NCBI GenBank assembly: GCA_026415715.1
Contig: JAOAGO010000011.1
Location: 1-64,000 of the forward strand
Length of the DNA stretch: 64,000 bases
DNA from: Chitinophagaceae bacterium
GTDB lineage: Bacteria; Bacteroidota; Bacteroidia; Chitinophagales; Chitinophagaceae
Reading direction: 5' to 3'
The first letter of the stretch is position 1. The number at the start of each line of letters is the position of its first letter. Shown here one piece after another: positions 1-64,000 of this stretch. Below the pieces are notes generated by a model. That model worked only from the letters and a program-made list of their open reading frames with translations. It searched no databases and was not told the origin of the DNA. Both the position numbers and the translations under genes were made by a program.

Positions 1-720
1 GTACTAGTAGATACACTGAGAGGGAGAGTGTTTGATATTTGGGGTTATAATTCCACGCCGGGACTTTTTATCAAACCGCCCAAACCGTTTTGCTGGTATG
101 CCAACGGGTTGTCCATTTCCTCATCCGGCCTTTATCCTTCGGATATTATCGGCATAGGCGGCTCAAATGTTTCGTTTTTTAACGGAGCTGTCTGGCCCGA
201 AGAAATTATTGCTGGCGAAATAAAACATCCGCTGAAATGCTGGCTGCCCCGAAAATGTATTCGCTATAATTTTTATTGCCCGCCGCTTACCAGTTCGGAA
301 AAAGACCAGCAAACGAATCATCCGTATTCAATTCCAGAAGGAACCCGGTTGCAATTAAATCCATCCATAAACCTTGATGCCTATCCGTTGAATCACACCG
401 AAAAAGTAATAGCCCGTGCTTTGCAGAAATACGGAATGTACCTTGTAGATACAAACGATCCGACGCTGAATGGAGTGGTTAAGTCGGGACTTACCATTCT
501 GGCAGTATCCGGACGGTCTTATTTACAGAATCCTTACCGGCTCGTTCCGGGATTTCCGCCCGATTTGATTTCAAACAGCCATCAGTATAATTATTCCTTC
601 AGCAATACATTTATTGAACTGATGAAGCATCTTCGGATTATTCTGGCGCCCGTTTTGCCCACGGCCGACCGGGTTGCCCGATCGGCTATAAACGGTTCAG
701 TTATGGAATATTGTAATTGA
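1..720 (+). CDS. C-terminal part of an uncharacterised (probably secreted) protein, cut by window edge
   Basis: The frame is open from base 1 to the TGA at 718-720, so this is the 3' part of a longer gene whose start lies outside the window; the GTG at 28 is only an internal codon. About 239 residues are visible. They are rich in Pro, Gly, Asn and aromatic residues, with segments such as [22 protein letters not shown] and [14 protein letters not shown]. From memory, this pattern resembles the C-terminal half of a family of uncharacterised secreted proteins found in actinobacteria, archaea and some Bacteroidota. No catalytic motif is recognised and no function is assigned. The macro-domain gene follows almost immediately, so the two may be co-transcribed. 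Confidence 0.6.
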
Positions 721-736
721 TAATTTGACTACTGCC

Positions 737-1285
737 ATGCCCATTGAAATTATCAAAGGCGATATTACCCGGGTGCAGGCCGATGCCATTGTGAATGCGG
801 CTAATTCCTCGCTGATGGGCGGCGGAGGCGTTGACGGAGCTATTCACAGGGCGGGAGGACCTTCCATTCTAGAAGAATGTAAAAAAATCGTGGCGCAGCA
901 GGGAAGTTGTCCTCCGGGCAAGGCCGTAATCACTTCGGCAGGTCATTTGCCGGCGAAATTTGTCATTCATGCCGTTGGCCCCGTATGGCATGGAGGCAAT
1001 AAACAAGAAGAGGAATTATTGGCTTCCTGTTACAAAGAATCGCTGAAACTGGCAGTGGAAAATCATTGTCGCTCGGTGGCTTTTCCCAACATCAGTACCG
1101 GAGCTTATTGTTTTCCCAAAAAACGGGCAGCCGAGATTTCCGTGAAAACCATCAATGAATTTCTGCAACAGCATCAATCCGGCCTGCATGTCATCATCGT
1201 TTGTTTTGATGATGAGAATTTTTACTGTGTTTCGGAAGTGTGGAAGCAATTACAAACCACAGCATCAGCGCCGGAAACCAGGTGA
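737..1285 (+). CDS. Macro-domain protein (O-acetyl-ADP-ribose deacetylase type)
   Basis: A stand-alone macro domain of 182 residues, the usual length for the YmdB/MacroD type, which binds ADP-ribose and hydrolyses O-acetyl-ADP-ribose or ADP-ribosyl esters in the cytoplasm. Seen: GDI at residues 8-10, the NAAN signature at 20-23, the Gly-rich loop [10 protein letters not shown] at 28-37, and the second phosphate loop ISTGAYCFP near 119-127. The frame extends to a TTG at 725, but the ATG at 737 is preferred because the fold normally begins directly before the GDIT strand. It follows the truncated upstream gene by 16 bp and is convergent with the M20 peptidase. The substrate (protein or small molecule) cannot be told from sequence. 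Confidence 0.88.
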
Positions 1286-1319
1286 TGTGTATTCAACGAT
1301 AAAAACGCTTCAATACTCA

Positions 1320-2684
1320 TTAGCTCATCTCGGCAAAATATTTGTGGAAGTACGGTATGGTTTCAATGCCTTTAAAAAAATTCTCCACATTAAATTTTTC
1401 ATTCGGGCTGTGCAGATTGTCATTATCCAGGCCGAAACCCATGAAGATAATTTTCACGCCCAGTTCTTTTTCCAGAATGGAACAGATCGGAATGCTGCCG
1501 CCCCCCCGCACGGGGATGGGTTGTTTGCCGAATGTTGTTTCCATGGCTTTAGCCGCTGCCCGGTATCCTCTGCTGTCAATGGGTGTAAGATAGGGTTCGC
1601 CGCCGTGATGTTCGTACGCTTCTACCTGAACACAGGGAGGAGCGATGGACTTGAAATAATCTATCAGCAACCGGGTAATTTTTTTTGAGGATTGATTGGG
1701 TACCAGCCGGGCAGATATTTTTGCGTAAGCTTTTGAAGGCAGCACCGTTTTGGAACCTTCGCCGGTGTAGCCGCCCCATATCCCGTTCAATTCCAGGGTA
1801 GGCCTTATGCCGGTTCGTTCGTAGGTGGTAAACCCTTTTTCGCCCCAGAGTTCTTTTACGCCTAAGTCTTTTTTATATTCTTCTTCATCGTATGGAGCCA
1901 GGTTGAGCAGTCTTCGTTCTTCGGGCGTCGCTTCCAGCACATCGTCATAGAAGCCGGGAATGGTAATATGGTTATTTTCATCGTGACATGAGGCTATCAT
2001 TTTGCACAAAATGGTGATGGGGTTGGCAACGGCGCCGCCGTAGGTGCCGCTGTGCAAATCGCGGTTTGGCCCGGTTACTTCTACCTGAATATAGCTCAGT
2101 CCCCGCATGCCCACATCCAGCGAGGGCTGATCCATGCTCAGCAAAGCGCTGTCGCTGATCAGAATCACATCACACTTCAGCAGTTCTTTGTGCGTAGCAA
2201 CAAAAGATGCCAGGCTGGGCGAGCCAATTTCTTCCTCGCCTTCAATCAGAAATTTTATGTTGGTGGGTAAGGTACCTGTTTGCGTGAGTATTTCCAGCGC
2301 CTTAATATGCATGAAGAATTGTCCTTTGTCGTCAGCACTGCCGCGGGCATAAATTTTTCCGTCGCGGATGACGGGGTCAAAAGGTCCGCTGTGCCAAAGC
2401 TCAAGCGGCTCGGCCGGTTGTACGTCGTAATGTCCATACACCAGCACCGTAGGTTTTGCAGGGTCAATGATTTTTTCTCCGTACACAACAGGATGTCCGG
2501 TTGTAGGCATAACTTCTGCTTTTTCACATCCGGCGTCGAGCAAACTTTTTTTAACCGCTTCGGCACAGGCATACATATCGTTTTTGTGTTCGCTTTTGGC
2601 GCTCACTGAGGGAATCCGCAGCAGGTCAAGCAATTCGTTAAGAAAGCGGTCTTTATTTGTATTGAGGTATTCATTCCAGGTCAT
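1320..2684 (-). CDS. M20 family zinc dipeptidase/peptidase
   Basis: A 454-residue M20/M28-type metallopeptidase of the ArgE/DapE/carnosinase superfamily, probably a cytosolic dipeptidase. Seen in order: GHYDVQPAEP (first zinc ligand His), ARGSADDKGQ (bridging Asp), EGEEEIGSPS (catalytic and ligand Glu), the dimerisation-domain segment with DLHSGTYGGAVANP, and a C-terminal LHSPNEKF with the last His ligand. The longest frame runs up to 2915, but that would overlap rimM by over 100 bp and adds a low-complexity basic tail. The ATG at 2684 gives a typical N-terminus, so it is used here. It lies 95 bp downstream of rimM on the same strand. Exact substrate is not predictable. Confidence 0.88.
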   Translation of the reverse strand: MTWNEYLNTNKDRFLNELLDLLRIPSVSAKSEHKNDMYACAEAVKKSLLDAGCEKAEVMPTTGHPVVYGEKIIDPAKPTVLVYGHYDVQPAEPLELWHSGPFDPVIRDGKIYARGSADDKGQFFMHIKALEILTQTGTLPTNIKFLIEGEEEIGSPSLASFVATHKELLKCDVILISDSALLSMDQPSLDVGMRGLSYIQVEVTGPNRDLHSGTYGGAVANPITILCKMIASCHDENNHITIPGFYDDVLEATPEERRLLNLAPYDEEEYKKDLGVKELWGEKGFTTYERTGIRPTLELNGIWGGYTGEGSKTVLPSKAYAKISARLVPNQSSKKITRLLIDYFKSIAPPCVQVEAYEHHGGEPYLTPIDSRGYRAAAKAMETTFGKQPIPVRGGGSIPICSILEKELGVKIIFMGFGLDNDNLHSPNEKFNVENFFKGIETIPYFHKYFAEMS

Positions 2685-2779
2685 AAATAAAAATTTTACA
2701 TGAGAAATCCGAAGTTGAAGATCACGGCGAAGGTAAAGGAATCCGTTGCTTTTTGAAAAAATCAGGCAGCTTTCAACAC

Positions 2780-3301
2780 TCAGGGTTTGAGATAAATATC
2801 CAGCAGGCCATCGGGAAGCTCTACCATAATTCTTTTGCGGGAATGGTCTATTCGTTTTAATGTTTCGCCGTGCAACGGAATCAGAACTTCTTTTTGCTCC
2901 ATCCGAATGCGGCAAATCAACTGATTGGGCTGTTCTATTACTTCTTCTACCTGGCCCAGTAAGGTTTTAAATTGGTAAATTTCATAGCCCAGCAGCCGGC
3001 CCGGCGAATTACGGGCAGCCTGTTTGTCAAAATCAGTTTCGCGAAGCCAGACTTTTTTTTGTGAAAACCGTATGGCTTCTTCCCGGCTATTCACTCCTTC
3101 CAGTTTGATATACACTTCGGTTTCCGATTTCAGGCGTGTATATTCAATGAACCAGGGAATAAAATTGTTTTCAGACTCTTCCAGAAAAACGGCTTCCAGT
3201 CCTTTCAGGTCCGTTTTTTTTCCTAACCGGTGTTTGAGTAAAATTTCTCCTTTAAGCCCGTGCGGACCGGATAATTTTCCGATATGAAAATATTCAGCCA
3301 T
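2780..3301 (-). CDS. rimM: 16S rRNA processing protein RimM
   Basis: A 173-residue RimM, which binds ribosomal protein S19 and helps 30S head maturation. Seen: the N-terminal barrel start FHIGKLSGPHGLKGEILLKH, the linker SREEA, and the C-terminal PRC-barrel segment GRLLGYEIY with the ending ELPDGLLDIYL. The frame runs to a TTG at 3307, but the ATG at 3301 matches the family start. It follows rpsP on the minus strand, the conserved rpsP-rimM order, but here an intrinsic terminator hairpin (3321-3347) sits between the two genes. Expression therefore probably needs readthrough, or a start downstream of the hairpin. Confidence 0.92.
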   Translation of the reverse strand: MAEYFHIGKLSGPHGLKGEILLKHRLGKKTDLKGLEAVFLEESENNFIPWFIEYTRLKSETEVYIKLEGVNSREEAIRFSQKKVWLRETDFDKQAARNSPGRLLGYEIYQFKTLLGQVEEVIEQPNQLICRIRMEQKEVLIPLHGETLKRIDHSRKRIMVELPDGLLDIYLKP

Positions 3302-3320
3302 CCTCAAGGATTTTCAGAAT

Positions 3321-3347
3321 AAAAAATCCTCTGCGATGGCAGAGGAT
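3321..3347 (-). terminator. Intrinsic terminator between rpsP and rimM
   Basis: On the minus strand a perfect 9-bp stem (arms 3339-3347 and 3326-3334) with a 4-nt loop is followed by a run of six T residues (A-run at 3321-3326 on the plus strand). It begins 21 bp after the rpsP stop and ends 19 bp before the rimM ATG. This is a classical Rho-independent shape. Placed inside a housekeeping operon, it probably reduces rimM expression relative to rpsP. Confidence 0.8.
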
Positions 3348-3368
3348 GAGAGATAAACGGAAGTCCTT

Positions 3369-3809
3369 TTATTCTGATTTATCCGAATTTTCGGATTTTT
3401 TGTTCTGCGATTTGGCAGCCTGTTTTTTTGCTTTTTTCTTTTTGAGGGCTTCTTCCTGGCGCTTTTTAATTTGCTCTTCGTGTTCTATACTCCATTTGGT
3501 AAATTTTTCCATGGCTGTTGCTTCATCAAAAAGGCCCAGTTTTACGCCGCGAAGCAGATGTTTCAGATAGAGCACTCCCTTAAAGCTGAGAATTCGCCGA
3601 ACCGTATCCGTAGGCGTAGCCCCTTTATGAAGCCAGTCTAAGGCTTTTTGCCTGTCTAGCTGAATGGTTGCGGGAACCGTTAACGGATTATAGGTGCCTA
3701 TTTTCTGAATAAACTTACCGTCGCGAGGGCTACGGCTGTCGGCTACCACAATGAAATAAAACGGTCTTTTTTTTGAACCGTGTCTTTGGAGTCGGATTTT
3801 TACGGCCAT
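3369..3809 (-). CDS. rpsP: 30S ribosomal protein S16
   Basis: A 146-residue S16, a primary-binding protein of the 30S body. The conserved N-terminal domain is clear: [20 protein letters not shown], then [21 protein letters not shown]. coli S16 is about 82 residues. This protein carries an additional roughly 60-residue C-terminal tail, very rich in Lys, Ala and Gln and ending in an acidic Ser-Glu stretch, as is common in Bacteroidota. It is preceded by ffh on the same strand (185-bp gap) and followed by a strong terminator and rimM. Confidence 0.97.
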
Positions 3810-3994
3810 TTTAAATAGAAATTTAAAGGCTTTATTAAAAATATATTTCCGGTTTTCGTTGAGTAAGGTACAACTTATTTACCGGGGGGCGAAGATATGT
3901 CTGAAAAAGGAGAATCCCAAAGATATTATTGAAAATTATGAAAACAGTAAGTTTCCGGTTAATTTGCCCGTTTATCACATCCAGCTTTTTCAGC

Positions 3995-5320
3995 TTATTT
4001 TCTGATTCCGGGCACGAAGCGGCCAAGCGCTCCCGGCTTTGCCATGGATTTCATCATGCTCCGCATTTGTTCAAATTGTTTCAGAAACTGATTTACTTCC
4101 TGTACGGTTTTACCGCACCCTTTGGCAATTCGTTTTTTACGGCTTCCGTCAATGATTTCAGGCTGAGCTCTTTCCTGCGGCGTCATGGAGTTGATAATGG
4201 CTTCAATTCCTTTCAATTCGTTGTCGTCCACGTCAAGATCCTTTACTTTACTGCCTATTCCGGGCATCATGCCCAGAATGTCTTTCATGGAGCCCATTTT
4301 ACGTAGCTGCTCCAGTTGCAATTTGAAATCGTTAAAATCAAATTTGTTTTTTCTGATTTTTTCTTCCAGTTTTTTTGCCTGTTGCAGGTCAAACTGCTCC
4401 TGTGCTTTTTCTACCAGTGTAGTGATATCACCCATTCCCAGAATGCGCTGGGCCATCCTTTCCGGATAAAACACATCCAGGGTATCCGGTTTTTCGCCGG
4501 TGCTGATAAATTTTATGGGTTTGTTTACGGTGTATTTGATACTCAAAGCGGCGCCCCCGCGGGTGTCGCCGTCCAGTTTGGTCAGCACTACTCCGGTAAA
4601 GTCGAGCCGATCGTTGAATGCTTTGGCTGTATTGACGGCATCCTGGCCGGTCATGCTGTCCACCACAAACAATATTTCATTTGGTTTTACGGCTTCTTTT
4701 ATATTGGCCACTTCCGTCATCATTTCTTCATCTATGGCCAGCCTTCCGGCGGTATCTATGATAACTACATTTTTATTTTTACTTCTGGCCTCACGAAGAG
4801 CATTTTGCGCAATCTGAACCGGGTTTTTATTTTCCGGCTCGGCATAAACTTCAATCTGAATTTGTTCACCCAGAATTTTCAACTGGTCTATGGCGGCGGG
4901 GCGATATACATCGCCTGCAACGAGAAGTGGCGATAATCCTTTTTTGTTTTTCAGGTAGTAAGCCAGTTTTGCGCTGAAGGTGGTTTTTCCGCTACCCTGT
5001 AATCCGGTAATTAACACAACGGCTGGTTCGCCTTTCAGATGTAGTTCCGTTTCCCGGCCACCCATCAGCAACGCCAGTTCGTCTTTTACGATTTTTACCA
5101 TGAGCTGTCCCGGCGAAATAGCCTGAATGACTTTCTGGCCGATTGCTTTTTCTTTTACTTTATCGGTAAATTCTTTGGCAATTTTATAATTAACGTCGGC
5201 TTCCACCAGCGCTTTACGGATGTCTTTCACGGTGGCTGCCACATTCAGTTCAGTAATTCTGGCCTGACCTTTCAGGTGCTTAAAAGCAGATTCCAGTTTT
5301 TCCTGCAAGCTTGAAAACAT
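3995..5320 (-). CDS. ffh: Signal recognition particle GTPase Ffh (SRP54)
   Basis: A 441-residue Ffh, the protein subunit of the signal recognition particle that targets nascent membrane proteins to FtsY and SecYEG. Seen: the N domain (residues 1-90), the G domain with P-loop GLQGSGKTT (106-114), DTAGR (189-193) and TKLDGD (247-252), and the C-terminal M domain (about 300-441) with its Met-rich RNA and signal-peptide binding segments such as the MGSMKDILGMMPGIG region. Length and architecture are normal. It is the first gene of the minus-strand run ffh-rpsP-rimM. The 4.5S RNA gene is not in this window. Confidence 0.97.
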   Translation of the reverse strand: MFSSLQEKLESAFKHLKGQARITELNVAATVKDIRKALVEADVNYKIAKEFTDKVKEKAIGQKVIQAISPGQLMVKIVKDELALLMGGRETELHLKGEPAVVLITGLQGSGKTTFSAKLAYYLKNKKGLSPLLVAGDVYRPAAIDQLKILGEQIQIEVYAEPENKNPVQIAQNALREARSKNKNVVIIDTAGRLAIDEEMMTEVANIKEAVKPNEILFVVDSMTGQDAVNTAKAFNDRLDFTGVVLTKLDGDTRGGAALSIKYTVNKPIKFISTGEKPDTLDVFYPERMAQRILGMGDITTLVEKAQEQFDLQQAKKLEEKIRKNKFDFNDFKLQLEQLRKMGSMKDILGMMPGIGSKVKDLDVDDNELKGIEAIINSMTPQERAQPEIIDGSRKKRIAKGCGKTVQEVNQFLKQFEQMRSMMKSMAKPGALGRFVPGIRK

Positions 5321-5456
5321 AACGGTATATCATTCACGGTTATCAAATGAATTTCATGCATTTTTTGGTGAGGAGCGCAAAATTATGACTTTTCTGCCTT
5401 CGGGCAGGAAGACAACATAACAGGCAAAACCGTGAAATAGCCGATAAAATGAAGCT

Positions 5457-6326
5457 TTACGAACCCAGGTAGGCTCTTAAATACTTACATTGCTGGGAGG
5501 ATTTGAGTTTCATGATAGCTTTGTCTTTAATCTGACGTACCCGTTCTCTGGTAAGGTATAGTTTTTCGGCAATGTCTTCGAGACTCAGAGGATGCTCAAT
5601 TCCTATGCCAAAGAAATAACAGATAACTTCTCGTTGGCGCTCGCTCAGAAGACGCAGACTTCGTTGAATTTCTGTTTTCAGTGACTCTTTAAATTCCAGT
5701 TCTTCGTCTGTCTTTTCCGCATTGGGGTTTTCCATGATATCCAGCAGTGTATTTTCTTCGCCGTCTGCAATCGGCGAATCCACACTTACGTGTTTTCCGT
5801 TTATTTCCATGGAAGAAGTCACTTCTTTCAGATCCATTTCCAGTATTTCGGCAAGTTCTTCGGCAGAAGGTTCCCGTTCGAATTCCTGTTCAAGCTGATG
5901 ATAAGCTCTTTGAATGCGGTTGGCCACACCGACTTTATTTAGCGGAATTCGGACGATTCGGGCCTGCTCGGCCAGTGCCTGTAAAATACTTTGACGAATC
6001 CACCATACGGCATAAGAAATGAATTTGAAACCTTTGGTTTCATCAAAGCGGTGTGCAGCCCGTATGAGGCCCAGGTTTCCTTCATTGATTAAATCCGGCA
6101 GGGAAAGGCCCTGATTTTGATACTGCTTGGCAACCGACACCACAAAACGCAGGTTGGCTTTTGTGAGTTTTTCCAATGATTTCTGACAACCTTGTTTTAT
6201 GCGATGCGCCAGCTTCACTTCTTCTTCGGGGCTTAGTAGTTCAACCTTAGCGATTTCATGGAGGTATTTTTCAAGGCTTTGTGATTCACGGTTTGTGATG
6301 GATTTGGATATTTTGAGTTGACGCAT
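5457..6326 (-). CDS. rpoD: Primary (RpoD/SigA-type) sigma-70 factor
   Basis: A 289-residue housekeeping sigma factor. Seen: region 1.2 ([20 protein letters not shown]), region 2 with the core-binding and melting segment ([20 protein letters not shown], then [14 protein letters not shown]), region 3, and the region 4 helix-turn-helix ([20 protein letters not shown]). There is no region 1.1, which is typical of the short Bacteroidota primary sigma that reads TTTG / TAnnTTTG promoters, and such elements are seen in this window. The frame starts at 6338, but the ATG at 6326 gives the lineage-typical beginning [15 protein letters not shown]. It is monocistronic and divergent from the START-like gene. 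Confidence 0.95.
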
Positions 6327-6427
6327 ACTCATAGGCATAGATTTTAAAAAAGGTGTATTTAAAGGTTTTAGTTATATAATTTAAAACTCAATAAATACCC
6401 ATCACAATGTCCTTGAAAATCAGAAAG

Positions 6428-6447
6428 TTTTGCTTTTGTAAGCAAAA
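6428..6447. repeat. 8-bp perfect palindrome in the rpoD/START-gene divergent region
   Basis: Arms 6428-6435 and 6440-6447 (TTTTGCTT / AAGCAAAA) are perfectly complementary with a 4-nt loop. It lies 101 bp upstream of the rpoD start and 175 bp upstream of the START-like gene, in very AT-rich DNA. It cannot be a terminator of either flanking gene because both point away from it. It could be an operator or a 5'-UTR hairpin, and chance is possible in this base composition. Confidence 0.35.
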
Positions 6448-6621
6448 TAAGTAAAATTTTTAAACCGCCAAATTTTTCTTTTTTTTAACAGAAAAAAGAT
6501 TTTATTACTTAAAAAAGTTATAAGTATTCGGAAAAAAATTTAAAATAAAATGAAATTCATTGCAGCTTCAATCAGTATTTTTTTATACTTGCAAAAATCA
6601 AAGTCCTTATCTTAAATAAGC

Positions 6622-6999
6622 ATGAGTAAAGAACTTTACACGTTGGAATATCCGGTCAGATGCTCTCCCGGCATCTTGTATGAATTTTTAGCCACGCCGG
6701 CGGGGCTGGCCGAATGGTTTGCCGATAAAGTGGATGAAAAAGACAATGTATATTATTTTACCTGGAGCAATTCGGTAGAAAAAGCCGAAGTGTTAGATCG
6801 GGAACAGGATAAATATATCCGTTTTCGCTGGCTGAATGCGCCGAAAGACGAATATTTTGAGTTCAGAATTGAAAAAACGGAAATTACCAATCAAACCATT
6901 CTGGTTATAAAAGATTTTGCGGAAAAAAAAGAAATCAAAGACCAAAGTATGCTCTGGGATCATCAGGTAAAAGAGTTGTTTCACCGCCTGGGCAACTGA
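6622..6999 (+). CDS. START-like domain protein (Bacteroidota-specific)
   Basis: A 125-residue protein of the SRPBCC/START-like helix-grip fold, as commonly found in Bacteroidota (the family annotated simply as START-like domain). Seen: the N-terminal YTLEYPVRCSPGILYEFLATP, the conserved LAEWFAD motif, alternating beta strands with KAEVLD and YIRFRWL, and the C-terminal helix MLWDHQVKELFHRLG that would cap the cavity. Such folds usually bind a hydrophobic ligand, but the ligand of this family is not known. It is cytoplasmic, with no signal peptide. Its last 19 bp overlap the 3' end of the convergent gene at 6981-7601. A near-consensus minus-7 element (TATACTTG) lies about 30 bp upstream. Confidence 0.85.
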   Translation: MSKELYTLEYPVRCSPGILYEFLATPAGLAEWFADKVDEKDNVYYFTWSNSVEKAEVLDREQDKYIRFRWLNAPKDEYFEFRIEKTEITNQTILVIKDFAEKKEIKDQSMLWDHQVKELFHRLGN

Positions 7000-7601
7000 C
7001 CTGTTACCGCAGAAATCAGAATCCGGTAACGTTGTTCTAAAAAAGCATAATAAGAATCCCTTTTTTTCAGGGAAATTCCGGCTGTCAGTTTTATGAATTC
7101 ACTTGTTCTGATCCGGGTTTTAAATTCCCTTTCATTCATGCGGCGCAAACTTTTGTAATTTCCATCAAGATAGTTGTGGTTCCAGGGATCCCTGCCTGTA
7201 CAAAGAAAAAATCCGGTTTGTTTCAGAACGGAAAACCCAGCGAGAATGTGCGGCAAAAAGCCATCCCTGTGTTTACCATGAAGCTGAAGCGTTATGCTGA
7301 AATAACGACCCCACCAGAAAAGAGTGCGTACGGCAAATATGTGCTCAGCGGTGAAATAACGGGGATAATCCAACACCATCCAGGGCAGGCCGAGATAGTT
7401 TTCTCCCCTTGAAATTTTAGCGCTGACCATCAGTATCTCTTCCGGCAGCAGGGCCGTAGCCGGCAGCGACGCGTATTGCTGTTGCAGGAAACCGAACATC
7501 ACTTTTATTTTCTCCAGAATTCTGTTTTTCGTTAAAATCCAGCGTGCATCGGTTACCAGTTCTTTTTCCTTGGCAGAAAGGATTAATTTTGTTTTCTTCA
7601 T
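6981..7601 (-). CDS. Conserved hypothetical protein, 206 aa
   Basis: A basic 206-residue protein with no signal peptide and no motif I can tie to a function. It has an N-terminal charged helix, a hydrophobic aromatic-rich centre (FWWGRYFSITLQLHGKHRDG) and a C-terminal stretch with SLKKRDSYYAFLEQRYR. It has the look of a lineage-restricted Bacteroidota protein. It is convergent with and overlaps the START-like gene by 19 bp, and its start codon is only 13 bp from the start of the divergent LptF/G permease gene. The two opposite promoters must therefore overlap or lie inside each other's coding sequence. Confidence 0.7.
   Translation of the reverse strand: MKKTKLILSAKEKELVTDARWILTKNRILEKIKVMFGFLQQQYASLPATALLPEEILMVSAKISRGENYLGLPWMVLDYPRYFTAEHIFAVRTLFWWGRYFSITLQLHGKHRDGFLPHILAGFSVLKQTGFFLCTGRDPWNHNYLDGNYKSLRRMNEREFKTRIRTSEFIKLTAGISLKKRDSYYAFLEQRYRILISAVTGQLPRR
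7584..7591 (+). promoter_or_regulatory. Candidate minus-7 element for the LptF/G gene
   Basis: TAATTTTG matches the Bacteroidota minus-7 consensus TAnnTTTG and ends 23 bp before the permease ATG at 7615. It lies inside the 5' end of the divergent gene. No convincing minus-33 TTTG was found at the expected spacing. Confidence 0.35.
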
Positions 7602-7614
7602 TCGCTAAAAATAC

Positions 7615-9057
7615 ATGTTTAAAAAATTAGACCGCTTAATCATCCGCACCTTTCTGGGCCCTTTTTTTGCAACTTTTTTTATCACCTTGCTGGTGCTGAT
7701 TATACAGTTTTTCTGGCTTTATATTGACGATTTCGTGGGCAAAGGACTTGACGGTAAAACAATACTGGAATTTATAACCTATCAGAGTGCGGCGCTGGTG
7801 CCGTTGGCGCTTCCGCTGGCCATTCTGCTGTCATCGCTGATGACCTTTGGACAGTTGGGAGAAACTTCGGAACTGGTAGCCATCAAATCGGCGGGCATTT
7901 CTTTGCTGCGTTTTATGAGACCTTTGTTTGTTTTGTGCGGATTCATTGCCATCGGGGCATTTTTATTTTCCAACTATGTTATTCCGGTGGCAAACCTGAA
8001 ATCCAGAACGCTTCTGGGCGACATCATTTTTGCGAAGCCGGCCTTTGACTTGAAAGAAGGTGTGTTTTATGATAAAATCAACGGCTATGCCATTAAAATA
8101 GGAAAAAAAGAAGCTGACAGCATTATTTACGACATCATCATATATGAACAAAACAATCCCCTGCAAGATAACATGATTGTAGCCCGCAAGGGCATAATGC
8201 GCATATCGCCCAATCGCCGTTTTCTGGAATTTCATCTGCGCGACGGATGGAGGTATCAGGAGCGGGGCGACCTGTACAACCGTAACGAAACGGAATTTAT
8301 TCGTATTGCATTTCGGGAATTTAAAAAAAGTTTTGACCTGAGTCATCTCGGCCTCAGCTTCCGAACGGCAGACAGCGTGCACAAAAACAGTGAAAAAATG
8401 CTGAGTATGCGACAACTGGAGAAAGCCATTGATTCCATGAAAAAAGAGGCGCAACAGCAGGTAGAAATCAACCGTCTTAATTTTATCAGCGGCTTTCGGT
8501 TTTTGGAATATCTGGATAAGGCAGCAGCCGATACAATGAATGTGAAGGGGCCGCCGGCTTTTTCTTCGTTCGACAAATGGCTGCCGGATTCCGTCCGCAC
8601 GTTGGTGGCCGAAAATGTGAAAACCAATATCCGTTCGGGGGCTATTAATTTAGAATCGCTGGCGCTGAACAACGATTACCGGCTTCGGGAAATCCGGAAA
8701 TTTAAAATTGAGTGGCATCGTAAAGTCGTGCTTTCAGTAGCCTGTCTGGTGCTTTTTCTTATCGGTGCGCCCCTCGGCTCCATCATTCGCAAGGGCGGAC
8801 TGGGCACACCGCTTATTTTTGCCATCCTGTTTTTCATGGTATTTTATTTTACCGGCACAACCGGTGAAAAATTTGCCAAAGAAAACAGTTTTACCCCGTT
8901 TGCCGGTATGTGGCTTTCTACTTTTGTCTTGTTGCCTATCGGCTTGTTTTTAACGTATAAAGCGCTGCATGATTCAAGGCTGTTGGATAAAGAATTTTAT
9001 TTCAGGGCGGGGCGGTTTATTAAAAGCAGGGTACGAAGGATATTTCCCTTCAGATAG
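7615..9057 (+). CDS. LptF/LptG family permease (YjgP/YjgQ)
   Basis: A 480-residue inner-membrane permease of the LptF/LptG family, which with LptB powers lipopolysaccharide extraction to the periplasmic bridge. Seen: an N-terminal amphipathic start (FKKLDRLIIRTFLGPFFATF), three N-terminal membrane segments by about residue 125, a long soluble periplasmic jellyroll-like region (about 130-360) with an extra charged coiled insert near 260-290, and three C-terminal membrane segments with the conserved LIGAPLGSIIRKGGLG. Bacteroidota often carry such genes singly rather than as an lptFG pair, as here. It cannot be decided from sequence whether it is the F or G type. It is divergent from the 206-aa gene. 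Confidence 0.88.
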   Translation: MFKKLDRLIIRTFLGPFFATFFITLLVLIIQFFWLYIDDFVGKGLDGKTILEFITYQSAALVPLALPLAILLSSLMTFGQLGETSELVAIKSAGISLLRFMRPLFVLCGFIAIGAFLFSNYVIPVANLKSRTLLGDIIFAKPAFDLKEGVFYDKINGYAIKIGKKEADSIIYDIIIYEQNNPLQDNMIVARKGIMRISPNRRFLEFHLRDGWRYQERGDLYNRNETEFIRIAFREFKKSFDLSHLGLSFRTADSVHKNSEKMLSMRQLEKAIDSMKKEAQQQVEINRLNFISGFRFLEYLDKAAADTMNVKGPPAFSSFDKWLPDSVRTLVAENVKTNIRSGAINLESLALNNDYRLREIRKFKIEWHRKVVLSVACLVLFLIGAPLGSIIRKGGLGTPLIFAILFFMVFYFTGTTGEKFAKENSFTPFAGMWLSTFVLLPIGLFLTYKALHDSRLLDKEFYFRAGRFIKSRVRRIFPFR

Positions 9058-9080
9058 CTTTTGGGGCTGAAAGAATCTGT

Positions 9081-10643
9081 TCAGTTTACATTCGTTCTTT
9101 TCAGTTCCGGGCTACTCTTTTTTTCACTAAATTTTTTCCGGATGATGGTTTGTACATCCACGCCGTTGATTTTGCTTTCGAGCCAGCTGATAACGTCTAA
9201 ATAAGAAAAAGCCCGGGTTTCAAAGCGATTTCCTTCAAATTTCCTGATGCGTTGCAGCAGTTCGTGCAAGGCCGGTTTGATTTCGTGGGGGTACAGGCGC
9301 AGTGATTTTCGCAGAAAGCGAAACATTTCTTCTTCCACACCGCTCAGATTTTCCATGCGGGCCATAAAACGATAAACGTTTTTAATCAGGTATTCCAGCA
9401 ACGAATCATGTCCCAGTTCATAATGTGCAATCAGATGAAGCAAACGGGCGTAGCATTGGAGGTCGCTGCGCAAATCCATCTTCCAGTGAATGATACGGTT
9501 CAGCCATTCAATGGCTTTTTCATTTTTGCCGGCGCCAAAATAAAGGCAGGCAATTTTATAATAAAACACCAGTACCCTGTGACGGTCCAGATAGGGTTCG
9601 TATTTCTTCAGTTGTTCCTGCAGGTAAGGCACCATGCGAAGGCCTTCGCTGAAACTGCCTTCAATAAAATGCAGATTGATTTTTGAAAGGTATAGGTATT
9701 GAAAGCACAGGATGCGGTAGTTTTCGTTTTGCTGAACAATTTTTTTCCGGCTGAATTGCTCAAAGGTTTCCGTGATGTTTCTGAGCCGGGGCGCATCCTG
9801 AAGGTACAGGCAGGCATTCATCAGGTTGTGCATGCCTTTGATATAATAGGCTGCTTCGGTTTCAGTCATTTCAGGATATTGGGAAAACAAGTTTACCCAC
9901 TTCATTGTATAGCGGTAGTATTGCAGAAAATCCTGCCGTATATAGGCATACCAGCTGTACGACTGAAACAGATAAAGTTGTTCGTAAAATCCTTTGAATG
10001 TGTGAGCCTGTTCGGGCAGGTGGCGTGAAAAAAATCGTTTGAGCTCTTCTTCATCCGTTTCGTTCCGCGCCATGCCGTTCCGGATGTACCACCCGTACAA
10101 TTGCAGCGCCAGATTGGAAAGCCGCGAGATAACGGATATTTTTTCATTTACGGCATCGGCATCGGCAGCCAGTTGTTCGGCGCGGTTGTGCATGCTGCGG
10201 GTGATGTAAAGCGCCTCGATTTTTTTCTCAAAAAACAAAATCTGCTGCAGGTAGGTAAACTGCTGATACTGCAGGGCAGTTTCCCTGGCTTTTTCCAGCA
10301 TACGAAGGCTTTGCAGGTACAATCCCCTGTTAAACAACAGTCGGGCAAAATCCATCAGTTCGTTCAGTTGCAGGGTGATGTTGTCGTCGCCCGAAGAGTG
10401 ACGTAACGAAGATAGAATAAGCCGGTATAAATGAGCTTTCAGGTTTGAAAGCTGTGATTTTTTCAGCGCTCTGTTTTTTTGCAACAACTTTTTTTCGTCA
10501 TATTCTTCCATTTTATTCAGGGCGTCAAAAAGGCGAATAACTTTGAGGTCGGCCGAGCCGGCATTGCGGCTTACAAAGAGTTTGAAGTTTCGCTTCTCAT
10601 TTCTGTCAAGCGATTTTATCAGTAAAAACAAAGGGTCGGACAT
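9081..10643 (-). CDS. Large alpha-helical (TPR-like) conserved protein
   Basis: A 520-residue protein composed almost entirely of amphipathic helices rich in Leu, Tyr, Arg and Glu. It begins DPLFLLIKSLDRNEKRNFKL and has repeated helix pairs of the kind seen in TPR solenoids (for example the segments around residues 100-200 and 330-420). There is no signal peptide or membrane segment. It is a Bacteroidota-restricted type with no known function; a scaffold or interaction role is only an inference from the fold. Two starts are possible, 10655 (MRNRM) and 10643 (MSDPLF), and I prefer the latter. Its 5' end overlaps a short divergent hydrophobic ORF that may be a leu leader peptide. Confidence 0.78.
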   Translation of the reverse strand: MSDPLFLLIKSLDRNEKRNFKLFVSRNAGSADLKVIRLFDALNKMEEYDEKKLLQKNRALKKSQLSNLKAHLYRLILSSLRHSSGDDNITLQLNELMDFARLLFNRGLYLQSLRMLEKARETALQYQQFTYLQQILFFEKKIEALYITRSMHNRAEQLAADADAVNEKISVISRLSNLALQLYGWYIRNGMARNETDEEELKRFFSRHLPEQAHTFKGFYEQLYLFQSYSWYAYIRQDFLQYYRYTMKWVNLFSQYPEMTETEAAYYIKGMHNLMNACLYLQDAPRLRNITETFEQFSRKKIVQQNENYRILCFQYLYLSKINLHFIEGSFSEGLRMVPYLQEQLKKYEPYLDRHRVLVFYYKIACLYFGAGKNEKAIEWLNRIIHWKMDLRSDLQCYARLLHLIAHYELGHDSLLEYLIKNVYRFMARMENLSGVEEEMFRFLRKSLRLYPHEIKPALHELLQRIRKFEGNRFETRAFSYLDVISWLESKINGVDVQTIIRKKFSEKKSSPELKRTNVN

Positions 10644-10686
10644 GCGGTTACGCATCGTAATCAGCTCCTTTTTAATTGTTTGTTAA
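10642..10686 (+). CDS. Possible 14-aa Leu/Ile/Val-rich leader peptide upstream of leuA
   Basis: ATG at 10642 opens a 14-codon frame (MRLRIVISSFLIVC) ending at TAA 10684-10686. Half of the residues are Ile, Leu or Val. It precedes a terminator-like hairpin (10712-10750) and then leuA, the layout of a leucine attenuator. No antiterminator pairing as clear as the ilv one was found, and a 14-codon hydrophobic ORF can arise by chance, so this is tentative. Confidence 0.35.
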   Translation: MRLRIVISSFLIVC

Positions 10687-10711
10687 TCAATATTTTAGTT
10701 ATGCTTTTCGG

Positions 10712-10750
10712 GTTTCGGCCGCTGTAATTTCCGAAACAGTTTGTTTTTTT
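10712..10750 (+). terminator. Terminator-like hairpin in the leuA leader
   Basis: A 7-bp stem GTTTCGG/CCGAAAC (10712-10718 with 10731-10737), loop of 12 nt, is followed by a T-rich tract (10740-10750: three T, one G, seven T). The gene to its left runs on the minus strand, so a plus-strand terminator here can only act on a leuA leader transcript. It is 79 bp before the leuA ATG. Attenuation is the natural reading. Confidence 0.5.
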
Positions 10751-10828
10751 CCGCTATACCCTTCAATGTACTTTCGGTATTCCGGTTGGCCTAAGGCTTA
10801 CTGGAATTTTTTCACCTAATGAAATTTT

Positions 10829-11998
10829 ATGTCTTGCCGTCAGATAATCATTTTTGATACCACACTCCGCGACGGAGAGCAGGTGCCCGGCTGCAAACTT
10901 AACACAAAGGAAAAACTCATGCTGGCTTTAGAGCTGGAAGCTCTTGGCGTAAATGTGATTGAAGCCGGTTTCCCGATATCCAGTCCCGGCGATTTTGAGA
11001 GCGTAAACACCATTGCCAGGGAAATAAAAGAGGCCGTGGTATGCGGGTTGAGCCGGGCGCAGCAAAAAGATATAGAGGTGGCTGCCGAAGCGTTGAAGCC
11101 GGCCCGAAGAAAACGCATACATACGGGAATAGGCACCAGCGACCTGCATATAAAATACAAGTTCAACAGCACCCGGGAAGAGATTCTGGAAAGAGCCGTA
11201 GCAGCCGTAAAATGGGCGAGAAGGTTTACTGACGATGTAGAGTTTTTTGCCGAAGATGCCGGCCGCAGCGATGAAGCCTATTTAGCCCGCGTAATAGAAG
11301 CTGTGATTGAAGCGGGAGCCACTACCGTAAATATTCCGGATACCACCGGTTATTGCCTGCCGCAGCAATATGCCGATAAAATAAAATACCTGGTGAATCA
11401 TGTGCCCAATATTGACAAGGCGGTTATCAGTTGTCATTGTCATAACGACCTTGGGCTGGCCAGTGCCAACTCCATTATGGGTGCTATAGAGGGCGCCGGG
11501 CAAATTGAATGCACAATTAACGGACTGGGTGAACGGGCCGGCAACACTTCGCTGGAAGAAGTGGTAATGATTATAAAACAACATCCGGAACTGAATTTAT
11601 TTACCACCATCAAAACAGAGAAGCTGAACCCCATCAGCCGTCTGGTGAGTGAAACGATGCGTATGCCGGTTCAGCCCAACAAAGCCATTGTAGGAAGCAA
11701 TGCCTTTGCCCATTCGTCGGGAATTCATCAGGACGGGTTTCTGAAACATGCGCTCAATTATGAAATTATTCGTCCCGAAGAGGTAGGGGCCGACCCGTCG
11801 AAAATTGTACTGACGGCACGGAGCGGGCGAAGTGCGCTGGCGTACCGTTATCGGTTGCTGGGATATGATTTTACCCGTGATGAAATTGATGAATTGTATA
11901 AACAATTTCTGGAAGTGGCCGACAGAAAAAAAGAAGTAGAAAACGAAGACCTGCTGCAGATGGCCGAGGCATATCTGAAAACTTTGGCTTCGGTATGA
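10829..11998 (+). CDS. leuA: 2-isopropylmalate synthase, short form without regulatory domain
   Basis: First committed step of leucine synthesis: 2-ketoisovalerate plus acetyl-CoA gives 2-isopropylmalate. Seen: [17 protein letters not shown] (residues 9-25, catalytic Arg-Asp), the metal-ligand motif [15 protein letters not shown] near 204-218, GLGERAGN, and HSSGIHQDG in the linker subdomain. The protein is 389 residues, against about 510-520 for feedback-inhibited LeuA. The C-terminal LeuA allosteric domain of about 130 residues is missing, because the gene stops just after the linker helices. Close relatives (homocitrate or citramalate synthase) share the barrel, but the leuCDB neighbours favour LeuA. 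A repeat element follows, then leuC. Confidence 0.9.
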
Positions 11999-12046
11999 TT
12001 TTACATAAATAACCGGCCGCCCGCAGGATGCAAAAGATAACATTTT

Positions 12047-12184
12047 GCCGTTAGCGATACAAAGGCGACGGGCTGCCCGACTGAAGTGGATACCCCGCTG
12101 AAGGCATGTGCGTTGATGAGGCGGCGGAGTAGGAACGGAAGGCGGGGACTGCAGGTGAACAGAGAGGCGAACGGCGAGAGCCCC
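12047..12184 (-). repeat. Dispersed intergenic repeat, copy 1 (between leuA and leuC)
   Basis: Read on the minus strand it starts GGGGCTCTCGCCG, contains the central box CTGCAGTCCCCGC, and ends GGGCAGCCC...TATCGCTAACGGC. The same three landmarks are found in four other intergenic regions of this window. Length is 138 bp, GC-rich against its surroundings, with no ORF. It fills most of the 338-bp gap between leuA (stop 11998) and leuC (start 12337). The remaining flanks are AT-rich and show nothing else. Confidence 0.75.
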
Positions 12185-12336
12185 AGACAAAAATAGGCAA
12201 GTGATAAATGCAGGGGTTAAAGGTTAGATAACAGCGATACATTTTAAATAAAAGGAATCAATAAACGGATTAGATGTGTAACTAACCGGAAACCTGAATG
12301 TGATTTAAAGTTTTGAGGAAAAACCGAACGAGTTGC

Positions 12337-13740
12337 ATGGGAAAAACCTTGTTTGATAAAATCTGGGAAAAGCATGTGGTAAAAGAGCCCGGGGCCGGGC
12401 TTTCGGTGCTTTATATTGACCGCCATTTCATACACGAAGTCACCTCACCGCAGGCATTTGCCGGACTGAAAAAAAGAGGGCTGCGGGTGTTCAGACCAGA
12501 GCAAACGATTGCCACTGCCGACCATAATGTGCCCACGCTGAATCAGCACCTGCCTATACGGGAAGAGCTGAGCCGCAGGCAGGTAGAAACTTTGATACAA
12601 AACTGCGCCGATCACGGCATAACGCTTTACGGACTGGGCCATCCTTATCAGGGTATTGTGCATGTGATAGGTCCTGAACTGGGCATAACGCAGCCGGGCA
12701 TGACCATTGTGTGCGGCGACAGCCATACTTCCACTCACGGCGCTTTCGGCTGCATTGCATTTGGTATCGGAACCAGTGAAGTGGAAATGGTACTGGCCAC
12801 GCAGTGTTTGCTGCAGGCAAAGCCAAAACAAATGCGCATAACGGTGGACGGAAGGCTGAAAAAAGGTGTCGTGTCGAAAGATGCGGTGTTGTACATATTG
12901 TCAAAGATTTCGGCTTCAGGGGCTACGGGTTATGCCATAGAATATGCCGGAAGCGCTATACGCTCAATGAGCATGGAAGCGAGAATGACAATTTGCAACA
13001 TGAGTATAGAAATGGGTGCCCGCTGCGGATTAATTGCGCCCGATGAAACCACGTTCTCTTATCTCAAAAACCGGCAGTTTGCACCGAAAGGCAGCGATTG
13101 GGAAAGAGCGGTTAATTACTGGAAAACGCTGTACACCGACAGCGACGCCATTTTTGACAAAGAATATTTCTTTGATGCAGAAGAGATAGAGCCGATGATT
13201 ACCTATGGCACGAATCCCGGTATGGGAATACCGGTAACCGGAGCCATACCTGCTCAGGAAACCTTACCCGAAAACGAAAGAAAAGCGTTGGCAAAAGCGC
13301 TGGCCTATATGGGATTGAAGGAAGGTGAAAAACTGAAAGGAAAAAAAATTGATTATGTGTTTATCGGCAGTTGCACTAACAGTCGCCTGGAAGACCTGCG
13401 CATGGTTGCACAACTGGTGAAAGGCAAAAAGAAAGCGCCGCACGTAGAAGTGTGGGTTGTGCCCGGAAGCAAACAGGTAGAAGCGCAGGCCAGGGCCGAA
13501 GGCATAGACAAAATTTTTGAAGAAGCCGGATTTCAGTTGCGTCAGCCCGGATGCAGCGCCTGCCTGGGCATGAACGAAGACAAAATACCGGCCGGAAAAT
13601 ATTGCGTATCTACTTCGAACCGGAATTTCGAAGGCCGCCAGGGCGCCGGAGCACGCACCATACTGGCCAGCCCGTTGACGGCAGCCGCCGCCGCCATAAC
13701 CGGCGAAATAACCGATGTAAGAGAATGGCTGAATGATTAA
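12337..13740 (+). CDS. leuC: 3-isopropylmalate dehydratase large subunit
   Basis: The aconitase-family large subunit that isomerises 2- to 3-isopropylmalate with LeuD. 467 residues. Seen: [14 protein letters not shown] at the start, [25 protein letters not shown], and the [4Fe-4S] ligands [14 protein letters not shown] and [10 protein letters not shown]. The frame runs up to a TTG at 12313, but the ATG at 12337 gives the usual beginning. Its 3' end overlaps leuD by 8 bp (ATGATTAA), so the two subunits are translationally coupled. It is separated from leuA by repeat copy 1. Confidence 0.96.
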
Positions 13741-14383
13741 ACCTGTGGCACAACCGTTTACCATATTAACCGATACATATATACCGCTGCCGGTAGAGAA
13801 CATAGATACCGACCAGATTATACCGGCCCGCTTTTTAAAAGCCACCAGCAAAGAAGGTTTTGGAAAAAACCTGTTCAGAGACTGGCGGTATGAAAATGAT
13901 GACGAAAGCCGGCCCTTGGCAGATTTTGTGTTGAATAATCCTGCTTACAAAGGAAGCATACTGGTGGCCGGAAAAAACTTTGGTTGCGGTTCATCCCGCG
14001 AACATGCGGCGTGGGCTTTAGCCGATTATGGTTTTCGGGCGGTGGTGAGCAGTTTTTTTGCCGATATTTTTAAAAACAATGCGCTTAACAACGGCGTGCT
14101 GCCCGTAACGGTTTCGGAACAATTTCTGCAGAAATTATTTACACAAACAGCCGAAGCAACGCTTACGATTGACCTTTCGGTGCAAACCATTACCCTGAAT
14201 ACCACAGGCGAACAGGAACATTTTGAAATCAATGCCTATAAAAAAACCTGCTTGCTGAACGGGTATGACGATATTGATTTTTTACTGAGCCTGAAAGAAG
14301 ATATTCTTCAATTTGAAAAAAAACATTCGTACGGATATGAAAAAGAAAATCACCTTGCTCCCCGGCGACGGGATTGGCCCTGA
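13733..14383 (+). CDS. leuD: 3-isopropylmalate dehydratase small subunit
   Basis: Swivel-domain partner of LeuC. 216 residues, slightly longer than the roughly 200 of E. coli. Seen: [13 protein letters not shown], the substrate-binding loop [15 protein letters not shown], and the C-terminal [19 protein letters not shown]. Its start overlaps leuC by 8 bp, and its 3' end overlaps leuB by 47 bp in another frame, so leuCDB is a tightly packed unit. Confidence 0.96.
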
Positions 14384-15452
14384 AGTACTCAGCCAGGCCC
14401 GCAAAGTTCTTGATGCGGTGGCTTCGGTATATCAACATCAATGGGAGTATAATGAAGGAAAAATCGGAGCGGCAGCCATAGACGCCACCGGTACAGCCTT
14501 ACCGCAACAAACACTTGAGTTGTGTATGGAAAGTGATGCGATATTGTTTGGGGCTGTTGGCCATCCCCGCTATGATAACGACCCGAAAGCTGCCGTTCGG
14601 CCGGAACAGGGCATACTGGGTTTGCGCAAAGCACTGGAACTGTATGCCAACATCAGGCCCATACAAACCTATGCGGCTCTGCGTCACCTTTCTCCGATTC
14701 ATCTGAAACGTAAGGAAGAAGTAAACTTTATTATTTTCAGAGAACTGACGGCCGGAATTTATTTCGGCGATAAAGAAACAACAAATAACGGAAGCACCGC
14801 GGTAGATACCTGCAAGTACAGCAAAAATGAAGTGGAACGAATAGCCCGCATGGCATTTGAATATGCGCTCGGCAGAAAAAGAAAACTCACGCTGGTAGAT
14901 AAAGCCAATGTACTGGAAACCTCACGCCTTTGGCGCAGGACAATACAGGAGTTGAGCGCTCAGTATCCCGAAGTGAGTGTGGAATATATGTATGTGGACA
15001 ATGCGGCCATGCAGATTATCCTGAACCCTTATCAGTTTGATGTGATACTTACCGAAAATATGTTTGGCGATATTCTCAGCGATGAAGCCAGTGTGCTTTG
15101 CGGATCGCTGGGTATGTTGCCTTCAGCGTCGTTGGGCGAACATACCGCCTTATTTGAGCCTATACACGGATCATATCCGCAGGCGGCCGGCAAAGATATT
15201 GCCAACCCGATCGGAGCCATTCTGTCAGCAGCCCTGATGCTGGAATATTTCGGACTGAAAGAAGAAGCCGGACATGTACGCGATGCCGTAGAGTGGTCGC
15301 TGGAAAATCGTTTTGTCACAAAAGACATTGATACCATCAATTTTTACTTCACCTCTACGGTAGGTGATTTGATAGCGGATTACATCACAGGCCGCATTCC
15401 CGATTCGGTGAAACAGGAAAATATTCTGTTAAGAAAATCTACCATTATATAA
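14337..15452 (+). CDS. leuB: 3-isopropylmalate dehydrogenase
   Basis: NAD-dependent oxidative decarboxylation of 3-isopropylmalate to 2-ketoisocaproate. 371 residues, normal length. Seen: [11 protein letters not shown] at the N-terminus, the substrate loop [24 protein letters not shown], the metal-binding [19 protein letters not shown], and the NAD-binding GSAP-equivalent [20 protein letters not shown]. The ATG at 14337 is chosen over 14313 because the family begins right before the ITLLPGDG strand. The leuD/leuB overlap of 47 bp is unusual but both frames are intact. A weak hairpin follows the stop. Confidence 0.95.
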
Positions 15453-15473
15453 CAAACACTTGTTTGATTTTTT
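15453..15473 (+). terminator. Weak terminator after leuB
   Basis: A 5-bp stem CAAAC/GTTTG (15453-15457 with 15462-15466) is followed by ATTTTTT. The stem is short and AT-rich, so termination would be inefficient. It lies just before the ilv promoter. Confidence 0.35.
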
Positions 15474-15492
15474 AAAAAAAATACCAAAGTTC

Positions 15493-15523
15493 TTTGTTTG
15501 CTGAGCGGGCCGTTGTACTTTTG
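15493..15523 (+). promoter_or_regulatory. Bacteroidota-type promoter of the ilv leader
   Basis: TTTG at 15493-15496 and TACTTTTG at 15516-15523 match the minus-33 TTTG and minus-7 TAnnTTTG consensus, with a 19-bp spacer. The predicted transcript start falls at about 15528-15531, only a few bases before the leader ATG at 15534, so the leader mRNA would be nearly leaderless. Confidence 0.65.
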
Positions 15524-15533
15524 AATAAGTACA

Positions 15534-15629
15534 ATGAAAAGTAACGCTACACATATCATTCGCATCGCCCGACGAATTACCATAATGATTGTGGTGATTA
15601 TACTTCTTTCCACAGGCGGTGCTGTATAA
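15534..15629 (+). CDS. ilv operon leader peptide (31 aa, Ile/Val/Leu-rich)
   Basis: A 31-codon ORF from ATG 15534 to TAA 15627-15629. Between codons 8 and 25 it has eight Ile, two Val and two Leu codons, with the dense run ITIMIVVIILL; a third Val is the last codon. Scarcity of charged Ile-, Val- or Leu-tRNA would stall the ribosome in this run. The last codons (Gly-Gly-Ala-Val) form the left arm of an antiterminator. A terminator then follows at 15665-15693 and ilvE starts at 15703. The layout is that of amino-acid attenuators such as enterobacterial ilvGMEDA. The peptide itself has no other expected function. Confidence 0.85.
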   Translation: MKSNATHIIRIARRITIMIVVIILLSTGGAV

Positions 15630-15693
15630 ATGTGTAACTGATAATAAAATAGAAAACGCAACAGCCCGCCGAAATTTCCGGCGGGTTTTTTTT
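15615..15693 (+). promoter_or_regulatory. ilv transcription attenuator (antiterminator/terminator)
   Basis: Terminator: arms CCCGCCG (15665-15671) and CGGCGGG (15679-15685), 7-nt loop, then eight T (15686-15693). Antiterminator: GGCGG (15615-15619) and GCTGT (15621-15625), with one bulged T at 15620, pair with ACAGC-CCGCC at 15661-15670. That gives ten base pairs which occupy the left arm of the terminator. A ribosome stalled in the Ile/Val/Leu codons leaves 15615-15625 free, so the antiterminator forms. A ribosome at the stop codon (15627) covers it, so the terminator forms. The terminator ends 9 bp before the ilvE ATG. Confidence 0.85.
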
Positions 15694-15702
15694 GATCAGA
15701 TT

Positions 15703-16614
15703 ATGGGCATGAATGTATATTATCATAATGAAACCATCGTATATCTGAATGGAGAATTCATAAAGGCTTCAGAGGCCAAGGTGGATTTGTACTGTCAGAC
15801 GCTTCATTACGGCTACGGCGTTTTCGAGGGCATCAGAAGCTACAAGACGTCAAACGGCAGCACCCGGATTTTCAAAGCCAAAGAGCATTTTGAGCGCATG
15901 AAAAACTCAGCGCGGTTGTTGGGAATGCCTTACCCCTGGCATACGGAACAACTCATACAGGTAACCTACGAGTTGCTGAAAAGAAACCAACTGCAGGATG
16001 CCTACATCCGCCCGTTGGTTTATGCGCCTGCCAATATGGTATTGGGCCTTAATGAAGAGTCTTTTCTGGTGATTGAAGTGTGGCCGATGAAACCTTATCT
16101 GGGAGAAAAATTACTTCGCATAGGAATTTCCTCTTATTGCAGGCCTCATCCGAAATCAATTCATCCCGAAGCCAAAGCCTGCGGGCATTACGTCAACTCT
16201 ATTCTGGCCAGCGCCGAAATGAAATCCAAAGGGTACGACGAAGCCCTCATGCTCGACGTAAACGGATATATAGCTGAGGCGCCGGGGGCCAATGTATTTC
16301 TGGAAAAAGAAGGAAAATTATTTACACCGCCACCGGGCCATATTCTTCCGGGCATCACGAGGGCTACCATCATGGAATTGTGTATGGAATTGAATATTCC
16401 GGTTGAAGAAAAACCGATTCATCCCGAAGAGTTACGACGGGCCGATGCAGTATTTTACTGCGGTACCGCCGCCGAAGTCATCGGATGGGAAAGTGTGGAA
16501 GGGCATCGTTTTTCTCTGCCATGGCATAAAACAATCAGCAGCGAAATTCAGAAAGCATATAAAGAAAAGGTAACCTTATCCGGAAGGTATCAGCCGCAGG
16601 CCATGGAATTATAA
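15703..16614 (+). CDS. ilvE: Branched-chain amino-acid aminotransferase
   Basis: A PLP class IV transaminase that makes Ile, Val and Leu from their keto acids using glutamate. 303 residues. Seen: VYLNGEFIKASEAKVDLYCQ, HYGYGVFEGIRSYKT, the catalytic Lys in PEAKACGHYVNSILA, EAPGANVFLEK, and GTAAEVIGW. The long frame begins at 15619, but that start lies inside the leader-peptide region and the terminator, so the ATG at 15703 (or 15709) is used. It is the first structural gene after the attenuator and 3 bp from ilvD. Glutamate for the reaction could come from the gltBD genes further down. Confidence 0.95.
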   Translation: MGMNVYYHNETIVYLNGEFIKASEAKVDLYCQTLHYGYGVFEGIRSYKTSNGSTRIFKAKEHFERMKNSARLLGMPYPWHTEQLIQVTYELLKRNQLQDAYIRPLVYAPANMVLGLNEESFLVIEVWPMKPYLGEKLLRIGISSYCRPHPKSIHPEAKACGHYVNSILASAEMKSKGYDEALMLDVNGYIAEAPGANVFLEKEGKLFTPPPGHILPGITRATIMELCMELNIPVEEKPIHPEELRRADAVFYCGTAAEVIGWESVEGHRFSLPWHKTISSEIQKAYKEKVTLSGRYQPQAMEL

Positions 16615-16617
16615 ACA

Positions 16618-18312
16618 ATGAAATTGCTTATGACGGAAAGACTGAACCGATATTCCCGCATACTCACACAGGATGAAACACAACCCGCTGCCCGGGCCAT
16701 GCTGTACGGTATAGGCTTAAAAGAGGAAGACATGCAAAAACCCCAGGTGGGTATAGCCAGCATGGGTTATGAGGGCAACACCTGCAACATGCACCTGAAT
16801 GAACTGGCACAACGGGTAAAACAAAGTGTGTGGGATCATGACATGGTGGGTCTGGTTTTTAACACCATAGGTATCAGCGACGGCATCAGCAACGGTACGG
16901 AGGGCATGCGCTATTCATTGGTTAGCCGTGAAATTATTGCCGACAGTATTGAGGCTGTGATGGGCGGATTTTACTACGATGCTTTAATTGCGCTTCCGGG
17001 TTGCGACAAAAACATGCCCGGCTGTGTAATGGCCATGGCCCGAATCAACAGGCCTTCCCTCATGATTTACGGAGGCACCATTGCTGCCGGTTATTATAAA
17101 GGAGAAGAACTCAACATCATTTCGGCTTTTGAGGCGCTGGGTAAAAAACTGGCCGGAAAAATTTCATCCGAAGACTTTCATGAAATTATCAAAAACAGTT
17201 GTCCGGGCCCGGGCGCCTGTGGCGGAATGTACACGGCCAATACCATGGCGGCAGCTATTGAAGCGCTGGGTATGAGCCTTCCTTATTCTTCTTCCTCACC
17301 GGCGCTGAGCGAAGAAAAAAACCGGGAATGCATAGAAGCAGGCCGCGCCATATACCGTTTGCTGGAAAAAAATATACGGCCGCGGGATATCATGACCAGA
17401 AAAGCATTTGAAAATGCCATCCGTATAGTTATGGCGCTGGGTGGCAGCACCAATGCCGTGTTGCATATCACCGCCATGGCGCACAGCGCCGGCATTTCAC
17501 TTTCACTCAACGATTACCAGCACTTCAGCAATACCACACCCGTTATTGCCGATTTTAAACCCAGCGGCAAATACCTGATGAAAGAACTGCATCAACACGG
17601 CGGAATGCCCGCTGTGATGCGCTATCTGCTGGAGAAAGGACTGCTGCACGGCGATTGCCTTACCGTAACCGGAAAAACCCTGGCCGAAAATGTAGCGTCG
17701 GTAAAGCCGATTGATGTGGAACGGCAGAATGTGATATACCCCATTGAACAACCCGTAAAGCCTACCGGCCATATTCAGGTGCTTTACGGAAACCTGGCGC
17801 CGGGCGGAGCCATAGCTAAAATTTCAGGAAAAGAAGGCGAACGCTTTGAAGGCCCGGCACGGGTGTTCGACGGCGAAAAAAACTTCATTCAGGGCATCAC
17901 CGAAGGAAGAATAAAAAAAGGGGACGTTATTGTCATTCGTTACGCCGGCCCCAAAGGCGCACCCGGAATGCCCGAAATGCTGAAGCCTACCAGCGCAATT
18001 ACCGGCGCCGGTCTGGAAAAAGATGTAGCTCTTATTACTGACGGACGATTCAGCGGGGGGTCGCACGGGTTTGTAGTGGGCCATATCGTACCCGAAGCCT
18101 TTGAAGGCGGTCCGATTGCTCTGGTGCAGGATGACGACCTCATCGAAATAGATGCCGTAACCCGAACCCTTACCCTGAAAGTAAAAGAAGAAGTGCTGGA
18201 ACAACGAAAAAAACAATGGAAACAGCCGCCCCTGCCGGTTCGCAGCGGTGTGCTGTATAAATATGCCCTCACGGTAAAAAGCGCCGCTGAAGGATGCATT
18301 ACCGATTCATAA
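16618..18312 (+). CDS. ilvD: Dihydroxy-acid dehydratase
   Basis: The Fe-S dehydratase that converts 2,3-dihydroxy acids to the keto acids of Val and Ile. 564 residues from the first ATG; an alternative ATG at 16630 would give 560. Seen: the three cluster-Cys regions [22 protein letters not shown] and [16 protein letters not shown], then GGSTNAVLH, and the C-terminal [21 protein letters not shown]. Length is normal. It lies 3 bp after ilvE and 11 bp before ilvB. Confidence 0.96.
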
Positions 18313-18323
18313 AACAACAGCGT

Positions 18324-20069
18324 ATGGAAACCACATTGATGGCAAAAAAACAAAAAACCAAAGCCCTGACCACTATCACCGGGTCCGAAGCCGTAATGGA
18401 CGCCCTGGTTCACGAAGGGGTAACAGTGGTATTCGGTTATCCCGGAGGCGCCATAATGCCTGTTTATGATGCCCTGTATGATTATGTAGATCGTATTCAG
18501 CATATTCTCGTACGTCATGAGCAGGGCGCCATTCATGCCGCTCAGGGCTATGCCCGTGTAAGCGGTAAAACCGGAGTGGTTTTTGCCACCAGCGGGCCGG
18601 GTGCAACCAATCTGGTTACCGGACTGGCCGACGCCATGATTGACTCTACGCCCGTGGTTTGTATCACCGGACAGGTATTTGCTCACCTGCTCGGCAGCGA
18701 CGCTTTCCAGGAAACCGATATCATCAATATCACCACACCCGTTACCAAATGGAATTATCAGATTACCGATGCAACCGAAATACCCCAGGTACTGGCCAAA
18801 GCCTTTTACATTGCCCGTAGCGGAAGACCCGGCCCCGTGCTGATTGACATTACCAAAAATGCCCAGCTTCAGACTTTTGAATACGCCGGTTACGTTCCCT
18901 GCCGGCACATCAGAAGTTATCGCCCTAAACCCGTCATTCGTGAAGAATATATTGAACAAGCGGCCGAACTGATAAACATGGCAGAAAAACCCTTCGTCAT
19001 TTTCGGCCAAGGCGTAATACTGGGTAAGGCAGAAAACGAATTCGCCAGGTTTATTGAAAAACTTGGCGCACCCGTTGCCTGGACCATCATGGGTATGGGC
19101 GCCATCCCTACGCATCATCCTTTAGCAGTGGGTATGCTGGGAATGCACGGCAACTACGCCCCCAATGTGCTCACCAACGAATGCGATGTACTCATAGCCG
19201 TGGGCATGCGTTTCGACGACAGAGTGACGGGCAGGCTGGATAAATATGCCCGACAGGCAAAAGTTATACACCTGGATATTGACCCCGCCGAAATAGACAA
19301 AAATGTAAAAACCACGGTACCCGTCTGGGGAGATTGCAAGGAAACCCTACCCCTGCTTACCCGTCGCATCAGCAAACGCAGTTTCCCCGAATGGCTCAAT
19401 CGCTTTCATGAACTGAAGCAAAAAGAAATGGAAAAATGTATTCAACCCGAACTCTATCCCCGGCACGGCGAAATTACCATGGGCGAAGTGATTCGTGCAC
19501 TGAACGAAATAACCCGCGGAGAAGCCGTTATCGTTACCGATGTAGGCCAGCATCAGATGGTAGCCTGCCGCTACGCCGCCATGCGGCACACCCGCAGCAA
19601 TATTACCAGCGGCGGGCTGGGCACCATGGGGTTCGGATTACCCGCAGCCATCGGCGCATATTACGGTAATCCTCAACGCACCATCATTGCGGTGCTCGGC
19701 GACGGCGGCATTCAGATGACCATTCAGGAACTCGGCACCATCATGCAATACAGGCCCAACGTAAAAATTCTCTTGCTCAACAACAATTTTCTCGGCATGG
19801 TACGCCAGTGGCAGGAACTGTTTCACGGGCATCGTTATTCCTTTGTTGACATCCAAAGCCCCGACTTCGTACAGGTGGCGGCAGGATATGATATTCCCGC
19901 CGCTTCCGTTTCCGAAAGAGAAAAACTGTATGAAGCGCTTCAGCGCATGATAACCGCCCCGGGCGCCTATCTGCTCGAAATAAAAGTGGGCAAGGAAAAC
20001 AATGTATTTCCCATGGTGCCGCAGGGCCGCGGCGTGGCCGAATGTGTATTAAGCAAAGAAGAACTGTAA
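18324..20069 (+). CDS. ilvB: Acetolactate synthase large (catalytic) subunit
   Basis: ThDP-dependent acetohydroxyacid synthase, the shared first step of Val/Leu synthesis and second step of Ile synthesis. 581 residues. Seen: FGYPGGAIMPVYDAL (with the catalytic Glu following in VRHEQGAIHAAQGYAR), GPGATNLVTG, the middle FAD/ThDP domain, and the ThDP motif GDGGIQMTIQELGTIMQYRP followed by NNNFLGMVRQWQ. The Gln-Trp pair after Met-Val-Arg marks the anabolic AHAS type. The frame runs up to 18294 within ilvD, but the ATG at 18324 is preferred. ilvN follows after 11 bp. Confidence 0.96.
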   Translation: METTLMAKKQKTKALTTITGSEAVMDALVHEGVTVVFGYPGGAIMPVYDALYDYVDRIQHILVRHEQGAIHAAQGYARVSGKTGVVFATSGPGATNLVTGLADAMIDSTPVVCITGQVFAHLLGSDAFQETDIINITTPVTKWNYQITDATEIPQVLAKAFYIARSGRPGPVLIDITKNAQLQTFEYAGYVPCRHIRSYRPKPVIREEYIEQAAELINMAEKPFVIFGQGVILGKAENEFARFIEKLGAPVAWTIMGMGAIPTHHPLAVGMLGMHGNYAPNVLTNECDVLIAVGMRFDDRVTGRLDKYARQAKVIHLDIDPAEIDKNVKTTVPVWGDCKETLPLLTRRISKRSFPEWLNRFHELKQKEMEKCIQPELYPRHGEITMGEVIRALNEITRGEAVIVTDVGQHQMVACRYAAMRHTRSNITSGGLGTMGFGLPAAIGAYYGNPQRTIIAVLGDGGIQMTIQELGTIMQYRPNVKILLLNNNFLGMVRQWQELFHGHRYSFVDIQSPDFVQVAAGYDIPAASVSEREKLYEALQRMITAPGAYLLEIKVGKENNVFPMVPQGRGVAECVLSKEEL

Positions 20070-20080
20070 AACAACATCCC

Positions 20081-20671
20081 ATGCAGAAAAAAGAATTTAC
20101 CATAACCGTATATACCGAAAACCAGGTGGGACTGCTCAACCGCATCGCCATCATCTTTTCCAAACGCAAAATCAATATCGAAAGCCTCAACACCTCGCCC
20201 AGCGAAGTGGACAGTGTGCACCGCTTCACCATCGTCATTCACGAAACCGAAGACGTGGTGCGGAAACTCTGCCGGCAGATAGAAAAACAGGTAGATGTGC
20301 TCAAGGCCTACTACAATACCAACGACGAAATCGTATGGCACGAACTCGCCATGTACAAGGTGCCTACCGACGCCATTGCCGAGCATGTAAAAGTAGAGCG
20401 CCTGCTCAGCCAGTACGGCGCCAAAACCGTGGTCATCCGTAAAGATTATGTCGTGTTTGAAGTAGCCGGCCACCGCGAAGAAACCGAAAAACTCATTCAG
20501 GTGCTCGAGCCGTACGGCCTCATTGAGTTTGTACGCAGCGGCCGCATCGCCATCATCAAAAACAGCGAAGGCTTTCACCGCAAACTCAAACAGTTCGAAG
20601 AAACACAACCCGGCCACCAGGCCGTCGAAAACGAATATTTAGACAAACAACAGGAAGTATTCAGTATGTAA
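20081..20671 (+). CDS. ilvN: Acetolactate synthase small (regulatory) subunit
   Basis: The ACT-domain regulatory partner of IlvB, which confers valine feedback inhibition. 196 residues. Seen: the N-terminal ACT domain (EFTITVYTENQVGLLNRIAI, residues 4-23, with the Asn and Gly of the effector site) and a C-terminal domain with RLLSQYGAKTVVIRKDYVVFEVAG and a YGLIEFVRSGRIAI ending. It is longer than the roughly 95-residue E. coli IlvN and more like the two-domain IlvH type. The ATG at 20081 is used, because the frame up to 20042 overlaps ilvB. Repeat copy 2 follows before ilvC. Confidence 0.94.
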   Translation: MQKKEFTITVYTENQVGLLNRIAIIFSKRKINIESLNTSPSEVDSVHRFTIVIHETEDVVRKLCRQIEKQVDVLKAYYNTNDEIVWHELAMYKVPTDAIAEHVKVERLLSQYGAKTVVIRKDYVVFEVAGHREETEKLIQVLEPYGLIEFVRSGRIAIIKNSEGFHRKLKQFEETQPGHQAVENEYLDKQQEVFSM

Positions 20672-20711
20672 AAAAAGTGCTTATGAAACAAAATGCAAAA
20701 AATATTTTTCA

Positions 20712-20834
20712 GGGGCTATCAGCTTCCGATACGTTGTTCGGCATTCGTCCCGGCTGCTTCGGGCTTCGGTGCGCCAAAGGCGCACTTCCCCTTCGCATCC
20801 GGCAGCCCTTCAGCGGCATATCGCTTATCGGCCG
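20712..20834 (+). repeat. Dispersed intergenic repeat, copy 2 (between ilvN and ilvC)
   Basis: 123 bp starting GGGGCTATC and ending GGCAGCCCTTCAGC...TATCGCTTATCGGCC, with a CGTCCCGGC box in the centre and an internal hairpin TGCGCC-AAA-GGCGCA. It has the same ends as the other four copies. It is the shortest copy and lies in a 245-bp gap in the middle of the ilv operon (ilvN stop 20671, ilvC start 20917). Confidence 0.75.
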
Positions 20835-20916
20835 TTTTGTATTCCCAAACAAGCCGAACGGCATTTCCGCAATTTTCAAAAAATAAAACCACATCATCAC
20901 ACGTAAAACCGTTCTT

Positions 20917-22434
20917 ATGGCCAATTATTTCAATACGCTTTCATTTCGGGAAAAACTGATTCAGCTCGGCACCTGCGAATTTTTAGACCGAAGTGCATTT
21001 GCCGATGGCGTTCAGGCGCTCAGAAATAAAAAAATCGTCATTGTAGGTTGTGGTGCACAGGGCCTGCATCAGGGCCTCAACATGCGAGACAGCGGACTGG
21101 ATGTATCGTATGCCCTCCGCCCCGAAGCCATTGCCAGAAAAAGAACTTCCTGGCAAAATGCCGTTCACCACGGCTTCCCCGTAGGCACATACGAAGATTT
21201 GATACCCGATGCCGACCTGGTGTGCAATCTGACGCCCGACAAACAGCACAGCAACGTGGTAAGCGCCGTCATGCCGCTTATGAAAAAAGGGGCCGTGTTA
21301 TCTTATTCGCACGGATTCAACATTGTAGAAGAAGGAATGCAGGTCAGAAAAGATATTACCGTCATTATGGTTGCCCCCAAGTCGCCGGGCACCGAAGTAC
21401 GGGAAGAATTCAAACGGGGATTCGGCGTGCCAACGCTAATTGCCGTACATCCCGAAAATGACCCCGAAGGCAAAGGACTTGCCTGGGCCAAAGCCTATGC
21501 GGCAGCCACCGGCGGCCATCGGGCCGGCGTATTGTTGTCTTCTTTCGTGGCCGAAGTAAAAAGCGACCTGATGGGCGAACAAACCATCCTGTGCGGCATG
21601 CTGCAAACCGGCTCTTTGCTATGTTTTGATAAAATGATTCAAGACGGTATAGAACCCGGCTATGCCGCCAAACTGGTGCAATACGGATGGGAAACCATAA
21701 CCGAAGCCCTGAAACAGGGTGGCATTACGTGTATGATGGACAGGCTCGCCAATCCGGCCAAACTTCGCTGCTATAACCTGGCCGAACAACTTAAAAATAT
21801 ACTGCGCCCCCTGTTCAGAAAACATATGGACGATATCCTCAGCGGCGCTTTTTCCGAAAACATGATGAAAGACTGGGCCAACGACGACAGGCAACTGCTG
21901 CAATGGCGCCGTCAAACCGGCGAAACAGCCTTTGAACAAACCGAACCCACGGAAGAACCTGTGAGCGAACAGGAATTTTTTGACAACGGCCTGTTGATGG
22001 TGGCCATGGTAAAGGCCGGCGTGGAACTGGCTTACGAAATCATGCTGGAAAGCGGCATTAAGGCCGAAAGCGCCTATTACGAATCGCTTCACGAACTGCC
22101 CCTGATTGCCAACCTGGTAGCCCGCAAAAAACTGTACGAAATGAATAAAGTGATTTCCGACACGGCCGAATACGGCTGTTATCTTTTTGACCAGTCGGCA
22201 CGGCCGCTGTTGAAACCTTTTGTGGAATCATTGGAATCCGAAGTACTGGGCAGGAATTACAACGAAGGCAAATGGCATACCGTAAGCAACAGAACGCTGA
22301 TAGAAATAAACCATGCCATCCGCAACCACCCCATTGAAAAAACCGGAGAAAAACTCAGGGCCGCCATGTCGGGCATGAAAGCCCTTTCTTCAGCGGCAGC
22401 ACGGAAAAAAGAATCGGATTTGCAACATGCATAA
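20917..22434 (+). CDS. ilvC: Ketol-acid reductoisomerase, class II
   Basis: NADPH- and Mg-dependent isomeroreduction of acetolactate and acetohydroxybutyrate. 505 residues, hence the long class II type (E. coli IlvC is 491) with a duplicated C-terminal knotted domain, rather than the roughly 330-residue class I type. Seen: the Rossmann fingerprint [19 protein letters not shown] near 46-64, [31 protein letters not shown], and the metal-binding [15 protein letters not shown] in the first repeat. It is 245 bp from ilvN because of repeat copy 2. ilvA starts 12 bp downstream. Confidence 0.96.
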
Positions 22435-22446
22435 ACCTGAAAAAGT

Positions 22447-23718
22447 ATGATGGCCGGAATCAGCGAAAAAAAACCAAACGCAAAACAGGAACTGCATTTT
22501 CACCGCGCGGCAGTACGGCTACGTAAGGTAATACACCGTACCCCCCTGCAGTACAACGAGATTTTATCCGCACGATATCAGTGCCGGGTTTATCTGAAAC
22601 GGGAAGATTTGCAGGTAGTGCGCAGTTATAAAATCCGCGGCGCATACAATTTCATCAGCAGCCTGGATGAAGAAGCCCGGAAAAAGGGTGTGGTGTGCGC
22701 CAGCGCCGGCAATCATGCTCAGGGATTTGCCTACAGTTGCCGCATGCTCGGCATATACGGCGTGGTATTTATGCCGGTCATTACGCCTCGCCAAAAAATA
22801 AAACAAACCGAAATGTTTGGCCGGGGATATGTGAAGATTCAACTGCACGGCGATACATACGACGATTGCGCTGCCGCCGCCCTGCAGTTTACGGATGCGC
22901 AGGGTATGACCTTTGTGCCTCCCTTTGACGATTACCGGATTATTGAAGGGCAGGGTACCGTAGGACTGGAAATCCTGGAAGACCTTTCAGATATTGACTA
23001 CCTGTTTGTGCCTGTCGGCGGCGGCGGACTGGCTTCCGGCGTGGGCAGCTATTTTAAAACCTACTCACCCGCTACAAAAATTATAGGGGCGGAACCGGAA
23101 GGCGCCCCGGCAATGTATGAAGCGCTGAAACAAGGCCAACCGGTAACCTTACCAGACATAGACCGTTTTGTAGACGGCGCGGCAGTGAAAAGAGCCGGCG
23201 AAATCACTTTTCAGTTTTGCCGCGAAGTGCTGGACGATTTATTGCTGGTGCCCGAAGGAAAAGTATGCAGCGTGATTTTACAACTGTACAATGAGCAGGC
23301 TATCGTGGCCGAACCGGCTGGCGCATTAAGCATAGCGGCGCTGGATGTCTGCGCTTCGCTTATAAAAGGAAAAAATGTGGTATGTGTCGTAAGCGGCAGC
23401 AATAATGATATTGACCGGATGCAGGAAATCAAAGAGCGGTCGCTTCAATACGAAGGTTTGAAACGTTATTTTCTGGTAAACTTTGCCCAACGGCCGGGCG
23501 CCCTGAAGGAATTTGTCAATGATGTACTTGGCCCGGACGACGATATTACCCGGTTTGAATACATGCAAAAAACGAATAAAGAAAACGGCCCGGCTCTCAT
23601 TGGCATTGAACTGAAAAAAAAGGAAGATTATGAAAAGCTGGTAGAAAACATGATAAAAAAACAGATTCGCTTTACGGAGTTGAATAAAGACGATATTTTA
23701 TTTAGTTATCTGGTGTAA
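22447..23718 (+). CDS. ilvA: Threonine dehydratase (biosynthetic type)
   Basis: A PLP enzyme that deaminates threonine to 2-ketobutyrate, the entry to isoleucine synthesis. 423 residues. Seen: RTPLQYNEILS, the PLP lysine in VVRSYKIRGAYNF, the Asn loop SAGNHAQGFAY, the phosphate-cradle PVGGGGLASGVG, and CVVSGSNNDIDR. After about residue 335 a single ACT-like regulatory domain follows (YFLVNFAQRPGALKEFV), so it is the shorter one-domain form rather than the roughly 510-residue two-domain E. coli type. ATG codons at 22447 and 22450 are both possible. It is the last ilv gene, and gltB starts 78 bp later without an obvious terminator. Confidence 0.95.
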   Translation: MMAGISEKKPNAKQELHFHRAAVRLRKVIHRTPLQYNEILSARYQCRVYLKREDLQVVRSYKIRGAYNFISSLDEEARKKGVVCASAGNHAQGFAYSCRMLGIYGVVFMPVITPRQKIKQTEMFGRGYVKIQLHGDTYDDCAAAALQFTDAQGMTFVPPFDDYRIIEGQGTVGLEILEDLSDIDYLFVPVGGGGLASGVGSYFKTYSPATKIIGAEPEGAPAMYEALKQGQPVTLPDIDRFVDGAAVKRAGEITFQFCREVLDDLLLVPEGKVCSVILQLYNEQAIVAEPAGALSIAALDVCASLIKGKNVVCVVSGSNNDIDRMQEIKERSLQYEGLKRYFLVNFAQRPGALKEFVNDVLGPDDDITRFEYMQKTNKENGPALIGIELKKKEDYEKLVENMIKKQIRFTELNKDDILFSYLV

Positions 23719-23796
23719 CGTTCGGAATGGGTCATCCCGAAGACTGCCTTACGATTGCCTGCCTGAAATAATTATAAACCCGTAAAAATTCTGCGT

Positions 23797-26700
23797 ATGG
23801 CAGCACATCAGGGACTATACCTTCCGCAGTGTGAGCATGACGCCTGCGGTATCGGTTTTGTAGCTAACATCAAAGGCCATAAATCGCATCAGATGATTTC
23901 CGATGCGCTGACGGTATTGGAAAACATGGAACATCGCGGCGCCTGCGGATGCGAAAACAACACCGGCGACGGAGCCGGCATTATGATTCAAACGCCACAC
24001 GAATTCTTTTTTGAAGAATGCCTGAAGAAAGGCGTACATCTTCCCCCATACGGCAAATACGGAGTCGGGGTCATCTTTTTTCCCAAAGACATTCGGCTTC
24101 GCGAAGAGTGTCGTGAAATTTTTAACCGAACGGCCGAAAAACTGGGTCTTGAAATTTTAACGTACCGCAAAGTACCCGTTTGTTCCGAAGGTATAGGCGC
24201 CACCGCACTGAGCGTAGAACCCGAAATGGAACAGGTTTTTATTGCCTGTCCCGACCATATTACCCATCCCGATGCCTTTGAACGAAAGCTGTTTGTGCTG
24301 CGGAATCATGCCTCGCATCTCATCCGCAACACGGTACGCCGGGATGAAATCGGCTTTTATGTGGCCTCGCTGTCTTATAAAACCGTAGTATATAAAGGTC
24401 AGCTTACCAGCCATCAGGTGCGCACTTATTTTCCCGATTTGTCGAACAAAAGGGTGGTCAGTGCATTCGGATTGGTGCACAGCCGGTTTGCCACCAATAC
24501 GTTTCCTTCCTGGAAGCTGGCCCAACCGTTTCGCTACATTGCACACAACGGCGAAATCAATACCCTGCAGGGCAACCTGAACTGGTTGCGTTCCAGCGAA
24601 AGAGGATTTACCACGCCTTATTTTACCAAAGAAGAAATGGATATGCTGCTTCCGGTTGTTGCCGAAGAACAATCCGATTCCGCTTCGCTGGACAATATGA
24701 TAGAACTGCTGACCCTTTGCGGCCGGAGCCTCCCCCATGTGATGATGATGCTGATACCCGAAGCCTGGGATGGTAACGAGCACATGGACCCCGTTAAAAA
24801 AGCTTTCTATGAATTTCATGCTTCCATCATGGAGCCCTGGGACGGGCCGGCTTCCATCAGTTTTACCGACGGAAAAATCATTGGCGCCACGTTAGACCGA
24901 AACGGCCTGCGTCCTTCGCGGTATTGCGTTACCCACGATGGCAGAGTCATCATGGCTTCCGAATCCGGTACGCTTCCTGTGCCCCCATCGGCCATAAAGG
25001 AAAAGGGAAGGCTGCAGCCCGGTAAGATGTTTATCGTAGATATGGAGCAGGGAAGAATCATCAGCGATGAAGAACTGAAACAAACCATCTGCTCTCAGAA
25101 ACCTTACGGAGAGTGGCTGAATAAATATAAAATTCGCCTGGAGGAACTGGAAGACCCCCGGGTGGTATTTACCCACCTTACAGACGCTTCGGTACGCAAA
25201 TACCAAAAAGCTTTTGGTTACACAACAGAAGATATTGAAGCCATTATAAAGCCAATGGCTCTGGAAGGAAAAGAACCGGTAGGCTCAATGGGAAGCGATA
25301 TTCCGCTGGCCGTACTGAGCGACAAACCGCAACATCTGACGTCTTATTTTAAACAACTATTTGCACAGGTTACCAATCCGCCTATTGACCCTATTAGGGA
25401 AAAAATGGTGATGAGCCTTGCCACTTTTGTGGGCAACAACGGAAACCTGTTGGATGAAAACCCGATGCAATGCCATACTGTGGCACTGAAGCATCCCGTG
25501 CTGACCAACTACGAACTGGAAAAGCTGCGCAGCATAGATACGGGAATATTTCAGGCCAAAACATTGCAAACCTACTTTCGTGCCGACGGCAAGCCCGGTT
25601 CGCTGCAAAAAGGACTGGACCGTTTGTGCCGTTATGCCGAAGATGCGGTAAATGACGGATTTGAAGTGCTGATTTTGAGCGACAGAGCGGTGGACAGCGA
25701 CCATGCGGCCATACCGTCACTGCTGGCCACGTCGGCCGTTCATCATCATCTGATACGAAAAGGGCTTCGGGGCCAGGTGGGTATTGTGGTAGAAGCCGGC
25801 GATGTGTGGGAAGTTCACCATTTTGCCTGCCTGCTGGGGTTCGGCGCTACGGCCATCAATCCCTACCTCGCCCTGGAAACAATACGAAACCTGAAAATAA
25901 ATGATGAACTGAATACCGAACTAACGGAAAATGATTTAATCGGTAATTACATCAAAGCCGTGAATGAAGGACTGCTGAAAGTGTTTTCCAAGATGGGAAT
26001 TTCCACCCTGCAGTCTTACCAGGGAGCGCAGATTTTTGAGATCATCGGTATAGACCGTGAAGTTGTAGATAAATATTTTACCGGCGCCATAAGCCGTATT
26101 CAGGGTATAGGACTGGAAGAGATAGCCCGCGAAGCGCTGATAAAACACCGTTCAGCATTTTCCGGCACCGAACTTCCGGTAGATCGTTTGCCTGAGGGCG
26201 GTATTTATCAGTGGCGGCGAAACGGTGAATATCATCTTTTTAACCCCGTAACGGTGCATTTGCTGCAGCATACCGTGCGGATGAACGACTACGCCACGTT
26301 TAAAAAATTTTCCCGCGCCATTAATGAGCAGTGTGAACCCGCCGTTAATCTGCGCAGCCTTTTGGAATTCAGGCGAACGAGGCCTTCCATACCAATAGAA
26401 GAAGTGGAGCCGCCTGAAAATATTTACAGGCGCTTTGCCACCGGCGCCATGAGTTTTGGCTCCATATCGTGGGAAGCGCATACCACCCTGGCAATAGCCA
26501 TGAACCGGTTAGGCGCCAAAAGCAACACCGGCGAAGGCGGAGAAGATGAACGTCGCTATGAGCCGCTTCCCAACGGAGACAGTATGCGCTCTGCCATCAA
26601 ACAGGTAGCCAGTGCCCGCTTTGGAGTAACTGCATTGTATTTAACCGAAGCCGATGAACTGCAAATCAAGATGGCGCAGGGGGCGAAACCCGGAGAAGGA

Positions 26701-28314
26701 GGTCAACTGCCGGGCCATAAAGTAGATGAATGGATTGGCAAAACCAGACACAGTACTCCGGGTGTTGGCTTAATTTCTCCACCCCCGCACCACGATATCT
26801 ATTCTATTGAAGACCTTGCTCAGTTGATTTTTGACCTGAAAAACGCAAACCGGCATGCCCGCATCAGCGTAAAACTGGTAAGCAAGGCCGGTGTGGGTAC
26901 CATAGCTGCCGGCGTTGCCAAGGCAAAAGCCGATGTTATTCTTATCAGCGGGCACGACGGAGGAACCGGCGCTTCTCCGATTTCATCCATTCGCCATGCC
27001 GGTTTACCCTGGGAACTGGGACTGGCAGAAACCCATCAAACGCTGGTGCGCAATAAACTCAGAAGCCGCGTAGTGTTGCAGGCCGACGGACAAATCCGAA
27101 CCGGCAGAGATATAGCCATAGCCACGCTGCTCGGAGCCGAAGAGTGGGGAATTGCTACGGCAGCCCTGGTAGCCGAAGGATGTATCATGATGCGGAAATG
27201 TCATTTGAACACCTGTCCCGTGGGTATAGCCACTCAGGATCCGGAATTGAGAAAACGATTTACGGGAAAGCCGGAGCATGTAATTCATTATATACAATTT
27301 CTGGTGCAGGAACTGCGTGAAATAATGGCTGAGCTGGGCTTCAGAACCGTAGATGAAATGGTAGGGCATACCGAATGCCTGACTCTTAGGGAAAACCTGC
27401 AACACTGGAAGTATCGGAAATTAGACCTGAGCGCCTTGTTATATAAAGAAGAAGCGCCACCTTATATGACGCTGTATAAATCGGAAGAGCAGGAACACGG
27501 ACTGGAGGGAGTTTTAGACTGGCAGTTGATACACACAGCCAAACCTGCCATAGAGCGCGGAGAACCGGTAACGGGAGAATTTGAAATAAAAAATACTAAC
27601 AGAACAATAGGAACAATTCTTTCTCATGAAATAACGAAAAAGTATCGCTCGGCCGGTTTGCCCGACGGAACCATTCAATTTAAATTTAAAGGAACGGCAG
27701 GACAAAGCTTTGGAGCCTTTGCCGCCAAAGGCATAACATTGGAGCTGGAGGGCGATGCCAATGACTATTTCGGAAAAGGGTTGAGCGGAGCAAGACTGAT
27801 CATTTATCCGCCGGCCGGGAGTTCATTTGTTCCGGAAGAGAATATCATTATCGGAAATGTTTCATTTTACGGCGCTACCTCGGGCGAGGCATTTATCAGA
27901 GGCAAGGCGGGCGAACGGTTTTGTGTGCGCAATTCGGGCGCCCGGGTAGTGGTGGAGGGCACCGGAGATCACGGATGTGAATATATGACAGGAGGGCTGG
28001 CTATTGTACTGGGTGAAACAGGAAGAAATTTTGCAGCCGGCATGAGCGGAGGAATTGCCTATGTGTATGACCTGAAAGGAAATTTCAGAGCGCACTGCAA
28101 TACTGAAATTGTAGATCTGGACCCGCTTTCGGAAGAAGACGAAGCAGAGCTGACCGCTATGCTGAGGCGCCATGAACAATTTACCGGCAGTACGGTGGCC
28201 CGGTTTATTCTGAGCGATTGGGAAAATCAGGTGCGTTGTTTTATTAAAGTTTTTCCGAAAGATTATAAAAAAGTGTTGCAGAAAGCAAGGGAACAAGTCA
28301 GGCTGAAAGCTTAG
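23797..28314 (+). CDS. gltB: Glutamate synthase large subunit
   Basis: The NADPH-GOGAT large chain, 1505 residues, normal length. Domains in order: class II glutaminase with the nucleophile Cys17 in the ACGIGFVA motif after a short propeptide (1 to about 430); a central domain (to about 780); the FMN (beta/alpha)8 synthase domain with QIKMAQGAKPGEGGQLPGHK, HDGGTGASPISSI, and the 3Fe-4S Cys segment MMRKCHLNTCPVGIATQD (about 800-1220); and the C-terminal GxGxG beta-helix (GTAGQSFGAFAAKG, EGDANDYFGKGLSGARL). It pairs with gltD, from which it is separated by repeat copy 3. With AmtB it supplies the glutamate used by IlvE. Confidence 0.97.
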   Translation: MAAHQGLYLPQCEHDACGIGFVANIKGHKSHQMISDALTVLENMEHRGACGCENNTGDGAGIMIQTPHEFFFEECLKKGVHLPPYGKYGVGVIFFPKDIRLREECREIFNRTAEKLGLEILTYRKVPVCSEGIGATALSVEPEMEQVFIACPDHITHPDAFERKLFVLRNHASHLIRNTVRRDEIGFYVASLSYKTVVYKGQLTSHQVRTYFPDLSNKRVVSAFGLVHSRFATNTFPSWKLAQPFRYIAHNGEINTLQGNLNWLRSSERGFTTPYFTKEEMDMLLPVVAEEQSDSASLDNMIELLTLCGRSLPHVMMMLIPEAWDGNEHMDPVKKAFYEFHASIMEPWDGPASISFTDGKIIGATLDRNGLRPSRYCVTHDGRVIMASESGTLPVPPSAIKEKGRLQPGKMFIVDMEQGRIISDEELKQTICSQKPYGEWLNKYKIRLEELEDPRVVFTHLTDASVRKYQKAFGYTTEDIEAIIKPMALEGKEPVGSMGSDIPLAVLSDKPQHLTSYFKQLFAQVTNPPIDPIREKMVMSLATFVGNNGNLLDENPMQCHTVALKHPVLTNYELEKLRSIDTGIFQAKTLQTYFRADGKPGSLQKGLDRLCRYAEDAVNDGFEVLILSDRAVDSDHAAIPSLLATSAVHHHLIRKGLRGQVGIVVEAGDVWEVHHFACLLGFGATAINPYLALETIRNLKINDELNTELTENDLIGNYIKAVNEGLLKVFSKMGISTLQSYQGAQIFEIIGIDREVVDKYFTGAISRIQGIGLEEIAREALIKHRSAFSGTELPVDRLPEGGIYQWRRNGEYHLFNPVTVHLLQHTVRMNDYATFKKFSRAINEQCEPAVNLRSLLEFRRTRPSIPIEEVEPPENIYRRFATGAMSFGSISWEAHTTLAIAMNRLGAKSNTGEGGEDERRYEPLPNGDSMRSAIKQVASARFGVTALYLTEADELQIKMAQGAKPGEGGQLPGHKVDEWIGKTRHSTPGVGLISPPPHHDIYSIEDLAQLIFDLKNANRHARISVKLVSKAGVGTIAAGVAKAKADVILISGHDGGTGASPISSIRHAGLPWELGLAETHQTLVRNKLRSRVVLQADGQIRTGRDIAIATLLGAEEWGIATAALVAEGCIMMRKCHLNTCPVGIATQDPELRKRFTGKPEHVIHYIQFLVQELREIMAELGFRTVDEMVGHTECLTLRENLQHWKYRKLDLSALLYKEEAPPYMTLYKSEEQEHGLEGVLDWQLIHTAKPAIERGEPVTGEFEIKNTNRTIGTILSHEITKKYRSAGLPDGTIQFKFKGTAGQSFGAFAAKGITLELEGDANDYFGKGLSGARLIIYPPAGSSFVPEENIIIGNVSFYGATSGEAFIRGKAGERFCVRNSGARVVVEGTGDHGCEYMTGGLAIVLGETGRNFAAGMSGGIAYVYDLKGNFRAHCNTEIVDLDPLSEEDEAELTAMLRRHEQFTGSTVARFILSDWENQVRCFIKVFPKDYKKVLQKAREQVRLKA

Positions 28315-28344
28315 AAGAAGAGGATGAAGCGAAGAAATAAAAAA

Positions 28345-28517
28345 GGCCGATAGTTATTTGACAGATGAAAGGCTGCCCCGCCTGAAGGGCCCGGCCCTCT
28401 GCTGCAGGCAGAGGGCGGAGTGAAACGAACCCCGTAACCCCGAATTATCGGGGCAGGTGCGGGGGACTGCAGCTGATGAGAGGATTTGCCCGCCGCAGGC
28501 GGGACGATGACAGCCCC
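28345..28517 (-). repeat. Dispersed intergenic repeat, copy 3 (between gltB and gltD)
   Basis: 173 bp. Read on the minus strand it begins GGGGCTGTCATCG, then a hairpin CCCGCC-TGC-GGCGGG (28489-28503), the box CTGCAGTCCCCCGC, a second hairpin CCCCGA-TAAT-TCGGGG (28438-28453), a third stem CCCTCTGC/GCAGAGGG, and the end GGGCAGCC...AACTATCGGCC. The first two hairpins are nearly identical to those of copy 5. It occupies most of the 233-bp gltB-gltD gap. Confidence 0.8.
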
Positions 28518-28547
28518 AAAACATAAATCATAAAAAAACGAAAACAT

Positions 28548-30053
28548 ATGGGTAAAACCACCGGATTTCTGGAATATGAAAGAGAGTTGCCGCAAAAACA
28601 ATCGGTAGAAGAGCGGCTGAAACACTATGGCGAGTTTGTGTTTCGGTTTTCGGATGAACAACTGAACCGCCAGGCGGCGCGATGCATGAACTGCGGAATT
28701 CCGTTTTGTCACCACAGTTGTCCGCTGGGAAATATTATACCGGAGTTTAATGATGCTGTATATCGGAAAGACTTGAAAAAAGCGTATGAAATTCTGATAG
28801 CTACCAACAATTTTCCGGAGTTTACGGGGCGTATTTGCCCGGCGCCTTGCGAGAGCGCCTGTGTGCTGGGCATTAACCAGCCTGCCGTGACCATTGAAGA
28901 AATAGAGCGGCACATTATTGAAATTGCTTTTGAAAACGGATTGGTGCAGCCAAAAAAGCCTTTGGTGCGTACCGGTAAAAAAGTGGCTGTGGTAGGGAGC
29001 GGGCCGGCCGGACTGGCGGCTGCGGCGCAACTGAATTATGCTGGCCATCAGGTAACGGTGTTTGAAAGAGATGATGCGCCGGGCGGACTGCTGCGGTACG
29101 GCATTCCTGATTTTAAACTGGAAAAACGGATTGTGGACCGACGGATAAAACTGATGGAAGAAGAAGGTGTGGAGTTTCGCTGCCATGCTTATGTGGGCGT
29201 GAATGTAAGTGTGCAGGATATACTCAGGGAATATCATGCCATTGTGCTGGCCGGCGGGTGTACGGTACCGAGAGATTTACCCGTGCCGGGGCGTGAACTG
29301 AAAGGAATTTATTTTGCCATGCAGTACCTGAAGCAGCAAAACAAAAGAGTGGCCGGAAAAGAGGCGCTGCAATACGGAGAAACGGAAAGCAATCCGGCAG
29401 CAGAGCAAATAGTAGCCGGCGGAAAACATGTGGTAGTGATAGGCGGTGGCGATACCGGTAGCGATTGTATTGGCACGGCGAATCGTCAGGGCGCCCTGTC
29501 GGTAACACAGTTAGAGCTGTTACCCCGTCCGCCGGAAAGCCGGACGCCGCATATGCCCTGGCCAACCTATCCGATGATTCTGAAAACATCAACTTCTCAT
29601 GAAGAAGGAGCAGTCCGTATCTGGTCGGTCAATACAAAAGCCTTTCTGGGAGACGAAAGGGGAAAACTGAGAGCGCTGCTCTTAGCCGATGTGAAATGGG
29701 AATACGGCGCCGATGGAAAGCCGTTGCGTTTTTCCGAAATTCCGGGAACGGAAAGAGAGATACGGTGTGATTTGGCTTTGCTGGCTATGGGTTTTGTGCA
29801 CCCCTTGCACGAGGGAATGATAGAAGCTTTGGGACTTGAACTAGATGCCCGTAAAAACGTGAAAGCGGATGAAAAAAGTTTTCAGACGCATATTCCGAAA
29901 GTGTTTGCTTGTGGTGATATGCGCCGGGGGCAAAGCCTGGTGGTATGGGCTATAGCCGAAGGAAGGGCTTGCGCAGCGGCAGTGGATGCATACCTGAAAG
30001 AAAGAACGGGGATGCTTGCAGGAAAAAGTGCAGAAAGAGTACAATATGCCTGA
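28548..30053 (+). CDS. gltD: Glutamate synthase small subunit
   Basis: The FAD and Fe-S subunit that takes electrons from NADPH to the large subunit. 501 residues. Seen: N-terminal [4Fe-4S] cysteines in CMNCGIPFCHHSCPLGN and RICPAPCESACVLG, the FAD Rossmann site VAVVGSGPAGLAAAAQL, the RYGIPDFKLEK segment, and the NADPH site VVVIGGGDTGSDCIG. The C-terminal FACGDMRRGQSLVVWAIAEGR is the conserved FAD contact. It is downstream of gltB across repeat copy 3. A moderate hairpin lies 70 bp after the stop. Confidence 0.96.
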   Translation: MGKTTGFLEYERELPQKQSVEERLKHYGEFVFRFSDEQLNRQAARCMNCGIPFCHHSCPLGNIIPEFNDAVYRKDLKKAYEILIATNNFPEFTGRICPAPCESACVLGINQPAVTIEEIERHIIEIAFENGLVQPKKPLVRTGKKVAVVGSGPAGLAAAAQLNYAGHQVTVFERDDAPGGLLRYGIPDFKLEKRIVDRRIKLMEEEGVEFRCHAYVGVNVSVQDILREYHAIVLAGGCTVPRDLPVPGRELKGIYFAMQYLKQQNKRVAGKEALQYGETESNPAAEQIVAGGKHVVVIGGGDTGSDCIGTANRQGALSVTQLELLPRPPESRTPHMPWPTYPMILKTSTSHEEGAVRIWSVNTKAFLGDERGKLRALLLADVKWEYGADGKPLRFSEIPGTEREIRCDLALLAMGFVHPLHEGMIEALGLELDARKNVKADEKSFQTHIPKVFACGDMRRGQSLVVWAIAEGRACAAAVDAYLKERTGMLAGKSAERVQYA

Positions 30054-30541
30054 GAAAAGTATTTTAAAAGATGATAAAGGATTGGTTGGTGCAGCGAAGG
30101 AATAAGGGAAGAAAAATTTTCGCTCAACAAGTTTTTTTGTTGAGATTCGGAATATCTGTTTTGCCATTTTTTGATCGGATAAAAATTCCCTGTTCTGTTT
30201 AAAATTTTAAAAAATAAATATTGGACATTTACCTGTTTCATAAAGAATAGTTCCCACAACTTACTTTCTTTCTTGTTAAACAAAATCCTCAAACTTCATC
30301 AGTTAAACATTTCATTTTTTTGATTTATAAGATAAATTATTTACTACGACAACCAAAAAAATTAAAATAAAAAATAAATTTTAAAAAATTTAATCTGTTA
30401 TAAATTTGGTTTTTTTCGTAAAAAATAAATAAAATTTTTATTTTATACACATTAAAATAATAAATATATAATTTTTTATTTTGTAAAATAAAAATAAAAT
30501 AATAAAATTGCTTTAAAATAAAACATATAAAATTTCATAAT
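30054..30541. other. 488-bp very AT-rich intergenic region (gltD-amtB)
   Basis: There is no gene here. From about 30300 to 30541 the sequence is almost only A and T, in contrast to the GC-richer flanking genes. A hairpin (CTCAACAA/TTGTTGAG, 30123-30130 with 30137-30144, loop of six) is the only candidate end for the gltBD transcript, but it lacks a following T tract. TAAATTTG at 30401-30408 matches the minus-7 consensus and could be the amtB promoter, with a 5' leader of about 125 nt. No clear minus-33 box or NtrC-type site was seen. Confidence 0.5.
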
Positions 30542-31942
30542 ATGAAAACAAACAAAACCAAAAATCTGCTTCCATTTCTGGTTCTTGCAGTGATTTCTGT
30601 TTTTTCATTATTCATTTCACCGGATACCGGTTTCACATTTAAAGAGGGGGGATATAAGGAGTCTGACATGGCGTGGGTATTGGTTTGTACTGCCCTGGTT
30701 TTTTTGATGACGCCCGGCCTGGCCTTTTTTTATGGTGGAATGGTACATCGAAAAAATGTTATTTCTACTATGATTAAAAGTGTAGTGGCTGCCGGAGTGG
30801 TGGGAGTATTATGGGTAGTCATTGGTTTTAGCTTAAGCTTTGGCGAATCGCTTGGAGGTGTGATTGGCAATCCTTCCACGTTTTTATTTTTCAAAGGGGT
30901 ACGTTCGGGCGAACCCTGGCCCGGAGCGCCTACCATTCCTCTGTTGCTTTTTGCCTTGTTTCAAATGATGTTTGCCGTTATCACCCCCGGATTGGTAGTG
31001 GGTGCAGTGGCGGAAAGAATTCGTTTTACATCTTATATTTTGTTTATTGCTCTGTTTGGTTTGCTGGTATATGCACCGGTAGCGCATTGGAGCTGGCACC
31101 CTGAAGGTTTTCTTGCCAAAATGGGGGCATGGGATTTTGCCGGCGGAACCGTAGTGCATATTACTGCCGGTTGTGCTGCTCTTGCGGGTGCTATGGTATT
31201 AAAACCCAGATTGGTTCATCAACTGCAAAAAGAAATTCCCCCGGCAAATGTTCCGTATGTATTAATCGGAACCGGATTATTATGGTTTGGCTGGTTTGGT
31301 TTTAATGCCGGCTCAGCGTTAGGGGCTTCCGAGTTGGCTGTAAATGCCTTGGGCACTACTAACACAGCGGCTGCAGCAGCCGGTCTTTCGTGGATGTTTT
31401 TTGATGTGATGAAGGGTAAAAAACCCAGTGTTATCGGATTCTGTATCGGGGCGGTGGTTGGATTGGTAGCCATCACTCCGGCCGCGGGTTATGTGGGCAT
31501 TCCGCAAAGTATTATGATCGGGGTTGTAGCCTCTATTATTTCTAATATTGCCGTGGCGTTGAAACAAAAATCAAAACTCGATGACACACTGGATGTTTTT
31601 CCCTGCCATGGAATCGGGGGTATGACTGGCATGCTGATGACCGGTTTATTTGCGAGTCCCGTTATTCACGGCATCAGCGGCGGACCTCACGGTTGGTTTT
31701 ACGGCAATTTTTCCTTTTTCCTTACTCAGCTTAAAGCCATGCTAATTGTTGTTGCTTATAGTTTTGTGGTTTCATTCCTCATTTTTAAGTTTATTAATTA
31801 CATTTTACCGATCAGGGTTTCGCTAACCGAAGAAGAATTAGGCCTTGATGAAACACAGCACAATGAAAAATACTTACAGGGCACTTTATTGGTAACAAGC
31901 CAAAATGGTTCCGGTGAAGAAAAGCTGGTTGAACTGAAATAG
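30542..31942 (+). CDS. amtB: Ammonium transporter (Amt/MEP/Rh family)
   Basis: A 466-residue inner-membrane ammonium channel. It has a leading hydrophobic segment that is either a signal peptide or an extra helix (LLPFLVLAVISVFSLFISP), then eleven membrane helices. Signature motifs: DMAWVLVCTALVFLMTPGLAFFYGGM, FALFQMMFAVITPGLVVGAVAERI, DFAGGTVVHITAGCAAL with the first pore His, WFGWFGFNAGSAL, and HGIGGMTGMLMTGLFA with the second pore His. No glnK (P-II) gene is adjacent, unlike in many bacteria. It lies downstream of gltBD and upstream of a porin gene, consistent with ammonium uptake feeding GOGAT. Confidence 0.96.
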   Translation: MKTNKTKNLLPFLVLAVISVFSLFISPDTGFTFKEGGYKESDMAWVLVCTALVFLMTPGLAFFYGGMVHRKNVISTMIKSVVAAGVVGVLWVVIGFSLSFGESLGGVIGNPSTFLFFKGVRSGEPWPGAPTIPLLLFALFQMMFAVITPGLVVGAVAERIRFTSYILFIALFGLLVYAPVAHWSWHPEGFLAKMGAWDFAGGTVVHITAGCAALAGAMVLKPRLVHQLQKEIPPANVPYVLIGTGLLWFGWFGFNAGSALGASELAVNALGTTNTAAAAAGLSWMFFDVMKGKKPSVIGFCIGAVVGLVAITPAAGYVGIPQSIMIGVVASIISNIAVALKQKSKLDDTLDVFPCHGIGGMTGMLMTGLFASPVIHGISGGPHGWFYGNFSFFLTQLKAMLIVVAYSFVVSFLIFKFINYILPIRVSLTEEELGLDETQHNEKYLQGTLLVTSQNGSGEEKLVELK

Positions 31943-31990
31943 GTTTTTTCTGATATTTTCCCTGCGATAAAAATACTTTCCATATAAAAA

Positions 31991-32038
31991 GGTACAGCTT
32001 TTATGATAAGCTTCTGACACAAGCTTATCGGCTGTACC
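31991..32038 (+). terminator. Long two-part hairpin after amtB
   Basis: An outer stem GGTACAGC/GCTGTACC (31991-31998 with 32031-32038) encloses an inner stem GATAAGCTT/AAGCTTATC (32005-32013 with 32021-32029). A short T run (32043-32047) follows. It lies between amtB and the porin gene (ATG 32069). It is probably a terminator or an mRNA-stabilising hairpin that sets the amtB-to-porin ratio. Confidence 0.65.
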
Positions 32039-32068
32039 CTCATTTTTAAAACCTAAAAATGTATCACA

Positions 32069-33139
32069 ATGTTACGAAAAGTTTTTATTACCGCCATCAA
32101 AGGCTGTGCAGTTTTTACAGCCTTATCGCAGCAACCGGCTGCTGAAGAAAAAAAATCAGTAACCCGATTTTCCGGTTTTGTGGACGCTTACTACCGGTAT
32201 GATCTTAAAAACTCCCCTGCCAACAATTTTACCAGTTTTACGGGGGGGCACAACGCTTTTGAGCTGGGTATGTTTTCGCTCAAGGCAGAACATAGTATCG
32301 GAAAGGTAAATATGGTTGCAGACCTCGGCTTAGGTCAGCGAGCAAAGGAGTTTTCGTATAATGATGAAGGTATTACTTCATCTATCAAACAGCTTTTTAT
32401 CAGCTATACGCCTCAAGATTGGCTGAAATTTACCATCGGCTCATGGGCTACACATGTTGGTTATGAATTGGTAGATGCACCGTCAAACCGCAATTACAGC
32501 ATGTCCTACATGTTTACCAATGGCCCCTTTTTTCATACGGGAATAAAAACAGAATTCACGGCCGGGAAACACAGCCTGATGATAGGAGTGGCCAATCCCA
32601 CAGATTACAAAATTCCCCCCTCGGATATGATGAATAAAAAGTTTCTGATTGCTCAATATGGCTTAATCGCCTCGGAAAAGGTAAAGGGATTTCTCAATTA
32701 TGTGAGGGGGCAATTTCCTGATACTGCAAAAATGAATCAGCTGGATGCAGTCATTACGGCTCAGCTTAGCAATCGGTTTAGCATAGGATGGAATTCCACA
32801 TTTTGCCGGATAAAAACCTGGGACGGACAAAAAAATCTGGAAGGTAAAAACTGGTGGGGCTCTGCCCTGTATCTGAATTATGATCCAAAGGAATGGTTTG
32901 CTCTTACCTTGCGCTCGGAGTATTTTAATGATAAAAATCAGTTAAAGCTTAATTCACCCGGGGATTCCGGATGTACCATCTGGGCTAACACTTTATCGGC
33001 TAATTTTAAGGTAAACTCTTTAATCATAATTCCCGAATTCCGGATTGAGCGATGCAACAAAAAATTATATTCCACGAAAAACGGAACCTCGGTACAAACC
33101 GCATCTCAGGTATTACTTGCAGCAGTATATTCTTTTTAA
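32069..33139 (+). CDS. Outer-membrane beta-barrel porin (OmpL-like, porin-2 family)
   Basis: A 356-residue outer-membrane protein. After a weak N-terminal signal (FITAIKGCAVFTALSQ) come alternating amphipathic strands: RFSGFVDAYYRYDL, ELGMFSLKAEHSIGKVNMVADLGLGQRA, FTIGSWATHVGYELVDAPSN and NYSMSYMFTNGPFFHTGIK. The C-terminus ends in the aromatic residue expected for BAM targeting (VYSF). The pattern matches the putative beta-barrel porin-2 (OmpL-like) family. Position directly after amtB suggests it passes ammonium or other nitrogen solutes across the outer membrane; this is inference from context. It is convergent with ppc, with a long inverted repeat between them. Confidence 0.82.
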   Translation: MLRKVFITAIKGCAVFTALSQQPAAEEKKSVTRFSGFVDAYYRYDLKNSPANNFTSFTGGHNAFELGMFSLKAEHSIGKVNMVADLGLGQRAKEFSYNDEGITSSIKQLFISYTPQDWLKFTIGSWATHVGYELVDAPSNRNYSMSYMFTNGPFFHTGIKTEFTAGKHSLMIGVANPTDYKIPPSDMMNKKFLIAQYGLIASEKVKGFLNYVRGQFPDTAKMNQLDAVITAQLSNRFSIGWNSTFCRIKTWDGQKNLEGKNWWGSALYLNYDPKEWFALTLRSEYFNDKNQLKLNSPGDSGCTIWANTLSANFKVNSLIIIPEFRIERCNKKLYSTKNGTSVQTASQVLLAAVYSF

Positions 33140-33191
33140 ACAATTGAATATTGCTGAATAAAAAGGTTGTGCGAAAAATATTTTATTTATT

Positions 33192-33273
33192 GCCGCGGGA
33201 AAACTGCAACAATTACAGCACCTTGTCTTCATTTGGTGAAAGATAATTGAGCTTGTTGCAGTGTTCCTGCGGC
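33192..33273. repeat. Long imperfect inverted repeat between porin and ppc
   Basis: Arms 33192-33210 and 33255-33273 are complementary at 17 of 19 positions (GCCGCGGGAAAACTGCAAC against GTTGCAGTGTTCCTGCGGC), with a 44-nt loop that carries a smaller CACC...GGTG pairing. It sits in the 161-bp gap between two convergent genes. It may be a bidirectional terminator-like structure or a miniature palindromic element. No T run directly follows either arm. Confidence 0.6.
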
Positions 33274-33300
33274 AGTGTAAATTGAAAAGAGAAAAAATAA

Positions 33301-35844
33301 TCAGGCTGAATTCCTTCCGGCATTGATAATACCGAATGAACAACGAACAATCAGTTTCTCAAACACCTTACGTAATTCTTCCGGAGCAGACTGATGCCTG
33401 AGTTCGCGGGCTTTTATAAGTGCATATTGTTGTATGGTGGTCAGGGGCAGCACAATTCGTTCCCGCATGCGAACAGAAAGTTGTTCTACCGGATAATCAT
33501 CCATCAGTTGTTGTTTTTCGCTTAACAATAAAATATATTTTACGGTTCGTTCATATTCTTCATAAATCATTTTCCGGATTATGCCTAATGATTCATGTTC
33601 AGACAAGTAAGCGGTGAGCGGAAAATAACATTTACTCAGCGACATTTCACAATTATCCAGCAATGTCTTGAAGAATAAAGACCGTTTGTATAACTCTTTA
33701 ACCTGTTTCCAGCGACCGGTCTGATACATGTGTTCCAGTGCGCTTCCTACACCGTAAAAGCCTGTCACATTTTGTTTCAACTGGCTCCAGGAGGCTACAT
33801 AAGGAATAGCTCTCAGGTCTTTCAGTTCCATTTTGGAGTTGTTTCTTCTGCGCACGGGCCGACTGGCAATGTTGGTTTCGCTGTAGTATAATAAAGGGCT
33901 TGCCTCCAAAAGATAATTCATAAATTCGGGATGTTCTTTCAATGATTGATAGGCTTTCAGACTGGTTTCTCCCATTTCGTCCAGCAGCTTTTCTTCCTCC
34001 GGAGTAAAAGCCGGTACGGGTTCTGCCATGAGATCATTACTGATACCGGCATGTAAAAGTTGTTCAATATTAAATTGTGCGGCATCTACTGTACCGAAGT
34101 TGGAGCTAATGGTCTGTCCCTGAATGGTAAGCTGTATTTCATGATTGGCTATATTTTGTCCCAACGATGCATAAAACTTATGTGTTTTGCCTCCGCCGCG
34201 GGCCGGGGGTCCGCCCCGTCCGTCAAAAAAGATGACTTCTATGTTGTATTGTTCGGAGAGAGCACTGAGTTTTTCTTTTGCTTTGTAAATGGCCAGGTTG
34301 GCCATCAGATAACCACCGTCTTTGGTGCCGTCGCTGAACCCGAGCATTATGGTTTGCCGGTTATTTCTCCGCTGTAAATGATTCCTGTATGTTTGATTTT
34401 CATACAACTGCCGCATCACATGGTGCGCATGATGCAGGTCTTCAATGGTTTCAAACAATGGGATAATATCTACATTCATTTTATCCTCTTCCCAACCGCT
34501 CAGGCAAAGCAACTGATATACTTCCATGACGTTTTGAGCGCTGTGGCACTGGCTGATGATGTAACGATGACAACCCGCTTCGCCGTTACATTGCTGGATG
34601 GCTTTAATAGTCCGCATACTTTCCAATGTGTCATGTGCAAGCGCTTCATCGGCCACGTCTTCCTCGTCTGCTTTAAAATCCGGCAGGTGTAAAAAACGCA
34701 GCTGTGGATTTTGTTTCAGGTAAAAGTTCAGTACTTTGGAATGCACGGCGCTGTCCTGACGTATATCCAACGAGGCAAAATGAAGACCGAAAAGTTGTAC
34801 TTTTTGTATCAGGTCGTCAACCCACTCTACAAAAAGACTGTTATGTTCGTAAATCAGTATATTCCGGATGACCTGTAAGCGCTGCAGCAAATCATCGGCG
34901 GACAATGACTGCCGGCTTTCCTGCAAAAACAATTGATTATATAACAGCTGTTCCAGTTCCTGCATTAGTTCATCTATCTTTCGGAAAGTCAGTCTTCGTT
35001 TCAGCTTTCTTACGTCCAGGTAGTAACATTTCAAGATAGCGCCGCGTAATGCTTGAGCCACTTTGAGTGTAATATCTGCGGTTACATAAGGATTTCCGTC
35101 GCGGTCTCCTCCCGGCCAGAAACCCAGGGAAAGAATGGGATGAGTGAGTTGTCCTTCGGCCGACAACTCTTTTCTCAAATGTGAAACAATTTTTCCGGCG
35201 GCGCGGTAAAATACATTTTCAAGATACCATATCAGTGATACGGCTTCATCGTACGGTGTAGGACGTTGTCGTTTCAGAAAAGGTGTTTTGCCCAGTTGCT
35301 GAAGATATAAATTGATCAATGAGGCATTATCCTGCTGTATGGCTTTTGCGAGGTCATTAATAATACCGAGCACTGCTCCGGGATAAAACTGTGTCGGATG
35401 GGCCGTCAGTACCAGGCGCACCTGATAACGGTTCAGTTTTTCTAAAAGTTTTGGCAGCATTTTTTTCCGGTCGGCTTCCTGGATCAGGTGTTTGAGCGTT
35501 CCGGGCCCCTGCATATCGTTTACGTCTTTGAATGACGCATCTTCCAGGGCATCAAATAACACCACTTGTCTTTCCACATATTGCACAAAACGAAAAAGCA
35601 AATCCAGCTGATCCCTGAGTTGTTGATATGGGGTATGTTTACAAAAAAAGCTCTCAATAATTTCCGCAGGACTTTTACCCTTCGAAAAGCCCTCTTCGCA
35701 ATGCATCAGTAACAAAGAAAGGAGAATGCCGGTTTTTTCTATCCGGTGAAAAGGAAGGGCCGTAAATAAACTGTTATACAGCTGAAACTTTATGCCCACC
35801 AAATTTTTAAATTGTTCCAGCGAACCGGAAGAAGTATGTGTCAT
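33301..35844 (-). CDS. ppc: Phosphoenolpyruvate carboxylase, divergent Bacteroidota type
   Basis: Anaplerotic carboxylation of PEP to oxaloacetate. 847 residues, close to the 880 of E. coli. Seen: VLTAHPTQF (canonical TAHPTE, the catalytic His kept), LGFWPGGDRDGNPYVT, MLGFSDGTKDGGYLMANL (canonical GYSDSxKDxG) and FFDGRGGPPARGGGKTHKFY (canonical FHGRGGxxGRGG). The C-terminus is INAGRNSA instead of the usual NTG ending. These replacements place it in a divergent clade; I recall similar sequences in other Bacteroidota. It is a single gene, convergent with the porin, with a candidate promoter 60 bp upstream. Confidence 0.85.
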   Translation of the reverse strand: MTHTSSGSLEQFKNLVGIKFQLYNSLFTALPFHRIEKTGILLSLLLMHCEEGFSKGKSPAEIIESFFCKHTPYQQLRDQLDLLFRFVQYVERQVVLFDALEDASFKDVNDMQGPGTLKHLIQEADRKKMLPKLLEKLNRYQVRLVLTAHPTQFYPGAVLGIINDLAKAIQQDNASLINLYLQQLGKTPFLKRQRPTPYDEAVSLIWYLENVFYRAAGKIVSHLRKELSAEGQLTHPILSLGFWPGGDRDGNPYVTADITLKVAQALRGAILKCYYLDVRKLKRRLTFRKIDELMQELEQLLYNQLFLQESRQSLSADDLLQRLQVIRNILIYEHNSLFVEWVDDLIQKVQLFGLHFASLDIRQDSAVHSKVLNFYLKQNPQLRFLHLPDFKADEEDVADEALAHDTLESMRTIKAIQQCNGEAGCHRYIISQCHSAQNVMEVYQLLCLSGWEEDKMNVDIIPLFETIEDLHHAHHVMRQLYENQTYRNHLQRRNNRQTIMLGFSDGTKDGGYLMANLAIYKAKEKLSALSEQYNIEVIFFDGRGGPPARGGGKTHKFYASLGQNIANHEIQLTIQGQTISSNFGTVDAAQFNIEQLLHAGISNDLMAEPVPAFTPEEEKLLDEMGETSLKAYQSLKEHPEFMNYLLEASPLLYYSETNIASRPVRRRNNSKMELKDLRAIPYVASWSQLKQNVTGFYGVGSALEHMYQTGRWKQVKELYKRSLFFKTLLDNCEMSLSKCYFPLTAYLSEHESLGIIRKMIYEEYERTVKYILLLSEKQQLMDDYPVEQLSVRMRERIVLPLTTIQQYALIKARELRHQSAPEELRKVFEKLIVRCSFGIINAGRNSA

Positions 35845-35903
35845 AATAAAACGGATTTAACAAAAGGCAGGCAATCGTTCGGATTCAGGTATCTGGCAAG
35901 GTA

Positions 35904-35911
35904 CAAATTTA
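35904..35911 (-). promoter_or_regulatory. Candidate minus-7 element of ppc
   Basis: On the minus strand TAAATTTG matches TAnnTTTG and ends 60 bp before the ppc ATG (35844). A TTTG lies 24 bp further upstream (35936-35939), a little far for a minus-33 box. Confidence 0.35.
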
Positions 35912-35977
35912 TTTTAAAGCATAAGGGTGAATAGGCAAAAAAAGGAAAATACGATTTGAGAAAGAGGTTTATGTATT

Positions 35978-38900
35978 TCACAGAATTGCCTGAGTCGTCG
36001 TTGGAAGGGTTGAAGTGGGCCGGGTTTCAGAACAAAAACAGTGCATACGATGAAGAAATTCGTATACGGATTGCATGTTCATTATATTATCAACCACAAT
36101 AAAGAACATCCGGCCGGTTTGTTTCAGCCGGGCATGCCGCGTTTGGGTTTGCAAGAACTGAAGAATTTTGTGGAACAAGTCGGATTCAAAATAGGGTGAG
36201 TCAGGACGGTTGATGAAATAACAGTGCAGGGTATTTTCTTTAAGGCTCATTTTTTCGAAGCCTAATTTTACGGCTAAGTGACGGCAGCGAAGGGTGGTGA
36301 ATAAATCTTCAACCGGAGCCGGCACAGGACCAAAGCGGTCAATCAGTTCACTTTTCAGGCGCTCCATATCTTCTTCGTTTTCGCAGTTATCCAGACGTTG
36401 GTACAAGGATAGCCTTTCGGTAATATTTTCCACATATCCGTCCGGAATTAAAATTTCCAGGTCGGTATCAATGGTGCAATCCTGAACATAGTCGTCCTGC
36501 TTCGAAATTTCTTCTCTGAAAAGGTCGTGAAACTCAGTGCGTTTCAGTTCCCGAATGGCTTCGTCCAGAATTTTCTGATAGGTTTCCAACCCGATTTCGG
36601 CAATAAATCCGCTTTGTTCGGCGCCCAGCAGGTTGCCGGCACCGCGTATATCCAGGTCTCGCATGGCAATCTGGAATCCGCTTCCCAGATCGCTGAATTG
36701 TTCCAGTGTAAGAAGTCGTTTACGGGCGTCGCCCGGCAAGGTAGTCCATGAGGGAATCAGAAGATAACAAAAGGCTTTTTTATTACTTCTGCCTACTCTG
36801 CCGCGAAGTTGATGAAGGTCGCTGAGGCCAAACTGATGCGCATTGTGAATAAGTATGGTATTCACATTCGGAATATCCAAACCGCTTTCTACAATATTTG
36901 TACATACGAGCACGTCAGATTTTCGTTCTATAAAATCAAGAATACGGTTTTCCAGTTCATGGCCCGGCATTTGTCCGTGTGCTACGCTGACATTCAAGTC
37001 GGGACATAACGACTGAATCAGATCTGCCATTTCCTGTAATCCTGCAATGCGGTTATGAATAAAAAATACCTGGCCCCCCCGTTCGTTTTCAAAATAAATG
37101 GCTTCGCGTATAAAATCATCTGAAAATACTTTTATTTCCGTATGTATAGGCTGTCGGTTCGGCGGCGGGGTATTGATGATGCTCAGATCTCTGGCGCCCA
37201 TCAGCGAAAATTGCAGAGTGCGGGGGATGGGAGTGGCTGTCAACGTAAGACAATCCACATGGGTGCGCAGCGTTTTTATTTTTTCTTTATGCCCAACGCC
37301 GAATTTTTGTTCTTCGTCAATAATCAGTAATCCGAGGTCTTTAAATACCACGTCTTTGGAAAGTAGAGCATGTGTGCCGATAATTATATCTGTTTTCCCT
37401 TCTTTGAGTTTTTGCAGTGTTTCTTTTTTTTCTTTTGCCGATTTAAAACGATTGATATAGTCTATGGTTACCGGAAAGTCTTTTAAGCGTTCGCGAAATG
37501 TTTGATAATGTTGAAAGGCTAAGATGGTGGTGGGAACAAGTACGGCGGCTTGTTTTCCGTCCACACAGGTTTTAAAAGCGGCCCGGATGGCAATTTCGGT
37601 TTTGCCGAATCCCACATCGCCGCAGATTAAACGATCCATCGGCGCAGGCGATTCCATGTCTTTTTTCACCTCGGCCGTGGCGCGGCTCTGGTCGGGGGTA
37701 TCTTCATACATAAAAGAAGCTTCCAGCTCGGTTTGAAGGTAAGAATCCGGCGAATGCTGAAACCCTTTTACGGATTTTCTTTGGGCATATAACCTGATCA
37801 AATCAAAAGCTATTTCTTTGACTTTCTTTTTGGTTTTTTCTTTCAGTTTTCTCCAGGCGTCGCTGCCTAATTTATCTACTTTGGGAGGAGTGCCGTCTTT
37901 TCCGGTATATTTTGAAATTTTATGCAAACTGTTGATATTGACATATAAAATGTCATTATCCTTATAAATCAGACGAACGGCCTCCTGCATCCTGCCATTT
38001 ACTTCAATTTTCTGAAGTCCGCTGAAGATGCCTATACCGTGATCAATGTGCGTTACATAATCGCCGGGTTGTAATTCTCTCAGCATTTTCAGCGTGAGGG
38101 CTCTGTTTTTGCTGTAAGCCTGGCGGATGGAATACTTATGATAACGTTGAAAAATCTGATGGTCGGTATAGCAGGAAATGCGGAGTTCATCGTCTGTAAA
38201 ACCTTCGTGCAGCGCCTTGTGTATGGCAATAAAATCCACATTGGCCTGCAGGTCGTCAAAAATGCTTTGCAGGCGTTCGGTTTGTCCGGGGTTTGATGAA
38301 AAAAGATAAATCTCATAACCGGCCTGTTTCTTTTCCTGCAAATCACGAATCAGCCAATCAAATTTTTTATTAAATGCGGGTTGTGGACGGGTAGCAAAAG
38401 AAAATATATGGACCGATTCCTGACCATTTCCGGCAAAGTCATGTTCAAAAAATACGACATGATGCGAAGAGACAGCCCTCTGCAAATCGTCTGCCTTGAT
38501 GAAATCTTCTACTTTCACATGTTTTCGTGCAGGAAAAATCTCTTCTTCTGTGTCTTCTTTTCCTGCTTCATGGTGTTGGGCTAAAAAATTTTCCAGCTCA
38601 CGGTTGCATTCCAGCAGCGTTTCTTTAATTACGGAATAATCCTGAACCCAGTATAGGGTATGATCCGATAGAAAGTCAAACAGAGAAATATGTTTTTCTT
38701 CAGTGGCTATGGCTTCCACATCGGGAATGATTTGTACCTCTGTAATCTTTTTCTCACTGAGCTGCGTTTCCGGATCAAAAATGCGGATAGAATCAATTTG
38801 CGTATTATTCAGTTCAATCCTGTACGGTTTTTCATTGCCAAATGTATAAATATCAATGATACCTCCCCGTAAAGCATATTGACCGGGCTCATACACGAAA

Positions 38901-39418
38901 TCGGCCGGCGTAAAACCCAGTTCAGCAAATCGTTGCAGAAGCGCTTCTGTATCTAACGTTTCTCCCGTTTTCAGTTGCAGAATATGTTTTTGAATAATGC
39001 CGGAAACGACTACTTTTTCATGCAGGGCTTCCGGATAGGTAATCAGCGCTTTTTTTTGTCCGCCTGCAGCAATTTTGGCCAATGCTTCAGAACGCAGCAT
39101 GACATGAGAAAGATTCAACTGCCGGAAATCTTTTTTTCTGCGAAAAGAGGAAGGAAAATAAAACAAATCCCAGTCCGGCAACAGATTTTCCATTGTGTTA
39201 AAAAAATAAGCGGCTTCTTCCGGATCGTTCAAAAGAAAGAGATGGTGATACCGATGCAGTTCCTGATGAAGCATCAGGGCGGCGGCTACAAAATTTCGCG
39301 AGCTGCCGCACAGATTTTCCAAATAAATTTTTTGAGGCTTAGGCAATAAAAGAACATCCGTCAGCTGTTGCAGACGGGGGGAATCCTGATACAGCTTCAA
39401 CAAACCCTTCAATTCCAT
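35978..39418 (-). CDS. mfd: Transcription-repair coupling factor
   Basis: Mfd, a DNA translocase that removes RNA polymerase stalled at lesions and recruits UvrA. 1146 residues, normal. Seen: the N-terminal UvrB-homology region (LRGGIIDIYTFGNEKPYRIE), the RNA-polymerase-interacting domain (LQPGDYVTHIDHGIGIFSGLQ), the RecG-like helicase with Walker A GDVGFGKTEIAIRAAF, DEEQKFGVGHKEKIK, TATPIPRTLQFS and CTNIVESGLDIPNVN, and the C-terminal TRCF domain. The frame starts at 39439, but that lies upstream of a TATTTTTG promoter element (39428-39435), so the ATG at 39418 is chosen. Confidence 0.96.
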   Translation of the reverse strand: MELKGLLKLYQDSPRLQQLTDVLLLPKPQKIYLENLCGSSRNFVAAALMLHQELHRYHHLFLLNDPEEAAYFFNTMENLLPDWDLFYFPSSFRRKKDFRQLNLSHVMLRSEALAKIAAGGQKKALITYPEALHEKVVVSGIIQKHILQLKTGETLDTEALLQRFAELGFTPADFVYEPGQYALRGGIIDIYTFGNEKPYRIELNNTQIDSIRIFDPETQLSEKKITEVQIIPDVEAIATEEKHISLFDFLSDHTLYWVQDYSVIKETLLECNRELENFLAQHHEAGKEDTEEEIFPARKHVKVEDFIKADDLQRAVSSHHVVFFEHDFAGNGQESVHIFSFATRPQPAFNKKFDWLIRDLQEKKQAGYEIYLFSSNPGQTERLQSIFDDLQANVDFIAIHKALHEGFTDDELRISCYTDHQIFQRYHKYSIRQAYSKNRALTLKMLRELQPGDYVTHIDHGIGIFSGLQKIEVNGRMQEAVRLIYKDNDILYVNINSLHKISKYTGKDGTPPKVDKLGSDAWRKLKEKTKKKVKEIAFDLIRLYAQRKSVKGFQHSPDSYLQTELEASFMYEDTPDQSRATAEVKKDMESPAPMDRLICGDVGFGKTEIAIRAAFKTCVDGKQAAVLVPTTILAFQHYQTFRERLKDFPVTIDYINRFKSAKEKKETLQKLKEGKTDIIIGTHALLSKDVVFKDLGLLIIDEEQKFGVGHKEKIKTLRTHVDCLTLTATPIPRTLQFSLMGARDLSIINTPPPNRQPIHTEIKVFSDDFIREAIYFENERGGQVFFIHNRIAGLQEMADLIQSLCPDLNVSVAHGQMPGHELENRILDFIERKSDVLVCTNIVESGLDIPNVNTILIHNAHQFGLSDLHQLRGRVGRSNKKAFCYLLIPSWTTLPGDARKRLLTLEQFSDLGSGFQIAMRDLDIRGAGNLLGAEQSGFIAEIGLETYQKILDEAIRELKRTEFHDLFREEISKQDDYVQDCTIDTDLEILIPDGYVENITERLSLYQRLDNCENEEDMERLKSELIDRFGPVPAPVEDLFTTLRCRHLAVKLGFEKMSLKENTLHCYFINRPDSPYFESDLFHKILQFLQTQTRHARLKQTGRMFFIVVDNIMNMQSVYEFLHRMHCFCSETRPTSTLPTTTQAIL

Positions 39419-39427
39419 TTTATAATG

Positions 39428-39435
39428 CAAAAATA
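39428..39435 (-). promoter_or_regulatory. Candidate minus-7 element of mfd
   Basis: TATTTTTG on the minus strand ends 9 bp before the chosen mfd ATG. This would give an almost leaderless transcript and argues against the longer start at 39439. No minus-33 TTTG was seen. Confidence 0.4.
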
Positions 39436-39664
39436 ACAAAATACACAGCGCGGATGTTGTTTTGTTTATGCTTTCATATAAACATTCTGTAAATAATTTG
39501 TGAAGTCAGGGGGGTTGTCTTCACCCGGGCTGAAGAATGAGATTTGTTGAGCCAACAGGCGAAATAAATTTTATATGAGGAACATATGTAAAATTCTGTT
39601 TCAGTAAAAATTCAGAAAACATACAATTACATGATGAAATGTTTATTTTTACCGGCAAGGCAGT

Positions 39665-40969
39665 ATGCAAACGGCTTCAAAAAAGATAATTCATGGCTGG
39701 GCCATGTATGACTGGGCAGGCTCTGCCTATAATCTGGTTATTACCTCTACTATTTTTCCAACCTATTTTGAATCGGTAGCGGTAGATTCCCCTTCTTCAA
39801 AAACGGTCACTTTTCTGGGGCGGCAGTATGAAAATACCGCGTTGTATAACTATGCCATGGCGCTTGCATTGATGTTGGTGGCTGTCAGCTCACCGCTTTT
39901 GTCTTCCATTGCGGATTACAAGGGTAATAAAAAGAAATTTCTGAATGTTTACCTCACCGCGGGAAGCATGGCCTGCGCCTTGTTGTATTTTTTTGACAGA
40001 AGCAACTTGTGGCTTGGGGTTCTCGGTATCATAGTTGCCTGTGTGGCTTTCTGGGGCGGACAGGTTTTTTATAACGCATATCTTCCGGAAATTGCCGCAC
40101 CGGAAGACCGCGATGCCGTGAGTGCAAAAGGATTCATTTACGGATACATAGGAAGCGTTATCCTGCAACTCATTTGTTTTCTTTTTGTTCTTTTTCCGGA
40201 GTGGTGGGGAATAACCGAACAGAAAGCCTCTCAACTTTCGTTCTTTCTTGTCGGATTGTGGTGGTTTATTTTCGGAAAATATGCCTTACGACGTTTGCCG
40301 GTATCTGCGGCAGCAGGAATAGAAAAAAATACAGGTGAGATATTATCTAAAGGATATGCTGAGTTGCGAATGGTATGGCATCAGGTAAAACAACTCACCA
40401 CACTGAAGCGATATCTCGGCGCCTTTTTTTTCTACAATATGGCGGTGCAAACCGTAATGCTCGTGGCTGTGCTGTACGGGAAAAGTGAGTTGGAGATACC
40501 CACCAAAAATCTGATCGTTTCCATCCTCATCATTCAGTTGATTGCCATACCCGGCGCCTGGTTTATTTCCAGGCTATCGGCGAAAATAGGCAACCTGAAT
40601 ACGCTGATGGTTTTGGTGATTGTTTGGATTCTGATTTGCATGGCCGGTTATTTTCTTCCGGCAGGAGGGGTATATCCGTTTTATGCGCTCGGGGCGGCTG
40701 TTGGATTTGTGATGGGGGGTATTCAATCGCTGAGTCGCTCCACCTACGCCAAGCTCATGCCGGAAACAAAAGATACCGCTTCGTTTTTCAGCTTTTATGA
40801 TGTGACGGAAAAAATAGCGGCCGTGGTAGGCATGTTTAGTTTTGGCTTTATTACCGAGCTTACGCGTACACAACGAAATGCCGTGCTGGCAGTAGCGGTA
40901 TTTTTTGTATTGGGCTTGATTTTGCTTATCTATACCCGTTCAGCGCAGAAAAAGGAGCGCTTTGTTTAG
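39665..40969 (+). CDS. MFS transporter, UMF1/Atg22-like family
   Basis: A 434-residue polytopic inner-membrane protein with about twelve hydrophobic segments. The N-terminal GWAMYDWAGSAYNLVITSTIFPTYF is the signature of the UMF1 family (bacterial relatives of the fungal vacuolar effluxer Atg22). Further marks are SPLLSSIADYKGNKKKFL in the first cytoplasmic loop and GGIQSLSRSTYAKLMPETKDTASFFSFYDVTEKIAAVVG in the second half. The substrate is unknown; amino-acid efflux is proposed for the fungal protein but cannot be transferred. The MBL hydrolase starts 41 bp downstream, so they may form a pair. Confidence 0.85.
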   Translation: MQTASKKIIHGWAMYDWAGSAYNLVITSTIFPTYFESVAVDSPSSKTVTFLGRQYENTALYNYAMALALMLVAVSSPLLSSIADYKGNKKKFLNVYLTAGSMACALLYFFDRSNLWLGVLGIIVACVAFWGGQVFYNAYLPEIAAPEDRDAVSAKGFIYGYIGSVILQLICFLFVLFPEWWGITEQKASQLSFFLVGLWWFIFGKYALRRLPVSAAAGIEKNTGEILSKGYAELRMVWHQVKQLTTLKRYLGAFFFYNMAVQTVMLVAVLYGKSELEIPTKNLIVSILIIQLIAIPGAWFISRLSAKIGNLNTLMVLVIVWILICMAGYFLPAGGVYPFYALGAAVGFVMGGIQSLSRSTYAKLMPETKDTASFFSFYDVTEKIAAVVGMFSFGFITELTRTQRNAVLAVAVFFVLGLILLIYTRSAQKKERFV

Positions 40970-41010
40970 TTTCGGTAAACAGATATTTGAAGTAAAATAA
41001 AAATGATTTT

Positions 41011-41871
41011 ATGAAATTATATTCCGTTTCGGCAGGCTATTTTAAGTTAGATGGTGGGGCCATGTTTGGTGTGGTGCCTAAAAGTATATGGAATAAAATT
41101 AATCCGGCCGACGAAAACAACATGTGCAGCTGGGCCATGCGTTGCCTGCTGGTGGAAGATGGCAATCGTTTGATACTTATTGACAACGGAATCGGAGATA
41201 AACAGGATGAAAAATTTTTCAGTTATTATTATCTGCATGGCGATGATTCGCTCGAAGGTTCGCTGAACAAGCTTGGGTTTAGTATGGCGGATATCTCGGA
41301 TGTCATTCTCACGCATCTGCATTTTGACCATTGCGGAGGTAGCATCGTTCGTCGCGGCAATCAACTTTTACCGGCTTTTCCGAATGCAACGTACTGGAGT
41401 AACCGGTTTCATTGGCAGTGGGCGGTACAGCCTAATGAAAGAGAAAAAGCTTCATTTCTGAAAGAAAATATTCTCCCCCTTCAGGAAAGCGGGCAGCTTC
41501 GCTTTGTGGAGGCTGATGAAACCGTCGTGGACTCCGGCGGAGTCGTTCCGTTTTCTGAAACGATATCTATACGATTTGTAAACGGACACACCCGCGCCAT
41601 GATGCTGCCGCAAATAACCTATAAAAATCATACGGTAGTTTTTATGGCTGATTTGCTGCCTTCGGCAGGGCATATCCCCATCCCGTATATCATGGCTTAT
41701 GATATGTTTCCGCTGACGACGCTGCAGGAAAAAAAACAATTTCTGCAACAGGCGCTCAATGAAAATTTCATTCTGTTTTTTGAACACGATCCGCAGCACG
41801 AATGCTGCACACTTCAGCAAACCGAAAAAGGGATTCGTCCTTCGGCATTTTTCCCGCTGTCTGAACTGTGA
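41011..41871 (+). CDS. MBL-fold metallo-hydrolase
   Basis: A 286-residue metallo-beta-lactamase-fold enzyme. Seen: the metal motif THLHFDHCGG near residues 108-117 (HxHxDH), a downstream His in VNGHTRAMMLPQ, the metal-bridging Asp in FMADLLPS, and a final His in FEHDPQHE. The N-terminal GGAMFGVVPKSIWNK matches the quorum-lactonase-like and broad MBL subgroup, but the substrate cannot be predicted. There is no signal peptide, so it acts in the cytoplasm. It lies 41 bp after the UMF1 transporter and before an AT-rich region with decayed mazEF. Confidence 0.87.
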   Translation: MKLYSVSAGYFKLDGGAMFGVVPKSIWNKINPADENNMCSWAMRCLLVEDGNRLILIDNGIGDKQDEKFFSYYYLHGDDSLEGSLNKLGFSMADISDVILTHLHFDHCGGSIVRRGNQLLPAFPNATYWSNRFHWQWAVQPNEREKASFLKENILPLQESGQLRFVEADETVVDSGGVVPFSETISIRFVNGHTRAMMLPQITYKNHTVVFMADLLPSAGHIPIPYIMAYDMFPLTTLQEKKQFLQQALNENFILFFEHDPQHECCTLQQTEKGIRPSAFFPLSEL

Positions 41872-41990
41872 TGATGAAAAAGTTTTGAATACGCCAACGA
41901 TAGGAAATTTTTTAAAATTGAGGAATTGTAAAAGTTTCTGTTACAATTAGTTTTTAAAAGCTTAATTTAAGTAGAACTGAGTCCTAATTT

Positions 41991-42352
41991 TCAGATTAAC
42001 TTCTTGCCGTATTTTGTTTTTTGCTTCTCATCAACAAAAGTCTCTCTAATTACTTTTTTACAATTTCAATTTCTTTATTTCTCAATTTTTCATAAATTTT
42101 AATGACACGCTTTCTATTAATTTTACTTATTTGATCAATTGCAATCCAACCTTTTATCTAATTGTGTTTTACTTCAACTCTTGTAGGATAGGGATTAGAG
42201 CGGCTGGTCATTGGTGCAGTTCCGACGGTCTGTAAGTATTTATTCATTTCATCAGGCGACAAAATCACGCAGGTCCTTGTTTTATTCATTTCACTTCCTG
42301 TTGTAGGGTCAGGATTTACTAATATAATATCATATTGAAAAATATGCTCCAT
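41991..42352 (-). pseudogene. mazF: Decayed MazF/PemK-type toxin gene
   Basis: The first 64 codons (ATG at 42352) read YDIILVNPDPTTGSEMNKTR, CVILSPDEMNK and PMTSRSNPYPTRVEVKHN, a clear MazF/PemK endoribonuclease N-terminal half. An in-frame TAG at 42158-42160 stops it. In the same frame beyond the stop, the conserved rest continues (IKGWIAIDQISKINRKRVIK, then a helix with EKLRNKE), and it needs a frameshift in the T-run at 42054-42059 to reach the usual ending VIRETFVD. Intact MazF is about 110 residues. With the catalytic domain truncated the toxin should be dead. The gene overlaps the mazE stop by 1 bp, as in live pairs. Local base composition is much more AT-rich than the neighbours. Confidence 0.88.
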
Positions 42353-42587
42353 TATTCAAAACATTCGTCCTCAAAAAAATCATGAATCAAAAGCTGATCA
42401 TCGCCATTTTCATGCATTTTTTTGAATGCCTTTTCTCATCCGTTTCTTGTTTTTGATTTTGGCTTAATGATGATATAATTCTTCTCCGGGATAAGTTCTA
42501 GTTTATCGCCGATATTATACTTTTAAGAATGGTTTTTGAAAGCCGGATACCTCTGGAGTTTCCGATATGAATGACAGGGACTTCCAT
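42352..42587 (-). pseudogene. mazE: Decayed MazE-type antitoxin gene
   Basis: From ATG 42587-42585 the reading is MEVPVIHIGNSRGIRLSKTI, the AbrB/MazE swapped-hairpin DNA-binding domain. A frameshift around 42520-42526 is needed to continue into YNIGDKLELIPEKNYIIIKP. A TGA at 42436-42438 replaces the Trp usual in the NGWEKAF segment. The C-terminal toxin-binding tail (KKMHENGDDQLL, HDFFEDE) is still readable and ends at TAA 42352-42354, overlapping the mazF ATG. Both genes therefore carry two lesions each. The pair is a remnant of a horizontally acquired type II toxin-antitoxin module. Confidence 0.85.
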
Positions 42588-42635
42588 GTTCAATGATTTG
42601 TTATTACACAGCATTCAAAAAAAAATTGTCAAATA

Positions 42636-42849
42636 GCTCATTAGCGAGATGCAGACAAAGGGCTGAGGCATGCGGAGGGCGAACGAAGTGAGGTGCGAAG
42701 CGGCTGCCGGCTTCTTCATTTCAGTAAACCCGGTTTTGGTATGAGATATTTTGCACAGGTTCATCCGGCGCCACCCGGCCGCCGCAAGCACGGTTACCCC
42801 GGAGCACGCCTGACTACAGCCGAACAGCGTGACAGACGGCGACAGCCCC
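42636..42849 (-). repeat. Dispersed intergenic repeat, copy 4 (upstream of icmF)
   Basis: 214 bp, the longest copy. On the minus strand it begins GGGGCTGTCGCCGTCTG, has GGCTGTAGTC in the centre-left, contains a unique middle part not seen in other copies, then CACTTCGTTCGCCCTCC (shared with copy 5) and ends CAGCCCTTTG...ATCTCGCTAATGAGC. It lies between the decayed mazEF and icmF, 91 bp before the icmF ATG. The insert-like middle (about 42700-42780) may be a secondary insertion. Confidence 0.7.
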
Positions 42850-42916
42850 AATGCATAAAAAAAAGTCAAATCTTACGCCGGCTTCTCTTCAAGCTAACGC
42901 TCATTCGTTTTTTGTC

Positions 42917-42924
42917 TAAATTTG
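42917..42924 (+). promoter_or_regulatory. Candidate minus-7 element of icmF
   Basis: TAAATTTG (followed by C) matches the Bacteroidota minus-7 consensus and ends 16 bp before the icmF ATG. A clear minus-33 box is not visible. It lies just downstream of repeat copy 4. Confidence 0.45.
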
Positions 42925-42940
42925 CATTGGCACACCCCTC

Positions 42941-45900
42941 ATGAAAATACCAGAAAATAGAGTTCGTATTGTAACGGCCGCCAGCCTCTTCGACGGCCAC
43001 GACGCCGCGATTAACATCATGCGCCGCATTTTGCAAAGCAAAGGAGCAGAAATTATTCATTTAGGACATAACCGCCCGGTAAAAGAAATTGTGGAAGCCG
43101 CCATGGAAGAAGATGCCCACGCCATAGCCATAACCAGCTATCAGGGCGGGCACATGGAATTTTTCAAATACATGAAAGACCTGCTGCAGGAAAACGACTG
43201 CAGCCATATCCGCATCTTCGGCGGGGGCGGCGGAACCATACTGCCTTCGGAAATGGAAGAACTGCACCGCTACGGCATCACCCGCATCTACTCGCCCGAC
43301 GACGGGCGGCGGATGGGGCTTGAAGGGATGATTGAAGACGTGATTCACAAAGCGGCCGGCGCCTCTGAACATATCTTCGGCCGTTTTTCGTGGAACGGCA
43401 GGCTGCCTTTGGATGAAAAGAAAGATGTTCGTAAAATAGCCCGCGCCATTACGCTGGCAGAAAACGGGCTGGATTATACTTCGCTGCTGAATGAAATAAA
43501 AGCATCGGCAGCCAATGCTCCTTCCGTAATTCCCGTACTGGGCATAACGGGCACCGGCGGTGCAGGTAAAAGCAGCGTTACCGACGAAATCGTGCGCCGC
43601 TTTTTAACCAATTTTGAAGACAAAACCGTAGCAGTTATCTCGGTTGACCCCTCGCGGAAAAAAACCGGTGGGGCATTACTGGGCGACCGCATCCGCATGA
43701 ATGCCATCAGCAGTCCGCGGGCCTACATGCGAAGCCTGGCCACCCGGCAAGACAATGCTTCGCTGAGCAGCGTAGTAACCAAAGCCATTGAAATCTGCAA
43801 GGCGGCGGGTTTTGACTTCATCCTTCTGGAATCGGCCGGAACGGGACAAAGCGATACGAGCATTGTGGACTTCTGCGATGTGAGTATGTATGTGATGACC
43901 CCGGAATACGGCGCCGCTTCGCAACTTGAAAAAATCAACATGCTCGACTATGCCGACCTGATTTGCCTGAACAAAGCCGACAAACCCGGCGCCCTTGACG
44001 CCCTGGCCGACATTCGTAAACAATACAAAAGAAACCATAAGCTGTTTCAGGCATCCGACGAGCAACTGCCGGTATTTTCCACCATGGCCAGCAAGTTTAA
44101 CGACGACGGCGTAAACCGCCTTTTTATACGCCTGCTGGACATCATAGCGCAAAAAACCGGAGTGCATTTCGGCAATTACCAATTTGCCGAAACGGCAAAA
44201 CTGACGCAGGCCGTGATTCCTCCGCAGCGCATTCGCTACCTGTCGGAAATTGCGGAAAGCATCAGAGATTACAATAAACTGGTTGATGAACAATCGGGTA
44301 TAGCATCGGTTCTGTATCAGATTCGTGGCGCCCTTCAGGCCCTCAAAGAAAAGAAAGATACATCCGAAGACACCGAAAAAGCCATAGCAGCCCTTGAAAA
44401 AGAATATGCGTTTTATTATGATCAGCTTACCCCCGTGGCCCGCAAACTGATATTGAACTGGCCCGAAAAACAGAAAGCCTACCGCCAGGATTATTATGAA
44501 TATACCGTGCGGGATAAAGTGATACGGCAACCGTTGTTTACCACCAGCCTCAGCGGTACGAGAATACCCAAGGTAAGCCTGCCGAAATACAAAGACTGGG
44601 GGGATATTCTGCGCTGGCAGGCGCAGGAAAATGCCCCGGGGCACTTTCCTTTTACGGCCGGCGTGTTTCCGCTGAAACGCGAAGGCGAAGACCCAACCCG
44701 CATGTTTGCCGGCGAAGGATGCCCCGAACGCACCAACAAACGCTTTCACTATGTTAGTATTGGCCAGCCGGCGCACCGACTTTCTACGGCGTTTGACAGC
44801 GTAACCTTGTACGGCGAAGATCCCGACTACCGGCCCGATATATACGGAAAAATCGGAAACAGCGGCGTAAGCGTTGCCACGGTGGATGATGCCAAAAAAC
44901 TCTACAGCGGGTTTGACCTGTGTCATCCCAAAACCTCCGTATCCATGACCATCAACGGTCCGGCGCCCATCATACTGGCATTCTTTATGAATGCCGCCAT
45001 TGACCAGCAATGTGAAAAATGGATTGCCGAAAACGGGCAATGGCATCGGGTACAGGAAGCGCTGCAGCGCAAATATCCCGATGGTGATGTGCCGCGCTAC
45101 CTGAATCCCAACGAGCCGGGCGAACATCCCGTATTTCTTTATGCCGATCAAAATCAGGTTACCCTTCCCGAAGGGCAGCCGGTGCTGGGACTGGGCTTGC
45201 TTGGGCTTAGCGGCGATGAAGTGCTGCCGCCCGACATTTACGAGCAGTGTAAACGGGCCGCCCTGCAGCAGGTAAGAGGCACCGTGCAGGCCGACATTCT
45301 GAAAGAAGACCAGGCGCAAAACACCTGCATCTTTTCCACCGAATTTGCCCTGAAGCTCATGGGCGACGTGCAGGAATATTTCATCCAAAACAAAGTGCGT
45401 AATTTTTACTCGGTATCCATCAGCGGCTATCATATTGCCGAAGCCGGCGCCAACCCCATTACCCAACTGGCTTTTACGCTGGCCAACGGCTTTACCTATG
45501 TGGAATATTACCTGAGCCGCGGCATGCACATTGATGATTTTGCGCCCAACCTTTCCTTCTTTTTCAGCAACGGCATGGATGCCGAGTACAGCGTAATCGG
45601 TCGGGTAGCCCGCCGCATCTGGGCTAAGGCCATGAAGTATAAATATAACGCCGGCAAGCGAAGCCAGATGCTGAAATATCACATCCAGACATCGGGCCGC
45701 AGCCTGCATGCGCAGGAAATTGACTTTAACGACATCCGCACCACGCTGCAGGCGCTGTACGCCATTTACGACAACTGCAATTCGCTTCACACCAACGCTT
45801 ACGACGAGGCCATTACCACCCCCACCGAAGAAAGCGTACGCCGGGCCATGGCCATTCAGCTCATCATCAACCGCGAATTGGGAACGGCCAGGGCGGAAAA

Positions 45901-46375
45901 TTTTCTGCAGGGCTCCTTCATTATAGAAGAGCTGACCGACCTGGTGGAAGAAGCCGTGCTGGCCGAGTTTGACCGCATTACGGAGCGGGGCGGCGTGCTC
46001 GGCGCCATGGAACGCATGTACCAGCGAAACAAAATACAGGAAGAAAGCCTGTATTACGAACACCTGAAACACACTGGCGAGCTTCCCATCATCGGCGTCA
46101 ATACGTTTTTAAACAAAAAAGGAAGTCCCACCATAGTGCCCGACGAAGTAATCCGCAGCACCGAAAAAGAAAAAGAAGCGCAAATTCAAAACCTCAAATC
46201 CTTTCAGCGCCGCCATGCGCAAAAAGCGCCTGAAATGTTGCGCCGGCTGAAACAAACGGCCATACAAAACGGTAACCTGTTTGCCGAGCTGATGGAAACT
46301 GTAAAGTGTTGCTCGCTGGGACAAATTACGCATGCCTTGTACGAAGTGGGCGGGCAGTACAGGAGAAATATGTAG
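42941..46375 (+). CDS. icmF: Fused isobutyryl-CoA mutase (IcmF) / methylmalonyl-CoA mutase family
   Basis: A 1144-residue adenosylcobalamin-dependent acyl-CoA mutase with its own G-protein chaperone. Domains in order: N-terminal B12-binding domain with the lower-ligand motif [10 protein letters not shown] (His20) and later GGGGTI (1 to about 140); MeaI-type GTPase with P-loop [12 protein letters not shown] near residue 200, [21 protein letters not shown] and LNKAD (about 150-420); linker; and the catalytic TIM barrel with [38 protein letters not shown] (about 570-1110). Order and length match IcmF, which interconverts isobutyryl- and butyryl-CoA. Some IcmF-like enzymes prefer isovaleryl/pivalyl-CoA, so the exact substrate is uncertain. 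It is flanked by repeat copies 4 and 5. Confidence 0.93.
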
Positions 46376-46385
46376 ATGTTTTTTT

Positions 46386-46570
46386 GGGGCTCTCATCGTC
46401 CCGCCTTCGGCGGGCAAGTTCGCTAATCGGCTTTAGTCCCCCGCCACTTGCCCCGATTATTCGGGGTACAAGCTACGCTATCTCTTCGGCCGGTTCGCCG
46501 CAGGCTTCCCGGCCTCACTTCGTTCGCCTTCCAGGCAGGGCAGCCCTTCGGCTATAGATCGCTAATCAAC
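46386..46570 (+). repeat. Dispersed intergenic repeat, copy 5 (downstream of icmF)
   Basis: 185 bp starting GGGGCTCTCATCG, 10 bp after the icmF stop. It holds a hairpin CCCGCC-TTC-GGCGGG (46400-46414), the box TTTAGTCCCCCGC, a second hairpin CCCCGA-TTAT-TCGGGG (46451-46466), CACTTCGTTCGCCTTCC, and the end GGGCAGCCCTTCGGC...GATCGCTAATC. It has the same order of parts as copy 3, so these two are the best reference copies. Confidence 0.8.
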
Positions 46571-46804
46571 TGTTTTGTTGCCGGTTAGCTTATAATGGCA
46601 GCATGCAATTTTTTGTTGATAATTTTTAAACAAATCTGAATGAATAAAAAAGAATTCATGAAAGAGGGCAGCATACAGAAGCGGATGCTTGAAGCACGAA
46701 TGGAAGTAAAAAAGAAAAACGAGGGGTAATAGTTACAGCATTCAATCAAAACACAAACCGGCCAACCATCTTATCTCTTCATATATCTTCAGTAATTTCG
46801 CTGT
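46571..46804. other. Intergenic stretch with one possible 29-aa ORF
   Basis: 234 bp between repeat copy 5 and the DUF4286 gene. The only coding candidate is ATG 46640 to TAA 46729 (29 residues, MNKKEFMKEGSIQKRMLEAR and a Lys-rich end). It is lysine- and glutamate-rich, as short ORFs in AT-rich DNA often are. I see no convincing ribosome binding site and no recognised family. TAATTTCG at 46793-46800, one base off the minus-7 consensus, may be the promoter of the next gene. Confidence 0.35.
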
Positions 46805-47131
46805 ATGATCATCTACAACGTTACCGTAAAAGTGAACCGCAGCGTGGCCGATAGCTGGTATCTGTGGCTGAAGCAGGAACATGTGCCTGAAATGCTGGCC
46901 ACGGGATGTTTTACCGGCGCCCGCATCATGCGCCTGCTGGAGGCCGGCCCTGCCGACGACCCGACCTGGGCCATACAATACCAGGCGCCCGATAAACAAC
47001 ACTTAGACCGTTACCTCAATCAGTTCGCCGATAACATGCGAAATAAAGCGCTGGACAAATGGAAAGACCGGTTTGTGGCTTTCCGCACTGTGTTGCAACT
47101 GACCGATGTATGCGAAAGCCCTCAGCCATAG
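46805..47131 (+). CDS. DUF4286 family protein
   Basis: A 108-residue cytoplasmic protein. MIIYNVTVKVN, then DSWYLWLKQEHVPEMLATGCFTGARIMRLL, YQAPDKQHLDRYLNQFADNMR and a final FRTVLQLT are the hallmarks of DUF4286, a small ferredoxin-like (ABM-type) alpha/beta family common in Bacteroidota. The fold resembles small monooxygenases, but no catalytic residues are known and no function should be assigned. It lies 54 bp before the bTHX gene on the same strand. Confidence 0.85.
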   Translation: MIIYNVTVKVNRSVADSWYLWLKQEHVPEMLATGCFTGARIMRLLEAGPADDPTWAIQYQAPDKQHLDRYLNQFADNMRNKALDKWKDRFVAFRTVLQLTDVCESPQP

Positions 47132-47185
47132 CTTCCCCTTTTTTTTCATTCGGTAAGTTTTTGCAACTTTGCCCAAAATATCAGT

Positions 47186-47335
47186 ATGGGAAAAGGAGAT
47201 AAACGAACAGCCAAAGGAAAACGATTTAAAGGGTCTTTCGGAAAAAGCCGGCCCCGGAAAAAGAAGAAAAACACAAAAAGCGCTAATCTTCCGGCCCCGG
47301 AAACTCCAGCTACCCAAACCGATCATTCAGGCTAA
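47186..47335 (+). CDS. 30S ribosomal protein bTHX
   Basis: A 49-residue very basic protein. It starts MGKGDKRTAKGKRFKGSFGK and continues SRPRKKKKN, which is the Bacteroidota version of ribosomal protein THX, a small peptide that sits in the head of the 30S subunit. The C-terminal 17 residues are a low-complexity Ala/Pro/Thr tail. The start is fixed by the invariant MGKGD. The last 26 bp overlap the 3' end of the convergent recQ gene. It may be co-transcribed with the DUF4286 gene. Confidence 0.9.
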   Translation: MGKGDKRTAKGKRFKGSFGKSRPRKKKKNTKSANLPAPETPATQTDHSG

Positions 47336-49244
47336 GCAGGCCGCACCCGTCTGCTCTCACTTTCTGTTCGGCCTGAAGGTACGTCAGCGTTTTCAGCACT
47401 TTTTGCCGGGAAAAGCGGCTCAGTCTGCGGAGAAGTTCATCCGCAGGAATGCCCTTATTATTCAGCGTCAGGTAAATTTCTTTTTTGATGAGATAAAATT
47501 CTTCATCCGTAAAACGGCCTTCTTTCTTTTTTTGGCAGTTATCGCAAATGCCGCAATCTTTTGCCTGCATGTCGCCAAAATACTGCGCCAGAAAGCGGCT
47601 GCGGCACAGGTCTTCTCTCAGCAGGTATTCCAGCATCTTTTGAATTCTTTGGGTAAAGATAGTCTTATGGTGCCGGTAGGCGTTCATGTCCGGATTCACC
47701 TCTTCGGCGCCGACACGGTTATGCAAAAACAAAAGCTGAGGCGTATCTTTTACCGGGCGGTATTCCAGAATACCGTATTGATGAAGCCTTTGCAACTGAG
47801 CGGATACTTCTTTTTCATCGGTGCGCATCAGGCGGGCTAACATTTTTTCAGACACGGGGGTAACGTGAGAAAATACGCCTTCAAACCCCCGCAGCAGCGA
47901 TTTGATGCAAGGTTCCAGCCCGGGATGCAGCTTTTCAAATTCAAACAAAGTTTCCTTGTCGGTAGTAAACATTACGGTGGCGGGCAGGAAAATCTGTTCG
48001 CTGAAAGCCCACCATCCGTCCTGTTCCAGCGCTTTGATGGCGTACAGCGCCGTGGTGGCGTTGAGCCTGAAATTTTTAATAAATTCCGTTATGTCAAAAT
48101 CAAAATACTGATTCATACCGGCGCCTACCGGCAACTGAAGGTAGTTGGCTACGGCCTGATACACTTTTTTGATTTCCGCGGGCGAAGGAAAACGGATTTC
48201 GGGCAACCCCTGCAGTTCTTTAACATCCTGAGCATCGTATAACAATACGGCCAGCGCTTCCTGCCCGTCACGGCCTGCGCGGCCGGCTTCCTGATAGTAG
48301 CTTTCCGGACAGTCGGGCACATCGGCATGAATTACGGTGCGCACATCCGGTTTGTCTATACCCATACCAAAGGCATTGGTGCATACCATCACCCGGATTT
48401 TATTTTTTATCCATGCTTCCTGTTTCCGGTTTCTTGTTTCACGTTCCAGTCCCGCATGATAATAATCGGCCGAAATGCCCTGCAGGCGAAGCAGTTCGCT
48501 GATTTCTCTGGTTCGTTTCCGGTTGCGGCAATAAATAATGGAGGAGCCGGGATACTGGCGAAGAATTTGAAGGATGGTGTTGATTTTCGAACCGGTTTCC
48601 TGCACCTGAAACGAGAGATTGGGTCTTTCGAAGGATTGGCGATAAACCGTATAATTTTTAAAATGCAGTTTTTCGCAAATGTCTTTCTGTACTTCTGGCG
48701 TGGCCGAGGCAGTGAGCGCCAGCACGGGAATTTCCGGGAGCGCTTTTCTAAGTTCTCCGATGCGGAGATAAGGCGGCCGGAAATCGTATCCCCACTGCGA
48801 AATGCAGTGCGCTTCGTCAACGGCAATGAGATTGATGTTCAACCCCGGTAAAACCTCACGGAAAAGCTGCGTTTCCAGCCGCTCCGGCGACACGTACAAA
48901 AATTTGCAGTTGCTTTCGGCGGCAACCCGAAAGGTTTGCAAAACTTCTTTGCGGCTGATGCCGGAATAAACGGCCAGGGCGGTGATGCCGCGTTTTCTCA
49001 GCGCTTCGGTCTGGTCTTTCATTAACGCAATCAGCGGCGAAATTACCAGACATAATCCCGGCCGGGCCATGGCCGTCACCTGATAACACAACGACTTTCC
49101 GCCGCCGGTAGGCATCAGCGCCAGCACATCTTTGCCCTGTAAAATGCTTTGAATGATTTCGCGCTGCAAAGGACGAAAAGAAGGATACCCCCAGTAATTT
49201 TTGAGAATGGAATCTATATCGGCGGTATGTAAGGCGGCGCTCAA
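47310..49244 (-). CDS. recQ: ATP-dependent DNA helicase RecQ
   Basis: A 3'-5' superfamily 2 DNA helicase of 644 residues. Seen: motif 0 WGYPSFRPLQREII, Walker A LMPTGGGKSLCYQV near 44-57, the DEAH box VDEAHCISQWGYDFRPPYLRI, TASATPEVQ, ATNAFGMGIDKP-type motif V (CTNAFGMGIDKPDVRTVIH) and motif VI YYQEAGRAGRDGQ. The Zn-binding RQC part has CRSRFLAQYFG and CGICDNC. The protein ends soon after the winged-helix region, and no HRDC domain is evident. It overlaps bTHX by 26 bp at the 3' end, and the P-type ATPase gene ends 10 bp upstream of its start. Confidence 0.93.
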   Translation of the reverse strand: MSAALHTADIDSILKNYWGYPSFRPLQREIIQSILQGKDVLALMPTGGGKSLCYQVTAMARPGLCLVISPLIALMKDQTEALRKRGITALAVYSGISRKEVLQTFRVAAESNCKFLYVSPERLETQLFREVLPGLNINLIAVDEAHCISQWGYDFRPPYLRIGELRKALPEIPVLALTASATPEVQKDICEKLHFKNYTVYRQSFERPNLSFQVQETGSKINTILQILRQYPGSSIIYCRNRKRTREISELLRLQGISADYYHAGLERETRNRKQEAWIKNKIRVMVCTNAFGMGIDKPDVRTVIHADVPDCPESYYQEAGRAGRDGQEALAVLLYDAQDVKELQGLPEIRFPSPAEIKKVYQAVANYLQLPVGAGMNQYFDFDITEFIKNFRLNATTALYAIKALEQDGWWAFSEQIFLPATVMFTTDKETLFEFEKLHPGLEPCIKSLLRGFEGVFSHVTPVSEKMLARLMRTDEKEVSAQLQRLHQYGILEYRPVKDTPQLLFLHNRVGAEEVNPDMNAYRHHKTIFTQRIQKMLEYLLREDLCRSRFLAQYFGDMQAKDCGICDNCQKKKEGRFTDEEFYLIKKEIYLTLNNKGIPADELLRRLSRFSRQKVLKTLTYLQAEQKVRADGCGLLSLNDRFG

Positions 49245-49254
49245 GGGGCAAAAT

Positions 49255-51423
49255 TCAGGTTACTTTTTTTACAAACAACCTTACAGAGTTCAGCGCAAGT
49301 ACTACGTCGCTCAGGCCCATAATCAGTGCACCGAGGGTAGGTGTAAGAAATCCCATGGCGGCAACCGGTATGGCAATAATGTTGTAAGAAAAAGCCCAGA
49401 ACAGGTTTTGTTTTACGGTGCGGTAGGTGTGAATGCCCAGACCCAGCGCTTCGGGCAGTTTTTTCAGCCCTTGATTCATCAGAATTACGTCGGCCGATTG
49501 CAGGGCAATTTGTGTGGCGTCGTTCATGGCAATACCCAGCGAGGCTTCGGCCAGCGCCGGGGCGTCATTAATACCATCGCCCACCATAGCCGTAGGCATT
49601 TGTTTGTTTAGTTCTTTAATGATTTTCCATTTTTGTTCAGGCGTTTGTTCGGCATAAATCTGCTGTATGCCGATTTTACGGGCCAGGGCTTCAGTGCGTT
49701 CCCGGGTATCGCCGCTCAGCAGCACGGTCCGGATTCCTTTTTGGTGCAAATACTGAATTACGCCGGCCGCTTCGGGACGGATTTCATCGGTTACATCCAG
49801 CCATCCTATCAGACAATCGTTCCGGACAACATACACATTATGGCTTTTGTCGGCCGTCACTGTTTCGGCCGCTTTGTAGGATGCGGCGTACCAGATATTT
49901 CCGTCAGGGTCTTCGGCCCGTACACCCAGTCCTTTGATTTCTTCCACTTTTTTCCAGCGAATTTCTTCTTTCGACTTCCAGGCGGCAACAATGCTTTTGG
50001 CAACAGGATGGTTTGAATATTTTTCCAGCGAATACACGATTTTCTTAAACTGATCATCACTGAGGGTAAAATCCTGTTTCTCGTCGGCACAATGACTAAC
50101 CACCTGATAACGTGAAATGGAAAACCGTCCCGTTGTGAGCGTACCGGTTTTGTCGAATACCACCTGTTTTATTTGCCTGAAATGTTCCAGATTGGCTGCA
50201 TTCCGGAAAAGGATTCCGTTTCGGGCTGCCCGGCCCAATCCCACGGCAATGGCGGCCGGCGTTGCCAACCCCATGGCACAGGGGCAGGCAATAACCAGTA
50301 CGGCAATGCTTCGCATCAGCGCTGCCGTAAAATCATCCAGTATCATCCAGTTAATAAAAAAACACAACACGGCAATACCCAATACAACCGGTATAAAGAT
50401 GGCGCTGATTTTATCGGCCAGTTTCTGGAGCGGCGGTTTTTCGCCCTGGGCCTGACGCACCATTTGCAGAATGCCCGACAATACGGTTTGCTCGCCCGCT
50501 GCGGTTACCTGTGCTTTTACGGTACCTTCGGTAATGAGGCTTCCGCCGATGAGTATGTCCTTAGGTTTTCGAAAAACGGGAAGGCTCTCGCCAGTGATGA
50601 CGGATTCATTCACCTGCACTTCGCCCCATAAAATTTTACAATCGGCCGGCACTTGTTCTCCGGTTCGGATTAAAATCAAATCGCCGGTACGAAGCTGGCT
50701 GCTGTCCACCTGAAAAATCTGTTCCTTGTGATTTTCATCAAAGGCAATCATGTTGGCCATCACCTTTTGCGTTTTGACCAGCGCATGGATGGCTTTTTGG
50801 GTTGAGGCTACGGAAGCATCTTCCAGGTAGTTGCCCAGAAACACCAGTGTGAATATGGTGGCTGCCGTTTCATAAAACATGTACTGTTCAGGCTGGCCGG
50901 TCAGGGTGCCGTATAAGCTGTACACAAAAGCGGCGGTAGCCCCCACGGCAATCAGCACATTCATGTTGGGCATGCCGTTTCGAATGCTTTTCCAGGCGCT
51001 GCTCCCGAAGAAGTACATTCCGGTAAAATAAACGGGTAACGACAGCAGCAACTGCACAACCGGCCGGTTCAGGAAGTGAAAGAAAGGATACTGATGCAGC
51101 GAGTGAATCATATGGGTCATCAGTAACAAGGTAAAGGGCAGGCAAAACAAAAACCGGCTCAGAGGGGTATTCAAAAAGCGGAATTTTTTTTTATCCCCTG
51201 GTTTTTTTTCAAGTGCACCGTCTGTAACCACTTCATATCCGAGCGATCGGATGCCTTCAGAAAGATGTAAAGGAGAAACGGTATGGTTTACATCAAAGAT
51301 AACATCGCCCGTGGCATAGTTGACTTTGATATTTTCAGCGCCTTGTTTTTCCAGATATTTATAAATACTTAACGCACAGGTGTTACAATCCATTCCTTCT
51401 ACTTTCCATTGAATTTTTTGCAT
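49255..51423 (-). CDS. copA: Heavy-metal P1B-type ATPase, copper type
   Basis: A 722-residue metal-exporting P-type ATPase. Seen: one N-terminal HMA domain with CNTC (Cys13, Cys16), eight membrane helices, the actuator loop TGESLPV, the transmembrane CPC motif (VIACPCAMGLATP) typical of Cu+ ATPases, phosphorylation site DKTGTLTTG, the P1B-specific HP dipeptide (SNHPVAKSI), and GDGINDAPALAEA. No CopZ chaperone or CueR/CopY-like regulator is adjacent, and it may instead serve cytochrome oxidase copper loading as CcoI/CtpA-type pumps do. recQ follows 10 bp downstream on the same strand. Confidence 0.9.
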   Translation of the reverse strand: MQKIQWKVEGMDCNTCALSIYKYLEKQGAENIKVNYATGDVIFDVNHTVSPLHLSEGIRSLGYEVVTDGALEKKPGDKKKFRFLNTPLSRFLFCLPFTLLLMTHMIHSLHQYPFFHFLNRPVVQLLLSLPVYFTGMYFFGSSAWKSIRNGMPNMNVLIAVGATAAFVYSLYGTLTGQPEQYMFYETAATIFTLVFLGNYLEDASVASTQKAIHALVKTQKVMANMIAFDENHKEQIFQVDSSQLRTGDLILIRTGEQVPADCKILWGEVQVNESVITGESLPVFRKPKDILIGGSLITEGTVKAQVTAAGEQTVLSGILQMVRQAQGEKPPLQKLADKISAIFIPVVLGIAVLCFFINWMILDDFTAALMRSIAVLVIACPCAMGLATPAAIAVGLGRAARNGILFRNAANLEHFRQIKQVVFDKTGTLTTGRFSISRYQVVSHCADEKQDFTLSDDQFKKIVYSLEKYSNHPVAKSIVAAWKSKEEIRWKKVEEIKGLGVRAEDPDGNIWYAASYKAAETVTADKSHNVYVVRNDCLIGWLDVTDEIRPEAAGVIQYLHQKGIRTVLLSGDTRERTEALARKIGIQQIYAEQTPEQKWKIIKELNKQMPTAMVGDGINDAPALAEASLGIAMNDATQIALQSADVILMNQGLKKLPEALGLGIHTYRTVKQNLFWAFSYNIIAIPVAAMGFLTPTLGALIMGLSDVVLALNSVRLFVKKVT

Positions 51424-51535
51424 ACCACAAAGTTAGGCAAGTCCGGCCAGCAACTTCTGTATTAAAACTGAAAATCTTTTCAACTTTGTTTCATTATTTA
51501 CGTAAAATTTGTAAAAATTTTTAATTGAGTTTTTT

Positions 51536-51958
51536 ATGGAATGGGTTTTTTCATTGGACGAGATTCAGCAGGCCGCTGCCGATTTTTGGAAAACATGGAA
51601 AGGCAAACCGGTATTTGCTTTTTCCGGCGAAATGGGCGCCGGCAAAACCACCTTTATTCATGCATTATGCCGCTTGCTGGGTGTGAAAGATGCGATAAGC
51701 AGCCCTACCTTTTCGCTGATCAATGAATACCAGTACGACTGCGAAGGCACCAAAAGGCCGCTCTTTCATATTGACCTCTATCGTATAAAAGATGAAGAAG
51801 AAGCCATACGGGCAGGCATGGAAGACGTATTGCACAGCGGCCACTTGTGTTTTGCCGAATGGCCCGAAAAAGCCCCGGGGATTTTTCCCCCCGATAAGGT
51901 TAATGTTTTGATACAAATTGTTGAAAATAACAAAAGGCGAATTTCGGTTCAGGTATAA
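51536..51958 (+). CDS. tsaE: tRNA threonylcarbamoyladenosine biosynthesis ATPase TsaE
   Basis: A 140-residue P-loop ATPase that works with TsaB and TsaD to place t6A at position 37 of ANN-decoding tRNAs. Seen: Walker A SGEMGAGKTTF (30-40), SSPTFSLINEY, the Walker B-like HIDLYRI, and the C-terminal FAEWPEKAPGIFPPDKV. Length is normal. It stands alone, without tsaB or tsaD. The alanine dehydrogenase gene lies 270 bp downstream, an order I recall in other Bacteroidota. Confidence 0.93.
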   Translation: MEWVFSLDEIQQAAADFWKTWKGKPVFAFSGEMGAGKTTFIHALCRLLGVKDAISSPTFSLINEYQYDCEGTKRPLFHIDLYRIKDEEEAIRAGMEDVLHSGHLCFAEWPEKAPGIFPPDKVNVLIQIVENNKRRISVQV

Positions 51959-52228
51959 TCCGATACCTTTTTCTAATTACAATGTGTTTAACAAAACATC
52001 CTAAACAAAAAATTTTAACTGCAAAATTCCGATGCCGGAACTAATTTCTTATCTTCATAAAGAAAAAATGAAGCCATCCGAATCCGGATTATGATATCAT
52101 TGCCAAACCGTCTGAAGAATCAGATATGGGCAAAAAGCGGGATAACGAAGCGGTTTTTTTTATTTAAAAAACGTAACTTAATGCGTAACCCTGAAAACCG
52201 ATTTCAGAAAATTAAATCGTGACAAACG

Positions 52229-53443
52229 ATGAGTCAGCCAAAACCTTTTGTGAGCGCCATGTTCGGGTACGAAACCCAGGAAGAAACGTTGGATATTAAG
52301 CCCAAGGTAGAACAGATGACCATTGGGATTCCGAAAGAAATTGCCTTTCAGGAAAACCGGGTTTCATTGACGCCGGATGCGGTAAGCGTGCTGGTCAGCA
52401 ACGGACATTCGGTAATGGTAGAGCATAATGCCGGCGATGCGGCGCATTTCAGCGATAAAGACTACAGCGAGGCGGGCGCTAAAATTGTGTACAACCGCAA
52501 AGATGTGTTTCAGGCGCCCGTGTTGGTAAAAAGCGCTCCCGTGGTAGAAGAAGACCTGCCCCTTTTGCAGGAAAATCAGTTAATTATATCGCCCATTCAT
52601 CTTTCGGTGATGAAAAGTCACATTCTGGAAAAGATGATGGAAAAGCGGATTACAGGTATTTCGTTTGAAAATTTACAGGACGACAGCGGCTCTTTCCCCA
52701 TTGTGAGAAGCATGAGTGAAATAGCCGGAAGCGCCGTCATGCTGATTGCCGCCCAATACCTGAGTTCTGCCAATCACGGTAAAGGCGTGCTGCTGGGGGG
52801 TATATCGGGCATTGCGCCTACCAAAGTAATTATCATCGGCGCCGGCATTGTTGGTGAATATGCCGCCCGTGCAGCCATAGCGCTTGGAGCTTCAGTTAAA
52901 ATTTTTGACAATAATTTATATCGGCTGAAGCGGTTGCAAAACAATATCGGCCAGCGGCTATGGACCTCAGTAATTGAACCCAGAATGCTGGCCAAACAGC
53001 TTAAGACCTGCGAAGTGGCAGTAGGCGCCGTGAGTTCCCAAACCGGAAGAACGCCCATTATTGTAACGGAAGAAATGGTCAGCAATATGCGGCCGGGTTC
53101 CGTAATTATTGACGTGAGCATTGACCGCGGCGGATGTTTTGAAACTTCCGAAGTCACCTCTCATGAAAATCCGGTATTTACCAAATACGGCGTTATTCAT
53201 TACTGCGTACCGAATATTCCTTCCGGATTTGCCCGAACCGCTTCTCAGGCCATCAGCAATGTGCTCATGCCCCTGTTGCTGGAAGCCGGCGAAGAAGGAG
53301 GCTTTGAAAATCTGATCTGGCATAAGCTGCATCTGCGAAACGGCATTTATATGTTTAAAGGATCGCTGACCAATTTTTATCTGAGCCAACGTTTCGATTT
53401 GAAATATACCGACCTGAATCTTTTAATTGCCAGCAAAAGATAA
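52229..53443 (+). CDS. ald: Alanine dehydrogenase
   Basis: NAD-dependent oxidative deamination of L-alanine to pyruvate and ammonium, or the reverse amination. 404 residues, about 30 longer than the classical enzyme because of an N-terminal extension (FGYETQEETLDIKPKVEQM). Seen: IGIPKEIAFQENRVSLTPDAV, the substrate Lys in PVLVKSAPV, PIHLSVMK with the catalytic His equivalent, the Rossmann fingerprint IIIGAGIVGEYAARAAIALG, and DVSIDRGGCFETSE. It could also be of the saccharopine dehydrogenase-like subgroup, but the overall pattern is alanine dehydrogenase. The 270-bp upstream gap has no recognisable element. It is convergent with the ABC ATPase gene with a 1-bp gap. Confidence 0.9.
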   Translation: MSQPKPFVSAMFGYETQEETLDIKPKVEQMTIGIPKEIAFQENRVSLTPDAVSVLVSNGHSVMVEHNAGDAAHFSDKDYSEAGAKIVYNRKDVFQAPVLVKSAPVVEEDLPLLQENQLIISPIHLSVMKSHILEKMMEKRITGISFENLQDDSGSFPIVRSMSEIAGSAVMLIAAQYLSSANHGKGVLLGGISGIAPTKVIIIGAGIVGEYAARAAIALGASVKIFDNNLYRLKRLQNNIGQRLWTSVIEPRMLAKQLKTCEVAVGAVSSQTGRTPIIVTEEMVSNMRPGSVIIDVSIDRGGCFETSEVTSHENPVFTKYGVIHYCVPNIPSGFARTASQAISNVLMPLLLEAGEEGGFENLIWHKLHLRNGIYMFKGSLTNFYLSQRFDLKYTDLNLLIASKR

Positions 53444-53444
53444 A

Positions 53445-54068
53445 TTACGGTTTGAGCGAAGCCATGGCAATTTCGTACTGGCAGAACGCATATTCCGCTT
53501 CGTCGTTGCTGCTGATGATGATGATGCGGTTCATACAATAATTCCGTACCAGCGCATGATACCATTCCAGGCCCTCTTTGTCCAGATTGGTGCAGGGTTC
53601 ATCCAGAAAAACCGCTGCCGTATCTGAAAAAACAGCTTGTGCCAGTTTCACCCTTTGCTTCATTCCGGAAGAAAAATAACGGATGGGTTTTCGGGCAGCC
53701 TTCGTCAGCTCGCATGCTTCCATTATTTGCGTTATGGTAAGGCCCGGCAAAAAGGGTTTACAGGTATGATGAAATTGAAGAAATTCGGCAAGGGTCATTT
53801 CTTCAACCAGTTCAAGATAGGGGGCACAGTAAGAAATACGGGTATAGATTTTTTCAGCCGGAAGAACGGTATGATTTTCCATATAGTTCAGCTTTCCTTC
53901 AGACAACTCCATGGCTCCTGCAATTACCTGAAGCAGTGTGCTTTTTCCGCTGCCGTTTGGCCCTGTAATCGCATATGATTTTCCGCTTTCGAAGGTGTAG
54001 TTCAGGTGTCTGAAAATCCACTCCTGAAAATAACGCTTGCCGGCATTATATAGGGAGATGGTCGTCAT
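53445..54068 (-). CDS. ABC transporter ATP-binding protein without adjacent permease
   Basis: A 207-residue ABC ATPase. Seen: Walker A GPNGSGKST (36-44), Q-loop region SYCAPYLELVEEMTL, a degenerate signature YFSSGMKQRVKLAQ, Walker B AAVFLDEPCTNLD, and a switch region ending IIISSNDEAEYAF, where the usual switch His is replaced by Asn. It is short and resembles CcmA-like heme-exporter ATPases, but no permease gene is adjacent. Its start overlaps the 3' end of lpxA by 23 bp, so the two are co-transcribed. The substrate is unknown. Confidence 0.87.
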   Translation of the reverse strand: MTTISLYNAGKRYFQEWIFRHLNYTFESGKSYAITGPNGSGKSTLLQVIAGAMELSEGKLNYMENHTVLPAEKIYTRISYCAPYLELVEEMTLAEFLQFHHTCKPFLPGLTITQIMEACELTKAARKPIRYFSSGMKQRVKLAQAVFSDTAAVFLDEPCTNLDKEGLEWYHALVRNYCMNRIIIISSNDEAEYAFCQYEIAMASLKP

Positions 54069-54852
54069 TGTTGTTTTTGGTAAAGCGCTTTATGATTCCT
54101 CTTCCGCTTTCCCGGATAAAGGTTACAATTTCGTCTCGTTCGTCAGTAGCGGGCATTTCTTCTTCAATATAATCAAGGGCCTGGCTGGTGTTAAGCCCTT
54201 TGTTGTACAATATCCGGTAAATGTCGAGAATATGGTTGATGCGTTCAATGGTAAAGCCTCTTCGTTTCAGTCCGATAGAATTAACGCCGGCATAGCTCAG
54301 CGGGTTTCGACCCGCTTTAATATAGGGAGGCACATCTTTGCTCACCAAAGACCCTCCCGCAATAAAGGAATGAGCGCCGATTTTAACAAACTGATGCACG
54401 GCGCACATGCCGGCCAGGATGGCCCAGTCGCCTATCACTACATGGCCGGCCACCTGGGTATTGTTACTCACAATAACGTTATCGCCTACAATACAATCGT
54501 GCGCAAAATGAGAATACGCCATAATCAGGCAATTTTTTCCGATAACGGTTTTTTCTCTGTCAACCGTGCCTCGGTTTATGGTCACAAACTCTCGGATTGT
54601 TGTATTGTCGCCAATAAACACGTTGGAATATTCTCCTTTAAATTTAAGGTCTTGCGGGATGGCCGATATAACGGCGCCCGGAAAGATGCGGCAGTTTTTT
54701 CCGATACGGGCACCTTCCATAATAGTAACATTAGAGCCGATCCAGGTGCCTTCACCTATTTCTACATCCTGATGAATTACGGTAAAAGGGTCCACTTTAA
54801 CATTTGTTGCCAATTTGGCATCAGGATGTATATAAGTTAAAGGATGGATCAT
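54046..54852 (-). CDS. lpxA: Acyl-ACP--UDP-N-acetylglucosamine O-acyltransferase
   Basis: First step of lipid A synthesis. 268 residues. Seen: the left-handed beta-helix of hexapeptide repeats from residue 1 (IHPLTYIHPDAKLATNVKVD), the catalytic His segment YSHFAHDCIVGDNVIVSNNTQVAGHV, AVHQFVKIGAHSFIAGGSLV, and the helical C-terminal domain with GLKRRGFTIERINHI. The frame reaches 54876, but a minus-7 promoter element lies at 54874-54881, so the ATG at 54852 is the likely start. lpxC/fabZ and lpxD, frequent partners, are not seen here; the downstream partner is the ABC ATPase. Confidence 0.95.
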   Translation of the reverse strand: MIHPLTYIHPDAKLATNVKVDPFTVIHQDVEIGEGTWIGSNVTIMEGARIGKNCRIFPGAVISAIPQDLKFKGEYSNVFIGDNTTIREFVTINRGTVDREKTVIGKNCLIMAYSHFAHDCIVGDNVIVSNNTQVAGHVVIGDWAILAGMCAVHQFVKIGAHSFIAGGSLVSKDVPPYIKAGRNPLSYAGVNSIGLKRRGFTIERINHILDIYRILYNKGLNTSQALDYIEEEMPATDERDEIVTFIRESGRGIIKRFTKNNNDDHLPI

Positions 54853-54873
54853 AAAAATTACAAACAAAATGCG

Positions 54874-54881
54874 CAAAAATA
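54874..54881 (-). promoter_or_regulatory. Candidate minus-7 element of lpxA
   Basis: TATTTTTG (followed by C) on the minus strand ends 21 bp before the lpxA ATG at 54852. It excludes the longer start at 54876, which would lie within the element. Confidence 0.45.
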
Positions 54882-54989
54882 AACGATACCTTTTAAAAAG
54901 AATGTTTTTTTTAAATTTTGTTTCAATCAGGGAACCGGATTGACATAATATGTTCTGAATAAATAAGATAGAAAACGATAGGGATTTTG

Positions 54990-54997
54990 TATTTTTG
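54990..54997 (+). promoter_or_regulatory. Candidate minus-7 element of the AraC-type regulator
   Basis: TATTTTTG (followed by C) ends 4 bp before the ATG at 55002, implying a leaderless or nearly leaderless mRNA. It excludes the longer frame start at 54987. It is identical in sequence to the lpxA, mfd and ferritin elements. Confidence 0.4.
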
Positions 54998-55001
54998 CGT
55001 C

Positions 55002-55940
55002 ATGTTTCAGCCGCCGGATATATTGTCTTTGTCGTTAAGGCGCCAGGTATTGCAGGAAGAACTTCATGTGTTGCAATCCAAAAAATTTGAAATACCCGGG
55101 TCCATTCAGTACGCTATTCACCGCTACAAAAAAAATCCGGGCTGGCATGCCGACGAGGTAGCCATGCTGGTATATCATGTCTCATCACCCGAGCCCGAAA
55201 AGAGATATCTGGAACTGCGCTATTGCCTGAGCGGAAATATCTATTGCAACAAATACGATACGGAATGTCATTTTTGTAAATACGGCGCTTCTGCCCGATG
55301 CGAAGAAAAAACCGAAAGTGTGGATTTCATCCGCTTCCGGTTTTCACCCACGCATACCAGTCATCTGGTAAGGGCCAGAAAATCTCATTACACCTTTCAG
55401 GAAGAGATTATTCAGTTTAAACATCGTTCGGCTTTCAGCAAAATTTTGCCATTGTGCGGCAGAACCCGCCAGGTGCTGGAAAATATTCTGCATCACAACT
55501 ATTCCGACACGTTTGAAAATATTTATATCAATGCGCAGGCACATTTACTGCTGCTGTATTGCCTGGATTGTATGGTGGACGAAAAATCGGCGGAAGGATT
55601 CAGTTGTAAATTTTTAGCCAACGAAGCCGACCGCGAAAAAATTTTAAAAGCCAGGGAAATTCTGTTGCAGCACATCGGTGAACCGATTACCATAAAAGAG
55701 CTGAGCCGTAAAGTAGCCATGAACGAATGTTATCTGAAAAAAGGATTTAAGGAAATGTTTGGCACCACCATCTTTGATTTTTATCAAAGCCAGCGCATGG
55801 AACATGCCCGGTATTTATTGTACGAAAAAGGGCTCAGTGTAACCGAAGTATCAGTATTGCTCGGTTACTCTTCCATTTCGCATTTTTCCACTGCCTTTAA
55901 AAAACATACGGGATTAAGGCCTTGTGAACTGATTCGATAA
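55002..55940 (+). CDS. AraC-family regulator with N-terminal Cys cluster
   Basis: A 312-residue transcription factor. The C-terminal 100 residues are the AraC double helix-turn-helix: ITIKELSRKVAMNECYLKKGFKEMFGTTIFDFY, then LSVTEVSVLLGYSSISHFSTAFKKHTG. The N-terminal domain carries five cysteines between residues 75 and 100 (YC at 75, then 82, 89, 92 and 100), including an ECHFC pair, which could bind a metal. In overall layout it is like the PchR-type regulators that control TonB receptor genes. The next genes are a Cys-rich secreted protein and a TonB receptor in the same direction, its likely targets. Metal sensing is inference. Confidence 0.88.
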   Translation: MFQPPDILSLSLRRQVLQEELHVLQSKKFEIPGSIQYAIHRYKKNPGWHADEVAMLVYHVSSPEPEKRYLELRYCLSGNIYCNKYDTECHFCKYGASARCEEKTESVDFIRFRFSPTHTSHLVRARKSHYTFQEEIIQFKHRSAFSKILPLCGRTRQVLENILHHNYSDTFENIYINAQAHLLLLYCLDCMVDEKSAEGFSCKFLANEADREKILKAREILLQHIGEPITIKELSRKVAMNECYLKKGFKEMFGTTIFDFYQSQRMEHARYLLYEKGLSVTEVSVLLGYSSISHFSTAFKKHTGLRPCELIR

Positions 55941-55956
55941 TGAAAATTGATTGTAA

Positions 55957-56274
55957 ATGCTGAAACATGCGGGATACACATTGGCGTTTTATGTTTTATT
56001 GCTTTGTGCAATCCCCTGCTGTTATTTTGATCATTTATCCGAAAAGGAAACGGAAATAACGTTTCCTCAACATAACGAATCAGACAAGTGTAAATCCTGC
56101 TCACCTTTTTTTAACTGCAAAGATTGTTTTTCGGCGACCATACAGACAGAAGTGCCACAATTTAATTTTTTAGCCTTTGTGAAGGCTGAACTTCACCCGG
56201 CAGAATCTACAACACGGCTTTCTTCCTTGCATTACGATTTCTGGCAACCGCCCAGAAAGGATTTTATTCATTAA
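55957..56274 (+). CDS. Small secreted Cys-rich protein (DUF6660-like)
   Basis: A 105-residue protein with a hydrophobic N-terminal signal (GYTLAFYVLLLCAIPCC), then a charged stretch and a Cys cluster SDKCKSCSPFFNCKDCFSA, ending DFWQPPRKDFIH. It resembles the small exported Bacteroidota proteins grouped as DUF6660 that lie beside TonB receptors and metal exporters. The cysteines suggest periplasmic metal binding, but there is no experimental basis I can cite. It lies 16 bp after the AraC-type gene and 71 bp before the TonB receptor gene. Confidence 0.7.
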   Translation: MLKHAGYTLAFYVLLLCAIPCCYFDHLSEKETEITFPQHNESDKCKSCSPFFNCKDCFSATIQTEVPQFNFLAFVKAELHPAESTTRLSSLHYDFWQPPRKDFIH

Positions 56275-56345
56275 GCTATCCCGTCGTTTTTTTCCTTTTT
56301 TCCGGAATTGAATAACTATTCTTCAGTTATATATATTAACAGACC

Positions 56346-58505
56346 ATGAAAAAATTATTTATATGTCTGCAGGCATGCAGCCTGGCAGTATGGGCTTACA
56401 CCCAAACACAAACGGTAACGTTAAAAATATTGGACAAAAACAACCGAAATCCGGTCAGGTATGCTTCGGTACAGGTTTCGGAAACTCGTTTATCCGTGAC
56501 GGCAGACTCTTCAGGACTGGCTCATCTTGAGCTGGAACCCGGTACATACCAACTTGAAATATCGCATATCGGATACAGAACCTATTTGTTACCAATCAGA
56601 TGGCCGATTAGCGATACCCTGTATGTTTTGATGGATTTAAAAGCAGAGTTGAACGATGAGGTGGTTATACGAAGTACCCGCAGCAGCAGGACCTTTCAAA
56701 ACATCCCCACACGTGTTGAATTTATTTCTTCTGAAGAACTGGATGAAAAAGCCAACATGAAACCTGGCGATATAAGAATGATCCTTTTCGAAAGTACGGG
56801 GATCATGACACAAACTACATCGGCTTTATCTGCAAATGCAGCCATCAGAATTCAGGGCCTCGATGGGAAATACACTCAATTGCTGAAAGACGGATTTCCT
56901 TTGTTTGCCGGATTTAGTACCGGACTTGGCATTTTGCAAACACCTCCTCTGGATTTACAGCAAGTAGAAGTCATTAAAGGATCGGCGTCCACTCTGTATG
57001 GTGGCGGAGCCATTGCAGGGTTGGTTAATCTGATCAGTAAAGTCCCTAAAGAACAACGTGAGCTGAAATTTCATCTGGATGTAACATCTGCCGGGGGTTG
57101 GAATACCAGCGGTTTTTACAGTGAAAAATTCAAAAATCACGGTATCACTTTACTGGCTTCAAGAAACAGTAATTCGCCTTATGATCCGGCCGGCATTGGA
57201 CTTACGGCTATACCGGAATTTAAAAGATATTGTGTACAACCTCGTTATTTTTTCAATTCCGGTAAAAAACTGGAGTTGATGGCCGGACTGAGTTTTACGA
57301 ATGAAGACCGTACGGGCGGTGACATACGTTATTTACGAAATGAAACACCTTCCGGGTTTACAGAAAAGAATACTACCACGCGGTGGGTGGGACAGTTCAG
57401 TATTCAACGTCATTTTGGAAAATGCAGTCACATCACATGGAAAAGCAGTGTTCAATTTTTCCGACGCTTGCTGGAAATACCCGGATATTCTTTTTCAGGT
57501 AATCAGCAAACATTTTTTACGGAAATGAACTATGCGCATCATGGTGAGGTAACTGAATGGATTGCAGGATTTAATGGATTTACCGATCGGTTTACGGAAA
57601 GCCCCATGTCCGATACTATTCTGGGAAATGAAAGACAAAATGTATTTGGCCTTTTTTTTCAATTGCATCAAAAAATAAAAGAAAAATTACAGTTGGAAGC
57701 CGGTCTGAGAAGCGATTGGGTAAAATACTATGGTGTATTGATATTACCTCGCCTTTCCCTGCTGGTTAAATTCTCGCCGAAACTGACTTCACGCATGGGT
57801 TTTGGTATGGGTTATAAAACTCCCGGGATTTTCAGTGAAGAAAGTGAACGCCTACGGTTCCAAAATCTTTTACCGGTCAGTCATCAACTCAATATACCGG
57901 AAAAAAGTTATGGAATAAATACAGATGTAAATTATAAAACATCATTATGGCAGGGCCGGGCTAAGTTTTCCGTTAATCAGCTGTTTTTTTATACCCGTAT
58001 TTTAAGACCTCTGATTCTGGAACAACAAGCTGCAGCCTATCAATTCAGAAACGCAACAGGCCATTTTGACAGTAAAGGAATTGAAACAAATCTACGGGCC
58101 GAAGTTAAAAACTTTACATTGTTTTGCGGATACAGCTTCACATTGGCCGAATATCATTCTTCCGAGCAAAGAAAAGAAAATCCGCTTACTCCCCGACACC
58201 GATTTCATAGCGTATTGATGTATGAAAAGGAAGAAGAATGGAAAATAGGCATTGAAGCATACTCATTTAGCCGGCAAATATTAAACGACGGGTTATTCGG
58301 AAGGCCTTATTGGATTTTTGGTTTTATGATAGAAAAAAAGATTAAAAAATTATCGCTTTACGTAAATTTTGAAAATTTTACCGATACCCGTCAAACCCGT
58401 TTTGATTCCATATTTACCGGAACAATCGGGCAACCCGTTTTTAGAGATATTTACGCGCCTCTGGAAGGATTTGTGATTAACGGTGGTATTAAATTGAAGT
58501 TATGA
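56346..58505 (+). CDS. TonB-dependent receptor with carboxypeptidase-regulatory-like domain
   Basis: A 719-residue outer-membrane receptor. Order: signal peptide (1 to about 20), a CarboxypepD_reg-like beta-sandwich (TVTLKILDKNNRNPVRYASV to about residue 100), the plug domain with GLDGKYTQLLKDGFPLF and GSASTLYGGGAIAGLVNLISK (about 115-240), then the 22-strand barrel. The plug resembles vitamin B12 or metallophore receptors rather than SusC, and no SusD gene is present. The protein ends GGIKLKL, without the usual terminal aromatic residue. The AraC-type regulator and the Cys-rich protein upstream suggest a metal complex as substrate. It is convergent with ferritin, with a 22-bp gap. Confidence 0.92.
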   Translation: MKKLFICLQACSLAVWAYTQTQTVTLKILDKNNRNPVRYASVQVSETRLSVTADSSGLAHLELEPGTYQLEISHIGYRTYLLPIRWPISDTLYVLMDLKAELNDEVVIRSTRSSRTFQNIPTRVEFISSEELDEKANMKPGDIRMILFESTGIMTQTTSALSANAAIRIQGLDGKYTQLLKDGFPLFAGFSTGLGILQTPPLDLQQVEVIKGSASTLYGGGAIAGLVNLISKVPKEQRELKFHLDVTSAGGWNTSGFYSEKFKNHGITLLASRNSNSPYDPAGIGLTAIPEFKRYCVQPRYFFNSGKKLELMAGLSFTNEDRTGGDIRYLRNETPSGFTEKNTTTRWVGQFSIQRHFGKCSHITWKSSVQFFRRLLEIPGYSFSGNQQTFFTEMNYAHHGEVTEWIAGFNGFTDRFTESPMSDTILGNERQNVFGLFFQLHQKIKEKLQLEAGLRSDWVKYYGVLILPRLSLLVKFSPKLTSRMGFGMGYKTPGIFSEESERLRFQNLLPVSHQLNIPEKSYGINTDVNYKTSLWQGRAKFSVNQLFFYTRILRPLILEQQAAAYQFRNATGHFDSKGIETNLRAEVKNFTLFCGYSFTLAEYHSSEQRKENPLTPRHRFHSVLMYEKEEEWKIGIEAYSFSRQILNDGLFGRPYWIFGFMIEKKIKKLSLYVNFENFTDTRQTRFDSIFTGTIGQPVFRDIYAPLEGFVINGGIKLKL

Positions 58506-58527
58506 ATCATATTTCCGAACAAACCGT

Positions 58528-59037
58528 TTATTCATCCTCTTCCTTACCCCGGTAATTCATTATATCACGGTCAAACAGATACAGTCCGCTTCGGTCGTCG
58601 CCGATGAGTTCCAGTTTATCGTTCAACGTTCGGGCTACTCTTTCTTCTTCCATTTGCTCATTTACATACCATTGAAGAAAATTGTGTGTGGCATAATCTT
58701 TTTCACGCAACGCCAGATCCACCAGTTCGTTTATGCTGGAGCTGACTTTTAATTCGTGTTTCAGAAACTCTTCAAACAGTTTTTTCAGAGAAGGAAAGGT
58801 AACCATGGGTTGATCCAGCGGCGGAACGATGCCCATGCCGCCCCGTTCATTAATAAAACGAATCAGCTTGAGCATATGCTGCCGCTCCTCATCGGATTGT
58901 TTGTAAAAAAACTGGGTTACGCCTTCCAGTCCCGGCTGAATTTCACACCAGGAAGCCATAGCCAGATAGGCTTGTGAAGACTCGGCTTCCATTTGCACCT
59001 GCTTATTCAATGCATCCTGAACAATTTTACTGAGCAT
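58528..59037 (-). CDS. ftnA: Ferritin (bacterial non-heme type)
   Basis: Iron-storage ferroxidase subunit, 169 residues, forming a cytoplasmic 24-mer. Ferroxidase-centre residues are seen: Glu17 (QMEAESSQAYLAMASW), Glu51 and His54 (DEERQHM), a central Glu in FLKHELKVSSSI, and Gln-Glu in VNEQMEEE. The frame can be extended to a TTG at 59052, but that overlaps a TATTTTTG promoter element, and the ATG at 59037 gives the normal FtnA start. Its position between TonB receptor genes supports an iron-linked locus. Confidence 0.95.
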   Translation of the reverse strand: MLSKIVQDALNKQVQMEAESSQAYLAMASWCEIQPGLEGVTQFFYKQSDEERQHMLKLIRFINERGGMGIVPPLDQPMVTFPSLKKLFEEFLKHELKVSSSINELVDLALREKDYATHNFLQWYVNEQMEEERVARTLNDKLELIGDDRSGLYLFDRDIMNYRGKEEDE

Positions 59038-59049
59038 ATTCTTTTTTTT

Positions 59050-59057
59050 CAAAAATA
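59050..59057 (-). promoter_or_regulatory. Candidate minus-7 element of ferritin
   Basis: TATTTTTG on the minus strand ends 12 bp before the ferritin ATG. A TTTG at 59081-59084 lies 23 bp further upstream as a possible minus-33 box. No Fur-like palindrome was recognised. Confidence 0.45.
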
Positions 59058-59332
59058 GGTTTAAAAAAAGGTTTTACCGTCAAAGAATGAAAAAATTTTT
59101 TGTTTCTCCGTTTATCTCTAACAACAATTCTTTTGATTAAGTTTTTGGCTCCGGCGCCGCTTTCGTTTCATGTTCTTGCAGAAATTTCCTGAATCCGATA
59201 CAAATGAATCCGTCTTTTCGATAATCAGGAAATGTAAATGATTGAAGTTTTCCTGACTGCGTAAATTCTTTTACCACATTTGAAAACCGCAATAAAAAAG
59301 GCGACAGAGCTTTGCGCAAAATTGTTAAAAAG

Positions 59333-61540
59333 ATGAGAACGGCATTCTTTATTCTGATGATTTTGTTTTTTGCAAACCCGGTTTTTTCACAAAAATCCGA
59401 AACCATAGAAAATAATACAGACAGTGCGGTACACATTCAATACCTGCCGGACATTACCGTAGTGGGCCGTTACAGCAAAAGTGATTTTCAGCTCATGCCC
59501 GAAATTGCAGGCACATCTGTTTATGCAGGGAAAAAGAGCGGCCTGATAGTGATGGACAATGTACAGGGTAATGTGGTGACAAACACCATGCGCCAGGTTA
59601 TGGCAAAAATACCGGGCATCCATATCTGGGAAAGCGATCCCAGCGGCATTCAGATTGGCATCGCCGCCCGCGGGCTTAGCCCCAACAGAAGCTGGGAATT
59701 TAATGTTCGGCAAAACGGCTATGATGTAGCTGCCGACCCATATGGTTATCCCGAAGCATATTATAACCCTCAGTTGCAGGCCGTGCAACGGATTGAGGTT
59801 GTTCGCGGCCATGGCGCCCTGCAGTACGGGCCTCAGTTTGGAGGACTGGTAAACTATATTTTAAGAAATGGCAGTGAGTTTACTTCCCCCCTGGAGTTTG
59901 AAACCTTTCAAACCGTCGGAAGTAATGCATTGTGGAATTCGTTCAATGCCATAGGGGGCAAAACTTCTAAAAACCATTACTATGCCTTTTTTGATCACCG
60001 AAACGGAAACGGGTGGAGAAAAAACAGCCGCTATTACACAAACAATACCTACGGAACGTATACCCATCACATCTCAAATAACGTATCCCTCACAGCCGAG
60101 CTGACTTATTTTACCATGCGCAGCCAGCAGCCCGGAGGTCTCACTGACCTTCAGATAAGGCAAAATCCCCGTCAAAGTTTTCGTTCCCGAAACTGGTTTG
60201 ACATTTCCTGGACTTTACCGGCGTTGATGGCTCATGTAAAATTCGGGAATCACATCAGATGGAATACTAAACTTTTTGCCATCCTCGGCAATCGAAACAG
60301 CGTTGGCTTTCTTCAGTCTATGTTGATAGCTGATACTATCCATCATACTACTTTAAAATACAGTCCCCGAACCGTTCAAATAGATCATTACAGAAATTAC
60401 GGGTTAGAAAGCCGATTCATGACCGATTTTATCCTGAAAGGAAGAACACAAACTTTTTCTGCAGGGCTTCGTCTTTATACCGGAACCACCCATCGCCGGG
60501 CCGATGGTACCGGCACCACGGGAACCGATTATGACATTTCGGTAACCGGTTTATTTCAGAGAGACATACATTTCGGTTCCCAAAATGCAGCCGTTTTTGC
60601 CGAACAACTTTTTCGGATTCAGGATAAATGGCTGATTGTGCCGGGAATTCGGTATGAATGGCTGCAGGGTTCTTCTGAAGGCCGCAACGGATTTTCGGGC
60701 GGCAACCCCGTTTTGCTGCAAAACATAACCCGCAGCCGTGGTTTTTTATTAAGCGGTATTGGTACGGAGTATCATATCCGAAATACCGAAATATATGCCA
60801 ACATCACTCAGGCTTATCGGCCGATTCAATTTGCCAATCTTCAGGCTCCGCCCACAACGGACGTGATTGACCCGGAGCTGAAAGATTCTAAAGGCTTTAA
60901 TGCCGACCTCGGCTATCGGGGCAAAGTAAAACAACTTCTTCAGTTCGACGTCAGCGCATTTTATCTTTTTTATCACAACAGAATCGGTGTGATTTCGGTA
61001 TCCGGTTCACCTTCCTATCGTTTGGTCACCAATGTAGGAAGCAGTATCAGCAAGGGCGTAGAAAGTTATGTGGAATGGAATGCCCACAGAACGTTTTTGA
61101 ATAAAACCTCTGCACACCTGTCTTTTTTTGCCTCGTATGCGTATAACCATGCACGGTATAATCGTAATCATAAAGACGCCAACACCCGGGGCAAAAAAGT
61201 AGAAAATGCTCCGGAACATATCCTCCGAAGCGGAATTACAACGGGATGGAAAGATGTACTCTGTACCTTGCAAATCAGCTACGTGGGAGAAACTTTCAGT
61301 GATGCAAACAACACCGTCACCCCTTCGGCAAACGGGAATACGGGGCTGATTCCCTCTTACACCTTAACCGATGTAACATGGAGCTATCAATCCAAAAAAG
61401 GCATACTGATAAAAGCAGGAATCAATAACCTGTTTGACATAAGATATTTTACCCGAAGAGCCGGAGGATATCCCGGACCGGGCGCTTTACCCGGTGATGG
61501 CCGGACATTTTTTCTTACAGCCGGTATTCATATCCGTTGA
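59333..61540 (+). CDS. TonB-dependent receptor, FecA-like
   Basis: A 735-residue outer-membrane receptor. It has a signal peptide (MRTAFFILMILFFANPVFSQ), a short linker with a TonB-box-like DITVVGRY, and a plug domain with NVQGNVVTNTMRQVMAKIPG, ARGLSPNRSWEFNVRQNGYD and RGHGALQYGPQFGGLVNYIL. The barrel ends in a typical FDIRYFTRRAGGYPGPGALP-containing C-terminal strand pair. The plug pattern resembles FecA (ferric dicitrate) receptors. No fecIR sigma/anti-sigma pair and no N-terminal signalling domain are present, so regulation is not of the E. coli fec type. The frame extends to a TTG at 59312; the ATG at 59333 is chosen because it starts the signal peptide. Confidence 0.9.
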   Translation: MRTAFFILMILFFANPVFSQKSETIENNTDSAVHIQYLPDITVVGRYSKSDFQLMPEIAGTSVYAGKKSGLIVMDNVQGNVVTNTMRQVMAKIPGIHIWESDPSGIQIGIAARGLSPNRSWEFNVRQNGYDVAADPYGYPEAYYNPQLQAVQRIEVVRGHGALQYGPQFGGLVNYILRNGSEFTSPLEFETFQTVGSNALWNSFNAIGGKTSKNHYYAFFDHRNGNGWRKNSRYYTNNTYGTYTHHISNNVSLTAELTYFTMRSQQPGGLTDLQIRQNPRQSFRSRNWFDISWTLPALMAHVKFGNHIRWNTKLFAILGNRNSVGFLQSMLIADTIHHTTLKYSPRTVQIDHYRNYGLESRFMTDFILKGRTQTFSAGLRLYTGTTHRRADGTGTTGTDYDISVTGLFQRDIHFGSQNAAVFAEQLFRIQDKWLIVPGIRYEWLQGSSEGRNGFSGGNPVLLQNITRSRGFLLSGIGTEYHIRNTEIYANITQAYRPIQFANLQAPPTTDVIDPELKDSKGFNADLGYRGKVKQLLQFDVSAFYLFYHNRIGVISVSGSPSYRLVTNVGSSISKGVESYVEWNAHRTFLNKTSAHLSFFASYAYNHARYNRNHKDANTRGKKVENAPEHILRSGITTGWKDVLCTLQISYVGETFSDANNTVTPSANGNTGLIPSYTLTDVTWSYQSKKGILIKAGINNLFDIRYFTRRAGGYPGPGALPGDGRTFFLTAGIHIR

Positions 61541-61723
61541 GATAAAACACATTTTCTGCATCATGTTTCCCGGCTGATAAATGATTTACGTCAGGCTGCA
61601 CACTGTTTTTAAAAATTCAAAAGTCATGCGATTGTAAATTCATTTCTCTGCATTTGTTTTTGACAATAAAATGAAAGAATATTTTTTTCCGGTTTGAAAT
61701 TTTGCAACCGAAAATGTAATACA

Positions 61724-63760
61724 ATGAGCAGAAAATACATTTTATTATGCACAATCGGATTAACTCAGATGCTTTACAGCCAGGAGGATAGTTTGAAAAC
61801 ATTATCCGAAGTAGTCGTTACCGGCCAGTACAAACCGCAAACAGCACGTTATTCTGTATATCAGGTACGGATAATACAAGGCAGCCAGATACTTAAGCAA
61901 GGCTCCATAAACATGGAAACCTTTCTTCGCAACGAACTAAAAGTGCGTTTTGCTCAGGATTTGGCTACCGGAGGTTCAAACATGACGATGCTGGGCCTAC
62001 AGGGGCAAAACATAAAAATTCTGATAGATGGTTTGCCTGTAACCGGAAGACAGGGTACCTCCAATGAAATCAATATTCATCAGATAGATGTGAATACCAT
62101 TGAGCGAATTGAAATTATAGAAGGGCCTATGTCTGTCATCTACGGCGCCGATGCGCTGGGAGGTGTAATAAACATCATTACCAAAAAAAACACACCTCAT
62201 ACACTTTCGGTTTCGGCACGGCTGCATGAAGAATCTGTTGGAAACGAATATCGTTTTTTTCATCAGGGAATACATAATCAAAGTCTGCAGTTAAGCTATA
62301 AAAAAAATTCCTGGGAACTGGGCGGAGGTTTTTCGCATAATTTTTTCGGCGGTTGGAAAGATACCCTGCCCGACAGAGAGCTGTTGTGGCACCGAAAAGA
62401 TCAGCGCATGGCTAATGCCTTTGCCGGATATCGCAGAGAAAAATTACAGGTACGTTATCGTTTTGACGGACTGGATGAAGTGATTTACAATCCCGGCAAT
62501 TTTCTTCTGTATCAGCCTTTTTCGGGCGATACGATAGCACAAGACCAGGAATATCTCACTCAACGAATGATGCACCAGCTGCAGGGCGCTTACACTTTGA
62601 GTGAACGTTCGGATATACAATGGCAAACAGCATTTTCGGATTATTCCCGACAAGTGTTTTCTACTATCGTAAGCAAGAAAACCGGCAAGGTCAGTATGGA
62701 TATCACTCCGGGCAGCCAGTCTCAGGTTCATTTTACTGGATTTACTTTTCGGGGAATACTGAGTCAAAAAATATCCGAAAAAATGAGTCTTCAGCCCGGA
62801 GTGGATATCCATCTGGAAAGAGGGAGCGGAGAAAGACTACAGCAGGGCACCAATGCCATTGATGATTATGCCTTTTTTATAACCTCCGAAATAGCGCCAA
62901 TACATTCTCTCAAAATCCGCCCCGGCCTACGTGTTATGAAAAATTCGGTGTATAATTCTCCTCCCGTAATTCCATCCCTGCATGCCCTATTTCGCATCTC
63001 CGAATTGTCGGACATACGCCTTTCATATTCCCGGGGATTTCGTGCTCCGTCGCTCAGAGAACTTTATTTCAACTTCTTTGATGCCAATCACCAAATTATT
63101 GGTAACCCGAATCTGAAGGCAGAAACTTCAAACAGCTTTACAGGATATGTCAATCACATGATGGTCATCCGAAAAGCAACTCAAATGACCTTACAGCTTG
63201 GCTTTTTTTATAATAATGTAGAAAATCTGATAGGCTACGCCGTCAGCCCCGTTAACCCGTCTGTTTTTCAATATGCCAATATTTCAAATGCCCGTACTGC
63301 CGGAGGGCATTTTTCAGCCGGAATAAAAAATAAATTATGGAATGTGGAAAGCGGAGTGTCTATCACCGGTTTTTACAATCGTTTTTCGGAAGTGGACGAA
63401 AAGTTACCGGTGTTGCTCTGGTCGCCCGAAGTCAATTTGCTGGCTGAATATTTGTGGGAGAAGCAACATCTCAGTGTAAATGTGTTTTACAAATTTACCG
63501 GAAAACGACCTTTTTATACCTATAACTCTTCCAATCAGATTGTACAGGGCTCACTGAATGGATTTCATACTGCAGACCTCGCTCTGACAAAAGGCGCCGG
63601 GAAATATCTAAAAATACAGGCCGGAGTGAGAAATCTCTTTAATGTCATCCGTTTAAATCAGCCCATCGGTTCGGGAGGTGCTCACGGACAAACTGCACAA
63701 CGAAATATAGCTACCGGCCGGGCTTTTTTTGCCGGACTTCAGTTTCAATGGAATCAATGA
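61724..63760 (+). CDS. TonB-dependent receptor, BtuB/heme-receptor-like
   Basis: A 678-residue outer-membrane receptor. Order: signal peptide (SRKYILLCTIGLTQMLYSQ), TonB box region LSEVVVTGQY, and a plug with NIKILIDGLPVTGRQG and IERIEIIEGPMSVIYGADALGGVINIITKK, then the barrel with the typical FRAPSLRELYFNF and NPNLKAETSNSF motifs. The plug is of the BtuB/colicin-receptor/heme type, and the C-terminal strand ends FQWNQ. The frame extends to 61694; the ATG at 61724 starts the signal peptide. A lipoprotein gene begins 33 bp downstream, a common receptor plus surface-lipoprotein pair (as in hmuRY). The ligand is not determined. Confidence 0.92.
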   Translation: MSRKYILLCTIGLTQMLYSQEDSLKTLSEVVVTGQYKPQTARYSVYQVRIIQGSQILKQGSINMETFLRNELKVRFAQDLATGGSNMTMLGLQGQNIKILIDGLPVTGRQGTSNEINIHQIDVNTIERIEIIEGPMSVIYGADALGGVINIITKKNTPHTLSVSARLHEESVGNEYRFFHQGIHNQSLQLSYKKNSWELGGGFSHNFFGGWKDTLPDRELLWHRKDQRMANAFAGYRREKLQVRYRFDGLDEVIYNPGNFLLYQPFSGDTIAQDQEYLTQRMMHQLQGAYTLSERSDIQWQTAFSDYSRQVFSTIVSKKTGKVSMDITPGSQSQVHFTGFTFRGILSQKISEKMSLQPGVDIHLERGSGERLQQGTNAIDDYAFFITSEIAPIHSLKIRPGLRVMKNSVYNSPPVIPSLHALFRISELSDIRLSYSRGFRAPSLRELYFNFFDANHQIIGNPNLKAETSNSFTGYVNHMMVIRKATQMTLQLGFFYNNVENLIGYAVSPVNPSVFQYANISNARTAGGHFSAGIKNKLWNVESGVSITGFYNRFSEVDEKLPVLLWSPEVNLLAEYLWEKQHLSVNVFYKFTGKRPFYTYNSSNQIVQGSLNGFHTADLALTKGAGKYLKIQAGVRNLFNVIRLNQPIGSGGAHGQTAQRNIATGRAFFAGLQFQWNQ

Positions 63761-63793
63761 AATTGTATTTGTAAACATATAAAATGTTAAACT

Positions 63794-64000
63794 ATGATGC
63801 GTCTGTTTATTCGTTCCTTTCTATGGGTTCTATGGATGGCTTCTTTACTCATTTCTTCCTGCCGGAAGAGAGAAGTTGCACTGCCTGATAATTATGTTGG
63901 ATTTGAAAACACCTCATCAGGCATGGCGGCAAATGAAAACAGCATTACGGTGAAGCTGAAAACAATTTACAATATCAATGCGCAAAAACAAATTATACTC
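63794..64000 (+). CDS. Lipoprotein, N-terminal part, cut by window edge
   Basis: ATG at 63794 (or 63797) opens a frame that runs to the last base. It encodes 69 residues: a signal peptide (RLFIRSFLWVLWMASLL) with lipobox LISSC, so the mature protein starts at a lipidated Cys, followed by KREVALPDNYVGFEN and a Ser/Thr-rich strand region. From its place right after a TonB receptor gene it may be an HmuY-like or other ligand-binding surface lipoprotein, but the visible part is too short to assign a family. Confidence 0.75.
   Translation, partial: MMRLFIRSFLWVLWMASLLISSCRKREVALPDNYVGFENTSSGMAANENSITVKLKTIYNINAQKQIIL

Follow-up and report, generated by a model that had tools for sequence, protein, structure and literature searches.

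The window, that is, the whole 64-kb stretch of DNA that was analyzed, belongs to a host genome of 2.63 Mb in 96 contigs and carries at 15488–15693 a candidate attenuator that sits between leuB and ilvE. Past the leuB stop codon at 15452 come a promoter, an ORF of 31 codons, and an intrinsic terminator, and a gap of ∼10 nt separates the U run of the terminator from the start of ilvE at 15703. The gene order 3′ of the element is ilvE-ilvD-ilvB-ilvN-ilvC-ilvA, with ilvE first and each gene above its NCBIfam cut-off; the large ORF 3′ of ilvA is presumably gltB. The 5′ neighbors 2-isopropylmalate synthase, leuC, leuD, and leuB were also above NCBIfam cut-offs, the 2-isopropylmalate synthase being a leuA-like gene (∼10841) with NF002086 above the cut-off and TIGR00973 just below. 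The features of the locus are as follows.

15488–15523, + strand: promoter, consisting of AGTTCTTTG at 15488–15496 (which contains the −33 TTTG, 15493–15496) and the −7 element TACTTTTG at 15516–15523
15513–15534, no strand: perfect 8-bp DNA palindrome TTGTACTT-6-AAGTACAA over the −7 box and the predicted start, a possible operator
15534–15629, + strand: leader ORF of 31 codons plus TAA (15627–15629), peptide MKSNATHIIRIARRITIMIVVIILLSTGGAV
15548–15569, + strand: strand 1 (15548–15554 and 15562–15569), with partners at 15615–15622 and 15630–15636
15615–15625, + strand: strand 2, the antiterminator left arm, in codons 28–31 (Gly Gly Ala Val)
15661–15670, + strand: strand 3, the antiterminator right arm ACAGCCCGCC, which also serves the 5′ arm of the terminator
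15663–15693, + strand: intrinsic terminator, stem 15663–15671/15679–15687 and U run to 15693
15703–16614, + strand: ilvE, branched-chain amino acid transaminase (NF005146 and TIGR01122 above the NCBIfam cut-off)

The promoter, leader ORF, antiterminator, and overlapping terminator all lie where an earlier note on this DNA had placed them; the terminator, however, does not start at 15665 as that note had it, its stem beginning two bases earlier at 15663. In the leader, 8 of 10 consecutive codons specify Ile, Leu, or Val (ILV), and strand 1 covers part of the Ile codons. The antiterminator joins GGCGG-U-GCUGU at 15615–15625 to 15661–15670 through 10 pairs with one bulged U at 15620, and the helix is lengthened by 15631–15635 pairing with 15656–15660. 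Its left arm was correctly assigned to the final leader codons, where a ribosome at the stop would sit: strand 2 (codons 28–31) lies immediately 5′ of the leader stop codon. The antiterminator, folded without strand 4, reached −19.6 kcal/mol, a stability equaled by 3 of 200 shuffles, and the terminator reached −16.8 kcal/mol, matched by none of 200. The earlier list of alternative structures was right about these two stems but lacked a third pairing, that of strand 1 with strand 2 (1:2), part of a structure whose −28.5 kcal/mol was equaled by 1 of 200 shuffles. The whole leader fold had a z score of −3.9. Since the 1:2 pairing is present, the classical trp/his/ilv scheme of strands 1–4 is complete, and the locus combines an ORF of cognate codons, a terminator, a mutually exclusive antiterminator, and a 1:2 stem.

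Across the 64-kb window, this was the single case on the + strand of an ATG ORF of 9–50 codons with a residue run and a terminator. Two such matches were found on the − strand (22497–22390 and 3512–3369), neither of them leader-like, and no leader with a terminator was found at the leuA-like gene of the window.

We next turn to relatives, in which conservation had been set beforehand as the test on which the reading could fail. IlvE matches at E 1e-45 or better occurred in 55 of 147 family genomes (counted from the listing) and in 19 of 42 genus genomes, the remaining matches among the 145 of 147 family genomes being distant aminotransferases. These gave 73 distinct ilvE loci, the window's among them, of which two came from named genomes; the family loci were gathered except those of G047. 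When a leader was called on at least 6 ILV in 10 codons plus a terminator, the leader ORF and terminator were present at 69 of the 73 loci (absent from L015, L025, L071, and L080), so that the reading passed this test. A stricter rule (ATG start, at most 50 codons) retained 66 of 73 loci, whereas the reverse strand yielded none of 73 and dinucleotide shuffling 1 of 219.

The Ile, Val, and Leu runs described earlier are true of the window, but the relatives have mainly Ile and Val in a III-VVV-III arrangement, and two Leu codons ahead of strand 2 are peculiar to the window's own leader. This leader is diverged, many relatives approximating M-L-K-N..Y-N-V-I...-I-I-I-V-V-V-I-I-I-(P/S)..-N-G-G-G-A. 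Residue frequencies in the leaders were 0.229 for Ile, 0.142 for Val, and 0.066 for Leu; Leu is thus the rarest of the three, indicating that the family is mainly an Ile/Val sensor. In 60 aligned leaders, codon-position entropy was 0.95, 0.43, and 1.26 bits for positions 1, 2, and 3, and nearly all second positions within the run were T, the base common to Ile, Val, and Leu codons, with variable third positions. These data also bear on the possibility that the ORF's product is a small membrane peptide with a function of its own, the terminator being independent of its translation. The peptide is indeed hydrophobic, and close relatives share an N terminus resembling MLKN..YNVI; however, 68 distinct peptides were found among the 69 leaders, what is kept is the run of Ile/Val codons and the Gly codons of strand 2, and the residue of the run follows the operon (His, Phe/Tyr, or Trp; see below), which makes such a peptide very unlikely.

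The stems were examined in an alignment of 60 sequences, 9 of the 69 leaders being excluded. In the terminator, 87.2% of cells were paired; 7 of 12 pairs showed double changes, and none of 500 column shuffles attained its covariation score. The antiterminator was paired in 91.1% of cells versus 41–60% with a slid partner, but its core is nearly invariant and double changes were few (three of its nine pairs, each in a single sequence, a level attained by 4 of 500 shuffles). For this reason the antiterminator rests on helix strength and on the slid and shuffled controls rather than on covariation. Antiterminator helices formed no part of leader selection. Over the 69 leaders, the antiterminator score was 22.0 for native sequences, 20.5 when strand 3 was swapped for that of another locus, and 14.8 when strand 2 was shuffled; native exceeded the shuffle mean in 67 of 69 leaders and exceeded swapped in only 49, the native-swapped difference being small. 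At individual loci, the native antiterminator was often outscored by the best of 50 shuffles, and only set averages are used as evidence. The 1:2 stem, strong in the window, was moderate across the set (22.1 native, 19.9 swapped, 18.0 shuffled; 44 of the 69 leaders above the swapped and 55 above the shuffled means).

In most relatives, the Gly-codon arm GGAGGTGG of strand 2 pairs with CCGCCTCC. This arm (alignment columns 57–64) resembles a strong Shine-Dalgarno sequence, a motif absent from this phylum, and in other bacteria it might be costly. A coordinated change of strands 2, 3, and 4 in the window, proposed from one of the three double changes, at columns 59/117 and found in the window alone, was rejected: the window antiterminator is slid by 3 nt relative to the family register, so the 59/117 pair is probably unused and was not counted.

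We also explored leaders before other operons. Run against 248 genomes of the order at E 0.01, an ilv-leader model matched 61, and the 36 match regions that were read held ILV leaders before ilvE, ilvD, ilvC, and the gene for an ACT-domain protein. Many of the weak matches were chance, and some pointed to leaders before hisG and pheA. In the window's own genome, His, Phe/Tyr, and Trp leaders, each with a terminator and a possible antiterminator, precede hisG (L190, MKIFAHTHHHDFTPPE), pheA (L223, MNNYKAYRFFGYYYFFAAKRPGMLSDN), and trpE (L344, MVRFLGHTWRWHTTPLGL). Matches to HisG and PheA were present in 39 and 38, respectively, of 79 genomes of the order. A His run with a terminator preceded hisG in 17 of the best 30 loci, a count that includes the doubtful L189 (FY-run control, 2 of 30), and an FY run preceded pheA in 26 of 30 (His-run control, 0 of 30). 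At trpE, a Trp run was found in 25 of 30 loci, with 0 on the reverse strand; none of these trpE-type genes reaches the TIGR00564 cut-off, and the genome's own gene has anthranilate synthase and chorismate-binding domains. Antiterminator scores averaged 20.8 versus 13.9 shuffled for His (16 of 17 above) and 21.2 versus 14.6 for Phe (25 of 26 above); those for Trp were mixed, several loci scoring no better than the shuffle mean.

A comparable scan gave a leader at 0 of 30 leuA loci; in 26 of these, either 150 nt or more lay unoccupied upstream or the same strand had no ORF of 100 codons there, so that most could have held a leader. For thrA it yielded 1 of 20, a doubtful Thr/Ile candidate (L323) that ends in STTTTIR and whose weak terminator overlaps the stop codon. 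In the wider class, where IlvD matches were found in 41 of 197 genomes, an ILV run of at least 7 plus a terminator occurred at 14 of 29 IlvD loci, four of them doubtful (reverse strand 0, or 2 with a run of 6), and pheA leaders occurred at 16 of 26 loci (reverse strand 2). The loci called doubtful, L174, L175, L181, and L183, have a conserved hydrophobic ORF of 40–48 residues (MIIFLILLVIFLIIYL... in three of them) that lies ∼94–100 nt before ilvD and ends 20–23 nt before the terminator; it may be a leader or a small membrane protein. Leaders stand in tandem before ilvE in L119 and ilvD in L122 (ILV), before hisG in L123 (His), and before pheA in L238 and perhaps L235 (Phe).

One alternative is that the hairpin is a mere terminator of the leu genes, with the ORF and the complementary arm coincidental: it is the first terminator-like hairpin past leuB (stop codon at 15452) and would halt leu transcripts, but it lies ∼210 nt beyond leuB behind a conserved promoter, the codon pattern and antiterminator are common to 69 leaders, and comparable leaders precede ilvD and ilvC in other gene orders, all of which renders that idea highly improbable.

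We next examined the promoter. In 58 of 69 leaders, the upstream element AGTTCTTT was located 13–21 nt 5′ of the −7 box, the distance in the window being 20 nt. A good −7 box was present in 66, and in 61 of these a distance of 10–21 nt (median 17) separated its end from the leader ATG; in the window the ATG is 10 nt past the end of the box. PMC6847099 gives the −7 consensus of Flavobacterium johnsoniae as TAHHTTTG with G at −5 and describes a diverged sigma factor in Bacteroidota, a natural lack of Shine-Dalgarno sequences, and, for F. johnsoniae, leaders longer than 10 nt (mean 33) for 87% of the predicted transcripts that have a probable promoter. By the rule of G at −5, transcription is predicted to start at about 15528, giving a predicted 5′ UTR of ∼6 nt for the window ilv leader and a family median of ∼13. 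For the genome's own His and Phe leaders, the −7 box ends 7 and 4 nt before the ATG, with predicted 5′ UTRs of ∼3 and ∼0 nt. A box-ATG spacing of 4–10 nt was found in 9 of 10 His leaders with a strong box (16 examined) and in 9 of 14 such Phe leaders (26 examined); the remaining examined leaders had no strong box and were left out of these counts. The nearly leaderless start of the ORF, already pointed out in the earlier note, thus holds for the predicted starts and is even more marked in the His and Phe leaders.

Tested as an operator common to the family, the palindrome gave a weak signal (native 5.02, swapped 4.49, shuffled 4.00), native exceeding swapped in 42 of 61. Relatives such as L013 have a different palindrome at the same place (GGTGAAATGTA..TACATTTCATC). 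The palindrome of the window, together with the differing ones in some relatives, suggests that a repressor may also act.

Leaders that sense something other than slow translation are also found at ilv genes; T-boxes are known there in other bacteria. ppGpp riboswitches occur at ilv genes elsewhere (PMC10272879). A riboswitch, T-box, or protein-bound leader using the same terminator and antiterminator is nevertheless scarcely credible here. The window had no match to a T-box or any other Rfam leader family at the gathering score, 12 relatives gave 18 Rfam matches up to E 1 that were all below gathering scores, and the codon runs and the position of the stop codon relative to strand 2 are conserved. 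The highest match in this permissive scan was to Phe_leader (38.9 of 55 bits), in L032; the same locus also matched Leu_leader at 33.9 of 50 bits. Rfam membership of the relatives was rejected, the sub-threshold matches, several of them to proteobacterial amino-acid leaders, being taken as shared architecture only.

The claim that amino-acid attenuators are little described in Bacteroidota proved true only in part, in that they are not wholly new: PMC2864571 listed a Bacteroid-trp RNA (RF01692) in 2010, and its likeness to the trp leader of E. coli is noted in PMC6414381. The RF01692 model had no match in the window, and 0 of 79 genomes of the order reached its cut-off, with 1 just below; we rejected it as a name for the order's Trp leaders, which occur at 25 of 30 trpE loci despite this result. 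A transcriptome map of Bacteroides thetaiotaomicron (PMC7366714) describes leader-peptide-like sORFs in long 5′ UTRs. Among the matches listed for attenuation and leader peptides in Bacteroidota, no title or abstract opening describes an ilv element. Published precedent among these matches is mainly the in silico Bacteroid-trp. Lopatovskaya et al. (2010) may already predict some Bacteroidota cases.

Returning to attenuation by a translating ribosome, we folded the leaders with the ribosome masked. Masking mid-run left strand 2 free in 67 of the 69 leaders; with strand 4 still absent, five or more antiterminator pairs formed in 67 of 69, versus 116 of 345 when strand 2 was shuffled. Masking at the stop codon gave the terminator in 69 of 69. 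With a stalled ribosome and strand 4 present, the minimum-energy fold kept the terminator in 51 of 69 loci, including the window. The terminator is favored once strand 4 exists, and the switch must therefore depend on the order of folding. Such dependence is usual for ribosome-mediated attenuation.

Parts, conservation, mutual exclusivity, and placement of the elements are established at the level of sequence, and on this basis we hold it very probable that the element controls ilvE-ilvD-ilvB-ilvN-ilvC-ilvA by ribosome-mediated transcription attenuation of the classical trp/his/ilv type. From the same elements we infer where transcription starts, that the leader is translated, that ribosomes stall on it, and that readthrough depends on amino acids. 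RNA polymerase would begin ∼6 nt 5′ of the leader start codon, with a ribosome loading at once on the near-leaderless RNA. With Ile-, Val-, and Leu-tRNA charged, the ribosome would reach the stop codon and cover strand 2 (codons 28–31), and the terminator at 15663–15693 would form. With one of these tRNAs scarce, it would stall on the Ile, Val, or Leu codons, covering strand 1 and leaving strand 2 free; strands 2 and 3 would pair before strand 4 is made, and the polymerase would continue into ilvE. If no ribosome is loaded, 1:2 pairing would sequester strand 2, and transcription would end. In this scheme the Ile/Val/Leu leader and its competing hairpins most likely switch on the branched-chain amino-acid genes at shortage.

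Beyond this locus, we favor the view, with some confidence, that Chitinophagales, and probably much of the wider class, have a general leader-peptide regulon (ilv, his, phe/tyr, and trp), in which many ORFs are leaderless or nearly so and lack a Shine-Dalgarno sequence, so that the first ribosome would trail RNA polymerase from the 5′ end, and in which some loci are tandem. Because ribosome-mediated attenuation needs a ribosome close behind RNA polymerase, the leaders bear on transcription-translation coupling in Bacteroidota, and if the regulon reading is true, such coupling is a widely used regulatory input in this phylum. The set is valuable for covering four pathways within a single genome and for its short 5′ UTRs that lack Shine-Dalgarno sequences, and it opens coupling to test: the four attenuators would serve as ready-made reporters of coupling and of near-leaderless initiation. 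The leaders also supply regulatory annotation for amino-acid operons missed by the Rfam models tried.

The ilvGMEDA, ilvBN, trp, and his attenuators of E. coli have a leader peptide rich in the cognate residue, strands 1–4, and a biosynthetic operon on the 3′ side. The ilv leader described here is like them in its 1:2, 2:3, and 3:4 pairings, its cognate leader, and the biosynthetic operon downstream, and differs from them in having no Shine-Dalgarno sequence, a very short predicted 5′ UTR, a Bacteroidota promoter, and a strand 2 that consists of the last leader codons. Bacteroid-trp (RF01692) is a Trp leader, whereas the present one is for branched-chain amino acids. Similar by description, rather than by sequence or structure, is the Corynebacterium ilvBNC attenuator/ilvB-II motif, a uORF rich in branched-chain amino acids before an ilv operon, in that case ilvBNC and in another phylum (PMC10272879); the same text cites an earlier report that the C. 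glutamicum ilvBNC leader peptide is formed without a ribosome binding site. The ilvB-OMG and ilvB motifs, likewise similar by description, are uORFs of this composition before ilvB in other bacteria that were proposed as attenuators (PMC10272879). Set against these systems, the mechanism is classical; the twist lies in the very short predicted 5′ UTRs, in organisms without Shine-Dalgarno sequences.
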